Positions 1 to 64,000 of a stretch of 64,000 nt of DNA are shown here, piece after piece. Source of the DNA: Thermoguttaceae bacterium (lineage in GTDB: Bacteria > Planctomycetota > Planctomycetia > Pirellulales > Thermoguttaceae). The translations under genes were made by a program, and so were the position numbers. Location: positions 124,001-188,000 of the forward strand of contig JANXBW010000003.1 in NCBI GenBank assembly GCA_025060325.1, written 5' to 3'. Within the stretch, counting starts at the first letter, position 1, and every line of letters begins with the position of its first letter. The notes under the pieces were generated by a model. The model did no database searches. It was not told where the DNA came from and was given only the letters and a program-made list of their open reading frames with translations.

Positions 1-1684
1 GCCGTTGGAATTGCCGGGCCACGGGGCGGGTGTCCGTCAACACCAGAACGCCATCTCCCCGGTCAAATGCCCGGAAAGTCACCTGGCCTTTTAAATCCTG
101 CCAGTAGCGAGCTGCCTCAATTGCTGGAGCGCCATAGTCGTCCGGGTTGCGTCCGTCGGCAAAGTCGAAATCGAAGTAATACGCCAGCCGCCGCAGGACA
201 TCCTCGCAAAATGGGTACACGTACCGCAGTGCCCATAGCGGCCGCTGGTTGACTAAACCGTAGGCTCCCGGATCGGCAAAGTAAGGTGAAAAGCGATCCA
301 TGCGCACACGACCAATCGCAAGCGGCGGAGCGAGATGAACAAGCGCGGGAATAAGTTTGGCAAGCCAAGCATATTCCTCCGGCGGTTCACCGGGGAAACC
401 ATAAAGAAAATTCCATTCCACCTCGACCGGGTGTTCCGAAAACCACTTGAGGGTTTGCAGGTTTTGAAGCCCTGTCGCCCCCTTATTGGCCAGGCGAAGG
501 ATCGGCGTACTGAAGGTTTCGATCCCCAGCTGAGCTGCCCCCAACCCGCTGGCTACAAGCTCTTCCACTTGTACACGTTTGAGATTGCACTTAAGTTCAT
601 AAACGAACTTAACGTCCAATTTTTGCTTCCGTAAAAGGGGGAGCAAGCTGTCGAAATACCGATAGTCAAAGATATTGTCCGCAGCACAAAGGCGATTGAC
701 GCCATAGCGGTTGACTAAATAAACAACTTCATCGACAACTCGCTCGGGGGATTTGCTCCGGAATGTGAGCCGGCTACCATTTAGACCACAGAACTTGCAG
801 TGATGTTTCTCCCCCCACCAGCAGCCGCGGGAGCTTTCGAAGAAAAGGAAAGGCCGTATTTCGCCCGCCAAAAGGCTCTTTTGTAGCCGACGAAAGTAGT
901 CGTCGAAGTCAGGGTAGGGAAGCTCATCAAGCTGCAGGACAACCGAAAGATCCACATCTTCGCAGCCTGAGTCGGGAACCTGTCGCAAACCATGGTGCTC
1001 TCGGGGGCCAGAATTCTGTGTTTTGTCTCCTGTGGGGATCTGCCCGATTACTCCCGGCGGAAGGGTAGTGAGCCTACCCTCGAGCAACTGCTCCACAAAC
1101 GGGCCAAAGGTAAGATCAGCTTCGCCCAGGAACACATAGTCAATCTCCGGGAAACATTCCCAAAGGGCTACGCCCATTTCGGCCTCGCAAGCGGCCCCAC
1201 CGAAAACGGTCTGAATGTGCGGATAAGCCGCCTTGAGCAACCGGGCCAGGCAAAGCGACGCAAGTGTTTGCTGAAAACAGACCGAAAAGCCGGCTATCTT
1301 CACCGTGGACCAATCGATGGCGGCCAGACAATGGCGGAGGAACCCGGAAACTTCTGCCGCGGCCGAGCGAAGCTCCGCTTCTTCCTCGCTGCCAAACTGG
1401 TCAGGTTTGCGTCTACGAAGCTCAGCAAAATAAGCTTCGGGCGGGGGGATGTCCTTGCCGAAGAATTCTTGCGCAAAAAGCCACTCGCCACCGAGCACAA
1501 AGGCAAAGCAGTCAGCTAGCCATTGGTACCGCTCGTAGCCCACCCGTTCGGCGAAGTCGAAGTTGAAGTATGCAATTTCGCACGGGATGCCCCGTTGCAA
1601 AAGCGCAGCTTTTAGCAAGCTTGGCCCCAGGTTAGGCCAGCGGAGGTTAGCAAAAGGCATGTTGACCAGCACGACCGGGGGCAC
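1..1684 (-). CDS. RiPP-maturation radical SAM C-methyltransferase (B12-dependent type), 3' end outside window
   Basis: Reads continuously leftward off the edge (about 560 codons seen). The N-terminal ~200 residues look like a cobalamin-binding Rossmann region (begins VLVNMPFANLRWPNLGPSLL; later VFGGAACEAEMG and VFLGEADL). The radical SAM core follows with a CX7CX2C cluster, CWWGEKHHCKFCGLNG, near 782-832, then DNIFDYRYF and AQLGIETFS. This Cys spacing and the SRGCWWG..HHC.FCGLNG block are typical of the family named RiPP maturation radical SAM C-methyltransferase, which methylates unactivated carbons of ribosomal peptides. Start: GTG at 1684 with GGAGAG about 5 nt upstream; ATG at 1660 is an alternative. 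It is divergent from the glycoside hydrolase at 2102. No convincing precursor peptide gene is visible beside it. Peptide modification is inferred from the family. Confidence 0.85.
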   Translation of the reverse strand, partial: MPPVVLVNMPFANLRWPNLGPSLLKAALLQRGIPCEIAYFNFDFAERVGYERYQWLADCFAFVLGGEWLFAQEFFGKDIPPPEAYFAELRRRKPDQFGSEEEAELRSAAAEVSGFLRHCLAAIDWSTVKIAGFSVCFQQTLASLCLARLLKAAYPHIQTVFGGAACEAEMGVALWECFPEIDYVFLGEADLTFGPFVEQLLEGRLTTLPPGVIGQIPTGDKTQNSGPREHHGLRQVPDSGCEDVDLSVVLQLDELPYPDFDDYFRRLQKSLLAGEIRPFLFFESSRGCWWGEKHHCKFCGLNGSRLTFRSKSPERVVDEVVYLVNRYGVNRLCAADNIFDYRYFDSLLPLLRKQKLDVKFVYELKCNLKRVQVEELVASGLGAAQLGIETFSTPILRLANKGATGLQNLQTLKWFSEHPVEVEWNFLYGFPGEPPEEYAWLAKLIPALVHLAPPLAIGRVRMDRFSPYFADPGAYGLVNQRPLWALRYVYPFCEDVLRRLAYYFDFDFADGRNPDDYGAPAIEAARYWQDLKGQVTFRAFDRGDGVLVLTDTRPVARQFQR

Positions 1685-2101
1685 CGCGATCTCTCCGCTT
1701 GCTACTTGCCATTTCGCAAGAGGCCAGCGTTGACTTGTTGCTTGAGTTGCACAGGGCTCATGGTGGTAGCCCCCTCTTGTGGGCCAGAGCTTTGTTGCTA
1801 GTTTTTTCGGAATGGGCGGCTCGTGGCCAAGTCACAGAGGGCAGCGAGGGCTCCGGAAAACATTCTCGATGGGCCAGCAAAGCGGGCCGTGGGTCGACTA
1901 CCCGCATGCGCGCGGTAAAAATTTGCTTGGGCACCGCTGAGGATGCGCAAAAGAGCGACGACCCGCGTGCGCGCGGTAAAAATCGATGGCAACTGATCGC
2001 CTGCCTCCTGCGCAATTCTTACACTGGCGGCCAGCGGGTTCTAGTCCCGATCGAGGATGAATAATCCTTAACCCTTAAGGCAATATCTAGGAGAGGCAAA
2101 A
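1685..2101. promoter_or_regulatory. Divergent intergenic region with two 61-bp-spaced near-palindromic repeats
   Basis: This gap separates the leftward radical SAM gene from the rightward glycoside hydrolase, so it should hold both promoters. Two near-identical copies of a partly palindromic motif (ACCCGCRTGCGCGCGGT followed by AAAAAT) start at about 1900 and 1961, 61 bp apart. They could be operator sites or a small dispersed repeat. Short leftward reading frames here, for example an 18-codon one ending just before the radical SAM gene (MSPVQLKQQVNAGLLRNGK), were considered as peptide precursors. None has a leader or core that I recognise. Confidence 0.4.
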
Positions 2102-4375
2102 GTGATCGCGATCCTCCCAGCAAGAGCCGTATCCCCGTTTACGATTCGCCCGGGAGCCGGAGTAATTTTTTGGGTAAGGCTTTTAGGAGTTTTTTTGGTA
2201 TGGAGCCTGGTCGGTGACCGTTCTTGGGCGCAAACCAAGGCTGAGCCAGGAACCCTGCCCCACAACCAGTTAACCGTGGTTGCCTCGGCGACTTCGGTGC
2301 CCCGCTTTACCCGGATAGAGTTTCGCGTCGTTGGGGCACCGCCACCTGCGGCAGACAAAGAGGGAGATACTGGTCAGTTGGTCATGGTGGTCCGCACGCC
2401 ATCTGGTCGATCGGTCAGGGTGCCGGCGTTCTGGTTCCAGCCGTACGAAAGGCGGAGTTTCCCCGGCCAGGGGGCCCGCTCGGATTGGTTCTACCCATCT
2501 GGTGACCCTGTTTGGCTGGTCCGTTTCTGTCCTTGGGAGACTGGCCGGCATGAGGGGTTTGCAGAGCTTCGAGCGGCCGATGGGACCACGCAGGTTTCGC
2601 AAACAATCTCCTTTGACTGCACCCCGTCGGACCGTCGCGGCTTTCTTCGAAAGTCACGGAAGGATCCACGGTTTTTCGAAACAAGCGACGGCCGGACCTT
2701 CTTCGCTATCGGGCAAAACCTGGCCTTTGTCGGTGGGTCGCAATACTTTAATTTGTGCAAGTTGGAAGAGACCCTTCCCCACATGGCCTCGGAGGGGGTT
2801 AATTACCTCCGCGTGTGGACATGCTGCGAAGACTGGGCCTTATGTATCGAAGGACGCAAGAGTGCGTGGACGCGGACTTGGCATTGGAAACTGCCGGTCG
2901 AGGAACTCCCCGGCGAAACTTCGTCCACAAAGGCCACGCGGTATGTAGTTATCGCTGGCCCAGCTGGGACTGAACGAATCGCGGATCCATCCTGGCCTGT
3001 GGCAGTGCGACCGGAAAGTCCGTACGTCTTGTCAGGTCGGATTCGTCCGGAAAAAGGTGCGGCAGTCGTCGTGGAAGTACCAAGTGCTGGCCGCAAGCAC
3101 CTGGTCGGCCCTTCCGAGCAAGGCGGTTGGGTAGATTTCCAGATTTCGTTTACCACAGGGCGGAATCAGCTTTGGCTTGGCCCGATTGTCTTCCGTTTGC
3201 AAAATGCGGGCAAAGCATATGTGGATGGACTGTCTTTGCGGGAGGTTAACACGGGCGGGAGGCTGGGGCCAGAACTATTGTGGGAGGCCAATGTCAACCG
3301 CCCCGCCCGGGGATTCTACAATCCCACCGACTGTGCGATGCTTGATTACGTGGTCGAATTAGCCGAAAGGCACGGCATTTACCTTCAACTTTGCATCCTC
3401 ACCCGCGATTTGTACATGTGGGCACTAAAGGATCCACAGTCGCCGGCTTATGAGCAGGCCATTCGGGACGCGATGAGATTTTTCCGTTACGCAATTGCCC
3501 GGTGGGGAAGTTCGCCTGCTGTGGCCGCTTGGGAATACTGGAATGAAATGGATCCCAATCTGCCCACGGATCGTTTTTACGAGGAGCTGGGGAGATTCTT
3601 CGAAGAGAACGATCCCTACAGCCATTTGCGGACCACCAGCACCTGGCATCCCTCACCGCGAGATATGAAGCATCCACGCTTGGATATCGCCGACATGCAC
3701 TTTTACCTTCGGCCCAGCGAAAAACGACTTCGGGATGAGGTCGAGGCGGTGCTCGACCGCGCGCGGCTACTGCGCCAAAATGCCCCGGGAAAGCCCGCGC
3801 TTTTGAGCGAATTTGGACTCGCTACAGAACAATGGGCGCTTTCCGCGCAAATGAAAGCGGATCGTGAGGCGGTTCATTTTCACAACGCACTTTGGGCTTC
3901 GGCCTTTACGGGGCTGTCGGGAACGGCGATGTTTTGGTGGTGGGAGGAACTTGACCGGCTTCAAGCTTATCGACACTACGGACCACTCGCTCGATTCCTA
4001 GAGGATATTCCCTGGCACAGCGGCGAGCTTCGGGCCTTCGATGACCTCCTGGCAGGTGGGACAGTTCGCCTTCTCGGTCTTCGAACGGATAGCGCCGCCT
4101 GGTGTTGGTTAATTAACCGTGACGCTACCTGGGTGGGCGCGATGGTCGACGGCCGGCGCCCAAACAAAATCAGCTCGGCCGAGCTGGTTGTGGACGGGCT
4201 TCGACCGGGAACTTACACGGTGCGGTGGTTCGATCCCTGGAAGGGTAGTTGGCTGGAAGCCCTGGCCGAGCGGGTCCAATCCGGCCCGAATGGTGTCCGG
4301 GTCCGGATCCCCGAATTTGTTCGCGACCTCGCCTGCCAGATCGCGCCAGTCGAACCGGCTGATTCAAAGCAGTGA
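2102..4375 (+). CDS. Secreted glycoside hydrolase-like protein (DUF5060-like domain plus TIM barrel)
   Basis: 757 aa. Starts at GTG with AGGAG about 8 nt upstream. Residues 1-44 form a signal peptide with a cleavage-like SWA-QT. Residues ~50-170 resemble the DUF5060 beta domain that precedes catalytic domains in many bacterial glycosidases. A (beta/alpha)8-type core follows (~190-660), with an inserted carbohydrate-binding-like beta module around 285-380. The clan-A acid/base motif is WEYWNEMD with Glu482 and the likely nucleophile is LLSEFG with Glu570, so both catalytic acids are present. A small C-terminal beta domain (~690-750) ends the protein. It probably cleaves polysaccharide in the periplasm or outside the cell; the substrate cannot be read from sequence. 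It stands alone, divergent from the radical SAM gene. Confidence 0.82.
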   Translation: MIAILPARAVSPFTIRPGAGVIFWVRLLGVFLVWSLVGDRSWAQTKAEPGTLPHNQLTVVASATSVPRFTRIEFRVVGAPPPAADKEGDTGQLVMVVRTPSGRSVRVPAFWFQPYERRSFPGQGARSDWFYPSGDPVWLVRFCPWETGRHEGFAELRAADGTTQVSQTISFDCTPSDRRGFLRKSRKDPRFFETSDGRTFFAIGQNLAFVGGSQYFNLCKLEETLPHMASEGVNYLRVWTCCEDWALCIEGRKSAWTRTWHWKLPVEELPGETSSTKATRYVVIAGPAGTERIADPSWPVAVRPESPYVLSGRIRPEKGAAVVVEVPSAGRKHLVGPSEQGGWVDFQISFTTGRNQLWLGPIVFRLQNAGKAYVDGLSLREVNTGGRLGPELLWEANVNRPARGFYNPTDCAMLDYVVELAERHGIYLQLCILTRDLYMWALKDPQSPAYEQAIRDAMRFFRYAIARWGSSPAVAAWEYWNEMDPNLPTDRFYEELGRFFEENDPYSHLRTTSTWHPSPRDMKHPRLDIADMHFYLRPSEKRLRDEVEAVLDRARLLRQNAPGKPALLSEFGLATEQWALSAQMKADREAVHFHNALWASAFTGLSGTAMFWWWEELDRLQAYRHYGPLARFLEDIPWHSGELRAFDDLLAGGTVRLLGLRTDSAAWCWLINRDATWVGAMVDGRRPNKISSAELVVDGLRPGTYTVRWFDPWKGSWLEALAERVQSGPNGVRVRIPEFVRDLACQIAPVEPADSKQ

Positions 4376-5530
4376 ACAAACCGGGTGGGAGGCGGTGAGC
4401 AGGAGTCGACACGCTCCGCCCAGTTGGTCGGTAATGGTAACTTCGACGAAGCACGCCGAGGTGCAAAGCGGGCCGAGCCGATTTTGGACGACACACTCTC
4501 GGCGGAAATTGAACCACTCCTTCCTCCACCCAAGTCAAATGGCATGCTCACGCCACCGAGTTTGCGTTACCCGGCAAGGCTTAGTTCCTCTAAGTTAAGA
4601 AGCTTTTCCCACCCCGGTGGGAAACCGTTGAGCAATTGGCACCTGTCGACTGTGATTCTCTCGGAGCTGAGGACGGGCGTCCCCTGCGAGAACTGTTGCC
4701 CAAAGAGCTAGGCTGCGCAAGGGCTTAACGTGGTGGGCGCCGTTCAGGAAGCGGTAGCAGGCGAAGCGTCGGGAAAACGCAAGCTTTGGACCTGTCTGTC
4801 AGCAGGCATTAGGAGACCTAAAAAGTCCACACTCCGAAACTGACAGGGCACAAGGCTTGGGTGCCGGCTACTGTGAGAAACACGCGGGGCTGAATCCGTC
4901 TGGTCAACGCACGAGCGGCCTTAGGGGGCATGTGTTGATCGGTACCCAACACTCTCCCAATCTGTGGAGCCGACAGGTGGTACTGTCTTCCCCGGCCGCA
5001 CCGCTGGAGGTAGCCCCCAACAAAGCCTTGGTGAATCCCCCCACGAGAGCCCGGTCTCAAAAATCTAATCGTTATTGTAGACAGAGTACCAACCATCCTC
5101 ACCTTTCATCCTCCCCCCAAAGGCCCGACCGATGGTGCGGTAACCGGGCCTGCGATAGGGAGTCTTTACAGAAAGGGCTTCCTCGCGACAGAGTGCCGGC
5201 GCTCTCAGCCCAGCCGAATACCCCATGACCGGCGGGCCCATGCCGCTGCGTGTCCAGCCAAACGGTCAGTTGGCTTCATCAACACCGTCGCCCCCGCATC
5301 CGCTTGCAAGTCCCGCCCAGCTATCGACACGAACGCCGGCCCCCCGAGTTACCCCCGCATCGGTTGCAAGCGCCCACTTTGACACGGTGAGAGCACCACG
5401 GCCAAACTGTCGACGCCGCCTCCGCTTCGAGCATCGTGCCGCGCTCGACCAGCCCTTCCTTCCCCTTGCTTACGTTCTGATCCCCTACAAATTCCTAGAT
5501 GCCTTACTTGAGAGACGCTGTTAGAAGGGC
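4376..5530. other. Long intergenic stretch without a recognised gene
   Basis: About 1.15 kb follows the glycoside hydrolase. A perfect 9-bp inverted repeat (TTTCCCACC / GGTGGGAAA) lies at 4605-4624 with a 2-nt gap; it lacks a T tract and may be a protein site or a weak stem. Two imperfect direct repeats built on CCCCCGCATC..TTGCAAG lie near 5287 and 5350. The short reading frames have no recognisable domain, signal peptide or ribosome binding site. Confidence 0.4.
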
Positions 5531-5532
5531 TA

Positions 5533-5658
5533 AATAGCTCCACACGGGAAGGATAGCGCAAGCAGCCGAACTTGATCTCGACAAATAAGAAGGCGCGACC
5601 CCCTTTATGAGTTCGATTAGGAAGTCGCGTAGCGTTACACTTCTGATGTGGAGCTATT
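5533..5658 (+). mobile_element. 126-bp MITE, copy 1 (TA-flanked)
   Basis: First of three copies of the same non-coding element, each exactly 126 bp. Terminal inverted repeats of about 27 bp begin AATAGCTCCACA and end TGTGGAGCTATT; the outer 12 bp are perfect and the inner part imperfect. TA dinucleotides flank both ends (5531-5532 and 5659-5660), as expected for a TA target duplication of the IS630/Tc1-mariner type. The interior matches the reverse complements of the copies at 8258 and 37537, including a GCGCAAGCA and an AACTTGATCTCG-like block. It has no coding capacity, so it must move in trans. Confidence 0.85.
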
Positions 5659-5917
5659 TAGTGGCATATGCTCGGATCGCAAGACAATTGGACAAAAAGA
5701 TATCGTTCGGGAAGTGGAGGCAGACGCGGTCACTCTGGCGGAATGGGTGGTCAACAGGTTCATCAACGATGCGGAGAATCTTGCCGTTCCGGAAATTGTC
5801 AATGTCCTTCAGTTTGATCAGTGGCGAGCGGAGGACAAGCCGGGCTTCTTCTTAATACTTCGGCCACGCAAGGCAAAGCCGGACAAATTCCACGCCCTTT
5901 TTGCCGGAAGCATGTAG
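5648..5917 (+). pseudogene. Possible 3' gene fragment fused to the MITE end
   Basis: An 89-codon frame opens with GTG inside the right terminal repeat of the MITE and runs to TAG at 5917. Its residues beyond the MITE look like genuine protein (EVEADAVTLAEWVVNRF; EIVNVLQFDQWRAEDKPGFF; LILRPRKAKPDKFHALF), with the amphipathic pattern of a coding tail. No matching 5' part is seen left of the MITE and there is no ribosome binding site. It may be the remnant of a gene truncated by insertion. I do not recognise the family, and it could be a chance frame. Confidence 0.3.
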
Positions 5918-5983
5918 GCTCCTTGCGCGCCGGCCCCCCAAGGCCGCGCGGACAGTAAGCGCTACGGCCGGTGGTGGCATGAA

Positions 5984-6607
5984 CTACGGGGTGGCAAGTT
6001 CTAGGGTGAAAAGCTCTTCGGGTTTGATCCGCGCGATTTGGCGGGCCAAGTCGTCGAGCTTTTTGTCCACTGGCTGCGCACCATGCGGCCTTCCCGATTG
6101 GGGCGCGCTTTGGTTTGCCGTCTTGACGATTAGGTCAACTACCTCCCTGCGAACCGTGACCACCGCCTTGCGTCCGGTGGGAAGGTGAGTCAGCTTGACC
6201 GCGGGAATTTCGGCCAACTCCCAAGCGATATTGCGTTTGCCCCAAGTGGCCCCGGTGGCAAGTTGAACACCGTCCAAAAAACAGGCGGCCGGCGGCTTTT
6301 CAAAAGGGCCGAGGCAGTAGACTTCGACATCGAAGTACCCCGCAGCGTCGACCGCTTTTCGCGCTGCCTCCCCGAGGCGGAAACCTAGCACCACCCAAGG
6401 ACCAAGGTGGCCGTGAAATTGGACGAGCACCGGAAGCCACGGGGGATCCTCGGGTTTTGGTTCATAATGCGGTTGCGGCAAAACTGCCATGGAGGCTCTA
6501 TCCTCTGTAAACATTCCCTGAGCTTGTCTGTCAACTGACCTCGCCAGAGTCCACAAAGACCCGACGACCAAAAGGATAACGAGCCCAATCCGGTGTTTTA
6601 AAAACAT
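5984..6607 (-). CDS. Exported FmdE-domain protein
   Basis: 207 aa. I choose ATG at 6607 because AGGAGG lies 7 nt upstream (6615-6620). An uncleaved anchor or signal peptide (MFLKHRIGLVILLVVGSLW) is followed by an FmdE-type domain (PF02663): the diagnostic block FHGHLGPWVVLGFRLGEAA at ~66-84, then DVEVYCLGPFEKPPAACFLDGVQ with the conserved Cys and LATGATWGKRNI. FmdE was named from formylmethanofuran dehydrogenase operons, and related proteins occur as stand-alone metal- or cofactor-associated domains. Export is unusual for a C1 dehydrogenase subunit, so a separate role is likely. No dehydrogenase genes lie nearby. Confidence 0.8.
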   Translation of the reverse strand: MFLKHRIGLVILLVVGSLWTLARSVDRQAQGMFTEDRASMAVLPQPHYEPKPEDPPWLPVLVQFHGHLGPWVVLGFRLGEAARKAVDAAGYFDVEVYCLGPFEKPPAACFLDGVQLATGATWGKRNIAWELAEIPAVKLTHLPTGRKAVVTVRREVVDLIVKTANQSAPQSGRPHGAQPVDKKLDDLARQIARIKPEELFTLELATP

Positions 6608-7866
6608 GAGCAATCCTCCTGCCGGACCAGTTTTCTAGCTGGCAGCTTAATAGCCCCCATACACTATAAATCGCCCTCGCTGGTTTCGCACTCAGCCTTA
6701 TCACGACGAAGGGTTGTCCGGTGAGTGGCTCCGCAGCACAAGCGCGGCCCTCAACTGGCGAAGTACTTGCACTTTTGAAAATGGCGCTTGTTGACGATGC
6801 GATTCGTAAGCCAGCGATCTAAATCGAATTTAGTGGGAACTCCTTATTGGGTCGGGGTGACCGAGGCGGGCAAGATCGCCTTCTAGCCAGCCCGGAAAAG
6901 CTCCGCCATATGCCCCGAAACCGGAACCTCGTATGGGAGAAACCGTTGTGCAAACACATCTCCCCTGCCATGGAGCAAGCAATGTTGCTACCCTCGGAAT
7001 TTGTTATCCTCGGTCAGCCGCTGCGGATTGAGCGTCTCACTACTTACCTTGCAAAGCATTCTTAACGCATAGATGTGTGCGGGGCAACCGGACGGAATCG
7101 TCTGCGTAAGAAATGGCCTGTCGGAGATTCACCTGTATCGCCTCGGCGAATTGCCTCTCCATTGTAAAGCATGGGATTGCCATCTTATAAGTCAGTCTGG
7201 CAGGTGATGTGGTGAGCTCTAAGTCGGGCAGATTCACAAACGATCATCCCGTTTGGCCTGAGCAATAAACAACCTTTATTGGATCACCACAGTCGAAAGT
7301 CCTGCAATCCGAGGACGAAATGAACGTCCCTCGCTCTTGAACGGAAGCTTCGGCCACACTAGTTCGATAGCCCTCATGGCTTTACGAGAAATGACAGAAT
7401 TCCAGTACGCTTACACAATGGCTCCGATTGTCAGTTTGCAACTTTGGGCGTCTATCGCATAGAAGACCACAATGACATACCATGATGCTAATAAAGCGCA
7501 AAAACGTAGCATTGGCATCCAATACACAAACCAAAGTTAGTTACCAGCCAGAAGCCCGTGTCGCTCCAGCGTAAAGTAAATCATATATTCGTGCTTCAGA
7601 ACCTGTGACAAATTCCTTGGCGCAACGCTCAACTGAGATCCTTATCTCCGGGGAGAATATGACCAATGAGGGTTAGTTCTGGCAAATATGCTGAAGCACC
7701 GATTCTTGCTGCAGGCGCCATCGCACTAGGCTGCCTACTAAAGAACTGGGCACGGGAAGACTAGGGCTAGGATCGTAACTTGATGTTGCCAAATAAGAAG
7801 GGCTGGGGCCTAAGGTCGGGAACAGATATTTGGAAAAAAGCCAAGACCTTCGGGGTCAATCTACGG
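6608..7866. other. Gene-poor region
   Basis: About 1.25 kb upstream of the FmdE-like gene with no frame that has a plausible start site, domain or codon pattern. The first 150 bp should carry the FmdE-like promoter. The right end runs into the decayed transposase at ~7868. I see no RNA gene or repeat here. Confidence 0.4.
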
Positions 7867-7867
7867 A

Positions 7868-8235
7868 AGGCGCCAACACCCGCCTTTTGCCCGAAGACCG
7901 CAAGATCTGTCTCAGGGTCCTCCGTCGCTACCGCCAGGTGCACATGTTCTTCCGCTCCTTTTGCTAGAGCCCAGATGCGGCAACCGGAGGAACTTGATCG
8001 GCCATTAACGCCGGCAAACACGGAAGGAACTGGTGGTGGGCCAGCGGGCGCCTTCAGGTCAGTCCCAACGCCATCTTCCGGGTTAAGAAAGCCTAGTGCC
8101 AAGAGGAGGAGGCAGACGCCTTGGAGAGTTGGCCAAAAGGTGCCGGATTTTTCCGGTGTAGGTCTCTCGGGTAGAGGGCCGGCGGGTGAAGAAGACGCTC
8201 CGCGATTTTGGGCTGGTCCGGTGGCGGTGGACCTG
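7868..8235 (+). pseudogene. Decayed transposase remnant, copy A
   Basis: The plus strand encodes fragments of a helix-turn-helix protein in broken frames: RLLPEDRKICLRVLRRYRQV, stop codons, then SGRLQVSPNAIFRVKKA. The same segments occur on the minus strand at about 24500-24885 (CRLPEEGQIGLQIVRRDREV and HFQISSSTIFRVN). DNA similarity between the two loci is clear over several blocks, with about 50 bp extra in copy A. The shape (R..R..RE.QLALVLLLLQAG..SRWI...FQIS.STIFRV) fits the N-terminal HTH of IS630-like transposases, though the catalytic domain is not recognisable. It ends 22 bp before the MITE at 8258. Confidence 0.55.
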
Positions 8236-8257
8236 TGCGGTGCTGGCGCTGCTTGTA

Positions 8258-8383
8258 AATAGCTCCACAACGGAAGTGTCGCGCTTGCGGGGCTGCTGGT
8301 AAGAGTCATAGAGAGCGCCCACGCTTTTTACCTCGCGAGAGCAAGTTCAGGTGCTTGCGCTGCCCTTCCCTTGTGGAGCTATT
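8258..8383 (-). mobile_element. 126-bp MITE, copy 2
   Basis: Second copy of the 126-bp element, in the opposite orientation to copy 1. Left end AATAGCTCCACAACGGAAG, right end TTGTGGAGCTATT. The left flank is TA (8256-8257); the right flank is CA (8384-8385), the only one of six ends in the window without TA, consistent with a single substitution. It lies beside the transposase remnant, so the two could belong to one decayed element or have met by chance. Confidence 0.85.
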
Positions 8384-8651
8384 CAAAAGCCAGGAAGGAT
8401 GGGATCAAAACGCTAGGACGACAAAGTCAAAACTATCGGAAGTTTCCGGTGTTGTTGCAGTTTGGTGCTTTGCTGGGCGCCGGAAAAACAGGGACTTAGT
8501 ACACGGCTTTTTCCTAAGCAAGATTGACTTTTCTTGCTTGGACTGCACGTTGTCTGCGTCACCGTTTAGGTCAAAGGTATTTAGGGAACGCCGACCTTGT
8601 CCCAAGGCCGATTTGCGTGGCGCCGCCATGCGAAGCGCTCATGACAAGTGG

Positions 8652-10772
8652 TTAAAACCCTCGGCCGAATGAGGGGCCGAAGCTGGGCACGGACATTCGC
8701 GGCAGCGGGGCCAACCGACCAGGGTCGACCGGCGCCCGCGCCGCGGGTGGGATAGGCGCCGATGGGAGCATTCCCTGGGGACCACTTGGCGTATGTCGCC
8801 AGGATTCCAGCAGAGGCGATGGCCGAGCAGCTTCCAACGGCGGCCCCTGCGGCATCGGGTCAACAACTGGCCGTTGCCGGGCGGGGTCATCTAAAGGGGC
8901 TTGAATCAACTGGCGGATCCGTTGCCGTTCAAGGGCGGCCTCCGTTCGCTCCCGCATCCGCTCTAGTCGCTCCGAAGAAGTTACGTCAGCAGGCTGCGGT
9001 GCCGAAGGCCCAGGGGCCGGTTCGCCGGGTTCCATCGGCCGCGAAGGGCGATTCGGGGGCGCAGGGGGCGCCGGCCCCGCATCGGGCGGAGTTTCCTCGT
9101 CAGGAGGTGGAGAAGGCTCGCTTTCGGCAGGAGTTTCCGGCGTTGGCCGAGGCATGTCCGATTGGGCCCCCGGTTGCGCCTGAGGCTGCGACGCATCGCG
9201 CGGCCAAAACGCCTCCTGCGCCCCAGGACCCACGCCGATGGTGTATCCGCGCTCTTGGCACCATTCCTCGGCTGCCCGGCGCAAGCGCGCATTGCCGGAG
9301 TTGAGGAATGTTTCGCCCATCTCTATCGTGCCGTGCCGCTCGAAGGCTTCGATAAGGTCGGGGATGACCTCCTCGCGGCCAATGCTAATAAGAGCGTAAA
9401 CGGCATGTTCGACGCGGCGGAACTCATTGGACCGCAGATCAGCAACGAGGACCTTCCGGGTCTGCTCCCAGTGTTCACGGAGCCAATCCCAGTGGCCACC
9501 GGCCACATGGTAGTACACCGCTTCCGCCTCCGTGCGCGGTTGCCACTCCGCTCGTTTGAGGATGTAAAAAATTTTCTGACGTTCTTTCCACTGCGGCATG
9601 CGCCGGGCAACGAACGGAGCGGCGCGAAAATCTCCGAGCTTGGCCAAGAAGGCAGCTGCCCTAACCGCTGCATCGGCCTCTTCGGTCAACAAGACTGCCA
9701 CAGCCTCGGCGGCTGCCGGCCCCAATTTCTCCAAAGTTGACCAATCTCCCTTGGCCAGTGCCCACCATGCTGCTTCCGTTTGCGTTCGGGGAGAATAGCC
9801 CACCTTGGCCAAGAGCTCCGCGGCTCGCGCCCGGGTTGGAGCATCCGGCATTCGGAGCCAAGTTAAAAGCGGCTCCACTGCCGAAAGGCCTAGTTGACTG
9901 ATTTGCTCTTCCTGACGGACGGGATCCCCGCCGGCCATGACCATGTCGACAATGGCCCGTGGAGTGGCAGGTCGGAAGCCCATTCGCGTCAACAATTGAG
10001 CTATTTGTGGTCGAAGCGAGGGACTTCGATCCCGCAGCCGGGCCGTCAGCGGTCCTATTCCCGCTTCGCCCAAGGCCTCTAGTCGAGCCCAATCTTCTGC
10101 TACCAAAAGCAAGTCCACCCGCTCGTCCATCCGCTCCGGTTCAAAGCCAATCTGGATCAGAAGTTGGGCCGCTTTTTTCCGCACAGACGCATCGGAGGAG
10201 GCAAGTTGTTCACGAAGGCGGGGGATAGCTTCCTCCGACAAGGCGCGCAAGGCTTCCACCAACGTCTGTTGCAAAGGCGGTTCAGCGTCCAAAGCATACT
10301 TAAGAAGCGGCGCTAAAGCCCGGCGGTCCGCCAGCTTTCCTAAAGATCGGGCAGCCGTCTGGCGGATGTACTCCGGAGTATCCGGGTTTTCCAGAACTTG
10401 GAAGATCCCATCGGCAGCTCCAGATTGTCCCAAATCTGCCAGGGCCTCAAGAATCGCCACTTGAACAACGGCAGGCGCTTGCGGCAGGCGAGAAAGGAGT
10501 GGCTCAACAACCCGGGGATCACCGATACGGCCCAATGCACGGATCACTACTGTCCCAAGCTCCGGCGAATCCAACTTGGTCATCAAAGGCTCGACTTCCT
10601 GCGGATCTCGCAAATCCCCCAGTACTTCCGCAGCGGCCTGTGCCGCGGTGACATCATTATCGTCCAAGCACGGGATCAACACCGGGACACACCGGGGGTC
10701 TTTCAACCGACCCAGCCCCCGGACGGCGACCCTCCGAATATCCGCATCTTCGTCCTTGAGCCGGGCGGCCAA
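8652..10772 (-). CDS. HEAT-repeat protein, C-terminal part downstream of an in-frame TAA
   Basis: The frame is continuous with the HEAT-repeat gene to its right apart from a TAA at 10800-10802. The first available start is TTG at 10772, inside a repeat unit and without a ribosome binding site, so independent translation is doubtful. It holds roughly ten more PBS-lyase/HEAT repeats (for example VRGLGRLKDPRCVPVLI, ALGRIGDPRVVEPLL) to about residue 500. A long Pro-rich, probably disordered tail then ends SFGPSFGRGF. HEAT arrays form protein-binding superhelices. I read 8652-12140 as one gene of about 1,160 codons broken by one nonsense codon, with a substitution, a sequencing error or readthrough all possible. 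Confidence 0.7.
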   Translation of the reverse strand: MAARLKDEDADIRRVAVRGLGRLKDPRCVPVLIPCLDDNDVTAAQAAAEVLGDLRDPQEVEPLMTKLDSPELGTVVIRALGRIGDPRVVEPLLSRLPQAPAVVQVAILEALADLGQSGAADGIFQVLENPDTPEYIRQTAARSLGKLADRRALAPLLKYALDAEPPLQQTLVEALRALSEEAIPRLREQLASSDASVRKKAAQLLIQIGFEPERMDERVDLLLVAEDWARLEALGEAGIGPLTARLRDRSPSLRPQIAQLLTRMGFRPATPRAIVDMVMAGGDPVRQEEQISQLGLSAVEPLLTWLRMPDAPTRARAAELLAKVGYSPRTQTEAAWWALAKGDWSTLEKLGPAAAEAVAVLLTEEADAAVRAAAFLAKLGDFRAAPFVARRMPQWKERQKIFYILKRAEWQPRTEAEAVYYHVAGGHWDWLREHWEQTRKVLVADLRSNEFRRVEHAVYALISIGREEVIPDLIEAFERHGTIEMGETFLNSGNARLRRAAEEWCQERGYTIGVGPGAQEAFWPRDASQPQAQPGAQSDMPRPTPETPAESEPSPPPDEETPPDAGPAPPAPPNRPSRPMEPGEPAPGPSAPQPADVTSSERLERMRERTEAALERQRIRQLIQAPLDDPARQRPVVDPMPQGPPLEAARPSPLLESWRHTPSGPQGMLPSAPIPPAARAPVDPGRLAPLPRMSVPSFGPSFGRGF

Positions 10773-10799
10773 GGCGTCAAACGCCCGCGCATCAGCCAG

Positions 10800-12140
10800 T
10801 TAGGCCAAAGCGCTGACGGCATGCCAACGGACCTGTTGACTCCCGTCCGCGCACATTGTGATCAGCGTGTCAACAGCGCGGGGGTCTGCCAGTTTTCCTA
10901 ATGTCTCCGCCACCTTCCCCCGAACAAAAGGATCTTTGTCACCGGCCAGGGCGAGCAGAGGTTCTAAAGCGACGTCTCCCAGCTTGAGCAAAGCTCCCCA
11001 ATCCTGCTTTGCCAAATAGAACTCTGCCGCCTGGCGAGCCGCCGGCGGGGCCCAACCGATCTTCTCTAATACCTCGGCAGCTAGTTGACGAACCGCGGCC
11101 TCTGGATGCACCAGACGCTTGGTAAGTGGCTCGATTGCCGGCTCACCAATCTGAGCCAAGATTGCCGCTGCCGCTTTTCGTTGTTGAAGATCAGTTCCCC
11201 CCAGACATGCCATTAGGGGTGCTACCGCGGCAGGACCAATCCGAACAAGGAGCCAGGCCGCCAATTGCCTTCGCGACTCGTCTTCACTTCGAAGTCGCTC
11301 GATCGCCGGCCCGACAGCTAACTCGCCAAGCCGCACCAACCCGGCAGCCGCGTGCCGCCGAAGCTCCGGATTTTCCGAATCAAAGCAAGCCAGAAGGGGT
11401 TCCGCAACCCGGACATCCGCAATAGCTCCCAAGGCCACGACGGCGCTTACCCGCACTTCTTGCTGCTTGTCCTGAAGGGCTGCCGTCAAAGCGTCCACAG
11501 CTTTTGGATCACCGATTACGCCTAGCGCCTCGGCGGCCGCCTGCCGAACCGTCCAATCCTCATCCTGCCGCAAACTCCGGATAAGCGGCTCTACCGTTGT
11601 CGGCTGGCGAAAGCCCGCAAGTGCCTGCGCCGCCGAACGCCTTACGCGCCAAGCGGGGTCTGCGAGCATCTGTGTCAGTGGTTCAACCGCCTGGCTATCG
11701 CCGATTTGACCCAGTGCAACGACGGCCAGTTCCCGCACTCGCCAATCGGTGTCGGTCAAACACTCGAGCAACGGCCTTACGGCCGGAGCACCTACGTTAA
11801 CAAGAAGGTGCACAGCCCGATTTCGTCGCCATAAAAACGGGGAACGAAAGTCCCGAATCCACTGCCTAACCTCAGGCGGGGGTGGGGCCGGCACACCGGC
11901 CTCGGTGGACGAAGTTTCTGGCACCGAAGCTTCATAAGGTTGGTTACCGGCAAATCGGGTATCCCCGGACTGTTGGCCCCCGTCCGGTGGCGGTTGGCTA
12001 GCAAGGGCCGATACGTGCACAGCCAAAATGGCCCCCATCAGGCCAAACAGCGCGAAGAAAGCGGCGAGCTTTGTCACAAGATTAAGGCCCCGTCTCGTTT
12101 GCGCTTCCTTCGAAGGAGGAAGTAGAAATACCGGCTCCAT
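10800..12140 (-). CDS. Membrane-anchored HEAT-repeat protein, N-terminal part ending at an in-frame TAA
   Basis: Start ATG at 12140 with GGAGGG about 8 nt upstream, chosen over an upstream in-frame start at 12350. Residues ~19-45 are a hydrophobic signal/anchor (LAAFFALFGLMGAILAVHV). A short Pro-rich linker follows, then about ten HEAT/PBS-lyase repeats such as RELAVVALGQIGDSQAVEPL and RQAAAEALGVIGDPKAVDAL. The frame stops at TAA (10800-10802) in mid-repeat, directly after VRWHAVSALA. The next codons, LADARAFDALAARLKDED, complete the unit exactly, so an ordinary sense codon is expected there (GAA by pattern). It probably acts as an envelope scaffold. Its partner is unknown; the PEGA protein gene lies just upstream. 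Confidence 0.8.
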   Translation of the reverse strand: MEPVFLLPPSKEAQTRRGLNLVTKLAAFFALFGLMGAILAVHVSALASQPPPDGGQQSGDTRFAGNQPYEASVPETSSTEAGVPAPPPPEVRQWIRDFRSPFLWRRNRAVHLLVNVGAPAVRPLLECLTDTDWRVRELAVVALGQIGDSQAVEPLTQMLADPAWRVRRSAAQALAGFRQPTTVEPLIRSLRQDEDWTVRQAAAEALGVIGDPKAVDALTAALQDKQQEVRVSAVVALGAIADVRVAEPLLACFDSENPELRRHAAAGLVRLGELAVGPAIERLRSEDESRRQLAAWLLVRIGPAAVAPLMACLGGTDLQQRKAAAAILAQIGEPAIEPLTKRLVHPEAAVRQLAAEVLEKIGWAPPAARQAAEFYLAKQDWGALLKLGDVALEPLLALAGDKDPFVRGKVAETLGKLADPRAVDTLITMCADGSQQVRWHAVSALA

Positions 12141-12482
12141 GCCTGAGCCCTCCGTCAAAGGTTGGGTTGTGGAAAAGTGTTTTACGATCGACGGTATTTT
12201 TCTCCGTGGACGCAGGCACGGTCGGGATCTTCCCTTCTCTTTAGTCACTGCCGCACCTTCAACAGGTGACTGATGCCGGAGAGAAGGATCCCGAGCGTGC
12301 TCACAAGCGCTCTGAGTGCGTCGAAACTGTAAGTTCCCATTGCCCCACAACTACTAAGTACACGCTTCACCCCGAGTAGGAGTGCGCCCCACCCCTGGCT
12401 ATCCGTAGCGCTCAAAACACGCAGCGAACTCCTAAAGTTGTCCCGCAGGGGATCGAGAAGAAGGGGCCTGTGTCCGGGAAGC
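12141..12482. other. Gap between PEGA-protein and HEAT-protein genes
   Basis: 342 bp separate two same-strand genes. The HEAT ribosome binding site (GGAGGG) is at its left edge. No further gene, terminator with a T tract or repeat is evident. Either read-through from the PEGA gene or a separate promoter is possible. Confidence 0.35.
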
Positions 12483-12788
12483 CTAACTATCGCCATCGGG
12501 GGTCGATGGAGCCGTCTCGGAAGCGGAAGAGGCCGGGGCAGGAGATGGCCTTTGCCCTTTCGGAGAACGCACAGGGCGAGGCGGTAAGCGGCCTTCTTGG
12601 TGGGCTTTGCGCGCTTCCTCAATCGCCTTCCGGGCCATGGCCGCTTCCGGCATTTCGATACAATCCCTCAGTGTGTCGGGCAGTGACAAGTAGGGACCTG
12701 GACCAAAAGCAGGAAACAGCCGTTGGTACGTAAGGTCAGCAATTTCTGGATCTTGTTGGGCCAGCAGGGCAATAACCTCATAAGCCAC
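12483..12788 (-). CDS. C-terminal part of PEGA-domain protein after in-frame TAA
   Basis: 101 codons that continue the frame of the PEGA gene after TAA at 12795-12797; only TGC CGA lies between that stop and a GTG at 12788. The sequence VAYEVIALLAQQDPEIADL and then QRLFPAFGPGPYLSLPDTL looks like the natural continuation of the helical region before the stop (GAIETALMIRRLSR). A Lys/Pro-rich tail ends the protein. No ribosome binding site precedes the GTG, although stop-start coupling is conceivable. Best read as part of a single broken gene, 12483-13370. Confidence 0.6.
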   Translation of the reverse strand: MAYEVIALLAQQDPEIADLTYQRLFPAFGPGPYLSLPDTLRDCIEMPEAAMARKAIEEARKAHQEGRLPPRPVRSPKGQRPSPAPASSASETAPSTPDGDS

Positions 12789-12794
12789 TCGGCA

Positions 12795-13343
12795 TTAGCG
12801 GCTTAGGCGGCGAATCATCAACGCGGTCTCGATGGCTCCAGCGTGGTCCATGATTTGGGCATATCCTTTGGCAACTTCTCCGATGACCCAGTCACGCGTT
12901 GACTCTTCAGAAACGGTTTCCGCCACCTTGCGAGCAGCCCCCAAGGTTTCCATCGCTTCCCCAATGTCGCCTTGTTCATAGAGGGCCACCGCCTCGGCGA
13001 TCAGGCGTTCGACCCGCACGCGGGGTATTTCCTCAGCGGGGGGAACTTGCGGCGGCCTAACGGTAGGAGCCGGCCCAGGCTGCTCCGCCGCGGCCTGCAA
13101 AGTGGTCTCCACGCGTGTCACCCTTTCCGGCGGGCAATTCACCGTAACTTTCACAGGGGCGTAGCCAGCAAGTTCGATCCGCAGTTGATGCCGACCTGGC
13201 ACCACCGGCACAAGCAAATTGGTCTTTCCCACAGACTCCCCGTCGACAAAAACCTCTGCCCCCGCAGGCTGCGTTCGGACAAATAGATAGGTCCCCACCT
13301 CCGAGGAAACCCTCACCTCCGGTGCCTGTGCCAAGGCCAGCAC
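12795..13343 (-). CDS. PEGA-domain envelope protein with an early in-frame TAG
   Basis: The likely original start is ATG at 13370 (or ATG 13367) with a perfect AGGAGG at 13375-13380. That frame reads MMFASVL, a TAG at 13347-13349, then CVLALAQAPEVRVSSE: a signal peptide interrupted by one amber codon. The interval given begins at the first start after that stop, GTG 13343, which lacks a ribosome binding site. Residues ~18-70 form a PEGA domain (YLFVRTQPAGAEVFVDGESV then GRHQLRIELAGY), usual in surface and S-layer-associated proteins. A Pro-rich linker and a helical TPR-like region (~110-180) follow, up to a second in-frame stop, TAA at 12795. It is probably a pseudogene, or a sequence containing errors. 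Confidence 0.65.
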   Translation of the reverse strand: MLALAQAPEVRVSSEVGTYLFVRTQPAGAEVFVDGESVGKTNLLVPVVPGRHQLRIELAGYAPVKVTVNCPPERVTRVETTLQAAAEQPGPAPTVRPPQVPPAEEIPRVRVERLIAEAVALYEQGDIGEAMETLGAARKVAETVSEESTRDWVIGEVAKGYAQIMDHAGAIETALMIRRLSR

Positions 13344-13370
13344 ACACTAAAGGACGGACGCGAACATCAT

Positions 13371-14471
13371 GAGACCTCCTTTTACAACCTGACCTGCCAC
13401 CAATCCTTACCCACGCACCTAGTCCGACAACACTTGCTTGGCGACGTGTGCCCGGGCACATCGGAAGGGCAGGAGGTCGAACCCCCCGTTTAGCACCTTG
13501 TAGAAAGCTGCCTGCCGGATCCCGGCCGCAACGGGCGGAAACTCCGGACCGCCCAAGGGGCACCCAAAACGCTTGCCAACGCGGAGACACCGGGATACCA
13601 ATTGGCCCTGGGACGTACAACGTAGCCAGTGACCGACGGGAAGCACGCAAACAACACGCAAACCAAAACGCGACGCCTTTGGGTTGGGATCTACCTCCCT
13701 GCCCTTCTAACAGTTAAGACGGGCGCAGACCGTTGCAGTTGCGCAAAAAACTAGGGACTTCGCTTATGGGTTCATCGAAGGACGTGCCCGCGGCCAAAAC
13801 CCGGTACGAGTAGGGCCGCGACCACCGACCGCCTTCGCCGCAGGACCTCCGGCCACCGTTGCAGAACATGCGATAACCTGCAAGCAAAAAGAATCTGCGG
13901 AAAGAATTGGCATAGAATCCGGTGTTCGCAAACTTCCAGGGTGAGAGGCCCTTGTTCTTCTCACCCCGCTCCCTAACGCCTGGTATTTTTGCCGATGACA
14001 ACAGGCCATTTTCCTCCCAAGGTCGTCCTGGTTTCGGGAAACGACTACCGAAAAGTTTGGCACACATGTTGCTAAAACGCCCCGTCTGCGATTCGGGAAC
14101 GTTACATGTCGGTAATGCCTGCGCATGAAGCTTAGCACCACGTGATCGTCCCCAAGCGTGGCGAATGACCATTTCGAGCATTCCCCGGATTGGCCAGGGT
14201 AGCTTTCGGAAATAGCCGTTACGCATATGAATGTAAGCAATACTCTTGAATGTAAGCAATACTCTGGCATTTTAGCTCGCGCCGAAAAGAGATAGTTCTC
14301 ACGCGTGTGGATGCCAGGAACCGGGACAAGGACCTCAAGCGGATTTCGGCCATCGTAGTTTCCAGGGCTCCTCCCTTGCCTACAACTTAAGCTCTTATCG
14401 GTGTCGACACACTCACCGAAGTCTTGGCTAATGTTTTTCCCACCAAAAATCGCACAGCTGAGGAGTTCTCA
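13371..14471. other. Gene-poor region with a 19-bp tandem duplication
   Basis: About 1.1 kb between the divergent PEGA and metallophosphoesterase genes. Overlapping leftward frames at 13714-14270 lack start signals and known domains; I do not call them genes. A perfect tandem duplication of TGAATGTAAGCAATACTCT lies at 14228-14265. Promoters for both flanking genes should lie at the two ends. Confidence 0.4.
14228..14265. repeat. Perfect 19-bp tandem duplication
   Basis: TGAATGTAAGCAATACTCT occurs twice, head to tail, at 14228-14246 and 14247-14265. It lies in non-coding DNA about 200 bp upstream of the metallophosphoesterase start. Slippage or a paired protein-binding site could produce it. 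Confidence 0.8.
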
Positions 14472-15428
14472 ATGAGACGGGTTTGCCTCGGTGTTGAGAA
14501 GGAAGAAAAGCTCCACATTGCCATCTTCGGCGATGTACACGGCCATCTGCGGCTTATGCTCCGGCTGTGTCGCGAGTGGCAACTTGCACACAGGACACGA
14601 CTAGACGCCGTGTTGATTTGCGGCGACCTCGGGTTTTTCCCCGACAGGGCGGCTCTCGATAGGGCCACCATTCGCTTTGCCGAAAAAGACGCGGAAGAGG
14701 TAGGCTTTGCCCTCTACTTTGCCCAGCCTCAACCCCTGATGAAAGATCCCGCTGTAGACGAAATCTTGTGCGGACCCACGGACTCTTTGGGAACGGTTTC
14801 TTGTCCGATGATTTTTTGCCACGGCAATCACGAGGATTTCCACCGGCTGCGAACTTATGCCGAATCCGGTCCACTTACGCCTGTGGACTACTATGGCCGG
14901 GTGCACTATCTCCGAAGTGGCTGCTGCGTGGATATTGCTGACCTGCGGGTGGGAGCACTCGGCGGTGAACCCGAATGGACTGGCTGCGCCCCCGCTCAAC
15001 TTGTTGATAAATGGGTAAGCCCCGATGGGGCAAAGGCCCTAATGGCTGTTGGGGATTTCCACGTCCTTCTCAGTCATTCACCGCCGCGCTTTTATCCGCG
15101 ACAGGGTCACATCGGCTCGGAACTTGTTCAAACGGTGATCGACACCTGCCAGCCGGCCTATCACTTTTTCGGCCATGTGCGGTATGTTTGCCAACCGCAG
15201 ACATTTGGCCGATGTCAAAGCTTCTGGCTACAAAACGTGACCTTTCGGCCCGAAAAAGGCGGCAAACACCCACCGGACAAGCAGTGCATGGGGATCCTTA
15301 CCTGGCAGTCGCCTACAAAGCACTCCTTCCAGTATGTAGACGAACCCTGGTTTGAGGCCATCCACCACCGCAACTGGTGGCCGCCGTCCCCAATACAACT
15401 GTCCGAACCCCAACAACACCTTAATTAA
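14472..15428 (+). CDS. Calcineurin-like metallophosphoesterase
   Basis: 318 aa from ATG 14472, preceded by GAGGAG 7 nt upstream; a longer TTG start at 14424 has no such site. The five metal-binding blocks are in order: GDVHGH (~20), GDLG (~54), GNHED (~128), LSHSP (~201) and FGHV (~236). This is the complete dinuclear metal site of the family. A Cys-rich stretch (RSGCCVDIADLRVGALGGEPEW) lies between blocks. No signal peptide, so cytoplasmic. Relatives cleave phosphodiesters or phosphomonoesters in nucleotides or RNA ends; the substrate cannot be assigned. It appears monocistronic. Confidence 0.85.
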   Translation: MRRVCLGVEKEEKLHIAIFGDVHGHLRLMLRLCREWQLAHRTRLDAVLICGDLGFFPDRAALDRATIRFAEKDAEEVGFALYFAQPQPLMKDPAVDEILCGPTDSLGTVSCPMIFCHGNHEDFHRLRTYAESGPLTPVDYYGRVHYLRSGCCVDIADLRVGALGGEPEWTGCAPAQLVDKWVSPDGAKALMAVGDFHVLLSHSPPRFYPRQGHIGSELVQTVIDTCQPAYHFFGHVRYVCQPQTFGRCQSFWLQNVTFRPEKGGKHPPDKQCMGILTWQSPTKHSFQYVDEPWFEAIHHRNWWPPSPIQLSEPQQHLN

Positions 15429-16624
15429 CACTTGGGAGTAGCTGGCCTACAGAGCGGTAAAGCAGGTACACCGCCCCTCTTTTTATGCCCAACATGCCAA
15501 GCAGCGCCGACCTTGCCCACCCTTGCCACTGACCAGTTTCGGGAGATTCGTGGCCCAAAGTCGCTAGCTCGGACTTACCTTTCTCTCGTTCCTTATTTAA
15601 TTCGCGCAAGACCGGCTAGCCTGCGATCCACCAGTTTCCCCACGGTAGCTGGAGACCCTTCCGCCTCCCGATCGCAAACTTCTTTTCGATTTTTGAGCTC
15701 CTCCGCCAAACTCACTGAAAGCTAGCCCGGGCCACATCTACCGCCGATCTCTTTTCTTCCCTTCGCCGCTAGTGATGGCCAACTCAGCTTTTCAAGTGTT
15801 TGTCAACAGCCAGAATCTTGTTCAGCCACCATCCACATACCCCGACCGTGAACGATGTTGACAGCCGGCGGGCAAAAGCAAAGCATGCATAAACAAGCCG
15901 AGGGACCAAATGCGATCATCCCTGAAATCAACACATTTGCGTACAACAACAACCGGTCCGGCTTATCGGGTTTAAACAACGACAGGAAGCGTTTTGGTCA
16001 ACAACGAAAGTGTTTAATATTAGGCCGTGTTTTCGAACACAAGAACGAAAACGGTTAGTTGATTTTTATAAAAAAGTGTGGCTGTACACAAAATTTCATA
16101 AGGCCAAACAAGCATCAATAAAGTTAAGCGTAAGATAAGATCCACATAAACAGCATCGTCGTAAGTTGCTATTCTACAATGCGTTGCGCTCATTGGCGCG
16201 CTCAGTAAATCGTTCACAAGACGTAAACTGACAGTGAGCGCCTTTATGAACATCTTTGCGCACAAATTCGTGCACAAAAGCCACGATAACCCGACACAAA
16301 CCCATTCGGAGGGCTGGTTAGAAGCCTAAAAAATTTTTTATTCCTTGAAAACTTTGAACCCGTTAGTACGTATAGAATGAGTAGAAGTAACTCACAAACC
16401 AACCGGCTCTTGCCGCAATCCCAGGCGGGCTGTCCGATAGGAGCCACCAATGCCCTTAGCTCTCGCCCAAGCAAGGGCCATGGGGCCTTTTAAGGTCCGA
16501 GGAGATTATCGTTACTCTTAAATTGCCTGGAGTGCAAAAGAGGGCAGCGCAACAAATCGGCAGGCGACGACAATCGCACAGGGGTTTTGATCCAAAGTGT
16601 AGTGGCAATTTGGAGGGATTGGCT
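15429..16624. other. Intergenic region with AT-rich segment upstream of the zinc-finger/helicase cassette
   Basis: About 1.2 kb with no recognised gene. From ~15850 to 16480 it is clearly richer in A and T than the surrounding sequence, including runs such as AAAAAATTTTTTATTCC near 16327. A short hairpin with a UUCG-type loop (GTGTT-TTCG-AACAC) lies at 16027-16040. A TATAGA box near 16370 might serve the downstream cassette, but its spacing to TTGAAA near 16345 is about 20 bp, not ideal. The base-composition shift at the cassette boundary is compatible with acquired DNA. Confidence 0.45.
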
Positions 16625-18520
16625 ATGTCGCGCGTGTTGAGTGCCCCGTCATCGACAATGAAGAAAAGCACGCCTCCGGGGGTTAGGGCCAACAGCGCCT
16701 GCGCCACAGAAAGCTCTCCCCCGGTCCAAGTTAAGGCCGTGATGGAAGAAGGCACCTGGAATCTCTCGGTCCAAATACTTCCTCCTACCGCTGGCTACTT
16801 GTTGCAAATTTCATGCAATGGCGAGCCGGCTACCCCGATCGTCCATCAATCGGGGTCGTGCACCATCAAACAATTGCCGGTGATCGTATCGCTCCGCAGC
16901 CGAGAAAACCCCCAGCAAGTTCTTTGGGAGTCGGTTTTGCCGCCCTCTGACGAGCAATATCTGGTGCTTGAGCTAACAAGCGACTATCAGGCGGTCTTGA
17001 GACCGGAGTCTCTGTGCAAAGGTAACTGCCTGATACTGGCACCTGAAGACTCCACGATCACCCAAGGATGCCCAGGCATCCACGTAATTAGCCGGGAACC
17101 CACCGCCATTGACGGCTGGGTCGCGTACCGGGCGGTTGTTCCCGAGTCCCTCGCTCGCGGAATAGCGGCTAGCGCCGGAGTAACCCGCTCGCGTTTTCAC
17201 CGCACAGCAGGCAACAACCGCCTGAGCATCCGGTCGCCAAGAAGACGAGTAAGATTCAGGATCCAGGGAAAATCTGAGTTTGTGTTGATCGACGGAGAGC
17301 GCCTTCAGATCAACTTCAATTCCTCCAACTGGAAGACGTTAACCCTTTTTTGTCTCCCTTTCGGCCGCAAGGGAGTCTCGGAGGAACGCCTTATCGAGGC
17401 GCCCACGGCCCGCACTGTCCCGGAAGCAATTGCTGATGTTCTCCAACGCCATGGACCAGGTTACTACTGGTTGGGGCTAAGCGGTATACCGATCGGGAGT
17501 GAGAAAGAGGTATCCCCTTCGTTCCGCGTGGTGTACTTACCTTGCATCCATGGCATCGAGTTGGATGTGAATTCTCAATTGGCTTGTGCCGAATGGGACT
17601 ATCCTCTTTGTTTGGTCATTAATCATGACCCCTGCGTGCGCGTGCGTAGCTCCGATAATTACAAGGTGGTAGCGGAAAAAAACATCACCAAAATTCTTGT
17701 GCGGGCAAACCGGCGAGTTCAAAAGGTAGCGATTACTATTGAAGATACTCATTCGACCCTTCTTCCACCTGTCACAATTCATGTCAAGGTGGGGCGATTC
17801 TGGTGGGCCCTCGGCACCGAAGAGCGGCCGACTGAGGAATGGAATTTTCGCCCCATAAAGTTGCCAATTGAAAAGCTGATCGCGGGATCGCGTGAGGGCT
17901 TGTGGATTCGCTTGCCCGAATACGAACGAACGCGAATTGCCCAGTTGTGTCTAGAAACAAAAGATGGGCAGGTCATCTGTAAAGAGCGTGTCAACCCTCG
18001 AGAAGAGGTTTTTTTCCCTTTCCGCAATCTAGAACATTTGAACGACCCCTCGGATCCTTACGACGATTTGATCTATTTGCGTGTGATCTATCGCAAGAAG
18101 TGGAGGTTTCCCAATCTGCGGGCGGCCATAGGTTGGGTCGAGGCGCGATACAGGTGTAAAACATGCACAAATGTCTTTCCCAGCCGGGAAGAGGTAGTCG
18201 ATCACATCCGCGCCGCACACCGTGACGCTTTTTTTCGCGACTCGGTTACCATCCCCAGTCGCTTGTACGTGTGTGTGCAGTGCGGAAAATTCGCCACCGA
18301 GTCCCAAAGCGAATTGGACGAACACTTCAAGAATCAATGTCGTCAAAAGCGACAACGGATTGTCACTGATCCTGAGGAAATTTCGACCCTACTGAGGACC
18401 CTACCGGGTGCTCGTCGCCAGTGTACCTTGTGTAACAAAGTTGTCAAAGATCCAGATACGCATTTAATGGAGCACATACACACACTCTATGAAGTGATTG
18501 GCACCTCCGGGGATACGTGA
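16625..18520 (+). CDS. Unknown beta-rich protein with three C-terminal C2H2-like zinc fingers
   Basis: 631 aa from ATG 16625, with GGAGGG about 7 nt upstream. The N-terminal ~480 residues are rich in alternating beta segments with no family I recognise. Three finger-like motifs follow: Cys511-X2-Cys514-X12-His527-X4-His532, a textbook C2H2; Cys550-X2-Cys553-X13-His567-X4-Cys572; and Cys600-X2-Cys603 with His613, His617 and His619. Classical C2H2 fingers are uncommon in bacteria and suggest nucleic-acid or protein binding. The gene is followed after 90 bp by a DUF1998-type helicase on the same strand, so the two probably form one operon in which this protein may recognise the target. Function is inferred from context only. 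Confidence 0.8.
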   Translation: MSRVLSAPSSTMKKSTPPGVRANSACATESSPPVQVKAVMEEGTWNLSVQILPPTAGYLLQISCNGEPATPIVHQSGSCTIKQLPVIVSLRSRENPQQVLWESVLPPSDEQYLVLELTSDYQAVLRPESLCKGNCLILAPEDSTITQGCPGIHVISREPTAIDGWVAYRAVVPESLARGIAASAGVTRSRFHRTAGNNRLSIRSPRRRVRFRIQGKSEFVLIDGERLQINFNSSNWKTLTLFCLPFGRKGVSEERLIEAPTARTVPEAIADVLQRHGPGYYWLGLSGIPIGSEKEVSPSFRVVYLPCIHGIELDVNSQLACAEWDYPLCLVINHDPCVRVRSSDNYKVVAEKNITKILVRANRRVQKVAITIEDTHSTLLPPVTIHVKVGRFWWALGTEERPTEEWNFRPIKLPIEKLIAGSREGLWIRLPEYERTRIAQLCLETKDGQVICKERVNPREEVFFPFRNLEHLNDPSDPYDDLIYLRVIYRKKWRFPNLRAAIGWVEARYRCKTCTNVFPSREEVVDHIRAAHRDAFFRDSVTIPSRLYVCVQCGKFATESQSELDEHFKNQCRQKRQRIVTDPEEISTLLRTLPGARRQCTLCNKVVKDPDTHLMEHIHTLYEVIGTSGDT

Positions 18521-18610
18521 GCAGCGCGTCTATCAAGCGTTCTTATTCCGTACGCCTGTGCCAGGTTCAATCGGTTGCGGATTATATTCGGATGATGGAG
18601 GGGCATCACG

Positions 18611-21600
18611 ATGAGATACTACCAAGTTGCCCAAGAAGTCGTACGACGTTATAGGCAGTATCTTTTGTCGACCTTCGCTTTCCGCGATCCGGAGCTGCGC
18701 CAGGCATTTGAGCGGGCATTGGAGACAGAGTCTCTGGCCAAAGGGCCATTTGTGGAGGCCACCCCAAACTTTGTCCGCGGGTGCACTGCTGCGCAACTTC
18801 TGAGGGAGCTCCTCGGACCCGAGGCGGATCCAGGGTTTATTTCCGCCCTGGGGGAAGACCGCAGACTTTACCAACACCAAGAGCAGGCCATCCGTGCTGT
18901 GTGTGCCGGTCGCAATGTAGTCGTAGCCACTGGGACAGCAAGTGGCAAGACCGAGGCTTTTCTTTTCCCCATCCTCATTGAGCTTTATCGTCAACATTGC
19001 CGGGGGAAGCTCGGGCCCGGAGTGCGGGCGTTGATCCTTTATCCGATGAACGCCTTAGCCTATGATCAACGCGAGCGGCTACGGCGATTGGCCCGTCGAC
19101 TGCTGGAGGCGAAAAGTCCCTTCCGCTTCACCTTTGGCCAGTATGTGGGCGATACTCCCGAAAACGAGAAAGACTCTGGTGGCGAAGAGCTCCAGATACA
19201 TCGGGAGCAACTCGGTCATACTCTCATTAAGGACGGCCGAGTTGTCCACGGCGAAATGATCTTCCGCGACGAGATGCGCCGCAATCCCCCGCATATTTTG
19301 TTGACCAACTACTCAATGCTTGAATATCTGCTTCTGCGTCCAGCCGATAGTCCCTTTTTCGATCGCGACGGCGCCCGCTGGTGGTCGTTCATCGTCCTCG
19401 ATGAGGCCCACCAATACCGCGGCGCCCGCGGCGGCGAAATGGCCATGCTTTTGCGCCGTCTGAAGCAACGCCTGCGGGAGTCTCACCAGAGCGTGCAATT
19501 TCAATGCATCGCCACGAGTGCCTCGCTTGCCGAAGGTCACGCAGCCCGGAAATCCGTCGCCGAATTTGCGGTAAAACTATTTGGAGAATCGTTTCAAGAA
19601 GCGGATGTCATCCTGGGAGAAAGCCAGCCCCTTCCCCTACCCCCAGATAAGCAGTTGTTGAGCGAGGATTACCAGCTCCTCGAAGCTATTGTCAACGGCT
19701 CGGCGAACGGTAGCTGCCAGGATCTTGCCCGGCTGTGTGCCAGACTGGGGATTGAGCTTCCGGAGGATTCGGCCCCGGAGGTGCGGGTAGGCCGGATCCT
19801 TCTCCAAGACCGGCGGATGTGGGAGCTTCGCAACCGACTGGAGGCCGAACCCGTAGATTTCCGCCAGTTGGCAGATTCCCTTTTCCCAGAAATCCCCGAG
19901 GAATCCCGGAGTGAGTCGCTCGAACGGCTCATTCACTTAGCCGTACGCTCTCTCGATCCTCAGTCCCATGCCCCGCTTTTGGCAGCGCGATTCCACTTGT
20001 TTATCCGTGCGCTGGAGGGGGCATACGTCGCGACTTACCCTCAAAAGCGTCTGACCTTATCGAAAGGGGGAGGCGAAACAGGCGGGGTCTTTTTCGAGGT
20101 GGCCGTGTGCACCGAATGTGGGCAACATTACTTCGTGGGAAAACAAGACCCGGAGACCAAGAAATTTATGGAAGCAGTCCGTGACCCCGCCCTTAGTGAC
20201 TTCGGGTTGACTTACTTGTGCCCTGAGGATGCATTTCGAGTAGACGTCGACGAAAGCCTTGATGCGTCGCTGGAAAAGGGCAAGGCTCCTTCGGTAAAAG
20301 CGGAAGATGACGAGAAGCAACTCTGGAAGCCCGCGGTCCTTTGCGGAAAATGCGGCTACCTCCAGGAAGCAGAACAGGGGGACTGCCTGTGTCCTTCGGA
20401 AACTGAAATCCGCGTTCGTGCCTTGAAGCTTACCCCCGAGGACTACCTAAATAAACAAAGAAAGCTCCGTGCCTGTCCCGTGTGTGGCGCAGTTGGCACA
20501 AGAACCGAACCGATCCGTGAATTTGTCCACGGAAGTGACGGTCCGCACGCAGTGATCGCCACAGCACTCTACCAATTTCTCCCACCGGATCGACGGAAAG
20601 TCCTCGCTTTTGCTGATAGTCGACAGGAGGCAGCCTTTTTTGCCTGCTACTTAGACCACTCGTACGAAACGCTCTACGAGCGAAATTTGCTCTACAGAGC
20701 TTTGGCAACATTCGTGGACGCGGGAATGACGCAAGTGAGCCTTCAAACCTTGGCAGATCGGGCCATCCAGGAGTTTTCTCAACTCTGGGAGTTTAAACCC
20801 TCCGAAGATGACAGTAGCCGCAAGAAAAGGATTTGGCGGGCGATTTATCGCGAGCTGATCACGTCCGACCGTCGCCTTTCTCTAGCCGGTGTCGGACGGG
20901 TGCGCTGGAGCGTGGACCTCCCCAAGGCAGTGCAAGAGGTGCTGGAGAAAAGGGCCAAAGATTTTGACCCCATTCCTCCACAGGAGCTTGCTCAGCTTAT
21001 CCAGCAAATCGTTCTTCTTGTTTGTCAACACCGAGCAATCGAACTTCGTGTCCCACGACAGGTAGCGCTCAGTTGGAACGACCTCGATATCATAGGCAAT
21101 CAATGTTGGTACAAGATTGGGAGGCCTCATGGCGACCGAAGGGTGCGGAGCTGGGACGGTGACAAATCGCCGATTGTTGACTATCTGATCCGGATCCTCC
21201 AGGCTTGTGGTGGCCCGGTCAACGGTTCGGCATATTTGAAGCAGGCTCAAGAAATTGCCCGAAATGTCTGGGAGCTGTTGACGCGCACCCCCGGGGGAAC
21301 TTATCGACTGCAAGATCTGGTTCTTGTTCGGGCCAACCAGGGAGTGCGAGTAAACCCGGATTGGATCCGAATAGAAGCCGTTCAAATAGGCCAAACCCTT
21401 TTCCGCTGCGAGACCTGTGCGCGGATTGCCGGTTTTTCCGTGCAAGCGACTTGTCCTCGAAAGGGCTGTCCCGGACCCTTGCGACCCATTGGTATCGATG
21501 AACTGGCAACAAACCACTACTGGCAAATCTACCAGGCCGATCTGCCAGGACGTCTGCGGGTGGAAGAACACACGGCCCAACTGGAAACAACAGTGGCACG

Positions 21601-23485
21601 CTCTTTCCAGGAAGATTTCCAGCACGGGAGGATTCACGTCCTCAGTTGCTCAACCACCTTTGAGGTGGGCGTGGATTTAGGCGATTTGGATGTCGTATTC
21701 CTCCGAAATGTCCCCCCGGAAAGTTTCAATTATGCCCAGCGAGTGGGACGCGCAGGGCGACGAAGCGGCTATCCGGGACTGGCTGTCACCTTCTGTGGAC
21801 GAAGGTCTCACGACATCTATCACTTCTATCGTCCGCAAGCCATGCTCCGCGGTCGCACGGCAAGCCCGGTGCTATGGCTGGAAAGCCCCCGACTGGTCGC
21901 GCGACATATGACTGCTGTCGCACTCTCGGCCTTTTTCCGCAAGAACCCCGATCGCTTCGGCAAGCTCGTCGATTTCTTCAAAGATCTCAAAAGACCATCT
22001 GCCGCCAAGGCGTTACTCGATTTCTGTCAGAAGAACCCGCAGGCCCTTCGAGAGCATCTCAAAGCCGTTGTGCCATCTCAGCTTCACAAGGTGTTGGGCT
22101 TGACCGACAACCGATGGCCCCATTTGATTGCCGGAAAGGGCTTTACCGTCATGGGACGGCCGGTTCGAAACTTGGTCGATGCGGAGTGGGAACTCGCTGC
22201 CGATTGGGTCGCGCTTACGCAATTCCAAAAAGCTGCCACAGATGCCGGAAGGTGGAAGCAAGCCCAGTGGGCGGAAGAGCGCCAGAGGACCATTGCCAAC
22301 ACGGATATCCTTACGTTCCTCTCGCGGAAAGGCGTGATCCCCAAGTATGGTTTTCCCGTGGACGTTGTTGGCCTCGATCTGATCGACTCTCTTAGCACCG
22401 ATGTCATCCTCGAGCGAGATTTATCTCTTGCGATCGCGGAATTTGCGCCGGGAGCCACGGTCATTGCCAACAAAAAAGAGTGGACCTCTCTGGGACTGAA
22501 AGTTGTGCCCGAAAAGACTTGGCCTATCTATCGCTACCAGAAAAACTCAGCGGACGGCTCGTTCCAGCGAGTCCCCAAGGAGGAGCAAACAAGTGGAGGC
22601 CCGGGTTCGCCGTCACTTCGCTTGCAATACATAGAGCCTATCTTTGGCTTTGTGGGCAAACAGGAAGGGGAAAGGCCTGTGGTACGGCCGCCCCGACTCT
22701 TCGTGACCCGACCCTATTTTGTGGACTTCTATTCAATCGGCACTCGCCCCGGCGAGGTGAGCGGCACCGCCCAGTGCTTGCCCAACGAGCACGACTTTGG
22801 GAGCGTTCGCATCAAGGAGGTTTGCCCCGGCAGCTTGGTCATCTTGTGTGAAGGTTTTCGTGGGAATGGGTTCCTTATCTGTCGAGATTGTGGCGCGGGA
22901 TTCGCCCAAGCGCCCGATCACCAGCACTCGACCCCGCTTGGCTCGAAGTGCGAGGGGATCCCCGAACGGTTTGCGCTCGGTCACGAACTCATTACGGATG
23001 TTCTCCATATTCAGTTTACATTGCCGGCGGCACCGGCCAACGGCTCGCCGCGCGGCTTGGCGGAAAGCCTTGCTGCGGCAATCTTGGAGGCCGCCTCCGA
23101 CATCCTGGAAGTGCCTTCAAACGAACTTGGCGTTACCATCTCTAGCCCCGGCAGCGGTTGGCAGGTGCCGGCCATCGTCCTTTACGACAACGTACCCGGG
23201 GGAGCGGGTTTGGTGGCGGCCCTTCAAACATTTTCAAAAATCCGAACCTTGTTGGAAGAAGCTCGCGCCCGACTTGACGGGTCTTGCGGCTGCCATCCAG
23301 AGACAAGTTGTTACGGTTGTCTGCGAAGCTACCGAAACCAGTACGCCCATCACCTGCTCAAACGGGGTCCCGCCTACGAGTATCTCTCGGATGTGTTGAC
23401 GAATTTGAACCCCGCCCCGGAGGCAGCAGGCTCCCCAACTTCGCAACCCACTCAGGCTTCTATCCCTCGGCCGTCCTATCTCTAG
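18611..23485 (+). CDS. Large DEAD/DEAH helicase with DUF1998/MrfA-like Cys cluster
   Basis: 1,624 aa; ATG with GGAGGGG about 8 nt upstream. Superfamily 2 motifs are complete: Walker A GTASGKT (~108-114), PTRELA-equivalent LILYPMNALAYDQ, DEAH (~264-267), TSAS motif III, FEVGVDLGDLDVV motif V and QRVGRAGRRSG motif VI (~1043). Several CXXC knuckles occur in the middle (CTECGQHYF, CGKCGY, CPVCG, CETCARI). The C terminus has the four-cysteine cluster of the DUF1998/MrfA group, CGCHPETSCYGCLRSYRNQ (~1558). The layout matches COG1205 (YprA-like) helicases, which act in DNA repair (MrfA) and occur in phage-defence loci (DrmA/DrmB, Druantia DruE). The length and the zinc-finger partner suggest a defence role over housekeeping repair, but that is inference. 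Confidence 0.9.
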   Translation: MRYYQVAQEVVRRYRQYLLSTFAFRDPELRQAFERALETESLAKGPFVEATPNFVRGCTAAQLLRELLGPEADPGFISALGEDRRLYQHQEQAIRAVCAGRNVVVATGTASGKTEAFLFPILIELYRQHCRGKLGPGVRALILYPMNALAYDQRERLRRLARRLLEAKSPFRFTFGQYVGDTPENEKDSGGEELQIHREQLGHTLIKDGRVVHGEMIFRDEMRRNPPHILLTNYSMLEYLLLRPADSPFFDRDGARWWSFIVLDEAHQYRGARGGEMAMLLRRLKQRLRESHQSVQFQCIATSASLAEGHAARKSVAEFAVKLFGESFQEADVILGESQPLPLPPDKQLLSEDYQLLEAIVNGSANGSCQDLARLCARLGIELPEDSAPEVRVGRILLQDRRMWELRNRLEAEPVDFRQLADSLFPEIPEESRSESLERLIHLAVRSLDPQSHAPLLAARFHLFIRALEGAYVATYPQKRLTLSKGGGETGGVFFEVAVCTECGQHYFVGKQDPETKKFMEAVRDPALSDFGLTYLCPEDAFRVDVDESLDASLEKGKAPSVKAEDDEKQLWKPAVLCGKCGYLQEAEQGDCLCPSETEIRVRALKLTPEDYLNKQRKLRACPVCGAVGTRTEPIREFVHGSDGPHAVIATALYQFLPPDRRKVLAFADSRQEAAFFACYLDHSYETLYERNLLYRALATFVDAGMTQVSLQTLADRAIQEFSQLWEFKPSEDDSSRKKRIWRAIYRELITSDRRLSLAGVGRVRWSVDLPKAVQEVLEKRAKDFDPIPPQELAQLIQQIVLLVCQHRAIELRVPRQVALSWNDLDIIGNQCWYKIGRPHGDRRVRSWDGDKSPIVDYLIRILQACGGPVNGSAYLKQAQEIARNVWELLTRTPGGTYRLQDLVLVRANQGVRVNPDWIRIEAVQIGQTLFRCETCARIAGFSVQATCPRKGCPGPLRPIGIDELATNHYWQIYQADLPGRLRVEEHTAQLETTVARSFQEDFQHGRIHVLSCSTTFEVGVDLGDLDVVFLRNVPPESFNYAQRVGRAGRRSGYPGLAVTFCGRRSHDIYHFYRPQAMLRGRTASPVLWLESPRLVARHMTAVALSAFFRKNPDRFGKLVDFFKDLKRPSAAKALLDFCQKNPQALREHLKAVVPSQLHKVLGLTDNRWPHLIAGKGFTVMGRPVRNLVDAEWELAADWVALTQFQKAATDAGRWKQAQWAEERQRTIANTDILTFLSRKGVIPKYGFPVDVVGLDLIDSLSTDVILERDLSLAIAEFAPGATVIANKKEWTSLGLKVVPEKTWPIYRYQKNSADGSFQRVPKEEQTSGGPGSPSLRLQYIEPIFGFVGKQEGERPVVRPPRLFVTRPYFVDFYSIGTRPGEVSGTAQCLPNEHDFGSVRIKEVCPGSLVILCEGFRGNGFLICRDCGAGFAQAPDHQHSTPLGSKCEGIPERFALGHELITDVLHIQFTLPAAPANGSPRGLAESLAAAILEAASDILEVPSNELGVTISSPGSGWQVPAIVLYDNVPGGAGLVAALQTFSKIRTLLEEARARLDGSCGCHPETSCYGCLRSYRNQYAHHLLKRGPAYEYLSDVLTNLNPAPEAAGSPTSQPTQASIPRPSYL

Positions 23486-23489
23486 AGGT

Positions 23490-23924
23490 TTACTTCGGTG
23501 GGGGAGGCTGGGAACCGAGGGTCCAGGGTGTGGGCAGCTCCAGGAGCTCCTCGTTGGCGCCAGGCCGCGGATCGCTCGGCGGCACCGGTACCGGCGCCGG
23601 CACTTGGCCAGAAGTCAACACCTCGCGGCGAAGGAAAAGCATTCGAGGATACACCGGCTGCTTGCCCCGAGGAGTAGGCACGACAATCTCGAATTCGAAC
23701 GGAACCTGATCGATCACCTTTTGCACCACAACGGGCTGGTCGGACCAGCGAGCATAGTGTGCCCGAGCAATCTCCGCACCTGCCGCACAAATCTCTTCCG
23801 GCGTTCTCCAATTAGCCTTGCCACTTACGATTTCGAACCGGTTGTTTTTGAAATACCAAACCTTGCGAGCATCGTCGAAAACGATCGCCTCCGTTACTAA
23901 CCGGGGATTGGCCTTGCTGTCCAC
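23490..23924 (-). CDS. Hypothetical protein, possibly 5'-damaged lipoprotein
   Basis: 144 aa from GTG 23924, which has no ribosome binding site. Reading further upstream in frame gives AFSACTIASE, a lipobox-like FSAC, preceded after three codons by an in-frame TAA. The original start may therefore have been lost. The body (VFDDARKVWYFKNNRFEIV; HYARWSDQPVVVQKVIDQV; FEFEIVVPTPRGKQPVYP) looks like real protein; the C terminus is Pro-rich. Family not recognised. It converges on the helicase gene with only 4 bp between stop codons. Confidence 0.55.
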   Translation of the reverse strand: MDSKANPRLVTEAIVFDDARKVWYFKNNRFEIVSGKANWRTPEEICAAGAEIARAHYARWSDQPVVVQKVIDQVPFEFEIVVPTPRGKQPVYPRMLFLRREVLTSGQVPAPVPVPPSDPRPGANEELLELPTPWTLGSQPPPPK

Positions 23925-24499
23925 CTCGGAGGCAATAGTGCAAGCGGAAAAAGCTTAAAGATCAGACGTCCGTGTATAAAAGTTCAAAAACGTGTGGACC
24001 CAGTGCTGACGGTTGGCGAAGAAGACCTCCACCGTCATACGTCCGGGACTATTCCAGCCGCGATAGCGCTAGCGATAACCGGCAGCATCGAAAAGCCAAT
24101 ATCCCATGTCCCTGCCGCAGAGTGACGATCAGTACACTTGGAACAATTTCAGCGCGCAAATGAGCCGCCTTTCCGTCGGATACGCATGATGATAAATGAG
24201 ATAGCGACAGACGCTGTACAGAACGATCATCCGCTATTCGTCGCTGCGGCAACCGCCCGTCACCGACTCGACCAAGCTCTAAGGACGAACAATTCGGTGG
24301 CGGAACACACAGAAATTCGATGTTCTCCACGACCGGCGGTTGTTCGACCACGTGCCCGCGGCAAAAAGCCTTTGGTTGGCCGAAAGGATACTGCCCCGAG
24401 CAGGCCCACCACCTCGGGCAGCTGAGGAGCACCGACGCGACACTCACCACAACGCCTTTCTCCAGAGCCAGGGCCGACACCAGCGGACAAGCCTAAAGC
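23925..24499. other. Non-coding region left of transposase remnant B
   Basis: About 575 bp without a supported gene. Leftward frames through this stretch may be remains of the C-terminal part of the transposase, but no catalytic motif can be recognised. Confidence 0.35.
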
Positions 24500-24885
24500 G
24501 GACAAGCGTAAAATCGCAGGGCGTTTTCTCCACGAGCCACCCCAGCACCCACGCCAGCCACACTGGCAAGAGCTAGGGCTGTCATGATTGGCTCCCCCAA
24601 GGCTTGTGCCACACCCCCTTGGCGAAACACTTAATTGACGCGAAAGATGGTGCTGGAACTGATCTGAAAATGCTCGGTGATCCATCGGGAGCTGCATCCC
24701 GCCTGGAGCAAAAGCAGCACCAAGGCCAGTTGCACCTCGCGGTCGCGACGAACGATCTGGAGCCCGATCTGCCCTTCTTCGGGCAAACGACACTTTGTGG
24801 GTACTACATTCCGTGGCTCGGCTTCCCAGTCTCTTAGCCTTTTTCCAAGTAGTGCGACCCCCACCCAGGGCCAAGGTTTGTTGTT
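24500..24885 (-). pseudogene. Decayed transposase remnant, copy B
   Basis: On the minus strand an N-terminal HTH reads clearly: CRLPEEGQIGLQIVRRDREV, QLALVLLLLQAG, SSRWITEHFQISSSTIFRV. An in-frame TAA follows, and then VFRQGGVAQALGE, the usual continuation of an IS630-like HTH module, before the frame degenerates. It is the better preserved of two homologous loci (the other is at 7868-8235). No terminal inverted repeats could be assigned with confidence. Confidence 0.6.
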
Positions 24886-25150
24886 TGACAATACCGAGTT
24901 ACGCTACCAGCGCTCTCCTTTCAGCCCGGAGCAATTTAGCGCGCAAATATCATCGCTCTGCTGATGATTGCATTTTGGGTCGTGATTACCGTTTGGGTCC
25001 CCGGGGCGTGGAATAAACGTGCTGCTAACCACGGTGCGCGCCACGAAAGGGAATCGAGTTCTTTGATTCCGCATTGCCGCCGGGATCAGTGGCCCGATTG
25101 GGCAGGGTGCCTTGCCAAACGGAGCGGAAAGCAGTAATTTTTTGACTGTG

Positions 25151-25195
25151 GGAGGTTAGCACCGCCGGTTTGCCAGGCCGGCAAGTGCCGCCTCC
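25151..25195 (+). ncRNA. Structured leader hairpin upstream of rpsU
   Basis: Three nested perfect helices: GGAGG(25151-25155)/CCTCC(25191-25195), GCAC(25159-25162)/GTGC(25185-25188) and GCCGG(25164-25168)/CCGGC(25178-25182), with a 9-nt loop. The stem ends 84 bp before the rpsU start and has no T tract after it, so it is not a standard terminator. Autoregulatory leaders are common in ribosomal protein genes. A 5'-UTR regulatory structure is my inference. Confidence 0.5.
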
Positions 25196-25279
25196 TGGTA
25201 AGGTCGTTTGAGGTTGGTTTCAGCTGGGCGCTATTGAAGAGGAGTCCGATCGGGCACAAGAAGTTTAAAGGAGGTGTGA

Positions 25280-25477
25280 GTGGTTAAGCTGATATTACGT
25301 GAAGGCGAATCGATTCAGGAGGCTTTAAGAAGATTCCGCAAATTAGTTGAGCGAAGTGGCATCAAGAAGGAAATGCGGCGGCGCGAGTACTATGAGAAGC
25401 CGAGCGAAATCAAACGCCGGGCTCGGCTGAGGGCGGAGCGGCGGGCGCGTCGCCAGCAACAGTTGGCGTCCATGTAA
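25280..25477 (+). CDS. rpsU: 30S ribosomal protein bS21
   Basis: 65 aa, the usual S21 length. Start GTG 25280 with a strong AAGGAGGTG about 5 nt upstream. The protein begins [19 protein letters not shown] and continues [20 protein letters not shown] with the basic Arg-rich C terminus of the family. S21 binds the platform of the small subunit near the anti-Shine-Dalgarno region and promotes initiation. The gene is monocistronic here. It has a structured leader at 25151-25195 and an inverted repeat GCCGGG/CCCGGC at 25495-25519 just after the stop codon. Confidence 0.95.
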
Positions 25478-26090
25478 AGGGATCAACTCACGCTGCCGGG
25501 TGTTTGGGAGATTCCCGGCGCTTAATCCGCTGCGTGGCGGGGCTTCGATCGCTAGGCCCGACGGACATAGCCCGTAAGGGCGGCCCTGAACGAATTCTTG
25601 GTAGTGACTACGTTAGGTCGTGAGTTTTCTTGCTTCTCTTCGATCCCCGCCCGGAATGGCTCACACCCGTCCGGTTCCCGGGAGATTTGCTTCTGACCTT
25701 CCCGAGCCATAAGGCCCTCACATACTACCCCGATCGGTCTATGTTGCCAGTTTTCCCTTCCATCACTTCCCGATAAGTGAATCTGTGTGATCTGAAGCTG
25801 CCGGCTCCGACCTGTCCTCGGTATTACCCCTGGAGGTGCCACGCTTTGCAGTCGCGCAAGACCTAGCGCGGTCGGCTCCGAGTGTCATCGGAATTCCTTC
25901 TAGCGATTTAAAACCATCATTCCGCCGGGGTTTCCTGACTGATGCAGATGACAGGAGCAATCTCGCTGGGGAGGATCACTTTCCAGTCAGTGAGGAGGGC
26001 GATCTTCCAGTCAGTCCGGTGCAGCCCTACGAGTGAAAGAGGTTTGGGGCTTGCGGGTTCCCTTTCAAGATCAAAAACGGCGGAAACTGA
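25478..26090. other. Intergenic region after rpsU
   Basis: 613 bp. The stem GCCGGG(25495-25500)/CCCGGC(25514-25519) may help end rpsU transcription, though no T tract follows. A short imperfect repeat (CTTTCCAGTCAGT / CTTCCAGTCAGT) lies near 25980-26015. A 96-codon leftward frame at 25552-25842 has no known domain and no start signal. No gene is called. Confidence 0.4.
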
Positions 26091-26948
26091 TCAACCAGCA
26101 GTGCGGGCGAAAATGAGCAGGAGCAAAGCGGCGATTCCGATCCCACCAATCAGTGCGGCCACCACGATCGGGATCAGGTAACCCCGACCATTTTCCTCGC
26201 CGTAACCCTTTCTTTCCCAATGGGTTGGTACCTGCGTCGCGGGATACCCGGGGGTGGGGGTTACCTCCGAGGAGGTAAGCCTTTGCGCTAAGCCCTGTAA
26301 AAACTTTTCCAGATTCGGAAAGACCTCTTCAGCTTGCCGCCATTCCGGCCAACCTGACCGCCACACCAAAGTATCCAAGCCGATTCGGCCCTCCATGAGC
26401 CAAGTTCGCATAACTGCAGCAGAAGCCGGGCCGTACCTCCCACCTTGCGGTGGCATGACGTACCATACGGCAGCGGGATCCTGATCCAGCGGTTCGAAGA
26501 GGCTTTTCCCGGGCGAAGGGGGCGCAGGGGGCGAAGCTGGCCTGTCGACTACCGAACCTGCTGGCCGCGAGGAAACAGCCGGCCGTTGGATTTCCGGCTG
26601 GGGTTTGCCTCCCCCCAACAGGGTGGCGGGAGCCTTCGCCTCACCCAGACGGGAAATCCACGCGGGCTGGTCTGGCGACGGTGTCGACTCGGCAGTTGCG
26701 CTTTCTTCCGGTGTCGCCGGAATAGCGGGCATACGCTGCCGCTCCGGCGGGTGAGAAACCACTTCCGCCGGAAACTGTCCCTCCTTCGCCGCCCGACGCT
26801 GCCGACGAAGCTCTTTGGAACTGGGGCGGGTGCTCTCTAACGGAATCTGCACTACCACCCCGCAATAGGGACAAATTCCCCTCTTGCCAGCCAAAAAGCT
26901 TTTGACATGCAGCTTATGCCCATTTGGGCAGAAAAATCGGATGCCCAT
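26091..26948 (-). CDS. Zinc-ribbon and GYF_2 domain membrane protein
   Basis: 285 aa. Residues 1-36 form a zinc ribbon (FFCPNGHKLHV..GICPYCG). A Pro/Glu-rich linker (~40-155) leads to a GYF_2 (DUF4339-like) domain at ~162-215, with WYVMPPQGGRYGP, MRTWLMEGRIGLDTLVWRSG and WPEWRQAEEV. After a short spacer a single C-terminal transmembrane helix (~258-281, LIPIVVAALIGGIGIAALLLLI) anchors it with the domains in the cytoplasm. This architecture is common in planctomycetes. GYF domains bind proline-rich peptides, so an adaptor role is likely. The start lacks a strong Shine-Dalgarno site (only GGGGAAG). Confidence 0.8.
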   Translation of the reverse strand: MGIRFFCPNGHKLHVKSFLAGKRGICPYCGVVVQIPLESTRPSSKELRRQRRAAKEGQFPAEVVSHPPERQRMPAIPATPEESATAESTPSPDQPAWISRLGEAKAPATLLGGGKPQPEIQRPAVSSRPAGSVVDRPASPPAPPSPGKSLFEPLDQDPAAVWYVMPPQGGRYGPASAAVMRTWLMEGRIGLDTLVWRSGWPEWRQAEEVFPNLEKFLQGLAQRLTSSEVTPTPGYPATQVPTHWERKGYGEENGRGYLIPIVVAALIGGIGIAALLLLIFARTAG

Positions 26949-27468
26949 CGAGCTTCTTCCCCGCCGAGAATCGGGCAGCGTCTTGCCTTCGCTCGGGCCC
27001 GGCGCTGACTATCCGCGGAAGCAAGCGGTAAGTCGTTAAGTAAGCGCAGGCGCCTCCCCTCCCGTTTAGTGTATTCGCGATTCTCGGGACAGAAAATCAA
27101 TTCGCGCCGAAAACCGTGAGGCAGCGGCGAAAAAGCACTCAGGCCCAAGCGGTAAAGTCCGGTCGGTCAGTATCCGTTCTGGGGAACAATGGCATGAAGG
27201 AGGTCCGTGAACCGGAATCTTAAGCTCCGGTTATCCTTGGGCCCTAAAGCTACGACGGCATCAGCGTCCGCCCGGATTGGACGACAGCCAGCATCGGCCT
27301 CAGGCGGGCCCCAGCGGCGAAAAGCCCATCGTCAAAGCCGGTTTAGCGCATCCAATTTTCCGAATTACAGTGCCGAAATAGGCCCGCGCTGCTAGGCCCG
27401 ACGTGCACCTTCGCCAGGGGCAAAGCAAAGGGGAGAGAAAGAGAGCGCTTCCCTTCGGAGTATGAAAA
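26949..27468. other. Intergenic region
   Basis: 520 bp between two leftward genes, without a frame that has domain or start-site support. It should contain the promoter of the GYF-domain gene at its left end. No terminator with a T tract was seen. Confidence 0.35.
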
Positions 27469-29625
27469 TCATTCCGGCCTATCGAATGCCGGGGGGACTG
27501 GCGGTAAATCCCCGGTCAAAACCGGCGGATCCAATCGTCCCGCTTTCGAATAATCGAACGGTTCGAACCCCAGTTTTAAGGCCGGGGAGCCTTCCTTCAG
27601 TCGGAAGTCGCCCGACTTGGGGTCAACAAAGAGCGGGTCAGCAACCAGCGAGTGTTGATCCTGCCCGCGCTTTTCCTGCCACTGGGAAAGAGTGAGGTTT
27701 CCGGGGAAGAGCACTTCTTGGCCGCCCGCATGCCAATAGAGGTTGTAATCCGTGCGGAACTGACCGTCCTGCCAATTGCCGCCCAACAGAGGGCTGTTGT
27801 TGTCCCAGTAAACGATGTTTCGCTCAAAGAAGAACGAAATATGCGGCTCGGGACGGCTTCGCTGGACTTGATGTTGCTCGGCGAAAGCGAAAATATTGTT
27901 TTGAATTCGGTTTTCTCGCCCATAATGCTGGTGGAAGCCACCGGTGCGGGTACGGTAAACTAGGTTCTTTTCCATCACAATTTGGCTACTGCCCTCGTCC
28001 GTGTAAAGTCCCCAGCCGCCGTAGACATCGCACTCAATGTCGTGGAACACATTATGGTGAACGTATGTTCCTGGCTGGATCCCTAACGTGTAAATGCCAC
28101 CCATGTCGGAGAGGACCCGCTGGCCAATGGTGTGGACGTGGTTGAAGGCGATCTCGTTATGATGGGCTTCGGACCGACCGTAGCCCCACGTCCATCCCAC
28201 AGAAATACCCGTATAGTAAAAGTCCTGAATGGTGTTGTGTTCGATCCGGTTGTAGGGGGATTGGCCAATCCAAATGCCCACGGCAGGTGGATGGAGCCGA
28301 CCACCGTGAGCTATCAAGCAGTTGCGGACCGTGTGATGGGAGACTAGCTCTTCTTCGCCTTCCGGCATGGCGTGGACAGCCCCCCAGCTTGCTCGTCCGG
28401 CGTGTCCGATTTTGATCCCTCCGCCACCGAGATCGATGAGCTCACAACCGTCAACACGATTATGTTTACAGCCGGCGCCAAACGCCAGGGCATATTCGCC
28501 CACATGTCGAACCGCACACCGCTCAATCGCTATATGGCGGGCCCCCCAAGCCATGATGGCCGCTCCCAAACCCACTTCCGCTTGGGGGAAGAACTGACCT
28601 TCCGGCGGTAACACCCAATTGGTGTGGGCGAAGGTAAGTCCTCGCAGGTGGATGTGCTCCACCCATCGCCGGCCGGGTACATCGCCTTGGAAGAGGACAA
28701 GCTCAGGAAGCCGCGGGGCAATAACCTCGCATTTGTCGGGTGTCTCGCCCGAAAGCGGTACATATGTCAACTTGCCCTGAGGTCGGTCGAGATACCAACT
28801 TCCGGGCGACCCTAATGCCTCGGCCACATTAAACACAATGTATCGGTGGCCTGTGCGAAACGCGGCCCAATAGGCGGTGGTCCCTGTGTGACCTGTGAAA
28901 GTAACCAACCGTTCGGGCTCGTTGACCTCGGCAACCCGCATTTTGGCAACAGACCATTGTTGGAAGACCATGACCATCACGTCGCCGAGGTTCTTCCAGG
29001 TGGATTTGATGTCCTCACCAGCAAAACGGATTCGGTCAAAACCTTTGTCGCCTGTCCTAGGCGAGGAGGGGACTTGCTCGGCAATTCTGTAGTATCCCTT
29101 CACGGGAAGCCGAGCCACGTAGCGGCGCTGGTTGTTGACAAAAAGTTGCCAAAAGTCCCATTTGCCTTCCCGCACGTCAGGCAACTCCGCCACCCAAAAC
29201 CCCCGGGAGTCAACATGCCAGTCACTGATTGGTCGACCGCCGCTTAGGACCGGCTTTTCTCCTGGAAAAGCCTCGATGACGGTGGGTGCCTGCTCTGTAC
29301 CAGAATCTTCCGGGCGAAAGACAATGGGTGCTTCCAGGAAGTAGGTGCCCCCACGGACCTGGATCACAATCGGCCGACCGCGGCCGGGATCTTGGCGGCG
29401 AAGTTCGCGTGCTAGTTCCAAGGCTCGCGGGATCGTAGCAAGTGGGCCGTCCGTGCGAGAAGCATTTGGTTCAGGAAGTTTTCCTGACCAAACGTCCTTG
29501 CCTTCTAAGGCGACATAAAAATCAGCCGACGGCGAAGGGTTCTGGCTAAGCGCGCTGGAAAAACTGCCCAATGCCAAGGCAATTGCAAACAGATATGGAA
29601 GCAACCCGCTCCGAAGGTTGTTCAT
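27469..29625 (-). CDS. Secreted right-handed parallel beta-helix protein, GH141-like
   Basis: 718 aa from ATG 29625 with AAGGAG about 8 nt upstream; an upstream start at 29691 would bury the signal peptide. Signal peptide: MNNLRSGLLPYLFAIALAL to SSALSQ. After FYVALEGKDVWSGKLPEPN the protein shows DGPLATIPRALELAREL and IVIQVRGGTYFLEAPIVF, the usual opening of pectate-lyase-like beta-helices. An inserted beta domain follows (~150-310), then many helix rungs (HNEIAFNHVHTIG, YVHHNVFHDIECD, RIQNNIFAF). The arrangement resembles GH141-type proteins (fucosidase/xylanase family); the exact activity is not provable here. Probably degrades polysaccharide outside the cytoplasm, like the enzyme at 2102. 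Confidence 0.8.
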   Translation of the reverse strand: MNNLRSGLLPYLFAIALALGSFSSALSQNPSPSADFYVALEGKDVWSGKLPEPNASRTDGPLATIPRALELARELRRQDPGRGRPIVIQVRGGTYFLEAPIVFRPEDSGTEQAPTVIEAFPGEKPVLSGGRPISDWHVDSRGFWVAELPDVREGKWDFWQLFVNNQRRYVARLPVKGYYRIAEQVPSSPRTGDKGFDRIRFAGEDIKSTWKNLGDVMVMVFQQWSVAKMRVAEVNEPERLVTFTGHTGTTAYWAAFRTGHRYIVFNVAEALGSPGSWYLDRPQGKLTYVPLSGETPDKCEVIAPRLPELVLFQGDVPGRRWVEHIHLRGLTFAHTNWVLPPEGQFFPQAEVGLGAAIMAWGARHIAIERCAVRHVGEYALAFGAGCKHNRVDGCELIDLGGGGIKIGHAGRASWGAVHAMPEGEEELVSHHTVRNCLIAHGGRLHPPAVGIWIGQSPYNRIEHNTIQDFYYTGISVGWTWGYGRSEAHHNEIAFNHVHTIGQRVLSDMGGIYTLGIQPGTYVHHNVFHDIECDVYGGWGLYTDEGSSQIVMEKNLVYRTRTGGFHQHYGRENRIQNNIFAFAEQHQVQRSRPEPHISFFFERNIVYWDNNSPLLGGNWQDGQFRTDYNLYWHAGGQEVLFPGNLTLSQWQEKRGQDQHSLVADPLFVDPKSGDFRLKEGSPALKLGFEPFDYSKAGRLDPPVLTGDLPPVPPAFDRPE

Positions 29626-30650
29626 TTGTGTCTCCTTTAGCTGGCTAAAAGCGCAAGCTTGTTGCCAAAAGTTTCGGCAGTCATGGACCATTTGGCGGTG
29701 TGCAGCGGGATGAATCGCGGCGGGAAATCCAGGGCGGGCTAAACAGGGCCGGGTGACCCACTTTGATAAATAGGGCCGGCAGACCCACTTTGATACATTG
29801 GGCTACGCTTGCGGACTACCACCAGCCGCTCCCTCCTGCGGGGGAGTCATAGATCGCCCGATTGCGCACCAAGGTGGCCGCTGGGCCGCTCCATGCTATT
29901 GCCAAGTCATGTCTGAGTCAAATTAACCGATGGGCGATTCCTGCCGGTTCTCCCCCTTGGAGATGGGCTTAAAGCACGCTCCTTGCAAATTGGGGTAGGC
30001 AGGGGCGGAGGGGCTGGAACCGACATGCGGGGGTGATAATACCCTTTTGCGAGAAGTCACCTGGACCCCCAGGAGATGGGGGCAATGGTGCCTCTAGAGA
30101 ACCTGGGCAAGGTCCTGCTGGGGTCGGAGAGGCTAGCCAAGACCGCAGGCTGGCAAGCGCTCAGGCAGTTATAGTTTAGGCTCAACCTCCTTCGGTCTAC
30201 TTTCCTTGCCACATGAGGCCGTAGCTCTGGGGGAAAATCGGTCTTTTAAAGTGACAAAGCAAATCGTACGGTTTAACGTTTGATTGCTTCCGGTGCGATG
30301 AATCCGTTACCCCACCGCCAGTCTAGGGAATTCCGAAGACCTCGGAGCGGCGCCTTGCAACCTTATTGTCGATCTTAGTTGTAACTGTACTCTCTGTTAC
30401 TGAACCGGAAAAGTTACGTGCCTTTTTTGGGGGATCAACATCGCATTTAGAGGGGATGGTGCCGATTGAGTTCGTTGGGCCCATCGGTTTCAGTCTGAGC
30501 GTGTTATGCTTACGGTTTAAACTCGTGTGGTTGGGTGCCAATTTCGGAAGGTCGGGTAACTATTCCAATAGGCCGGGCTGGAGTCTGGATAGTGGGGTAG
30601 GAACTTAAACGGCCCGCGAATTAATGCTTCAGCCATGGAGGGTAAGCCAG
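29626..30650. other. Intergenic region with 27-bp repeats
   Basis: About 1 kb between divergent genes. It contains two 27-bp tandem repeats (29745-29798) and otherwise no supported gene. Rightward frames near 30366 have no domain or ribosome binding site. Confidence 0.4.
29745..29798. repeat. Two tandem 27-bp repeats
   Basis: Copies at 29745-29771 and 29772-29798 share AGGGCCGG, then two or three changed bases, then GACCCACTTTGATA and AT at the end. A shorter relative (AGGGCGGGCTAAAC) precedes them. Reiterated GACCCACTTTGATA-like units recall the multiple terminal repeats of some insertion sequences, so this may be a relic IS end. With two copies it is not a CRISPR. Confidence 0.6.
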
Positions 30651-31718
30651 GTGGGGGCACAGCCGGTTATCGCCGCTTCCCAATGGGGCAATGAGCTCCT
30701 GCGGTTGGCTCAGGAAGTGCTGGACCGCGAAGCCGCCGCGGTTGCTGCGGTGCGGGAACGCCTCGACCATAACTTCGTAGAGGTAGTGCAAACCCTCTAT
30801 CGCTGTCGCGGCAGCGTCCTAGTGGCGGGCATGGGTAAAGCGGGGTTGGTGGGCCAAAAGATCGCGGCGACCTTCGCTTCCTTAGGCACAAGGAGCTATT
30901 TCCTCCACCCTGCCGAAGCCCTTCATGGCGATCTGGGGCGGGTCCATTCGGACGACGTGCTTCTTGCCCTTTCTTACAGCGGGGAGACGGAAGAAGTTGT
31001 CACCTTGTGCCGACTTTTGCGAGCAGAGGGAATAACGGTCGTTGCGATAACCCGCCGGGCAACGAGCGCTCTTGGCCGGCTTGCCAATTGGACCATCGCC
31101 CTTGGGCGAATCGATGAGGCCTGTCCGTTTGGGCTGGCCCCCACAAGTAGCACCACCGCGATGTTGGCGGTCGGTGATGCCCTGGCTTTGGCCGTTGCGC
31201 GCTTGAGGGACTTTACCCCGCAGGATTTTGCCCGCTTCCATCCGGGGGGCAGCTTGGGACGAAAGCTAGCTTTAGTTGACGATTTAATGCGACCGCTTTC
31301 TCAGTGCCGGCTGGCCTACGAAGGGGACACCGTCCGAGAGGTTTTGGTCAAGACTGCCCGGCCGGGGCGACGAACCGGGGCGATTATGGTGCAGGACGGG
31401 TCGGGTCGGCTGACGGGGATTTTTACCGACAGCGATCTTGCCCGGCTCTTTGAGCGCCGCGCTGACGAAAAGCTGGATCGGCCAATTGCCGAGGTGATGA
31501 CCCGCCAGCCGATTACGATTGCTGCAGGCGCCCGGCTGGCAGACGCCGTGTGTGTCCTGGCTGAGAAGAAAATAAGCGAGCTTCCGGTGGTGGACCAGGA
31601 GGGCCGACCGGTGGGTCTTGTGGATGTGACCGACCTGGTAGCTCTCTGGCCGGAATATTTCGCCGACGATTGGGCCGGTCCTCTTGAGTGCGGCGAGCGT
31701 TCTTTCCGCCGCAAATAG
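30651..31718 (+). CDS. kdsD: Arabinose-5-phosphate isomerase (SIS plus two CBS domains)
   Basis: 355 aa from GTG 30651, which has GGAGGG 8-9 nt upstream; ATG 30624 in the same frame lacks a site. Converts ribulose-5-phosphate to arabinose-5-phosphate, the first step to KDO. The SIS domain (~35-170) shows VLVAGMGKAGLVGQKIAATF, SYFLHPAEALHGDLG, LALSYSGETEEV and APTSSTTAMLAVGDALA. The HPGGSLGRKL linker follows, then a CBS pair (~200-335) with MVQDGSGRLTGIFTDSDLAR and ELPVVDQEGRPVGLVDVTDL. The order is that of KdsD/GutQ. The next gene is kdsC, 180 bp on, and an Lpt-like gene follows, so this is a KDO/LPS block. Confidence 0.93.
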   Translation: MGAQPVIAASQWGNELLRLAQEVLDREAAAVAAVRERLDHNFVEVVQTLYRCRGSVLVAGMGKAGLVGQKIAATFASLGTRSYFLHPAEALHGDLGRVHSDDVLLALSYSGETEEVVTLCRLLRAEGITVVAITRRATSALGRLANWTIALGRIDEACPFGLAPTSSTTAMLAVGDALALAVARLRDFTPQDFARFHPGGSLGRKLALVDDLMRPLSQCRLAYEGDTVREVLVKTARPGRRTGAIMVQDGSGRLTGIFTDSDLARLFERRADEKLDRPIAEVMTRQPITIAAGARLADAVCVLAEKKISELPVVDQEGRPVGLVDVTDLVALWPEYFADDWAGPLECGERSFRRK

Positions 31719-31897
31719 CCGCTGTCCATCTGCGATTTTGTAAACGAAAGATAGACGTTCCAAGCTGGTTGGGTGCCCACTTGCAAGTGGAATAAGAGCA
31801 AGCAGAAAGCCCAGCGGGACTACGAATTTGCCGAATGATTCCGCTGCGGTTGTGACTCCCGACCTGCAGGGTAATCCCGGATCAAGGGGAGGTCTTT

Positions 31898-32443
31898 GTG
31901 GTGGAGGTTAGTCAACTTTCTGAGGAGATTCGTCGCCGGTGTGAGAAAGTAGCGATTATCCTCAGCGATGTCGACGGTGTCCTCACTGACGGTTACCTGA
32001 TCCTAGACAATCACGGACATGAGGCCCAGCGTTTTCATATTCGCGATGGTTTGGGAATTCGCTTGTGGCAACAGGCGGGTTTTCCCTTTGGTATCTTAAG
32101 CCATCGAAGTTCCCAAAGCTTACGAATTCGGGCAGCGGAACTGGGGATTCAGTTCATACGGCAGAGTGTGGAGAGCAAGCTTACCGCTGCCCGGGAAATC
32201 TTGGCTCAATGCCGGCTCGGATTGGACGAGCTTTGCTACATCGGGGACGACCTCCTTGATCTGCCGCTTTTGCGGCGGGTGGGCTTAGCGGTAGCGGTGG
32301 CCGATGCGGTGCCGGAGGTTCGAGCCGTCGCCCATATCGTCACGGAGGCTCCAGGCGGGGCTGGGGCCGTGCGAGAGATAATTGAAGTTATTTTGAAAAC
32401 AAAAGACCGCTGGGAACCACTTGTGGCTTCCCTTGACCGATAA
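31898..32443 (+). CDS. kdsC: 3-deoxy-D-manno-octulosonate-8-phosphate phosphatase
   Basis: 181 aa; start GTG 31898 with AAGGGGAGG about 6 nt upstream. HAD-family phosphatase without a cap domain: motif I LSDVDGVLTDG (~22-32), RFHIRDGLGIRLWQQAG, motif II region GILSHRSS, the conserved Lys in VESKLTAAREIL, and motif III YIGDDLLDLPLL with AVADAVPEV. These are the KdsC hallmarks. It removes phosphate from KDO-8-phosphate in the cytoplasm. Motif II is GILSHRSS where many homologues have ITGR(K)S. Same strand as kdsD and the following Lpt-like gene. Confidence 0.92.
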   Translation: MVEVSQLSEEIRRRCEKVAIILSDVDGVLTDGYLILDNHGHEAQRFHIRDGLGIRLWQQAGFPFGILSHRSSQSLRIRAAELGIQFIRQSVESKLTAAREILAQCRLGLDELCYIGDDLLDLPLLRRVGLAVAVADAVPEVRAVAHIVTEAPGGAGAVREIIEVILKTKDRWEPLVASLDR

Positions 32444-32764
32444 GGTAGCGCCTCAGGCTCACCTGCAAGAGACTAAGAACCACAACGACTTTTGGCGTTA
32501 CATCGGGCGCAATGGTCCTTTCCGCGGGAGTAGCCATTGCGGAAGGAGAGATTGGGGCATCGGATGAGTTGACTTCGATTGTGTGCAACGAGGCTTAGCC
32601 GAATGAAGCCGGCGCTTTATAAATCCGACCGCGGCCTTGCGGGAACACGTTCGAGTTATCACATTACGTCGAAGGGGCGTTTACAGAAGGGTGATCGCTT
32701 TTACTGGCGTACAAGCAACTGCGAACTCTGACAACCATTGCGGTAATATCTAGACAGTGGCTAC
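32444..32764. other. Gap between kdsC and Lpt-like gene
   Basis: 321 bp with no supported gene or terminator. It is long enough for an independent promoter for the large downstream gene; I cannot identify one convincingly. Confidence 0.3.
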
Positions 32765-35700
32765 ATGCCAAGACTCAGAAGCTTGCAGGATCCACGGCCT
32801 GAGGCTCCCTTCGAGGGAGGCCAAGGGACTTTGGGGGGCCTCCGGGCCGGCTGGATCATGCGGCTTTACCGCGCCCTTGTTGGCTTTTCCTTAGTTCTTG
32901 CTTGTTACTGGCTGTACACGCTCATTATCGTCCCCATCATTGAGCCTCCCGGTGTCCAGGTTCGCTCTCAGGGGCTTTCTCCCCAGGAAGTCGTCCAAGC
33001 TGAGGAACGCTTCCAGCGGTATCGGCGGCGGTTGTTGCCTTTGTTTCCAGAGGGAACTTGGCATCTTGGTAAGACGAAGATCATTGAGACCGAAGATGTC
33101 ATTGTGCTTCTGGAAGAGCATGCTCGGATTGACGACTTTCATCTTCGGGTCTGGCCGTGTGCGGGGATCTTGGCAGCTACTGTAGACGAAGAGACGCAGG
33201 CGATTCGCTCGGCGCTTGTGATCGAGGCCCCCCAGGGGGCCCTTCTTGAGTTTGACGCTCCTGTCGACCTGCGGCTGGGTCAGATTCGTCAACCCCGGCG
33301 AGTGGTAGTGCATGGTCCCGTTCGGTTGCGGCAATACAATCGCGACTTGCCAACCGAGCAACTTCTTACGGTCGAAACTGAGGATGTGGAAGTCAACGCC
33401 GAGCGCATTGCGACCGATGGTGAGGTTCGCTTTCGCCTCGGGCCTCACTTTGGGAAAGGGCGAGGCCTCACCGTGCGGTTTGGCTCGGGGACTCCGGGGG
33501 GAAAGGAACATCCGGGCGATCGTGCTCCGCGCACTGTTGACGAAATTAGCGTCGCCTCCGTGGAGCGGTTGCATTTGGCTTTCCCGCCGGGGAAGCGAGG
33601 GGGCAAAGATTCCGGCGGCAGGCTGCCCGAGACAATTGCTTTTGAGCTTGCGTGCGATGGGCCATTTCGATTCGACCCGGCCAGTTGTCGGGCGACTTTT
33701 GAAGGAAACGTGCGAGGGTGGCGATCGGGGCCGGGTGCCCAGGATGAGTTGAGGTGCCAGGAACTTATCCTGTGGCTTGCGGGAGACACCTCGTTTTTAA
33801 AACAAAATGGCTTGTTGCGGGGGGAGAAGGGGGATGAAGCGGCGCAACCGGGATCCCCCCTTTCGCTGCCGGCTGAAAGAGCCAATGCCGGCGTGATAGG
33901 TGCTAGCGCGGGCGAGCGACCAGCCAGTGCAGGTTTTGCCTCAAAAGATGGTGAGCAGTTAGTTGGGCAGTTGGGGAGCTGGGAGGTAAGACGTGTGCAG
34001 ATCCGGGGCGGGCCGGCGGTGGTCCGCGCTCCTTCCTGGCAGTTTTCGTTTGAGGGCAACTTCTTGGATTATGAGCTCGCTACCGGTCAGTATTTTCTGG
34101 GGGCGGAGGAAAGAACGACAGTTCGCTACGGGGGTGTGCGGATTGTTGCCACCAAGCTCCGCGGTAAGTTGCCTTTTGAGGCCCTCGGTACAGGTTGGAA
34201 CGAGGTAGAGGCGGAGCTAACCGGCCCTGGCAGTCTTAGTCATACCTTTGCCGATCGCTCAGACCCTCAGATTCTGGCGGAGTGGCAGGGGCAACTATTC
34301 ATTCGTCCACACGAGGGGTACCAAGTCGTTAGTCTTATTGGTGGGGCGGAGATAAACGCTTCGGCCTTAGGGTCGCTCCGGGCGGAGGAGGTGCACATTT
34401 GGCTTTTGCCGCCGGGGCGCGAGGAAGACTCACCGCGATCGGCCCCTGCTGCCGACCCGCTCCAAAGTTTGCCGGTCCCGGAACCAGCCCGCAGAAACGA
34501 GAGTACCCCGCCGGAAACTGTCGTTCAAATCGGCGGTCTTCGCCCAGACAGGCTCCTTGCGCAGAAAAACGTGGTCCTTCTCTCACCGCAGGCCCACGCC
34601 ACGACGCAAGAACTCCGGGTACTTTTCGAGCAGGAGAGTGACCCGCGGCGAGTTTCTGGTGGGATGCCGGCACGTTCGGGGTTCGCCCAGCCATTCGAGG
34701 GTTGGCGTGGGGCGGGACAGGGATTGACCCAAACGGAAATCGGCCGGAAGGGCTTCTCAGGGATCTGCCCACCTATGCCCACCGGGTATCTGACAGGCGA
34801 TTTTGTCCACAGAAAAGCGGCGGGATGGACGGGGATGCTACCGCTGGTCAATGCGTGGGGGGACAAGGCTCCGCTTGGCAAGGTGGTCGTTTTAACCTCG
34901 GCCGATGGTTTAAGCTTCGCTAACGGTGCGATTCGGCCGGCTTCCCCGGGAAGCGTAGACAAACTTGGTTGGCCCGGCGGGGCAATGGTTTCCGGCGGCG
35001 CGGAAAGGGAGGGACTCTCAGGATCATCCGTCGGTCCAACGTCCGGGGTGGTGCCTGTGGAGATCTCGGCTGGGGCTATTCATCTTCGCGTCCGGGTTGG
35101 GCCGAAGGGGCTTGAGTGTGCCGAGGCTTTTTTAGACCAGTCCGTCCAACTGGTGGAGAAGCGGGGGCCGCCCACTGGCGATCCGCGGGATAAGCCGGCA
35201 CTCCTGACGGGGCAACGGGTGTATGTGGCCGACCCAGCTACGCCTTATTGGTCGGTGCTTGTGGAAGGACAGCCCGGCCACGTTGAAGCCCGCGGTCTTG
35301 GGCTGACCGCTCCGCGGATCGCTGTCAACGCGGCAAGCAATCGGGTTTGGGTCGACCAGCCGGGCCGGCTTGAGCTTTGGTTGACGCCGAAAGAAGCGGG
35401 TTGGAATTCGCCCTCCGAGTCGTTGCCACTAGTCGTCCAGTGGGGGGGATCATTTGTCTTTGACGGACAGGTAGCCCGGTTTGATGGTTCGGTTCAAGCC
35501 CGAGCGCACGAGGCTGATTTGGTGACCGGGGAACTTGAGGTCTGCCTACGTGAACCCGTCGTGTTCGGTAACTTCAGCAGCTCAGTCCGTCCCCAACCTG
35601 AGCGTCTGATCTGTGGGGGAGGCACCGTCCTAAGTCGGCGCCGACCGGAGGGCCCTCAGGAAGGCGGCTCCGGTCCCCCGCCCCGCGATTTCCTCGAGGT

Positions 35701-36361
35701 TTCGGGGCTTCAGCTGGAGTGGGCCAGTGGCGAATTTGCCGCGCGGGGGCCGGGACGCCTTGTGGCTTCCCCGAACCCAGAGGGAAGCCTTGTGGCACCG
35801 CAGAACGAGCCAGCCGGGACCTTCGCGCCAAATAGTCCGTCTGATGAGAGGGCGGCGATAACCATCCCCAGCCAACAGGCCGGGATGCCAACGGGGATCC
35901 TTTCGGTGAGATTTGCCGATCGGCTGGAGGGTAACCTGTGGCAGCGGCGTGCTCGGATGCTCGGACATGTCCGCGGCATTTACGTGCGGCATTGGCCTTG
36001 GGAATGGATTCCTGATCCTGACGAGCCAACGGACCCGCCGGCAGGAAGCGTGAGGTTTTCCTGTGGGGCTATTACCGCAGTGGAGCTTTCACCACCGGGT
36101 GCCGGGCGATCGTGGGAGCTTGTGGCTGAGGATAATGTTCGCCTAGAAGGCCAGGGATTTGTCGCTCGAGCACCTCGAGCCTGTTTTGTTCAGGGGAAGG
36201 AGCTCCTCGTCCTAGAGGGCGGTCCACGGACGCCCGCCGAACTTTACCGCCAAGAGCGCCCGGGCGAACCGGCCGCGGGGCATTCTGCTACCCGAATCCT
36301 TTACTGGCTCGGCAGCAAGAGACTAGTGGCGGAGGGACTTCAGACCCTGCAGGTTCCTTGA
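32765..36361 (+). CDS. Giant membrane-anchored LptC/LptA-like (OstA-like) protein
   Basis: 1,198 aa. One transmembrane segment near residues 33-57 (LYRALVGFSLVLACYWLYTLIIVPII) is followed by a periplasmic body. Repeated beta-strand units resemble the OstA/LptA/LptC jelly-roll (for example LFIRPHEGYQVVSLIGGAEI, LGSLRAEEVHIWLL, RLLAQKNVVLLSPQAHATTQ and ELRVLFEQ, VVQWGGSFVFDGQVARFDG). Low-complexity Pro/Gly linkers separate them. In other Gram-negatives kdsD-kdsC are followed by lptC-lptA-lptB, so position supports a lipopolysaccharide-transport role, with several bridge units in one chain. LptC is ~190 aa and LptA ~185 aa, so this is far larger. Start uncertain: ATG 32765 has a weak ribosome site, and ATG 32858 just before the membrane helix is an alternative. 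Confidence 0.65.
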   Translation: MPRLRSLQDPRPEAPFEGGQGTLGGLRAGWIMRLYRALVGFSLVLACYWLYTLIIVPIIEPPGVQVRSQGLSPQEVVQAEERFQRYRRRLLPLFPEGTWHLGKTKIIETEDVIVLLEEHARIDDFHLRVWPCAGILAATVDEETQAIRSALVIEAPQGALLEFDAPVDLRLGQIRQPRRVVVHGPVRLRQYNRDLPTEQLLTVETEDVEVNAERIATDGEVRFRLGPHFGKGRGLTVRFGSGTPGGKEHPGDRAPRTVDEISVASVERLHLAFPPGKRGGKDSGGRLPETIAFELACDGPFRFDPASCRATFEGNVRGWRSGPGAQDELRCQELILWLAGDTSFLKQNGLLRGEKGDEAAQPGSPLSLPAERANAGVIGASAGERPASAGFASKDGEQLVGQLGSWEVRRVQIRGGPAVVRAPSWQFSFEGNFLDYELATGQYFLGAEERTTVRYGGVRIVATKLRGKLPFEALGTGWNEVEAELTGPGSLSHTFADRSDPQILAEWQGQLFIRPHEGYQVVSLIGGAEINASALGSLRAEEVHIWLLPPGREEDSPRSAPAADPLQSLPVPEPARRNESTPPETVVQIGGLRPDRLLAQKNVVLLSPQAHATTQELRVLFEQESDPRRVSGGMPARSGFAQPFEGWRGAGQGLTQTEIGRKGFSGICPPMPTGYLTGDFVHRKAAGWTGMLPLVNAWGDKAPLGKVVVLTSADGLSFANGAIRPASPGSVDKLGWPGGAMVSGGAEREGLSGSSVGPTSGVVPVEISAGAIHLRVRVGPKGLECAEAFLDQSVQLVEKRGPPTGDPRDKPALLTGQRVYVADPATPYWSVLVEGQPGHVEARGLGLTAPRIAVNAASNRVWVDQPGRLELWLTPKEAGWNSPSESLPLVVQWGGSFVFDGQVARFDGSVQARAHEADLVTGELEVCLREPVVFGNFSSSVRPQPERLICGGGTVLSRRRPEGPQEGGSGPPPRDFLEVSGLQLEWASGEFAARGPGRLVASPNPEGSLVAPQNEPAGTFAPNSPSDERAAITIPSQQAGMPTGILSVRFADRLEGNLWQRRARMLGHVRGIYVRHWPWEWIPDPDEPTDPPAGSVRFSCGAITAVELSPPGAGRSWELVAEDNVRLEGQGFVARAPRACFVQGKELLVLEGGPRTPAELYRQERPGEPAAGHSATRILYWLGSKRLVAEGLQTLQVP

Positions 36362-36932
36362 GGACGGCCCGCGGCGCCTGCCCCGGCATTTCTTTTCGGC
36401 AACTATTGCGAAAGCAAAACAATCGCGAGAATAATTTGGCCTACTGCCCGGGCACAACTTTGTCTTCTAGCGAAGAGGGGAATGACGAAAGGGACGGGAT
36501 CCAGGTGCCAACTCCGTGCGGGCGTATTCCGGGGTCCAGCGAGATTTCTATGCTGATGCTAGTGCGCTAACGTCTGCGGGGGCTTACGAATTAGGCTAGA
36601 ACTTTCCGCAGATAATAGGTGATTACCTGGGGCGTACTTGTCGACGGGGCGTCCATATCTGCAAAGGCTAGAGCAAGTGGCTGGGGACACTTCAGCCCAG
36701 GCGGCTACCGGCTGGTCCCATGGCTTTCGTTGTGCTAAACGGCCCGAAGAGTCGCAGTGATTGTATGGTCAGTCAACAAAAAAGACGGTGGCGGCAAGTG
36801 ACCCTAAAGGGTGTCAACGGGTTTTTCAGATGGGAATGAAAGAGCTTACTTTTGCGAGGTTTCATGATTGAGGTTTTATTAATTTAACAACGCCGAGCGA
36901 TTTGAGAGGTACAGAGGATAAGGGATAAGCTC
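36362..36932. other. Intergenic region upstream of hpt
   Basis: 571 bp. The last 130 bp before hpt are AT-rich (TTTTATTAATTTAAC near 36873) and probably carry its promoter. A small stem ACCC-TAAA-GGGT lies near 36803. No gene recognised. Confidence 0.35.
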
Positions 36933-37460
36933 ATGAAAGTCCTACTCAGTGAGGAACAGGTCCGAGCAGGCGTGCAAGAGCTTGCCCGGCGGATTGAGGA
37001 CTATTATCGCGACAAGCCGCTTACCATGGTCGGGGTGCTTATTGGGAGTATTGTTCTCCTTGCAGACCTCATTCGCCAGATTTCCATCCCCCTGCGGGTA
37101 GAGCTTGTGCAGGCGCGTCGCTACTGGGGGCAGGCCCGGCGGCCTGGTCCCCTGGCGGTGGATCTGGAGGTGTTGGCGGCGGCTGTGCGGGGACGCCACG
37201 TACTACTTGTGGATGATATTTTTGACACAGGACAAACTATCGCCGAACTTATCCCCATGCTTGACGAGCTAGGTCCGGCCAGTGTGCGTACCGCCGTCCT
37301 CCTGCGTAAACAGGGACGCTCCCAGGTGGATTTTCAGCCCGATTTTGTCGCTTTTGACATCCCGGACGTCTTCGTGGTTGGCTACGGACTGGACTATAAC
37401 GACATGTATCGCAACCTACCGTACGTGGCAGCTCTTGAGCCGGAAGAATTAGCCGGCTAA
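36933..37460 (+). CDS. hpt: Hypoxanthine phosphoribosyltransferase
   Basis: 175 aa, the normal length. Salvages hypoxanthine/guanine with PRPP to give IMP/GMP in the cytoplasm. The PRPP-binding motif is HVLLVDDIFDTGQTIAEL (~89-106). Other family blocks are MVGVLIGSIVLLADLIRQI (~31-50), RKQGRSQVDFQPDFVAFDIP and the C-terminal FVVGYGLDYNDMYRNLPYVA. The Shine-Dalgarno site is weak (AAGGGAT about 9 nt upstream of ATG). Followed after ~75 bp by MITE copy 3. Confidence 0.95.
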   Translation: MKVLLSEEQVRAGVQELARRIEDYYRDKPLTMVGVLIGSIVLLADLIRQISIPLRVELVQARRYWGQARRPGPLAVDLEVLAAAVRGRHVLLVDDIFDTGQTIAELIPMLDELGPASVRTAVLLRKQGRSQVDFQPDFVAFDIPDVFVVGYGLDYNDMYRNLPYVAALEPEELAG

Positions 37461-37536
37461 TTTATGGCGGCCCAAAAAATCTTGGCAGCCGAGGATTAGT
37501 CATCGGAATATCTGCGGGTATGTGCAGGACCTGCTA

Positions 37537-37662
37537 AATAGCTTCACATCGGAAATGTAGCGCTGGTCGATTCGCGGGTAGAAGTCAGAGAGAGGGTCGA
37601 GCGCTTTTATTCGGCAAGATCAAGTTTAGATGCTTGCGCGATCCCTCCCGTGTGGAGTTATT
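37537..37662 (-). mobile_element. 126-bp MITE, copy 3
   Basis: Third copy of the element, reversed relative to copy 1. Left end AATAGCTTCACATCGGAA, right end GTGTGGAGTTATT; TA flanks on both sides (37535-37536 and 37663-37664). Its reverse complement aligns end to end with copy 1 without net length change. It lies between hpt and the convergent symporter cluster, interrupting no gene. Confidence 0.85.
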
Positions 37663-37934
37663 TAGCTTGCATTCGCGCGATGAAGTCTTCACCCGCTGCC
37701 CACCGAGATTACCCGAATGGGTCTTTTGCGAGTGAGCACCTTTCGCCGAATGTTTCACCCACGGAATGTTTGCTTAGACAGCCACAAGGCGTGCCCCGCA
37801 TACTCTGATGAACAAACAACGCTACGACTGGTCGGCTTTTAAGGCCAAGCTGAGACTTCGTTTATGAATGGGGCTTTGCATTTTGAAGGTGCGGCTGCGC
37901 AACTCTTTTCGGTGAGTGCCTTCCTGGGACCAAT

Positions 37935-38126
37935 TTAGCTTGCTTGCTCTTTTAGGGATTGTGGCTCGTCCTTCATTCGCCGGGCAAGTTGCACGATCTC
38001 CTTAGCTCCATGCCAGCCTACGTAAAAAACGAGGGTCCCGTACCATACAAGTGATCCAAAGATCACGGCGGACCAGAAGCCAAACCACAACCACTGACTT
38101 AGGTCAACGAAACTTCCGTAAAGCAT
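37935..38126 (-). CDS. Small membrane protein at the end of the symporter cluster
   Basis: 63 aa with one or two hydrophobic segments (WLWFGFWSAVIFGSLVWYGT, LVFYVGWHGAKEIVQ) and a charged C terminus. AAAGGAG lies about 11 nt before ATG 38126. It is the last gene of a leftward group with two Na+/solute symporters. Small membrane proteins often accompany SSS-family transporters as accessory subunits; that role is inferred. I do not recognise the family. Confidence 0.65.
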   Translation of the reverse strand: MLYGSFVDLSQWLWFGFWSAVIFGSLVWYGTLVFYVGWHGAKEIVQLARRMKDEPQSLKEQAS

Positions 38127-38286
38127 GCTTTAAGCGGCTCCTTTATTCCCCGTTTTCGTAAACGGCTATCCAGCCCTAACCTTCGTATGGCAGTGTCAGC
38201 AGAGAGTACTCCGGAAGCTCTCTCGGTTTAGGTCAGTCGTTGGTTGCCTTGTTACCGGGCAAGAGTCAACTTAAGCCGTATTTCGA

Positions 38287-39930
38287 TCATTTATTTTCCC
38301 CACCGGTAGGTTTTTCCCGTGGTTGACCTCTCCAGAGCCTGCCGGCCAGGGAGCCGCCGATCATTCCAAGGGCTGCCAGGGCAAAGGCGGAAAACCCGGC
38401 CACCTCCGGTGAAATGCGCCATGGCGAGTCTGGCGGCGTCAGAGCGTTGACGAAGACAAAACCGACCGGGCCAATAGCACCCATGAGGATAGCTGCCACC
38501 GCCCCTGTGGCATTAGCTGCCGGAAAATAAAGCGCCGCCACAAGGAGTGTAAACAAGCTGGCTAGATAAATCGTCCCGGTGACTGCCAAATAATCCCAGG
38601 CCGTTCCGGGAAGCTCATACCACAGGCCCCAGAAGATGAGAAAAACCCCGATGAGCACCACTAAGATGCGAATGAGCAGAAGCCGGGCCGCCGGAGTAAG
38701 CGGTCGCTTTAAACAGGGCATTACCAGGTCGTTGTAGATCACGGTTGCCCAGGTGAGGAGATAACCACTATCGGTGGACATCTCGGCCGCTAGCATCCCG
38801 GCAATCACAATCCCTAGAGCGCCGGCCGGCAAAATCAGACCCAGATAGTGCGGCATGGCAGTCAGATCGTCAACACCGGCGGGCAAGCCTCCTTGACGAT
38901 AGAAGTACGCGCAGGCAGCTGCACCCCAGAGTCCAGGTAAAGCGAATCTGCCCACAAAATAGAAAGCTGTGCGGCGGTAGATGGCACAGGCTTTATGCTC
39001 ATCGCGGGCGGCCAGGACCCGTGCTACAGTCGTTTGCCAGGTAGTGATGGCCGCCAGGGCTACCAAAGCCTGCCACATGACCCACAGGGCCCCAGGGGCG
39101 CCCGGACCAAAAGGATGAAGCGGAAAGCCGATGTGGATTTTCTTGATCGGGGGAGACGATTGCTCGGAATGATGGGCCTCCGGCTTTCTAGTTGACGAAA
39201 TACTGCCGCTTGCTTCCGCGCCTGCCGGTTGAGGGGGCTCGGCCGGTGAGACGACAAAAACAAACTGCTTTTGGTTGGCCTGAAGAAGGGTCATCGCCAG
39301 CCGCTGCCATCCGGCCTCCTGGAGGACGATGAGGCTTGTTAGGACAATCCCGCCGCCCATGACAAGGAACTGGAGATAGTCAGTGACAAGCACAGAGATC
39401 ATGCCCCCCAAGGTTGTATAAAGGAGGACGAGCATCAAAAGTCCCGTCATAACCCATTCGAGGTACGGAGCCGGCAAACCCGCCACGTGGACTAAAAATT
39501 CACCACCAAGACGGAGGAAGATGCCCATATTGAGCACCCCGCCCAGTACGACCACAAAGCCGGCCAGCCAGCGGACAAGCTTGCCAAAGCGTCTTTCGAA
39601 AAGCTCGGGGATGGTCATCACCTTGGCAGCCCGCAGGGGCCGGATGATAAAACCAGTCATCCCCACAAGAAACATCCAAAAGGCCATCAGCACGCCGGGG
39701 GTAGCGCCAGCAAAACCATATTGAAATCCAAGCTGAGCCGTGTACATCACCGTCACAACGCCCAATTCCGTGGCAGCAAGTGAGGCTACACCTAAGTGGA
39801 CATCCATCTCCCGGCGAGCAAGGGCGAAGTCCTCCACCGCGCGGACATAACGTCGCACCCAAACCCCGGCAGTCACACAGCCTGCCAGATACACAACGAT
39901 GATAAGGATGTCGACAAAGCTAAGTGCCAT
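38287..39930 (-). CDS. Sodium:solute symporter family (SSS) transporter
   Basis: 547 aa, about 13 transmembrane helices. The N terminus (LSFVDILIIVVYLAGCVTAG then RRYVRAVEDFALARREM) shows the SSS first helix and the F.L..R.M loop that precedes helix 2. Later blocks TTLGGMISVLVTDYLQFLVM and IVIAGMLAAEMSTDSGYLLTW match the Na+-binding helices of the family. A ~60-residue hydrophilic insertion (~240-290, Pro/Ser-rich) interrupts the middle. Imports an unknown solute with Na+. 144 bp downstream of a second SSS gene on the same strand, so probably cotranscribed. Confidence 0.88.
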   Translation of the reverse strand: MALSFVDILIIVVYLAGCVTAGVWVRRYVRAVEDFALARREMDVHLGVASLAATELGVVTVMYTAQLGFQYGFAGATPGVLMAFWMFLVGMTGFIIRPLRAAKVMTIPELFERRFGKLVRWLAGFVVVLGGVLNMGIFLRLGGEFLVHVAGLPAPYLEWVMTGLLMLVLLYTTLGGMISVLVTDYLQFLVMGGGIVLTSLIVLQEAGWQRLAMTLLQANQKQFVFVVSPAEPPQPAGAEASGSISSTRKPEAHHSEQSSPPIKKIHIGFPLHPFGPGAPGALWVMWQALVALAAITTWQTTVARVLAARDEHKACAIYRRTAFYFVGRFALPGLWGAAACAYFYRQGGLPAGVDDLTAMPHYLGLILPAGALGIVIAGMLAAEMSTDSGYLLTWATVIYNDLVMPCLKRPLTPAARLLLIRILVVLIGVFLIFWGLWYELPGTAWDYLAVTGTIYLASLFTLLVAALYFPAANATGAVAAILMGAIGPVGFVFVNALTPPDSPWRISPEVAGFSAFALAALGMIGGSLAGRLWRGQPREKPTGGENK

Positions 39931-40074
39931 GATTGGTGCGCGTCTTTTTCACTGGGGGCAAAGTCGCACCGGCCGGTCACTTGCCAGCCCGTGGATCTCC
40001 TCGGAGAAGCCAAAGGCGAAAAATTTCGCGGCCAGCTTGTCGTATCATTACGTTCCGGCATCGCCCGGGCGGGT

Positions 40075-41985
40075 CTAAGCAAGCTTTTTAAACCACGTCC
40101 ACATGACGGCCACAAGGGAAAGCACTGAGACAATCCCGAGCACAGCGGCCCAGATGTAGGCGCCATATAGGAGCGCCCCCACACCGAACAAGGCTCCGTA
40201 TACGGTGATACATCCAAGGAACATGCACAAAATGCCGGCTGGCACATCCCACCGCGTCTCTTTGGCTAGCTCAGGCTCGCCATGTTCGGCCGCGTAAGCT
40301 AACACCTTCCGCCACCCAGGACCACCGGGTCGAATCTTTCGGCAAAAAGCTACAAGAGTTTCCATGTCGGTAGGCTTGGTCACAAGTGTGACAATAATCC
40401 AAGCAACCGTGGTGATTGCCACCCCCATTACCATGCGAATCGCGTCCTCGCTAAGTCCCGCTGTGACGTTGAGGGGAATTCCGCAGGTGTTGCCGATCCA
40501 TGTAATACCGGCGCACAGCCCAGCCTGGATCCCTTGGATCAACGAAGGTGGGGCTATGAACTGGAAATAGCAGGCCACCAAGAACGAAACGATCATCGCC
40601 GTAAGTTCACTGAGGGCGTTAATTCGCCACCAGAACCACCGCAGGATGAAAAGAAGTCCCGTTCCGGCGCCCACTTGAAGCATTATCTGGAAAGCCTGAA
40701 GGGCATTACTTAAAAAGAGGGCCAGAATCGCCATCAAGATCATAATCATCAGTGTGGTCACTCGGCCGACAGTCACAAGTTCCGCCTCCGAAGCAGACGG
40801 ACGAAGGAACCGTTTATAAAAATCATGGACCACATAGGAGGCTCCCCAATTGAGGTGCGTCGAGATTGTTGACATATATGCGGCCACAAGGGAGACAAGC
40901 ACAATTCCCATCACGCCCGGCGGTAAAAAAGTAAGCATCGCGGGGTAGGCGAGGTCATTCTTGACCACTTCTGGCGGAACATGCGGAAACGCCTTGGCCA
41001 GGGAGTTAAGATCGGGAAAGACAATCAGAGAACACAGGGCAACAATAATCCACGGCCACGGTCTCACGGCGTAGTGCGCGATGTTGAAAAAGAGCGTTGC
41101 TCCCGTGGCATGAGCCTCATTTTTAGCCGCTAGCATTCTTTGAGCGATGTAGCCGCCACCACCCGGCTCCGATCCGGGATACCACACGCTCCACCACTGG
41201 ATTGTCAACGGGATCAAAAACACGGACAGAAAAAGATCGGTATCCGTCACCGAAGGACAAAAGGCGAGCTTTTGCCGAACGGCTTCGTGGTTAAATAAAC
41301 CGACGAGGCCTCCCACTTCCGGACGCTGCACGGCCACCACTGCAGCGATAATTGCTCCAGTCATCGCAAGAATAAAAAGCAAAAAGTCCGTCAAAATGAC
41401 CCCAGTTAGTCCACCAAGCGCGGAGTAAATCACCGTGACCACGCAAGCCAAGAAGATCGTCTCAAGCGGTGTAAGCCCCAGCATAACCCCGCCGATCTTA
41501 ATGGCAGCCAGGGTGACCGAGGCCATCACTAGCACGTTGAAAAATACACCGAGGTAAAGGGCGCGAAAGCCGCGCAGAAACGCCGCCGTTGGGCCGCTGT
41601 AGCGTAACTCGTAAAACTCAACATCGGTCATCACCCCTGAGCGACGCCACAGTCGTGCGTAAATGAAAACAGTCAACATTCCCGTTAGAAGAAATGCCCA
41701 CCATTGCCAATTACCTGCCACCCCATGTTGTCGAGTGATGTCTGTCACCAAGTTGGGCGTGTCCGAGGAGAAAGTAGTCGCGACCATCGAAAAGCCAAGA
41801 AGCCACCAGGGCATGCGGCGGCCGGAGAGGAAGTATTCCGTGGTGCTCCGGCTAGCCTGACCTGTGACCGCAAGGCCCACAATTAGGGTGATGACAAAAT
41901 AGGCAACCAGAATCACCCAGTCGATCCAGGACAATTTGGTCAGACCGCCCACCCGGCTAATCCATTCGATCAAGGCGTCAAGCAT
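40075..41985 (-). CDS. Sodium:solute symporter family (SSS) transporter, long form
   Basis: 636 aa. Strong GGAGGT 6 nt before ATG 41985. SSS hallmarks: WIDWVILVAYFVITLIVGLA, STTEYFLSGRRMPWWLLGFS (the F.L.GR.M loop), MVATTFSSDTPNLVTDI, YSALGGLTGVILTDFLLF and LVSLVAAYMSTISTHLNWG (Na2-site helix). Total near 15 helices with a soluble segment at ~545-580 before the last two. Members move sugars, organic acids or amino acids; the substrate is not evident. First gene of the leftward cluster with 38287-39930 and 37935-38126. Confidence 0.9.
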   Translation of the reverse strand: MLDALIEWISRVGGLTKLSWIDWVILVAYFVITLIVGLAVTGQASRSTTEYFLSGRRMPWWLLGFSMVATTFSSDTPNLVTDITRQHGVAGNWQWWAFLLTGMLTVFIYARLWRRSGVMTDVEFYELRYSGPTAAFLRGFRALYLGVFFNVLVMASVTLAAIKIGGVMLGLTPLETIFLACVVTVIYSALGGLTGVILTDFLLFILAMTGAIIAAVVAVQRPEVGGLVGLFNHEAVRQKLAFCPSVTDTDLFLSVFLIPLTIQWWSVWYPGSEPGGGGYIAQRMLAAKNEAHATGATLFFNIAHYAVRPWPWIIVALCSLIVFPDLNSLAKAFPHVPPEVVKNDLAYPAMLTFLPPGVMGIVLVSLVAAYMSTISTHLNWGASYVVHDFYKRFLRPSASEAELVTVGRVTTLMIMILMAILALFLSNALQAFQIMLQVGAGTGLLFILRWFWWRINALSELTAMIVSFLVACYFQFIAPPSLIQGIQAGLCAGITWIGNTCGIPLNVTAGLSEDAIRMVMGVAITTVAWIIVTLVTKPTDMETLVAFCRKIRPGGPGWRKVLAYAAEHGEPELAKETRWDVPAGILCMFLGCITVYGALFGVGALLYGAYIWAAVLGIVSVLSLVAVMWTWFKKLA

Positions 41986-42917
41986 AAACTTACCTCCGGC
42001 ACAGTTGCCAAAGTAAAAAGTAAGGTCCTTGCTCGGATTGTTCGCTTCCGCGCTACTTCACGTATCAATGGGTGAAACACTCGTCAACGACTTGTGCTGG
42101 TCCCATCCTGTCGGCACAGAAGCTTATTCGGCACGGAAAGCTGACGACTGGCCAGACTATCTAAGTTCGAAAAAATCAATATCTTAATCCCCAGAAAGGT
42201 TCCAACAATGCTAAAGGTGGCGGCTTCGGCAGGGTTGAACGGGGAAAAGCCGCAATCCGGCCACGGTTGCTGTGGTTTTCGAAGCTTGGTGGCCTGTTGA
42301 GATTACCTTGGGCTTGCGCGGAGGAGAATTTGGGGCTCCCGAGCAACTCGGGGGGTTGCTTAAGGCCCAGTTGCGTTTTATAGTGGCGTACTCTGGCTCA
42401 AAAAATCGGGCTGGCGGGCGGGGCAACTCGTTAACCCAGGCGCTACAGAGGATCATCGGTCTTTAAGGCCGGTGGCTGGGCCCCAACTCGCTTAGGCGTG
42501 GGTGCCAGGACTTGGGTTTACCCGCAGCGGTTGAAAAGCCAAGATCCGCGCAGGAGCACGCACGGGCGCTTTCTAACTTTTGTTAGTTGACTTTACCCCT
42601 TGCGCAGCTTAGCCAGGACTTGTTAGTTGGCATTTCTGTTGAACTTTGTGCCGTGGGGTTGTCCGGCCGAAACCCGGCCCAAGACCCATAGGCTAGTTGG
42701 AGGCGGCCTCTGGCCGGAGATTTTCCCGCAACCCCGGGGGAACTATCCCGCAAAGTGGGCATGAGCGTAAATCAGACGGGGCAGGGGCCGCGGGGGCTTG
42801 GTTTGGTGGGGTGCGTGGCTTTTCGGACACGGAGACTTGCTTTCGCAGGGAAGCTCTCACAGCCTAAGAGGGGTATTGCTTTGACCAAAGGGGACGGCAA
42901 CTAGAGAGGATTCACTC
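41986..42917. other. Intergenic region between divergent symporter and btaA genes
   Basis: 932 bp between divergent genes; promoters for both must lie here. Two short direct repeats TTGTTAGTTG (near 42578 and 42619) are visible. No supported gene or RNA. Confidence 0.4.
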
Positions 42918-44114
42918 ATGGTAGCACCTGTGGTTCAATGGGTCAGTGGGCGGGTTTTCGATTTGGTCCAACGGAACAATCTCGTCTACAACACATGCTG
43001 GGAAGACCCTCGGCTTGATCGCATCGCCTTGCAGCTAGGGCCGACCGATACTGTGCTTGTGATCACCTCGGCCGGCTGTAATGCGCTGGACTATGTCCTC
43101 ACCGGGCCGCGCCATATCTACGCTGTGGACATGAATCCCCGTCAGAATGCCCTCCTGGAGATGAAAATTGCCGGCATTCGCAACCTCGATTTCGAGACGT
43201 TTTTCCAAATGTTCGGCAATGGTTACCTGCCGGGGGTTCGGAAGATTTACAAGGAACGCCTCCGAAACGATTTATCGCCCTGGGCACGGAAGTGGTGGGA
43301 TCGGCACATTGACTTTTTTGCTCGGCCTCGGCTTAGTTTTTACTTCCGGGGAACCGCCGGGGCGTTTGCTCGGATGATGAATGCCTATGTTGACCGTGTG
43401 CTCCGGGTGCGGCCCTGGGTCAACGCCTTGCTTGAGGCAAAGACCCTTGAAGAACAGCGGGAAATTTATTACGGGCAACTCCGCCCCAGGGTGTGGACAC
43501 GCGCAGTCCGGGGACTAATGCGGCGCGATGCGATCTTGTCGCTCCTCGGGGTACCACGGTCCCAGCGGGAACAGGTAGAGGAGATCTACCCTGGAGGGAT
43601 TGCCGAATACATCGAACACTGTCTAGATGCGGTCTTCGGGGAGCTACCTCTGTGGGAGAATTACTTTTGGCGGGTATACATGACGGGGCGTTATGCGCCA
43701 AGCTGTTGTCCGGAATATCTTAAGCCTGACAATTTCGCCGCCCTCAAGGCCGGGTTGGTTGACCGCATTTCAATCCATACGGACACGGTCGAGGGATTTC
43801 TTGCGAAAAATGATGTTGAAATAAGCCGATTCGTGCTCCTGGACCACATGGATTGGTTGTGGGATAAACACTTCCCCATTTTGGAAAGTGAATGGCAGTG
43901 GATTGTCCGTCGGGCCCGGGAAGGAACGCGGCTCATTTGGCGAAGCGGCGCCCTAAGAACTGACTTTGTCGATCGCGCCCAGGTGGAGATCGCAGGCAAG
44001 AAGTATCGGGTTGGCGAGCTTCTCCGTTATCACCGGGAATGGGCCGCGGAGCTTCATAAGCGCTGCCGTGTGCATACCTACGCTAGTTTCCATATTGCGG
44101 ACTTGTTGCTATAG
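42918..44114 (+). CDS. btaA: BtaA-like S-adenosylmethionine:diacylglycerol 3-amino-3-carboxypropyl transferase (DUF3419)
   Basis: 398 aa; AGAGGA about 8 nt before ATG. The DUF3419/BtaA signature opens the protein: [19 protein letters not shown] (~21-39), then [16 protein letters not shown] and [17 protein letters not shown], an SAM-binding motif. [10 protein letters not shown] lies at ~314 and [14 protein letters not shown] ends the protein. BtaA transfers the aminocarboxypropyl group of SAM to diacylglycerol, giving diacylglyceryl-homoserine, the precursor of the betaine lipid DGTS. The next gene is a BtaB-like N-methyltransferase, which strengthens the assignment. Peripheral membrane or cytoplasmic. 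Confidence 0.88.
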
Positions 44115-44384
44115 TTGGCCCGTTCTGCAAGGGTGTTGTTGCAAGATGGGCTTGTGATAAGGAGTACGTAAAAGCCCGCCAGGCAGCGACGCTGGCGCTA
44201 TCGGGCACCTAAAGACTCAAGTGCCGCATTTAGTTCTCGCAGCCTTCGAAGGGTGGTGGCTTGCCAAATATCCAGGAAGGCCACGGCTTTTGGTGAAGGA
44301 CCGCGGTCACCTGTAAACAAAGTCCGCTCAATGTGTTGACATCTTGATCCTTACGGCACCCAAGAGCTTTTCCTGAATCCTCCC

Positions 44385-45152
44385 ATGGGACTCCTAAGTG
44401 ACCTAAGAGTCATTTACCACATGGTGTTTAAGCCGATTCGTGGTCGCGATCACCACGAGCGATTGGAGAGTTTCTATCGCGGACAGGCTCGGGATTACGA
44501 CGCCTTTCGACAGCGGCTGCTTAAGGGCCGGGATGAGTTATGGTCGAAGCTTCCTCGGCCGGAAGGGGGCATCTGGGTGGACATGGGCGGGGGCACAGCC
44601 GCCAACTTGGAATACCTTGGACCGGATATTGGTCGGTTGAAAAAGATCTACGTCGTCGATTTGGCCGCTTCGCTCCTAGAAGTAGCTGCCGAGCGTGTCA
44701 GGCGCCACGGCTGGCAAAATGTTGAGCTTGTTCATGGGGATGCTACGCGATTTTCACCCCCGGAGGGTCTTGCCGACGTAGTGACCTTCTCCTACTCCTT
44801 GACGATGATCCCCGACTGGTTTGCGGCTATTGAGAACGCTCGGCGAATTCTGCGACCCGGCGGCACGGTCGGGGTGGTGGATTTTTATGTATCCCGTAAA
44901 TATCCACCCTCCGGGCTGGTAAGGCATCGCTGGCGGACGCGCTGGTTTTGGCCGTGTTGGTTTGCCACGGACAATGTGTTTCTCTCGCCCGATCATTTGC
45001 CGTACCTCCTGTGGCGCTTCACGCCAGAGTACTTGGCGGAACGCCGGACGCGCATTCCCTGGGTACCCTTTGGCCGGGTCCCCTACTACGTCTTCGTAGG
45101 CCGCAAGCCACAGACAGACTCGCCACTCTCAGGCACCCCCGCCAGTGTGTGA
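44385..45152 (+). CDS. btaB: BtaB-like SAM-dependent N-methyltransferase
   Basis: 255 aa. Class I methyltransferase: GRDELWSKLPRPEGGIWVDM, glycine-rich motif I VDMGGGTAANLEYLG (~65), acidic residue in YVVDLAASLLEVA, motif II VELVHGDATRF, and FSYSLTMIPDWFAAIENARR. RPGGTVGVVDFYVSRKY and the tail WVPFGRVPYYVFVGRK match BtaB proteins. BtaB trimethylates diacylglyceryl-homoserine to DGTS. It lies 270 bp after btaA on the same strand. No clear Shine-Dalgarno site precedes ATG 44385. Some organisms fuse BtaA and BtaB; here they are separate. Confidence 0.82.
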   Translation: MGLLSDLRVIYHMVFKPIRGRDHHERLESFYRGQARDYDAFRQRLLKGRDELWSKLPRPEGGIWVDMGGGTAANLEYLGPDIGRLKKIYVVDLAASLLEVAAERVRRHGWQNVELVHGDATRFSPPEGLADVVTFSYSLTMIPDWFAAIENARRILRPGGTVGVVDFYVSRKYPPSGLVRHRWRTRWFWPCWFATDNVFLSPDHLPYLLWRFTPEYLAERRTRIPWVPFGRVPYYVFVGRKPQTDSPLSGTPASV

Positions 45153-45549
45153 TAAGTCAGGCTTCGTTCCCTGAAGCATCTTACTCGGTGCGAAGTATCC
45201 CACCGCCTGCATTTCCTGCCGCATGATAGACAGGCTCCGGCAACCCCACCCACGCTAACCAAACGTGTTACCGGCGCAAGTTGGGCGGTTGAATCGAAAT
45301 CGCAATCCAAGGGGTGTGGCCGGTGCGAGCCCGGCGCGCGGGATACAATCTTGAAGCTGACGGCGATTTGGCCGGTATTGGCCCCGGGTTTAACTTTGCC
45401 CTTAAGCTCCTGGGCTGGGACTCGGGACCGTTGTAGCCTTTTGGAATCCCTATTTGCACGAGGAGCACCTGCGAAGGCGACTTCTCGGCCTGGCCGGCCA
45501 GTAAACTGCCGCGTTTGGGATTGGTTTAGCCCCTGAGCGCTAGCGCTAT
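45153..45549. promoter_or_regulatory. Gap upstream of the kinase gene, with a 12-bp palindrome at the start codon
   Basis: 397 bp without a gene. A perfect palindrome AGCGCTAGCGCT lies at 45536-45547, ending 2 bp before the ATG of the kinase gene, where a Shine-Dalgarno site would normally be. It could be an operator or a chance repeat. Confidence 0.35.
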
Positions 45550-47826
45550 ATGTCACTTGATCCCACTTTGCCACAAGAGGATTGGGCGAAAGAGGCAGCC
45601 CGTGCGAAGAGTCTTCAGCGGGACCGGCCACCGCTTATCATCCCGGGTTATGAGCCGGAACGGCTTCTAGGGACGGGCGCCTACGGGGAAGTTTGGGTTT
45701 TTGTGCAAAAAAGCACCGGGAGGCGGGTGGCGGTCAAGTTTTATGCCCATCGGGGAGGGTTAGACTGGGCCCTTTTGGCCCGGGAGGTAGAGAAGCTTGC
45801 CTTTCTTTTCAATGACCGGCATGTCGTGCAACTACTGGCTGTGGGCTGGGACGCCGATCCTCCGTACTACGTGATGGAGTATATGCCCCATGGCTCACTA
45901 GCCGACCGGTTGGCTGAGGGGCCACTTCCGCCGGCCGAGGTGGTGCGACTTCTCCGGGATATCGCCCAGGGGCTTGTGCATGCGCATAACAAAGGGGTTC
46001 TCCACTGCGATCTTAAGCCAGCCAACGTGTTACTTGATCACGATGGCCGGGCACGCATTGCGGATTTTGGTCAGTCCCGTCTGTCCCATGAACAAAGCCC
46101 GGCGTTAGGGACGTTGTTCTACATGGCCCCTGAACAGGCCGATTTGGCCGGCGTGCCCGACGCCCGTTGGGATGTCTACGCCCTGGGTGCCCTTGCTTAT
46201 TGCATGTTGACTGGTGAACCACCTCGGCGACTGCCACAGCTTATCCCCCGACTTGAGCAGGCTCGGACGCTGGAAGAACGGCTCGCCATCTACCGGCGGG
46301 CAATGCACGCTGCGCCTCGTCCCACGGCGCACCGCCGCATCAGGGGGGTGGATCGATACCTGGCTGCGATTATTGACCGATGCTTGGAGGTTGACCCCGA
46401 GAAGCGATTCCCTAATGTTCAGGCGGTCGTGGCGGCGCTTGACGCTCGGGAGGTAGCGCTGGCACGACGCCCATTAATTGCCCTGGGGGTTCTCGCCCCG
46501 CTTCTTCTTTTTGGGGTAGTCGGAGTCCTGGCCGCTGTCGGTGGTCGTCGCCTGCTTGAGGGTTCGCGGAAGGCTCTCATCGAGGCCGCACTGAGGAACA
46601 ATGCCTTTGCCGCCGAATTTGTCGCTCGTACAGCTTCCAACGAACTGGAGCGGCGCTTCGAAGCGGTAGAAAGCGTAGCCAACTCGCCCGAGTTTCGAGC
46701 GTGGCTTGACTGTTTCCGCCGCTCGGAGGAATTGCAGAACATTTTGGAAGAACTTGATCGGTCCCCGGCCTCGAGCCGAGCAAGCGAACCGTCCGGCCTG
46801 TCGGCCCGCGGCGAGGGCGATCGGCAGGCGGACTTGCGGCAGAAATTCCGGCACCATCCGGCACGAAAGGCTTTGCAGGCCGAGTTTGAGGCTTTGATCC
46901 CGGATCGTTTTCATCCCTTTAAATCCCCATCGCCTGGAGAGGTGGCAAGCTGGTTCTTTTGCGATTGGCGGGGCTTTTCGGTGGTGCGTGTCCCAGAGTC
47001 GGAAACGGTTGGCCACAATTACGCTTGGCGAAGTTTCTTCCACGGAGGACCAGCGGATCTTCCGCGCGGCACTCGGCCGCCAACGGGGGAACACCTCCGC
47101 CGAACTCAGCTATCGGCCGTCTTTCAATCGGAGGCTCACGATCAGTGGATCGTGGCCGTGGCCACTCCGGTCTTTGAAGATCCCCGTAAACAGCAAGGGT
47201 TCCTGGGGGTGGTGGCGCTAACGGTGCGGGTGGGGCGTTTTGTGGAGGTCGAAAGCGGCCAAGCGCGATTCTCGGCCTTTCAGATGGCTGTCCTTGTTGA
47301 CGAAAGGCCGGGGGATCACCAGGGAGTAATCGTCCAGCATCCGCTTTTTCAGAAGCTGGAGAACTTGGCCGAGATTGATTTCGGGCGCTATCGACTTCCG
47401 CTTGAACTTTTGCCTAACACGATTGAAAAAGGGATCGGCTTTCGCGATCCCTTAGGGGAGCTTGCCGAGCGTACCGGACATCCATTGCCGGCGAAATGGT
47501 GGCTTGCCCAGGCGGCGCCGGTCCAGGTGCGAGGCGAGCCGGTCGGATGGTGGGTGGTGGTTCAGGAAGCATACGACAATTTTGAAGGCACAATCGGCTG
47601 GACGCTCAGCCAGCTTCAGCGCGGGCTTATTGTTTATGCCGGCGCAGCCCTTGCGGCGGTGCTCCTTATTTTCGGCGGAGTATGGCTCCTGGTGCTGTGG
47701 CTGCTTCGTGGAAACGGTGCTTGGTCGCGAAGGAGGGGCGAAGGGTTCTCCGGGGCGCCATCGACCGCTTCGGCTTCCGAGGCCGACCTGCCCACTCAAA
47801 CTTTTGCCCAGCCTAGCGCGGGATAG
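45550..47826 (+). CDS. Receptor-like Ser/Thr protein kinase with extracytoplasmic sensor domain
   Basis: 758 aa. Kinase domain ~33-300: P-loop LGTGAYGEVW, lysine in VAVKFY, αC Glu in REVEKL, catalytic loop HCDLKPANVLL (~152), IADFGQS, MAPEQ and DVYALGALAYCMLTGEPP. The HRD arginine is Cys, the variant often called non-RD. A transmembrane helix (~311-334) leads to a ~350-residue extracytoplasmic region (SVANSPEFRAWLD, HNYAWRSFFHGGPADLP, WIVAVATPVF, LGVVALTVRVGRFVEV) resembling a double-Cache ligand sensor. A second membrane helix (~698-722) and a short tail end the protein. This inverts the usual sensor-kinase order, with the kinase N-terminal. It probably phosphorylates cytoplasmic targets in response to a small ligand. 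Confidence 0.9.
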   Translation: MSLDPTLPQEDWAKEAARAKSLQRDRPPLIIPGYEPERLLGTGAYGEVWVFVQKSTGRRVAVKFYAHRGGLDWALLAREVEKLAFLFNDRHVVQLLAVGWDADPPYYVMEYMPHGSLADRLAEGPLPPAEVVRLLRDIAQGLVHAHNKGVLHCDLKPANVLLDHDGRARIADFGQSRLSHEQSPALGTLFYMAPEQADLAGVPDARWDVYALGALAYCMLTGEPPRRLPQLIPRLEQARTLEERLAIYRRAMHAAPRPTAHRRIRGVDRYLAAIIDRCLEVDPEKRFPNVQAVVAALDAREVALARRPLIALGVLAPLLLFGVVGVLAAVGGRRLLEGSRKALIEAALRNNAFAAEFVARTASNELERRFEAVESVANSPEFRAWLDCFRRSEELQNILEELDRSPASSRASEPSGLSARGEGDRQADLRQKFRHHPARKALQAEFEALIPDRFHPFKSPSPGEVASWFFCDWRGFSVVRVPESETVGHNYAWRSFFHGGPADLPRGTRPPTGEHLRRTQLSAVFQSEAHDQWIVAVATPVFEDPRKQQGFLGVVALTVRVGRFVEVESGQARFSAFQMAVLVDERPGDHQGVIVQHPLFQKLENLAEIDFGRYRLPLELLPNTIEKGIGFRDPLGELAERTGHPLPAKWWLAQAAPVQVRGEPVGWWVVVQEAYDNFEGTIGWTLSQLQRGLIVYAGAALAAVLLIFGGVWLLVLWLLRGNGAWSRRRGEGFSGAPSTASASEADLPTQTFAQPSAG

Positions 47827-48337
47827 GTTGGGCTTCCACGAGCTAGCTTTAGCTTCCGGGTGAGAGAAGTATAGTCTGCCGGCGAAAGGGAAATATGAAG
47901 ATCGGGCCATGGATGTCGCCATCGAGTTGTTGACGCGGGCAGTTGGCACCCGCGTTGGAAGCGCGGACAGTACGTTCTTGCTTCCAGCGATCGGGATCGG
48001 GCCTAAATACCGTGGTGCCGCCCACGGCAAACTGTGGCCGGTTTTTCCGGCGAGGTGCGACCGCAGGACTTAAGCGCGTTGACGAATCGAAAGGCCCTGT
48101 TCCGAGTCCTTGCTAAGCCGTTGACAAACCTGCGCACAAAACGTTTTGCGGAGGAGCCCTCGGCAATCGGCTAGATTTTGTTGGGTGGCTAGTGGGGGTT
48201 CAGTTTGAGAAGACTAGTGGCACGCTAACTAAGCAAGTTCATCTGGCGGACACCCAAGCAATCTTTAACACTTAAGCAAGCTTTGGTAGTAAAGTTCCGC
48301 AAGGAAGGAAGTTTTCTCCCGTTGGTGGAGTGGTGAA
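47827..48337. other. Intergenic region
   Basis: 511 bp. A small stem GCCGG-TTTTT-CCGGC lies near 48036. Leftward frames crossing from the kinase gene are antisense shadows. No gene recognised. Confidence 0.35.
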
Positions 48338-49537
48338 ATGGGTTTTGCCCGACAATTTAGCCGGGTTATTTCCGCGATTTTGATTGTCGCTGGGGCGTCC
48401 ACGATTGGGCTCTGGCTGCTCTTTGACAGCGGCTTACTTTTGGCAATACCGAGTCGTGCCCAGGCCGAGGAGGGCTCGGCCCAAATAAGCGAGGCGATGG
48501 CAAAAGCGAATTGGCAAAAGCTCCTTGGCCAATGGCGGGAAATCCTGGGCCGAATGCAGAAGCACTACTGGGACTATCGTTTAGTTCCGCCTGCCGATGC
48601 TCGAAGGATCGAAAAAGATTGGGAGCTTCTTCGGCAACAGGCCCGGCAGCTTGAGCCTCAGTTGATCGAGGCAGCCTATGCCCTCTTTCGGTTTGGCCCG
48701 CGCAAGTATGTCGACGAAGGGGCCTTCCTTCTGGCTGTGGCGGGATCTTATTACGACCAGGACAATTTCGAGGAAGCATATCGGCTCGGGTGTCGACTAA
48801 TTGAAGCCGGGCATCCAAATCCGGCGGTCTATGCCCTCACCGGTGTCGCAGCTTTCACTTTGCACGAATACGACCGGGCAAATGAGTATCTTCAGATCGC
48901 GGATAAGCGCGGGGTCTTATCCGAGGGGGGCAAGAGGGTTCTTGAGGATCTTGCCTACTACCGGCAGGCTTGGGAGCGCGAAAAAAGCTTACGGCAAAAG
49001 GAGGCGGCGGCCGGCAATCTCCCGCGGGTGCTTCTTGTCACTACAAAAGGCGAACTCGAACTGGAACTGTTTGAAGATCAGGCACCGAACACAGTGGCCA
49101 ATTTTATCTCGCTTGTGGAAAAGAAGTTTTATGACGGAGTACCTTTTCATCGGGTGATTCCCCATTTTGCCGCGCAGACGGGTGATCCCACTGGGACCGG
49201 TCTAGGAGGGCCGGGTTATCGGATTGCCTGCGAGTGCTACCGGCCGGATTACCGCATTCACTTTCGTGGCAGTGTGAGCATGGCCCATGCTGGTCGAGAT
49301 ACAGGGGGCTCCCAGTTTTTCATCTGCTTTATGCCGCAAAAACACCTCGACGGAAAACATACTGTCTTCGGACGGGTTGTTCGCGGGATGGAAGTTCTTT
49401 CGCGAATCGCCCGGCGGGACCCCGAGGACCCGGCCCCAGCCGAGCCAGACCGCATCGAACAGGCTAAAGTCCTGCGCAAGCGAGATCATCCGTACAGGCC
49501 TGTGACCTTGCCGCTTGCGGAAGGCCCCCGCCGCTAA
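48338..49537 (+). CDS. Exported peptidyl-prolyl cis-trans isomerase, TPR-like helical region plus cyclophilin
   Basis: 399 aa. Residues 1-43 form a signal peptide or anchor (VISAILIVAGASTIGLWLLF to SRAQA). A helical TPR-like region (~50-225) is followed by a cyclophilin domain (~232-385) with LVTTKGELELELFEDQAPNT, FHRVIPHFAAQTGDPTGTG, SMAHAGRDTGGSQFFICF and LDGKHTVFGRVVRGMEVL. The catalytic Arg (FHR) and QFF are present. It should catalyse prolyl isomerisation in periplasmic protein folding, with the helical part binding partners. The aldolase gene follows on the same strand. Confidence 0.9.
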   Translation: MGFARQFSRVISAILIVAGASTIGLWLLFDSGLLLAIPSRAQAEEGSAQISEAMAKANWQKLLGQWREILGRMQKHYWDYRLVPPADARRIEKDWELLRQQARQLEPQLIEAAYALFRFGPRKYVDEGAFLLAVAGSYYDQDNFEEAYRLGCRLIEAGHPNPAVYALTGVAAFTLHEYDRANEYLQIADKRGVLSEGGKRVLEDLAYYRQAWEREKSLRQKEAAAGNLPRVLLVTTKGELELELFEDQAPNTVANFISLVEKKFYDGVPFHRVIPHFAAQTGDPTGTGLGGPGYRIACECYRPDYRIHFRGSVSMAHAGRDTGGSQFFICFMPQKHLDGKHTVFGRVVRGMEVLSRIARRDPEDPAPAEPDRIEQAKVLRKRDHPYRPVTLPLAEGPRR

Positions 49538-49766
49538 CGGCTGGAGAAAGGACCCATGCGGGAACAGTTTTAATAACCCTCTTCTTAAAAGGGAATATAA
49601 GCGCGGGGTTAACCGCCCGGATACAATCGGAAGGTGTGGCCCCAAGGGGGAATGGGAAGGAATCGCCGTAATTTCTCGCGACCGCAAGGAAGTCGGTGGT
49701 GTGTTGTTGTCGAGCCTGCTAGCTGACGGTGGGGACGGTCTTTGTGGGAAGGGAAAGTTTACAACA

Positions 49767-50846
49767 ATGGGCGGAGCAAATGGTCTGAGTGATTTCCGCA
49801 GTGACACGGTGACTAGGCCGACACCTGGCATGCGCCGGGCAATGGCGGAGGCGGAAGTAGGCGATGATGTCTTTGGCGAAGACCCAACTGTCAACCGCCT
49901 CGAAGAGCGGATCGCCGAGCTTCTGGGCAAGGAGGCGGGTCTTTTGGTGCCATCTGGAAGCATGTCGAATCTCGTCGCCGTGCGGACGCTGTGCCGGCCT
50001 GGTGACGAAATGATCTGCGAGGCGGAAAGCCATATTTTCAACAACGAGCAATCGGCCTACGCTCAAATCTGTGGTGTGGCGGCTCGCCCTGTACAGGGTT
50101 TGCGGGGTATTCTTCGACTGGAGCAACTTTTCGAATGTATCCGCCCGCCGGGGATCCATCATGCCCGAACTCGACTTCTGACGTTGGAGAATACCCACAA
50201 CCGCGGTGGAGGTACTATCCAACCATTCGACGAGCTAACACGAATCTGCCGATGGGCACATCAGTCCGGATTGGTCACGCATTTGGATGGGGCGCGGCTG
50301 TTTAACGCCGTGGTGGCGACTGGTATCCCTGCTTCTGACTGGGCGCGGCATTTTGACACCGTGAACATCTGCTTCAGCAAGGGTTTGGGGGCGCCGGTTG
50401 GTTCAGCGCTTGTCGCCACGAAGGAGCTTATCGCCGAGGCCCGCCGACATCGAAAAGCTCTGGGTGGAGGCATGCGACAAGCGGGCATCCTGGCAGCCGC
50501 GGCCCTCTATGCGCTGGAGCACCATATTGATCGCCTGGCAGAGGATCATGCTTTGGCCAAGCGGTTGGCCGCCGGCATTGCCGAGATCCCGGGCCTAACA
50601 CTTGATCCGGAAGTTGTGGAGACCAATATGGTCTTTTTCCGAGTTGACCCGGCCTGGGGTTCGGCCAGCTTGCTCTGTGAGCGGCTGAAAGCGGAATTTG
50701 GCGTTTTGATGCTGCCCTCAGGGCCTCAACGCATCCGAGCCGTCACGCATTTGGACGTGGGCCCCCAGGACGTGGAGCGCGCCCTGGCGGCTCTCTCCCA
50801 ACTAATGGGGGCAAAGGTGTACCCAGTTGGGGCGGCCAGGGTGTAA
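49767..50846 (+). CDS. ltaE: Low-specificity L-threonine aldolase
   Basis: 359 aa from ATG 49767; longer in-frame starts back to 49515 add an unlikely N terminus. PLP fold-type I enzyme cleaving threonine/allo-threonine to glycine and acetaldehyde. Family blocks: FRSDTVTRPTPGMRRAMAEA, VGDDVFGEDPTVNRLEE, GSMSNLVAVRTLCRPGDE, LENTHNRGGGTIQP, THLDGARLFNA and the PLP lysine in FSKGLGAPVGSALV, then RKALGGGMRQAGILAAAALY. All catalytic residues are present. Shine-Dalgarno is weak. A T-tailed terminator at 51081-51117 probably ends the transcript. Confidence 0.93.
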   Translation: MGGANGLSDFRSDTVTRPTPGMRRAMAEAEVGDDVFGEDPTVNRLEERIAELLGKEAGLLVPSGSMSNLVAVRTLCRPGDEMICEAESHIFNNEQSAYAQICGVAARPVQGLRGILRLEQLFECIRPPGIHHARTRLLTLENTHNRGGGTIQPFDELTRICRWAHQSGLVTHLDGARLFNAVVATGIPASDWARHFDTVNICFSKGLGAPVGSALVATKELIAEARRHRKALGGGMRQAGILAAAALYALEHHIDRLAEDHALAKRLAAGIAEIPGLTLDPEVVETNMVFFRVDPAWGSASLLCERLKAEFGVLMLPSGPQRIRAVTHLDVGPQDVERALAALSQLMGAKVYPVGAARV

Positions 50847-51080
50847 GTCGGCCGTATAACTCCCCCTACAAAGGGAGGGATTGGCCCAAGAGCTTCTGTG
50901 GGGGCCATTGCCAGCCGGTGAGGCTGGCCTCCTGTGGGTTAGATACCGGCAGAACCGGCGAAAAGAGGCCGGGGAGGCACCAGACGGCGGCCACCGAAGT
51001 AAAAGTTCAGAAAATCGCGGCAAGCTCGATTCGTTAAGCGAAATCTTAACCGAGAATCTCCGCGAAGTTCTTCCCATTAC
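50847..51080. other. Trailer downstream of ltaE
   Basis: Contains a stem GCCAGCC-GGTGA-GGCTGGC at about 50909-50927 without a T tract. No gene. The true terminator follows at 51081. Confidence 0.35.
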
Positions 51081-51117
51081 CCCCGGCGCCCTGCGACTAT
51101 TTGCGGCCGGGGTTTTT
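51081..51117 (+). terminator. Rho-independent terminator after ltaE
   Basis: Perfect 7-bp stem CCCCGGC (51081-51087) / GCCGGGG (51106-51112) followed directly by TTTTT (51113-51117). The loop is 18 nt, longish but acceptable. On the plus strand, 235 bp after the ltaE stop. A convergent gene ends at 51169. Confidence 0.75.
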
Positions 51118-51168
51118 CAGTCTGTCCCCGCTCACGGAGTCCCGCCTTTCGGACAGAAACGACCGGGT

Positions 51169-51450
51169 TCACTTGGGTCGCCGGATAAGGTCAGGCCCCG
51201 GCCCGCACACCTTTTCGTAGCCTGCACTAGTGCGGCGATACTGGGTAAAGCCGTGCCGTTCCAGGTTCTTAGGACTAAGCAAGCTCTTAACGCCCCGCAT
51301 CGGTTTAAAAGGTGCAAAGGCGCGTCGGCAGGTGGTGCCGCACTGAGGACATGCGCACTGCGTGGGTGAGTCCACTGATTGGAGAAGCTCAAAACCCTCC
51401 CGACAGTAGTCACAACCCTCCGACTCTGGCAAATACCGATAAAGCGGCAT
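51169..51450 (-). CDS. FmdB-like zinc-ribbon protein
   Basis: 93 aa from ATG 51450; longer in-frame starts add an implausible Arg-rich N terminus. Begins MPLYRYLPESEGCDYCREGF, with the family-typical N-terminal tyrosine patch and two CXXC pairs (CDYC; CPQC), as in the CxxC_CxxC_SSSS (FmdB) zinc ribbon. The usual poly-Ser tail is replaced by a basic C-terminal extension. Small regulatory or nucleic-acid-binding role likely; unproven. Converges with ltaE. Confidence 0.7.
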   Translation of the reverse strand: MPLYRYLPESEGCDYCREGFELLQSVDSPTQCACPQCGTTCRRAFAPFKPMRGVKSLLSPKNLERHGFTQYRRTSAGYEKVCGPGPDLIRRPK

Positions 51451-51951
51451 AGGCCTTTGACCCCCCGAGCTACTTTCCAAGACCAGGCGCTTCGTCCCGC
51501 GGCCTGGAGATTGAAGACCGCGGCTTTCCCGGAGTATCGGTCGCCTTGAGCTACCGGCCGAACGAAACAAGCCGCGAGCAAAGGATTCAGGTCCCTTTCG
51601 AAATCAATTTTAGGTTGCCTCAAACCGATCGAGATTTTCGCAAGGTCTCAGGGACAGGCGGGCCGGTTGCGGTCGTACGGGACCCGGGAAAAGAGGCGGT
51701 TGCGTCCTGAATTTAGGAAGACGGAGGCTCCTCGAGGAGGGGGCCTGCCCCGGTTTTATGGAGATTGATTGGAGACGCATCCCCCACGGGGTAGGAGGGA
51801 TGGCCCCCGAACGCTTCTACCCGCGGGCGGGGAGGGAGCTAGTTTGGTAGTTTCCTTGCTTTCCCTTGGCATATTCGGAAATAATGTCAAGGGACGTAGT
51901 GTTCCCCGCGACGGTGCGGGGTATGGTCGCAAATAGAGGAGGAGGTCAAGG
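51451..51951. other. Divergent intergenic region
   Basis: About 500 bp between the zinc-ribbon gene and the small gene at 51952. No recognised gene. The right end carries a very strong ribosome binding site (GAGGAGGAGGTC) for the next gene. Confidence 0.35.
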
Positions 51952-52152
51952 TTGGTTACAACCCACCCCGTCTCTCTCCGTTGGCGCGAACTGTTCCGGC
52001 CGGGCAATATCACTGAGGAAACCTTCCAAAAAGCCGAAAAGCTCTTAGAGACACTTAGGCCGGAAGATCCCCTTCGTCACCGACTGTATCAGGAATTGCA
52101 GGAGATCAAGCGGCTACACGTTCAGAAAAAGTCGGCCCGAAAGCAAAAGTAG
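51952..52152 (+). CDS. Small conserved-looking helical protein
   Basis: 66 aa. Start TTG 51952 preceded by GGAGGAGG about 7 nt upstream, which decides the start. Sequence WRELFRPGNITEETFQKAEK then LLETLRPEDPLRHRLYQELQ and a Lys-rich end (KKSARKQK). Two amphipathic helices, no signal peptide. Function unknown; the size and charge suggest binding of a protein or nucleic acid. Confidence 0.65.
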   Translation: MVTTHPVSLRWRELFRPGNITEETFQKAEKLLETLRPEDPLRHRLYQELQEIKRLHVQKKSARKQK

Positions 52153-52396
52153 CTTTGCCACCGGCTACTGATCGGCCGCGGACTTCGCGGTAGAATTCCG
52201 GGGTCATAGTGGGCCCAGGCGCTCAACTTGTCGGGTTTTGGCACCTTTCCGGGCTCGCGCGGTACCCCGCAGCCCTTCCGAAGTCAGTTACCGCCTTTTT
52301 CGGTGGTGAACCCGGTGGATCTCGGACAGGGGGTCATTTTCCTTTCTGAGTTCTTGCAGTCCCTCATCGACTAGTTCTTCCCCAGGAGGGAAATAC

Positions 52397-52891
52397 TTAG
52401 GGTAATTCCTGGAGGCTAGCCAACTTCTCAAGAAGGGCTACTTGTCGGCGAAGTTGAGCGACCGCCTCACTGGGCTCATGCATGAGCGTCTCTGGCCCAC
52501 CCGGCGGGCTTTTTCGCTCCAGATCCCGAAGCAGCCTTTGGCACCAGGCTAAGAGATTGACCCGCTCGTGGGTACCAATGCCGGCTGCCTCTAGCTTTCT
52601 TGAAAGCGCAAAAAGTTCTTGGATGTCGCTCGGCGACAAAAGCGCTTTCTCACCAAGCTCCGCGGCAAGTTGACGTAGCTCTGCCGGACTAATCCGAGTC
52701 AGCTCGTACCGCGAAAGAACCCGTTTGAGTGCCCTGCTATTTCCGTCCACTTTTAACTCGTCAAGCGCATCCGTGCGGCCGGGCGCGGTAATCCCTTCCG
52801 AGCTGGGACCATTTTTCTGGCTAGAAGACAGCTGCTGAATAACCCCCCGAGCGAACAGACTGAGCACAGAGCCGGTAAGCGTCGAAAGCAT
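52397..52891 (-). CDS. Hypothetical protein with C-terminal coiled coil
   Basis: 164 aa from ATG 52891 with GGAGGG 9 nt upstream; a longer frame to 53053 has no such site. N terminus MLSTLTGSVLSLFARGVIQQ is amphipathic, not a clear signal. The middle is helical (RVLSRYELTRISPAELRQLA; LSPSDIQELFALSRKLEAAG) and the last ~30 residues (EAVAQLRRQVALLEKLASLQ) form a coiled coil. I do not recognise the family. Confidence 0.65.
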   Translation of the reverse strand: MLSTLTGSVLSLFARGVIQQLSSSQKNGPSSEGITAPGRTDALDELKVDGNSRALKRVLSRYELTRISPAELRQLAAELGEKALLSPSDIQELFALSRKLEAAGIGTHERVNLLAWCQRLLRDLERKSPPGGPETLMHEPSEAVAQLRRQVALLEKLASLQELP

Positions 52892-53170
52892 GCGACAAGG
52901 CCCTCCGTAGCGAATTGGGGAAACGGCAAGGGATAAAGATTTCCCGGTTACTGCCCCGCCGGTGGGCCAACTGGGGTTGCAATCCTCGTGCCAAAGTCCT
53001 AAGGGCGGCATTCCGCGGGGATCAGGCGGCGATTGCGGGGGAGCGGGAAACAAGCGTCGGCAAAAATTGCAGCTAACTTAAGCGGGAATTGCCAGCCGCC
53101 ACGTTAATGACGCGGGATTCAAATCGCGGGTGCGGTGATTACGGGGAAAGTGTATCACGGGGGAAGTGTA

Positions 53171-53776
53171 TCAGCTCGTTACTGCCGCGGCGGGAAAAAC
53201 GTTTTGCCCACCCTGAGTTTCGTTCCCGGCACCTGGAGGAGCAGGAAAATGGGCAAGCTTTCTGGCGGGTAAATACTCACAAAACGGTCGAGCAATTTCC
53301 CGAAAAATCTTGACCGGAACCATCACCGTGCCCCACCGGGGCGAAAGCTCCCGGGCCCAGCGTCCGTACTCTCGAAGCGGCGTCGCTAAGAAGGCGTATC
53401 GTTCGCTTTCGAAGAAGAACTCAAACTCGGGGGCAGTAGGGGACCGGTCTCCGACCACTTTATAAGCAAAGACCAGTAACCCGCGAAATCCGGCCCCGAA
53501 GAATTGTTCCCACTGCTCTAAACTTCGTAAATCGTCCACAAATGACCAGTTCTTCCAATACTGCGGGTGAAGCCGGCCTGTGGGGAAGCGTCGCCCCTTC
53601 ACATCCACAAGCCACCCTCCGTGACTCCCGGTGGCCACGATAAAGTCCAAATTTTTAAGCGTTTCCCCCGCGGCGATACGGGCCCTTCGGGCTTCGTCCA
53701 CAGCAACATAAGGGACGGCCAAAGCCCGCAGATACGCTTCGAAAGCCCGCTCGTAAGGGTTTCGCCGATCGGCCAT
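53171..53776 (-). CDS. HYExAFE family protein, nuclease-like
   Basis: 201 aa from ATG 53776; TTG 53812 is an alternative. The N-terminal motif NPYERAFEAYLR fits the planctomycete HYExAFE family name. The core has LKNLDFIVATGSHGGWLVDV followed by KGRRFP. The spacing of Asp56 (LDFIV) and the later DVKG resembles the D..(D/E)xK site of PD-(D/E)XK nucleases, so a nuclease role is possible. No signal peptide. The C-terminal ~40 residues are low complexity. Experimental function of the family is unknown to me. Confidence 0.72.
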   Translation of the reverse strand: MADRRNPYERAFEAYLRALAVPYVAVDEARRARIAAGETLKNLDFIVATGSHGGWLVDVKGRRFPTGRLHPQYWKNWSFVDDLRSLEQWEQFFGAGFRGLLVFAYKVVGDRSPTAPEFEFFFESERYAFLATPLREYGRWARELSPRWGTVMVPVKIFREIARPFCEYLPARKLAHFPAPPGAGNETQGGQNVFPAAAVTS

Positions 53777-54177
53777 CGATGGTCTTGCGCCGCCGAGACT
53801 GCTGGAAGCCAAAAATGAAGCCGAGGCCCAGGGGCCTACTGCCCGGCAAGAAGCACAACCATGTGCCGACAGTAAACTAATCTCCTGTCGAGATTTCTCG
53901 GAGTTGATGCAACTCTCGTGAAGCTGCCCTATTTTCCGCGGTTGTCGCCCCCAAGAAAAGCCTTGTATGGCGTCCTTCGCCAGTTTAGGCGCGGCGCATT
54001 GACTATTGGCCCCCCCGACCTATGGCACAAAATTCTGTCGCAGCGTTCTGGGAGGCTGGCCGGGCCGGCAAAAGACACCCACCCCGGCGACTGCTTAGCA
54101 GTGAAGTTGTAAACGGAGTTCTCGCGGGTGTCCCTCCTTGCCCGACAAAAAGCCGATATCCTTCTCCCAAACTGCGC
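53777..54177. other. Intergenic region
   Basis: About 400 bp with no supported gene, repeat or RNA. It must contain the promoter of the HYExAFE gene. Confidence 0.3.
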
Positions 54178-54435
54178 CTATTTGGCCCGGCTCCGCCACA
54201 TGTCGGCTGCCGATTCGGCCCAGTAGGTCTTAACCAAAAGCGGGTCAAAGCCGGTATCCTTTCGGTACCGAAAAGGGTCCAACCACGCAGCTCCGCCCTT
54301 GCCCGAGCGCCTTTCGGCGTCAAATGATTTTCCAATGTATGTCGGCTCCCCACCCCACCCACGCGAGCACCCGTTTAATCCAATCCCCGCGAGCCCATCA
54401 CGAAAATTGCCGGGAGCCGCCAACCCGCGCAACAT
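54178..54435 (-). CDS. Possible small protein
   Basis: 85 codons from ATG 54435. The second half (WGGEPTYIGKSFDAERRSGK; WLDPFRYRKDTGFDPLLVKT; YWAESAADMWRSR) has the aromatic-rich composition of real protein, which chance frames in this GC-rich DNA seldom show. No clear Shine-Dalgarno site and no known family. The true start may be internal. Confidence 0.4.
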   Translation of the reverse strand: MLRGLAAPGNFRDGLAGIGLNGCSRGWGGEPTYIGKSFDAERRSGKGGAAWLDPFRYRKDTGFDPLLVKTYWAESAADMWRSRAK

Positions 54436-55160
54436 GTTTTCAAGCCCCGACCTTCCGCTTCATTGTTTGGATCGGCCGGACCGCGCGACTGCCCGCGGCT
54501 TGCCCCGGGTGCCTAACTCCCTCCGAAGCACTTCTAATCTCCACATACATAATGGATTTTATAACACATGCCTAGTTCGTTTGATTGCGTAGAGTAAGAT
54601 GACCGCGTAGGATATATGGACCTGGGAAAAAGGCAAAATCATGCGTGTGAGAGAAAACCCGCCGGCAACCGGCGGGACGCGCTGTTTGGGCGCTTGCGCG
54701 TTTCGAGAGGGGGGTTGTTCCGCGGTTTGTGGGTGCTGCGCCGGTTCCGGGACAACCCGGGTGAGTCTGTGCCGTTTATGCCAATGATCACAGCGATTCG
54801 GTTTTTGGGCTGCCCGTCGGTGTGCCGAATTGGGTAAAGTACAGGGCTCAGGAACAACTTCGCAAGTCCGCCAGCGGATGTCGCTCACTTGGTCTGAGTC
54901 GGAGCAGGTCAGCTTAGTGGCTAGGATTGGACCGGAACTTGACGGCTGGTTAAAGTTTGCCAAAAACCTTTGCGGTCGGATTCATCGGGTTGCGCTTGCG
55001 AGAATCTAGGTAGACTTTGCGTCCTAGGGCGCTTTTAAAGGGGCGGGAGGGGGCTGGTCCTTATAGCGACAGTGTGCGGTCGCCGCGCTTCTTGGGAGGC
55101 GTTTACGAGGAGAGCATTCCTGGGAGCTTCCTGCCAGTGTTACCGTATCGGTTGCCTGGG
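54436..55160. other. Intergenic region upstream of the FAAL fusion gene
   Basis: Roughly 725 bp. Holds a minus-strand terminator at 54651-54676 and presumably the promoter of the FAAL gene. No other gene could be supported. Confidence 0.35.
54651..54676 (-). terminator. Minus-strand Rho-independent terminator with no gene upstream
   Basis: Perfect 8-bp stem CCCGCCGG (54658-54665) / CCGGCGGG (54669-54676) with a 3-nt loop. Reading leftward it is followed by TTTTCTC. It would end a leftward transcript, yet no leftward gene starts between here and the FAAL gene, which suggests a small RNA or a relic. Confidence 0.55.
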
Positions 55161-58100
55161 ATGTTTTTTATCCCCCCGGATTTGGTGGAGCTTCTCCGCC
55201 ACCGGGCAACTTATCAGCCGGATGAAATTGCATTCACTTTTCTGGTCGACGGAGAGGATCAGCAAGTCCATATCACCAACCAGGAGCTGGACAGGCAAGC
55301 ACGAGCTATCGGTGGGTGGCTTCAATCACTAGGTTTGGAAGGTGAGCGCGCCCTGCTTCTTTATCCGCCTGGTCTGGAGTTCATCGCTGCTTTCTTTGGC
55401 TGCCTTTACGCGGGGGTGGTAGCCGTACCGGTTTATCCGCCGCGAAAGAACCGCTCGCTTCAGCGAATTCAAGCCATTGCTGAGGACGCCCAGGCGAAGG
55501 TCGCTTTGACAACCGATGCCGTCATTCGTCGGGTGGAGCCCCTGATTGACGAGACGCCTCATTTGAAGGAACTTCGCTGGCTTGCCACCTGCCATGTTCC
55601 TCGGCACATGGAGGACCGTTGGCAAAAACCCCCGATTACCCGCGAGACGTTGGCTTTTCTTCAATACACCTCCGGATCAACCGGGGCACCGAAGGGGGTA
55701 ATGCTCAATCATGGGAATTTGCTTCATAACTCCGCTCTGATCGCCTACGTGTTCGAGCACACCCGGTCAGGCCTCGGGGTGTTTTGGCTTCCCAGCTATC
55801 ATGACATGGGGCTTATCGGCGGAATTCTTCAGCCCCTTTTCGTCGGCCGGCCCAACATCTTGATGTCGCCGATGGCTTTTTTGCAAAAGCCCTTGCGGTG
55901 GTTATGGGCGATCTCCCGATTTCGGGCCACCACAAGTGGCGGCCCAAATTTTGCCTACGAGCTTTGTGTGGACAAAATTCCGCCGGCCCAGCGGGCGCAG
56001 CTGGACTTGTCTAGCTGGCAGGTGGCTTTTAACGGCGCGGAGCCGGTCCGAGCCGAGACGATCGAGCGATTTACCGAGGCCTTCGAACCATACGGATTTC
56101 GCCGGGAGGCCTTTTTCCCGTGTTACGGGTTAGCCGAGGCAACGCTTATTGTGACAGGGGGTTACGCCAAGGAGCCGCCGGTGATTCGCTGGTTCGAAGC
56201 CGAGGCGCTCGAACATGGCCGAGTGATACCGGCTGCCCCGCATTCACCGGGTGCCCGGCCGTTGGTGGGCTGTGGACAAAGCCTCCCTGACCAGCGGGTG
56301 CTTATTGTCGATCCCCATACGTGCCGGCGCCTTCCCGAGGGTTTCGTTGGGGAAATTTGGGTTCAAGGTCCCAGTGTGGCCATGGGCTATTGGAATCGCC
56401 CGGAGGCGTCGGCGGCCACCTTCGGCGGTTATTTGGAAGGAACCGGCGAAGGGCCATTCCTGCGGACCGGCGACCTGGGGTTCTTATGGGGAGGTGAACT
56501 TTTTGTTACCGGGCGGATTAAGGATGTCATCATCCTCCGAGGGAGGAACATTTATCCTCAAGACATTGAATTGACGGTCCAGCATGCCCACCCATGGCTT
56601 CGGCCAGACGCGGGGGCTGCCTTCACGGTGGAGCAAAATGGGCGGGAGCGCTTGGTCGTGGTCCACGAGGTGGAGCGCCGGGTGCGGGGGCACCTGGAAC
56701 CGGTTGTCCAAGCCATCCGCCGGGCTGTGGCCGAGGAACACGACCTGGCTGTTGACGCAATTGTCCTGATCAAAGCTGGCACGATTCCCAAGACTTCAAG
56801 CAACAAAATCCAGCGGCATGCCTGCCGCCAAGGCTATTTGGAGAAAACCCTCGCCGCCTTGGCATGGTGGGAGCGCTCGGACGTGGAACTGCCAGTGCTT
56901 GGGGACGAGGTCCGCGAGCCGGAATTGGCCGAGGTGGCTGCCGGTGCCGTAGCCGCTTCTTCGATCGGGCCTTCTACGCCTGGAGGTCCCTGGCACGGCT
57001 TTTCCGACGAAGCGTCAGCACTGGAGCCAACCGGGACCAAGGAGGTCTTTCGAACTCGGGAGTCTACCGAGCGATCGGACGGCGACCTGCGGGGACCATC
57101 GTCGCGGGGCGGGGATGGGTCTACGAGCAGCAAGGGACTTGCGGAAGGACTTTCAACCAGGAAACAAGGGAGTCGTGCCGAGGGGGCTCAGGCTGGCGGC
57201 CATACTCCCGAAGAGCGCTCAGACGGGCAGGCCAGGACCGGGATGGGCTCCCCGGAATTGAAAACAAATTGGACGGGCAACGGTAGACCTTTGGAAGACC
57301 TTGTCCTTGAGTATGCCCGGAGGGTTGTCCGGCACCGGGCGGATGAAATCACTTTGGAGACCTCGATAAGCGAATTGGGGCTGGACTCGCTTCAGAGGAT
57401 GGAGCTGATCTCGGCTCTCGAAGGGGAGCTGGGCGGGAAGTTGGCCCCGGAGAGGCTGGCCGAGCTGGAAACTTTCGGGGATGTAGTGCAGGCGTTGCGG
57501 GAACAGGTGGGCGATAGGTGGCGGGTGGCAAAGTCTCCCTTGCCCCCGGCCACTGTACAAATGTCAGCCGAATTAGTTCCCGAATATGATCGCCTCCGCG
57601 ACCGGCTAAAAGTTATCCGCTCGGCCGGCCTTGAGCACTGGCAAATGCCGGTGGTGGACGGCGGAGTGGGTCGGGTGACTTGGCAGGGAAAGCCCGCGAC
57701 CAGTTTCTTGAGTGCAGATTACCTGGGTCTGTCCCAGCACCCGCTTGTGCAGGAGGCAATTGCTCAGGCTGCTAACCGCTGGGGCAGCTCTGCGGGGGCC
57801 GGATTGCGTTCCGGTGGCCGGCGGCCGATCCATAGCGAACTTGAATCCGCTCTTGTCAGATTCTTAGGTGCGGAAGCTGCGCTTTGTACGGCAAGCGAGG
57901 TTGTCGTCCATCAGGCGATTTTTTCGGAGATTCTCTCCCGGCAAGATTGGGTTCTTCACGAGGCGAGCTATCCCCGCTCATTTTTGATCCCCGCCCTTGC
58001 AGCCGGGGCCACGCTGGAAGAGTTCTCGGCGGCCGATCTTCAAGAATTGGAAAGGCGGCTAGCCCTGGAGCGAGGTAAGTACCGGCGGGCTTTTTTGTGC

Positions 58101-58784
58101 GTCCAGGCGGTTTCTCCGATTGAGGGAACAGTGGCCCCGTTGCGCGAATTGGTGGAACTGAGAAACCGGTTCGGTCTTATTCTTGTGGTAGAAGAAACTC
58201 ATAGCCTTGGTGTACTGGGGCCAAAGGGGGCGGGCATCGTCGACCAATTCGAGGTTGACCGCCAAAGTGTGGATATCTCTATCGGTGGGCTTGGAGCTGC
58301 CCTCGGAGCTGCCGGTGGGTTTGTAGCGGGTCGACAAGCGTTGGTGGATTTAGCTCGGTACTCGGCCGCCGTAATCGCCCAGGAATTTGCCTTATCTCCT
58401 GTAAATGCCGCGGCAGCTCGAGCCGCTCTTGGGGTTTTAGAAAGCGAGCCCCAGCGTGTCGCTGCTCTTGCCAACCGATCGCGAGTCTTTCGGCAGGCCC
58501 TTGCCGAAAGAGGTTGCCAGGTCCTGGGAGACTCAGGCGTTCCGATTGTTCCCCTTGCCGTGGGGAGTTCCGTCCGGGCAATCCAACTTGTCCAAAAGCT
58601 GGCCGATCGGCAGGTGCTGGCATTGGCGATTGGTGCCCCGATGGTCAAAGAGGGTCATGCCCGGATCCGCTTCCTTTGCACCTTAGCCCACGAAGAAGCT
58701 GATCTCCTTCGCATCGCTGAAGTGGTTGAAGAAGTCATGAACGCCGCCCCGGCTCCCTTTGCCCGGGGAAAGTCCGGGGATTAG
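55161..58784 (+). CDS. FAAL - acyl carrier protein - alpha-oxoamine synthase-like fusion, PLP lysine missing
   Basis: About 1,207 aa from ATG 55161; upstream in-frame starts (GTG 55137, TTG 55017) are possible. Domain 1 (~1-575): fatty acyl-AMP ligase with VAVPVYPPRKNRSLQRIQAI, YTSGSTGAPKGVM (~169), LPSYHDMGLIGGIL, PCYGLAEATL, LRTGDLGF and KDVIILRGRNIYPQDIE. A disordered linker follows. Domain 2 (~710-785): carrier protein with phosphopantetheine Ser743 in LGLDSLQRME. Domain 3 (~815-1200): oxoamine-synthase fold (FLSADYLGLSQHP, SSAGAGLRSGGRRPIHSELE, ETHSLGVLG). The PLP-lysine block SKALG reads GAALG (Ala1046) and the usual DExH is EETH, so this domain looks catalytically dead, like the LCB1 subunit of serine palmitoyltransferase. 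Activated fatty acid could be loaded onto the carrier and presented to a partner synthase. Confidence 0.88.
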   Translation: MFFIPPDLVELLRHRATYQPDEIAFTFLVDGEDQQVHITNQELDRQARAIGGWLQSLGLEGERALLLYPPGLEFIAAFFGCLYAGVVAVPVYPPRKNRSLQRIQAIAEDAQAKVALTTDAVIRRVEPLIDETPHLKELRWLATCHVPRHMEDRWQKPPITRETLAFLQYTSGSTGAPKGVMLNHGNLLHNSALIAYVFEHTRSGLGVFWLPSYHDMGLIGGILQPLFVGRPNILMSPMAFLQKPLRWLWAISRFRATTSGGPNFAYELCVDKIPPAQRAQLDLSSWQVAFNGAEPVRAETIERFTEAFEPYGFRREAFFPCYGLAEATLIVTGGYAKEPPVIRWFEAEALEHGRVIPAAPHSPGARPLVGCGQSLPDQRVLIVDPHTCRRLPEGFVGEIWVQGPSVAMGYWNRPEASAATFGGYLEGTGEGPFLRTGDLGFLWGGELFVTGRIKDVIILRGRNIYPQDIELTVQHAHPWLRPDAGAAFTVEQNGRERLVVVHEVERRVRGHLEPVVQAIRRAVAEEHDLAVDAIVLIKAGTIPKTSSNKIQRHACRQGYLEKTLAALAWWERSDVELPVLGDEVREPELAEVAAGAVAASSIGPSTPGGPWHGFSDEASALEPTGTKEVFRTRESTERSDGDLRGPSSRGGDGSTSSKGLAEGLSTRKQGSRAEGAQAGGHTPEERSDGQARTGMGSPELKTNWTGNGRPLEDLVLEYARRVVRHRADEITLETSISELGLDSLQRMELISALEGELGGKLAPERLAELETFGDVVQALREQVGDRWRVAKSPLPPATVQMSAELVPEYDRLRDRLKVIRSAGLEHWQMPVVDGGVGRVTWQGKPATSFLSADYLGLSQHPLVQEAIAQAANRWGSSAGAGLRSGGRRPIHSELESALVRFLGAEAALCTASEVVVHQAIFSEILSRQDWVLHEASYPRSFLIPALAAGATLEEFSAADLQELERRLALERGKYRRAFLCVQAVSPIEGTVAPLRELVELRNRFGLILVVEETHSLGVLGPKGAGIVDQFEVDRQSVDISIGGLGAALGAAGGFVAGRQALVDLARYSAAVIAQEFALSPVNAAAARAALGVLESEPQRVAALANRSRVFRQALAERGCQVLGDSGVPIVPLAVGSSVRAIQLVQKLADRQVLALAIGAPMVKEGHARIRFLCTLAHEEADLLRIAEVVEEVMNAAPAPFARGKSGD

Positions 58785-59307
58785 TACGCGCTTAGCTCCT
58801 CTGGTTAGTAAGACCACAAGCTGCGTGTGCACGATCTTGGCCAGCAGGGAAACTGCGGCCAAAACGCGGGGATCGCTGCGTTTGGGATCTAGGCCCCGGC
58901 GTAACGATTTGCCTTTGGTGGCCCAATCTGACCCGGGCGACTTCACCTCTACTTCATGCTCAGGAGCGAGGACCGCCGTGGTCTTTGGCCAATCCACAGG
59001 TCGGAAACTTCTTCGGCCAAGGCAAGGAGAAAAGACAAACTGGCGTAACGCGAAACGTGACCTGGCGGTCAGAATTCTGGCTGTGCCTTTGGGGCTAGTT
59101 GAAAGTCGACGAAGCGAAAGCCGGATATGCCGGAGCGCATTCTCTCCTGACCGGAGGTCTGCCGTACCGAGTAACTGTTTACGAGGCTGTCGGCATCAGG
59201 TCTTATTTGAGGATTCCACCGTGCTCCAGGGGGAGTCCTCAGTCGATCTAGTCAAGTTTAGGAAAAGTACTCGTGTAAGGAGCGACCTTGGCGCTTACCG
59301 CAAGGTG
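58785..59307. other. Intergenic region between convergent genes
   Basis: 523 bp between the FAAL fusion and the convergent radical SAM gene. A rightward frame crosses it but lacks start signals and domains. No T-tailed terminator seen. Confidence 0.35.
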
Positions 59308-60315
59308 TCATTTGTCCCCGGCAGCTGGTCGCCAAAACCGCCCCTGGAAACTGTCCCGACGGATTAGCTCTTTATCGATCTCACGAATCACCTCCGACTT
59401 TTGGAGCGACCAAGCCGGGGCAAGGAGGAACTCCGCCGGGGCATCCCCGACAAGCCGTTCCACCACACTCCCAGGGGAAAGATGCTCAAGGAAGGTGGCC
59501 ACGCTGTGGACGTATTGGGTGCGATCCATGGGCTGAAACTGCCCCTGTCGCCACAAGCTTTCTAAGTCAGTGTCCTTGAGGACATGCAGATTGTGGATTT
59601 TGACCGCGTCAACGCCTAGCTCATTTAGCTTATCCGCCGTGTGAACGATCGCCTCCAACTCCTCCCCGGGAATTCCTAAGATGACGTGGGCCACTACGAA
59701 TAGTCCGCGGGCCTTGGCCCTCCTGATGGCCTGAGCATTATCCGCGGCCGTATGATGACGTCTCAGCCAGCCCAGAGAGCTGTCGTGGAACGTCTGCACG
59801 CCAATTTCCAGCTGGACCCAAGTGATTTGGGCTAAATCCACTAGGGCGTCGAGGACCGCCTCTGGCAAAGCGTCCGGTCGGGTACCGATGGCAACTCCCA
59901 CCACACGTGGATGGGAAGCCGCAGCACGCCAAAGGTCGACCAGTCGACCCAGCTCCCCGTGCGTATTTGTGCCCGGTTGGAAATAGGCAATAAACTGATC
60001 AATCCTGCGCTTGGCTGCAACGCGGGCGATTCCCTGTTCGATTTGCTCGTGTACGGATAAGGCGCCAAGTCCCAATCGTCTGCTCGGCGCGGTCGCCACA
60101 AGATCGCAAAAGATGCACCCCTTGTCGCTGATTGTTCCGTCAACATTAGGACAACTGCAGCCGGCATCCAAGGAAAGCTTCCACACCCGCCCGCCGAATT
60201 TTTGCCGCAAGAAGAAGCTAAGAGCGTAGTACCTCAGCCCAGCCAGCCGCCAAGCTGGAAGGTCCTCGCTAGCACTGATCCGCGGGCTCTCCAAAGGTCC
60301 AAAACTTGACGACAT
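59308..60315 (-). CDS. yhcC: TIGR01212 family radical SAM protein (YhcC-like)
   Basis: 335 aa. N-terminal YYALSFFLRQKFGGRVWKLS and a cysteine cluster C-S-CPNVDGTISDKGCIFC in which the last pair is CXXC, as in the YhcC group. Later family blocks: FIAYFQPGTNTHGELGRL, GVAIGTRPDALPEAVLD, VQLEIGVQTFHDSSLGWLRR, RGLFVVAHVILGIPGEE and VDAVKIHNLHVLKDTDLE. These enzymes are related to Elp3-like radical SAM proteins and are poorly characterised; RNA or protein modification is suspected. Cytoplasmic, monocistronic here. Confidence 0.9.
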   Translation of the reverse strand: MSSSFGPLESPRISASEDLPAWRLAGLRYYALSFFLRQKFGGRVWKLSLDAGCSCPNVDGTISDKGCIFCDLVATAPSRRLGLGALSVHEQIEQGIARVAAKRRIDQFIAYFQPGTNTHGELGRLVDLWRAAASHPRVVGVAIGTRPDALPEAVLDALVDLAQITWVQLEIGVQTFHDSSLGWLRRHHTAADNAQAIRRAKARGLFVVAHVILGIPGEELEAIVHTADKLNELGVDAVKIHNLHVLKDTDLESLWRQGQFQPMDRTQYVHSVATFLEHLSPGSVVERLVGDAPAEFLLAPAWSLQKSEVIREIDKELIRRDSFQGRFWRPAAGDK

Positions 60316-60630
60316 CGATTTATCTCAGCTAGACTGGCATTCAGTGGGGGCCGCGGGATTTTCAAAGAAGATGACCGCGCGTGGATTGTTTCATTCGCAG
60401 ATGCCGAAATCGCCCAGGTCCGTGCTTGGGGAACCGTTTCGGGCCGCTGGCCTTAAGGCAGCACTTAAAACGTATTCATCCTTTGAATAGTACGGCCCTC
60501 GGTTGACCGGGGTGAAATCATAAGCAACGTGTTGACTATGGGACCAGGGGCTGTGGGCCTAGGTAGTCGGGAAAGTGAAACGCCATCTCCCGGACCTTGT
60601 CAAACCCGAATCGCTTATGGGGAGTCGGCA
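60316..60630. other. Divergent intergenic region
   Basis: 315 bp between the leftward radical SAM gene and the rightward FHA gene. Should contain both promoters. No repeat or RNA detected. Confidence 0.3.
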
Positions 60631-61140
60631 ATGTACGGACAGCTTAACCCGGTAGGCGGGGGGGATCCTATCCCCTTGCTGAAGACGACACTTCTTATCG
60701 GGCGGCGCGAGACCTGTGATGTGGTGCTGCGATTTCCAAATGTTTCGGCACACCATTGCGAGCTTTTCCTTAAAGATGGTTATTGGTATGTGCGCGACCT
60801 GGATAGCCGGAATGGAACCCGGGTCAACGGCACGCGCGTGACCCAAAAGCGTTTGGACCCAGGCGACATTTTGGCGGTCGCCAGCCACAAGTATCGGATC
60901 GACTACTCGCCTCAGGAATTGGGTGCCGTTTCACCACCTCCCCCGGATCCAGTCGAGGCGGATATCCTCGGCAAATCGCTCTTAGAGCGGGCCGGCCTTG
61001 ACCGAGGATTGGAGGATCGAGTCCGGTGCACCCGCCCGCGAAAATTTGGTCCACTGCCCTCAGGCCAGGAGGATGAAGAAGGATCGCAAGAGTCGCGCTC
61101 GATCCTGCCTGAAGACGACGAAGACGTTCAAATCGGTTAG
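60631..61140 (+). CDS. FHA domain protein
   Basis: 169 aa from ATG 60631 with GGGGAG about 7 nt upstream; GTG 60529 gives an unlikely extension. The FHA domain spans ~15-85: TTLLIGRRETCDVVLRFPNV, SAHHCELFLKDGYWYVRDLD, SRNGTRVNGTRV, LDPGDILAVASHKY. The phosphothreonine-binding residues Arg (GRR), Ser (VSAHH) and Asn (RNGT) are present. The C-terminal half is charged and ends in an acidic stretch (ILPEDDEDVQIG). It probably reads phosphothreonine marks from Hanks kinases such as the one at 45550. Confidence 0.9.
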   Translation: MYGQLNPVGGGDPIPLLKTTLLIGRRETCDVVLRFPNVSAHHCELFLKDGYWYVRDLDSRNGTRVNGTRVTQKRLDPGDILAVASHKYRIDYSPQELGAVSPPPPDPVEADILGKSLLERAGLDRGLEDRVRCTRPRKFGPLPSGQEDEEGSQESRSILPEDDEDVQIG

Positions 61141-61617
61141 AAATTGTTCGCCTCGGGATTTCTGGGGGAGTTGGACTTCACCTCCCGAGTTGGCCGAAGA
61201 AAAACGAGGTCCCCCAGGGCGGCGGGGTATACCTTGCCTACTGCGGAAGCAGCCGAATGATTTGAAGGGAGCTGGCGATCCAGTATGGTCACTTTCTGCC
61301 CTCGCTTAGTTAAGCGGCTGTTGAAAGGGAATCCGGGGGAGTATCGCGGTTTCCACTTTGTGCGTCTCCTGCCCGCAAGTTAGCTACTTTGCGTGGAACG
61401 TCAAGCTGGCGTCGCGGTTGGGGAAGGATACCCTAAGCCAGGCGAACTCTCCGCAGTTACGGGTTCCCCGGTGCCGGCACACGCTTGCAAGGTGCGTGGA
61501 ACGTGGGCGCGCCCGAGGGATTGGGCCTGGTTTTCTTGCCCCTCCTGCCAGAGAATAGCATCCCGTGCGGAGGCCCACCTCTCGACAGCAGATTGCAAAC
61601 CCGGCTTGAGATAGGAA
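61141..61617. other. Intergenic region
   Basis: 477 bp. A distant inverted repeat CTCGGGA/TCCCGAG lies at about 61152-61189, just after the FHA gene. No gene recognised. Confidence 0.3.
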
Positions 61618-62301
61618 ATGAGTAGGGAAAAGCTGGCAAAATCAACGGTCATTTTTGCCCTTTTTTTGCTCCTCAGCGAGTCAGCGTCTGCGCAGATGTT
61701 TGGCACACGCCGACTGGGTACCAATCCCTTGGGACGGACGCGGTCGCTGATGGAAGAGCTCGAGAGTCGAGGCTTCCTCACCCTTCAGGGGGGAACACCA
61801 ACCGGTGGCCCGCGGCCCAATCCTCTCGCCAGACCCACCAGGTGGAGCGGGTCAAGGTCCGCCGGCTGGACCAGTCCCTCGACGGGGCCGACTTTTCGGC
61901 TTGAGCGGGCAGTTCCTGCCCCGACTTACACTCCCGGAGGCTTCTCCGGGGACAGAGTATCAATCGGTCAGATGTATCCCCCCCGGCTTCAGGTTGGTTT
62001 CAACCCCCCGGAAACTTCGACGAACCCTCAGTCGGCGGTGATTGGCCAGCAGCTTCGTCAGCTGCTCCACTTGGCTCAAGGAGAGACGGTGGAAGTTGAG
62101 CTTCAGGGCGAGAAGGCCATACTACGGGGTGTGGTCGCGTCCGACCGGGCGAAAAACTTGGCAAAACTATTGGTCCTCTTTGAACCCGGGGTGTCCGCTG
62201 TTGACGATTCGGGCTTACTTGTCCGTTTGCCTGATTCAACCGGCCTTCCGAGCAATAATCCCGCTGGGCCGACCGCTCCTCAGTCCCCTGAATCGCCCTA
62301 A
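61618..62301 (+). CDS. Secreted protein with C-terminal BON-like domain
   Basis: 227 aa; ATG 61618 with AGGA just upstream. Signal peptide KSTVIFALFLLLSESASAQ, then a Pro/Gly/Ser-rich linker (~30-130). The C-terminal ~65 residues (VIGQQLRQLLHLAQGETVEV; LQGEKAILRGVVASDRAKNL; LLVLFEPGVSAVDDSG) have the helix-strand-strand-helix pattern of BON domains, which bind phospholipid or envelope polymers. Periplasmic location likely. Its last 302 bp overlap tail to tail with a leftward frame. Confidence 0.72.
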   Translation: MSREKLAKSTVIFALFLLLSESASAQMFGTRRLGTNPLGRTRSLMEELESRGFLTLQGGTPTGGPRPNPLARPTRWSGSRSAGWTSPSTGPTFRLERAVPAPTYTPGGFSGDRVSIGQMYPPRLQVGFNPPETSTNPQSAVIGQQLRQLLHLAQGETVEVELQGEKAILRGVVASDRAKNLAKLLVLFEPGVSAVDDSGLLVRLPDSTGLPSNNPAGPTAPQSPESP

Positions 62302-63676
62302 TTAAGGTGGTTTCAGCTGCGACTGCCGCGCCGGGCAGGGGTCCATTGGCGGGGAAACTAGGGATTCTTGCCGCATGAGAAGGGGCGCTGCTTTCTGCAA
62401 AACTTGAAAATGGAGTGCTCTCCGCGTCCGTGTCCTCCCTTGTGCCCCGGATTACGTAACCTGCCCCAGAATCGCTTTTTTCCAGGCGGAACTCCTTTCT
62501 TCCGTCTTGCCCGAATGGGCTTCCTTTGTCCTGGCGGGACGACCGGAGCCCCCACTCTGGCGGCCAGGGCGGCTTAGTGCCGCCACCAAGCCCGGGTGGT
62601 GAATCTTGCCCCTCTGGCGGCATATCGACAGACCTCACCCGTTCGGCCGGTGAATATCGCTCGGGTGGCCCTTCGACGCCTGAGGCCTCGCACGTCTCTG
62701 GAGCTCCTAATCCTCGCGGGAGCCCTGCGCCAAGCAACTTGGCTGCCACGTCGGGTGGTATTTCAATCGTCGTCGATTCGACTCGGCTTCGGGAATTTGA
62801 GGGCGGGCTCGGACCCTCCGGGGAATTTTGGCGATACGACTTTGTTCCAGCTTCAGGTATCCGGTCCCCTTGGGGTGTGGTTAGCTTCGCGCCGCTGCTC
62901 GGGGGGTGGTGTGTCCCGGCGGTGTTTTCTGCGCTATCTTTTCGGGCCGATCCCTTTTCGTCGTCGCTCGGGCCCGGAAGGGTCTTCCGCACTGGGCGGG
63001 AAACAATGACCTGCCCGGTTTGTGCATCCTCGAACCGGGCAATGATCATCAATCGTCGACGCGGCGAACCGAGCTCATCCACGGGAATCCACACGCTATA
63101 CGAATGGCCCAGTTTGGACCGGCTGTAATGTTGCCTTAGATGCTCCGGCAGAAAGACGTATCGGCACAGGGGTTTAGTCTGAGGTTCTGCCGCATTCTCG
63201 TCCTCGAAAACGTACACAGTTAGGGTTCCGTCAACAACGATCGGTTTATCGTCCGGATGTTCGAAAAACATAATCCTCCCGCCGAATCCGCGAAGTGGCT
63301 TCTGGCCGGGTTCGGAAAGAACCGTATCCGTCCACACATCGACCATGTGCATGGGAGTTCGCGGTTTTGGCGGAATCAAGTCTTGCCATTTTCGTGGGTC
63401 AAGCGGGAGAGGTTTAGCACCCACTAACGCGCAGCCGGTGTGTGCTAGGAGGAGAAAGCCAAGCAAAAGGATGGCTAGGGATTCGTGTTTTACGCCGCGC
63501 GGATTCGCGTGCGGGCCTGTTTCGGCCGGGGAAACAGCAGGCGACGGAAGGTCCCGACTGCGATCGCAGGACTTTATTGGCGGCACATTGTTTGGAAGTG
63601 TCAACTCTGAAGGCAGCCGGGCTTTGCCTAGCTGCTGGTGGGTAGAAGTGGTTCTGAAAAGATAAGTAGTGTTCAT
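62000..63676 (-). CDS. Envelope lipoprotein with long disordered tail; start and 3' end uncertain
   Basis: 558 codons from ATG 63676, which lies 4 bp after the stop of the preceding gene. A lipoprotein signal (ESLAILLLGFLLLAHTGC) begins only about 63 residues in and is preceded by GTA where a start codon would suit, so the start may be mutated or mis-set. The folded part (~85-230) includes VDVWTDTVLSEPGQKPLRGF, FFEHPDDKPIVVDGTLTVYV and YSVWIPVDELGSPRRRLMII. The rest is Pro/Ser-rich and carries STTIEIPPDVAAKLLGAGLP. The last 302 bp are antisense to the BON-like gene and may not be genuine; a lost stop codon is possible. Confidence 0.55.
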   Translation of the reverse strand: MNTTYLFRTTSTHQQLGKARLPSELTLPNNVPPIKSCDRSRDLPSPAVSPAETGPHANPRGVKHESLAILLLGFLLLAHTGCALVGAKPLPLDPRKWQDLIPPKPRTPMHMVDVWTDTVLSEPGQKPLRGFGGRIMFFEHPDDKPIVVDGTLTVYVFEDENAAEPQTKPLCRYVFLPEHLRQHYSRSKLGHSYSVWIPVDELGSPRRRLMIIARFEDAQTGQVIVSRPVRKTLPGPSDDEKGSARKDSAENTAGTHHPPSSGAKLTTPQGDRIPEAGTKSYRQNSPEGPSPPSNSRSRVESTTIEIPPDVAAKLLGAGLPRGLGAPETCEASGVEGPPERYSPAERVRSVDMPPEGQDSPPGLGGGTKPPWPPEWGLRSSRQDKGSPFGQDGRKEFRLEKSDSGAGYVIRGTREDTDAESTPFSSFAESSAPSHAARIPSFPANGPLPGAAVAAETTLIRAIQGTEERSAQRDYCSEGRLNQANGQVSPNRQQRTPRVQRGPIVLPSFSPGRTRPHPVVWPSRPEAQLPPSLLEPSGAADEAAGQSPPTEGSSKFPGG

Positions 63677-63680
63677 CGCA

Positions 63681-64000
63681 TCAATTAAGCTGAGGCTCAA
63701 CCGGGCCATGAGCAGGCTTCCCTTCCTGGGCCGGTGGCTCCAGCGATGGTTGCTGCTCCGATTGAGACTTCGCGGCCGGGGTTGGCGGCGGAGCAAGGTG
63801 CGGAGTGGGCTGCGGCAGGCAGCGGGCTTCTGCTGGGATCCGCCGCGGTGTCAGTGTGGGAAAGATCACAGGCGTTTCCGTTAAATGCCCGGCCAGTCCA
63901 TCCTCTGCGGGAAGTCCCACTTCCCCATGGATTTGCAGCACGTCGGAAAGAACAAAATGAATTCGCGCTGCTTCTTCCTGTTTAATCCGCTCGGCCTCAG
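63681..64000 (-). CDS. C-terminal part of an unrecognised protein, 5' end outside window
   Basis: The last ~106 codons are visible: a helical piece (EAERIKQEEAARIHFVLSDV; LQIHGEVGLPAEDGLAGHL), then TETPVIFPTLTPRRIPAEAR and a Pro-rich tail ending at TGA 63681-63683. No domain can be assigned. Four bases separate its stop from ATG 63676 of the next leftward gene, suggesting an operon. Confidence 0.6.
   Translation of the reverse strand, partial: EAERIKQEEAARIHFVLSDVLQIHGEVGLPAEDGLAGHLTETPVIFPTLTPRRIPAEARCLPQPTPHLAPPPTPAAKSQSEQQPSLEPPAQEGKPAHGPVEPQLN

Follow-up and report, generated by a model that had tools for sequence, protein, structure and literature searches.

A zinc-finger protein encoded beside a DruE-like helicase in a Thermoguttaceae bacterium: a candidate relative of Druantia type III

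Results

A zinc-finger gene and a giant helicase gene lie 90 bp apart

The window analyzed here is a stretch of 64,000 nucleotides from Thermoguttaceae bacterium GCA_025060325.1 (contig JANXBW010000003.1, 124,001 to 188,000 of the forward strand), and all positions refer to it. Two genes follow each other on its plus strand with a gap of 90 bp. The first (16625–18520) encodes a 631-residue protein, hereafter the finger protein, made of a beta-rich core and three C-terminal zinc modules; we propose it as a sensor and as the equivalent of DruH. The second (18611–23485) encodes a DruE-like SF2 helicase of the YprA/MrfA family, with 1,624 residues. The listed ORF of the finger gene opens at a TTG (16523), and the ATG at 16625 is preceded by a GGAGG ribosome-type site; the helicase gene also has its own GGAGG-like site. 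At the local base composition, the chance of so long a frame from the given start is about 2e-11 for the finger gene and about 5e-28 for the helicase gene. An earlier note on this DNA had described a finger protein and a DEAH helicase of these lengths and spacing, and the frames, ribosome sites, helicase motifs and shuffles bear this description out.

The first zinc finger (residues 509–532; 18149–18220, plus strand) has the arrangement Y509-x-C511-x2-C514-x3-F518 ... H527-x4-H532 and agrees with the full C2H2 consensus (C-x2-C-x12-H-x3-5-H with its hydrophobic core). Module 2 (residues 550–572; 18272–18340, plus strand) is a variant of the C2HC type, formed by C550, C553, H567 and C572. Module 3 (residues 600–619; 18422–18481, plus strand) is a C2H2 variant with C600 and C603, followed by H613, H617 or H619. 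Neither the strict C2H2 pattern nor a set of three loose zinc modules arose by shuffling the finger protein (0/20,000 for each). In addition, Pfam gave matches to zf-C2H2_4 (E 2.8e-4, 21.8 bits) and zf-C2H2 (18.8 bits), both under the gathering cut-offs. Zinc binding by the three modules is predicted from these patterns. In eukaryotic DNA-reading finger arrays, the linkers are roughly seven residues long. Because the spacers between the modules of the finger protein are longer (17 and 27 residues), sequence reading in the style of a eukaryotic array is not their obvious function.

The earlier note had taken both proteins for a candidate defence-like system. PADLOC profiles agree for the helicase, which they name as DruE, and leave the finger protein unmatched: no PADLOC or NCBIfam family was found for it at E<=1. 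For comparison, the same PADLOC library detects the DruH of M. parvus at 1356 bits.

Surroundings of the gene pair

Upstream of the pair, the GC content is 44% at 16001–16500, in line with the AT-rich stretch pointed out before; the remaining 500-bp steps between 13001 and 30501 have 50–64%. Downstream, 23604–24221 matches contig C12 of the same genome in two pieces (69–73%), which are separated by 45 bp in the window and by 831 bp on C12, so that sequence was either lost or gained in one of them. About 790 bp of the C12 homolog are present only there. Further on, 24497–24891 gave 10 further matches (69–78%) at about seven places in the genome, one of them at 7886–7981 of the window, together with a sub-threshold match to a resolvase-type HTH in Pfam, as would be expected of a decayed repeated element. 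The damaged-looking gene and decayed transposase reported downstream of the helicase can be recognized in this rearranged copy and this degenerate repeat.

Among nine other window proteins, PADLOC returned only weak phosphoesterase (E 8e-5) and HEAT-repeat matches, and hence no defence island is evident; for the small ORFs at 15432, 24052, 24263 and 24634, the scan used Pfam alone. Two adjoining HEAT-repeat proteins (8652–12350, minus strand) match PADLOC HEAT-ARM models, probably as generic repeats. Between PADLOC and a set made of the finger protein and five neighbors, there was no match to druA-D, DruF, DruM, DruG or DruL. No tRNA was found in the window, and a scan for consensus promoters and terminators gave fewer sites than shuffled sequence. 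A pair of 21-nt direct repeats flanks the region (13782 and 24350; 19 of 21 identical, BLAST E 0.008) and was rejected as an element boundary because it is too weak.

A metallophosphoesterase gene lies upstream of the finger gene (14424–15428). Three observations led us to discard it as a third component. A 58% paralog is encoded elsewhere in the genome and not beside a finger gene; among 40 genomes in the order, only its own was found to have it; and no match turned up in the stretches analyzed for the two other carriers of the finger family described below, G320 and G114 (whose contig stops within the ATPase gene). On a Marinobacter plasmid (L064:2434-6794), a metallophosphoesterase gene is located directly upstream of DruH-DruE; its product resembles the window protein only marginally (E 0.02).

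The helicase groups with Druantia helicases

The helicase motifs are intact, with Walker A at residue 106, DEAH at 264 and QRVGRAGR (motif VI) at 1043. Pfam recognizes DEAD, Helicase_C and, at residues 1487–1571 (23069–23323, plus strand), the zinc-binding MZB/DUF1998 domain (PF09369, 44 bits). The chain stops 53 residues past MZB (1571 of 1624), which leaves no C-terminal nuclease domain. In agreement, no nuclease domain was recognized in the helicase by Pfam or in the finger protein, and the C-terminal PLD of Druantia III is not present. Seven DruE models head the PADLOC matches of the helicase with 350–549 bits (DruE1 549), as against 62.5 bits for the best DrmA. Its NCBIfam matches are far below cut-off (best 129.5 bits, cut-off 874).

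We built a maximum-likelihood tree of 22 YprA-like helicases with a midpoint root, in which some branches are long, inner forks are partly open and the placement of G382 is unsure. The window helicase falls on the Druantia side, inside a group of 13 rows (100/100) that is split from the E. coli ARMADA row. This group also holds two loci with annotated DruA and one DruH locus, that is, helicases of Druantia I and III. Within it, the window helicase forms one clade (100/100) with those of G114 and G320, the latter being represented by a C-terminal piece from another contig taken as the same gene. G061 and G134 join this clade next (96/97), then G377 (98/98). The other side of the tree contains, besides the E. 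coli ARMADA row, helicases of planctomycetes; two of these (L040, L043) are encoded beside methyltransferase-type genes. By its sequence, the helicase is a Druantia-side DruE relative of the YprA family. According to the text of PMC12458937, helicases of the Druantia Type III-like branch most frequently have no nuclease domain, and we infer that the window helicase belongs to this branch.

Matches to the helicase at E<=1e-50 were found in 16 of 392 Planctomycetota genomes, its own included; the two genomes of the same family that were searched had none. The absence from both suggests that the gene was gained or patchily lost, as defence genes are. A chromosomal MrfA was rejected on the tree placement and this patchy distribution; together with the DruE scores, they agree with the assignment of the helicase to a defence branch.

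Other helicases of this type were encountered. The same genome encodes a second YprA/DUF1998 helicase of 1,696 residues on contig C51 (L006:2549-7639). In the tree it falls on the ARMADA side, with an unsure placement because its branch is long; by eye, the tail at its C-terminus resembles a nuclease of the Vsr/DUF559 type. In G052 (L043), a YprA-like helicase gene follows genes for a type IIG restriction-methyltransferase and an OLD-family nuclease. The L043 helicase and those of G169, G277 and G373 form a well-supported planctomycete clade of ambiguous class.

The finger family keeps a core and exchanges its ends

Relatives of the finger protein occur in three of the 392 Planctomycetota genomes, own included; two of the three carriers are fragmented assemblies. 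In 3/3 carriers, the gene immediately precedes that of a helicase from one and the same subclade (100/100). The two-gene unit proposed earlier is supported by this linkage. As to the expectation that the pair would recur in defence islands, the co-occurrence holds in all three carriers and the islands were not seen. Between the window and G114, identity-type values are 26% for the partner and 44% for the helicase, the partner changing faster.

The G114 member, at least 1,411 residues long, joins an SMC-type ATPase at its front to the core at its C-terminal end. Its ABC signature lies at 599 and Walker B is near 627, and the core starts at about 819; the contig stops within the ATPase gene. This ATPase matches PADLOC LmuB (E 2.7e-9), and in Pfam it has sub-threshold matches alone, to DUF4337 and SMC_N (E 0.14). 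G114 shares the finger region with the window protein: the CxxC of modules 2 and 3 and one His of module 3 are found in both, and the second Cys of finger 1 is a His in G114. The G320 member has a long front before its core, disordered by eye, and no CxxC in the entire protein; its gene runs 4 bp into the start of the helicase gene. Since G114 fuses an ATPase and G320 has no fingers, the fingers appear as an optional module and the beta-rich core as the conserved part. Judged from these three sequences, the fixed part of the family is a beta core with the motif WWAL...E...W, and the end modules are exchanged. Target recognition by the fingers, as the earlier note had imagined it, is made less attractive by the one member in three without any CxxC and by the spacers of 17 and 27 residues.

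Further searches returned the same few carriers. With the single finger protein as query, two carriers (own included) were found among 294 genomes of the phylum; the class of G114 (9 genomes) and that of G320 (29 genomes) yielded just those two members, and a search around G320 gave two of 392 genomes, both already known. Scans that rely on short exact patterns, which distant members can escape, found no relatives in viral contigs or in plasmids; among genome contigs, scans of this type gave no match with the single protein and one with a 2-row alignment, by its length and score the G114 contig. A few kb upstream of the G320 system lie genes for two similar proteins of about 205 residues (L035:10961-11575 and L035:12118-12738), HEPN-like by eye and without a PADLOC match.

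The core contains a predicted Ig-like domain

AlphaFold modeling of the entire finger protein on three rows reached a pLDDT of 39, and the piece covering residues 303–495 (17531–18109, plus strand) is the usable part. This piece holds the motif RFWWALGTEE..EEW and was predicted by AF2, on a 3-row alignment, as beta modules with a pLDDT of 74.6 and a pTM of 0.64. The first module (about residues 303–392) resembles an Ig-like domain: with VIA-align, residues 306–392 best match nectin-3 (Z 7.3, rmsd 2.9 over 80 residues), and nearly all rows listed for the 303–495 model are Ig-like sandwiches. Foldseek gave no match to this model at E<=0.001. Because the Z score of 7.3 is below the reliable range of the tool, at a level that it calls common, and the best Foldseek E is 0.021, the Ig-like match is support rather than proof. 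DruH (9tud) was absent from the best 50 rows of either structure comparison, which is uninformative both ways. Overall, the finger protein is predicted to have at least one Ig-like domain, at about residues 303–392.

Upstream partners of neighboring helicases and their link to DruH

Helicases of the neighboring branches have a different upstream partner, here called family B, present in G061, G134 and G377 (HMM E 7.7e-10 for the latter) and, more distantly, in G382 (BLAST E 2e-4 to 4e-4). These proteins have 705–1,381 residues, a conserved N-terminal region and no finger trio; G061 and G134 contain a WAL motif. PADLOC named none of the four planctomycete partners at E<=1. The G061 partner was found in one of 119 genomes, its own source, and not in plasmids; a WYL regulator gene lies close upstream of the G061 pair on the opposite strand. 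On two cyanobacterial plasmids (L045:1474-12312 and L048:2325-12201), a DruE-like helicase gene comes after two or three genes, one of which encodes a protein with a weak family B match (E 1e-4 and 3e-3, respectively). The L045 protein has a long coiled coil in front and weak PADLOC matches to JetC/LmuB; the L048 gene has no PADLOC match.

A DruH profile was assembled from eight proteins of plasmid records (1,103–1,155 residues), leaving out a truncated ninth (L065). No DruH relative was found in phage records, and among the ORFs of eight viral-contig helicases, none matched the finger family (A), family B or DruH at E<0.1. Family B (three rows) aligns with the DruH profile, N-terminal region against N-terminal region, with a score of 40.9 (E 0.0017; 0/100 column shuffles reached it; reversed 20). 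With two rows, the score is 34.6, and with six rows it is 30.7 (reversed 24.4 and 17.0 for the six rows, unshuffled). The finger core compares with DruH at a score of 28.1 (E 0.035; 0/100 shuffles; reversed 18–19), its residues 40–145 aligning with 402–495 of the M. parvus DruH. Compared with two, three and six family B rows, it scores 28.4, 25.7 and 25.5 (reversed 15–22), values that were reached by 0/150, 1/150 and 0/100 shuffles, and the similarity lies in the region of the WWAL motif. The shuffles have their limits: one set came within 0.6 of the observed score, another exceeded it once, and column shuffles ignore strand periodicity. In hhalign, the finger core gives E 0.03–0.07 per single comparison with DruH or family B, at a probability under 2%.

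Models of the WWAL motif were searched against 466 listed ORFs, overlapping and repeated ones included, and tie single members of each family only. In one direction, G134 was the top outside match (E 0.038) and G061 only about seventh (E 3.8). In the other, it was G114 (E 0.1–0.25). Here an unrelated ORF had E 0.25, and the best 40 rows contained neither the window protein nor that of G320.

Two views of the finger protein have to be weighed on this evidence. It may be unrelated to DruH, a beta-rich replacement partner that senses differently and resembles DruH by analogy only. We regard this as unlikely, yet it is the strongest of the alternatives: the finger protein has no PADLOC match at E<=1, the hhalign E values reach only 0.03–0.07, and the three family members differ in their end domains. 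On the other hand, forward profile scores exceed the reversed ones in all comparisons and nearly all shuffles, and the best outside match of the WWAL models is a member of the other family, a thin argument given the rank of G061 and the close unrelated ORF. Furthermore, the finger protein and the family B or DruH partners occupy the same gene position. Because the weak scores combine with this shared position and with the helicase phylogeny, common descent of the finger core and DruH is fairly likely and the better guess.

Discussion

By analysis of its sequence and relatives, we favor, with slightly better than even confidence, that the pair is a rare two-gene anti-phage or anti-plasmid system working like Druantia type III, with a rebuilt sensor. 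The finger core would probably take the place of DruH as its trimmed and rebuilt relative, and the pair as a whole would be active in defence. How Druantia recognizes phage is only beginning to be known, as the accounts in PMC13192584 and PMC13316683, both of 2026, indicate. Section 13 of PMC13192584 describes three Ig-like domains in DruH, presents it as the likely phage sensor, and reports that its nicking is enhanced by a dimer and that mass photometry revealed no stable DruH-DruE complex; section 9 gives the preference of DruE for 3' single-stranded DNA. According to PMC13316683, the DruH-DruE interaction is needed for defence, and the M. smegmatis pair, without canonical nuclease domains, blocks phage DNA circularization and replication.

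Extrapolating from this published DruH-DruE work, the core of the finger protein would recognize a phage product, either a phage protein or structure or an abnormal nucleoprotein, and the zinc modules may help hold nucleic acid or a protein partner. The helicase would then be brought to the 3' single-stranded DNA of replicating foreign DNA, stalling, blocking or unwinding it. Cutting is possible even though no nuclease was recognized, because E. coli DruH is reported to nick DNA in a family annotated only as YjiT-like (PMC13192584), and the authors of the M. smegmatis study speculate that the DruH-DruE complex degrades phage DNA (PMC13316683).

A bolder form of this reading, which we hold as possible but short of even confidence, is that the locus represents a new Druantia type, in which a modular Ig-like sensor core swaps its end modules and the fingers guide a YprA helicase. 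Taken jointly with it, and just as tentatively, the modules would be an SMC/LmuB-like ATPase in front and a C2H2 trio or a finger-less end behind.

The fusion in G114 allows another reading, a three-part system composed of an SMC/LmuB-like ATPase, a finger/beta core adaptor and the helicase, of which the window copy would be reduced or partly lost. The ABC signature, Walker B and LmuB match (E 2.7e-9) of the fused ATPase speak for it, as does the cyanobacterial plasmid protein that joins a coiled coil to a family-B-like part near a DruE-like helicase. However, no such ATPase adjoins the pair in G320 or in the window, and a start and a ribosome site of its own serve the finger gene of the window; we consider this reading improbable. 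Still less probable is a MrfA/YprA-type DNA-repair helicase beside an unrelated neighbor and outside defence, since the MrfA-like domains and the surroundings without recognized defence genes that would suit it are outweighed by the tree and DruE scores, the patchy presence (16/392 genomes at E<=1e-50, 0/2 of the same family) and the finger-family linkage kept in 3/3 carriers.

In the literature library searched, no text joins Druantia and C2H2, and no description of the pair was found. The main text of PMC12458937 mentions no C2H2, ABC, SMC or YhaN, and the helicase may sit unremarked in the tree of that survey. A helicase of the same type with a smaller, differently decorated partner would show which parts of the sensor are essential and which are swapped. 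If the reading as a Druantia III-like system with modular ends is true, the known components of YprA-based defence would grow by an SMC/LmuB-like ATPase and by C2H2 modules with several fingers, and the window would hold a bacterial antiviral sensor in which eukaryote-style zinc fingers guide a YprA helicase.

Comparison with known systems

The ATPase fused to the G114 core resembles LmuB of Lamassu in PADLOC, but no LmuB-like ATPase lies beside the window genes. With ARMADA, the locus has the YprA-Druantia lineage in common, as presented in PMC12458937; it differs in that no BrxHII or PglX homolog was found among the neighbors scanned and that the helicase is off the E. coli ARMADA row. DISARM shares a helicase core and a DUF1998 of the same superfamily. 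There, they are split into DrmA and DrmB, whereas here they form a single polypeptide; no methyltransferase was found among the neighbors scanned, and the DrmA score is 62 bits as against 549 for DruE. DISARM and ARMADA were both rejected on these scores, the neighbor gene content and the tree. Among the neighbors scanned, there was neither a DrmM methyltransferase, which DISARM has in addition to its split DrmA and DrmB, nor a match to the genes of Druantia I (DruA-DruD) or Druantia II/IV (DruF with DruM/DruG or DruL; type IV as defined in PMC8565338). The claim that no DISARM, ARMADA or druA-D/H homolog is recognizable among these neighbors stands, but not the design distinct from Druantia that had been drawn from it, since the helicase is a DruE relative and the partner-first layout is that of Druantia III.

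The DruE-type YprA helicase of Druantia is present, according to its DruE scores and the tree; beside it, where type III has DruH, lies a protein with weak profile similarity to DruH only. The finger protein is not named DruH by PADLOC. It has 631 residues as compared with 1,103–1,155 for DruH (n=8), lacks the helical end regions described for DruH and carries three C-terminal zinc modules. The family B loci are similar in their neighboring-branch helicases, their upstream partner and the weak DruH-like profile match of this partner. With Druantia III itself, the locus shares a two-gene layout in which the partner precedes a YprA-family helicase that carries DUF1998. It also shares Ig-like domains in the partner, described for DruH in PMC13192584 and predicted for the finger protein, and a partner more divergent than the helicase, as the same paper gives for DruH and DruE. 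The nearest forms are Druantia III systems without a helicase nuclease, including that of M. smegmatis, for which PMC13316683 reports a 17-bp overlap where the window has a 90-bp gap, and a helicase of 1,667 residues.
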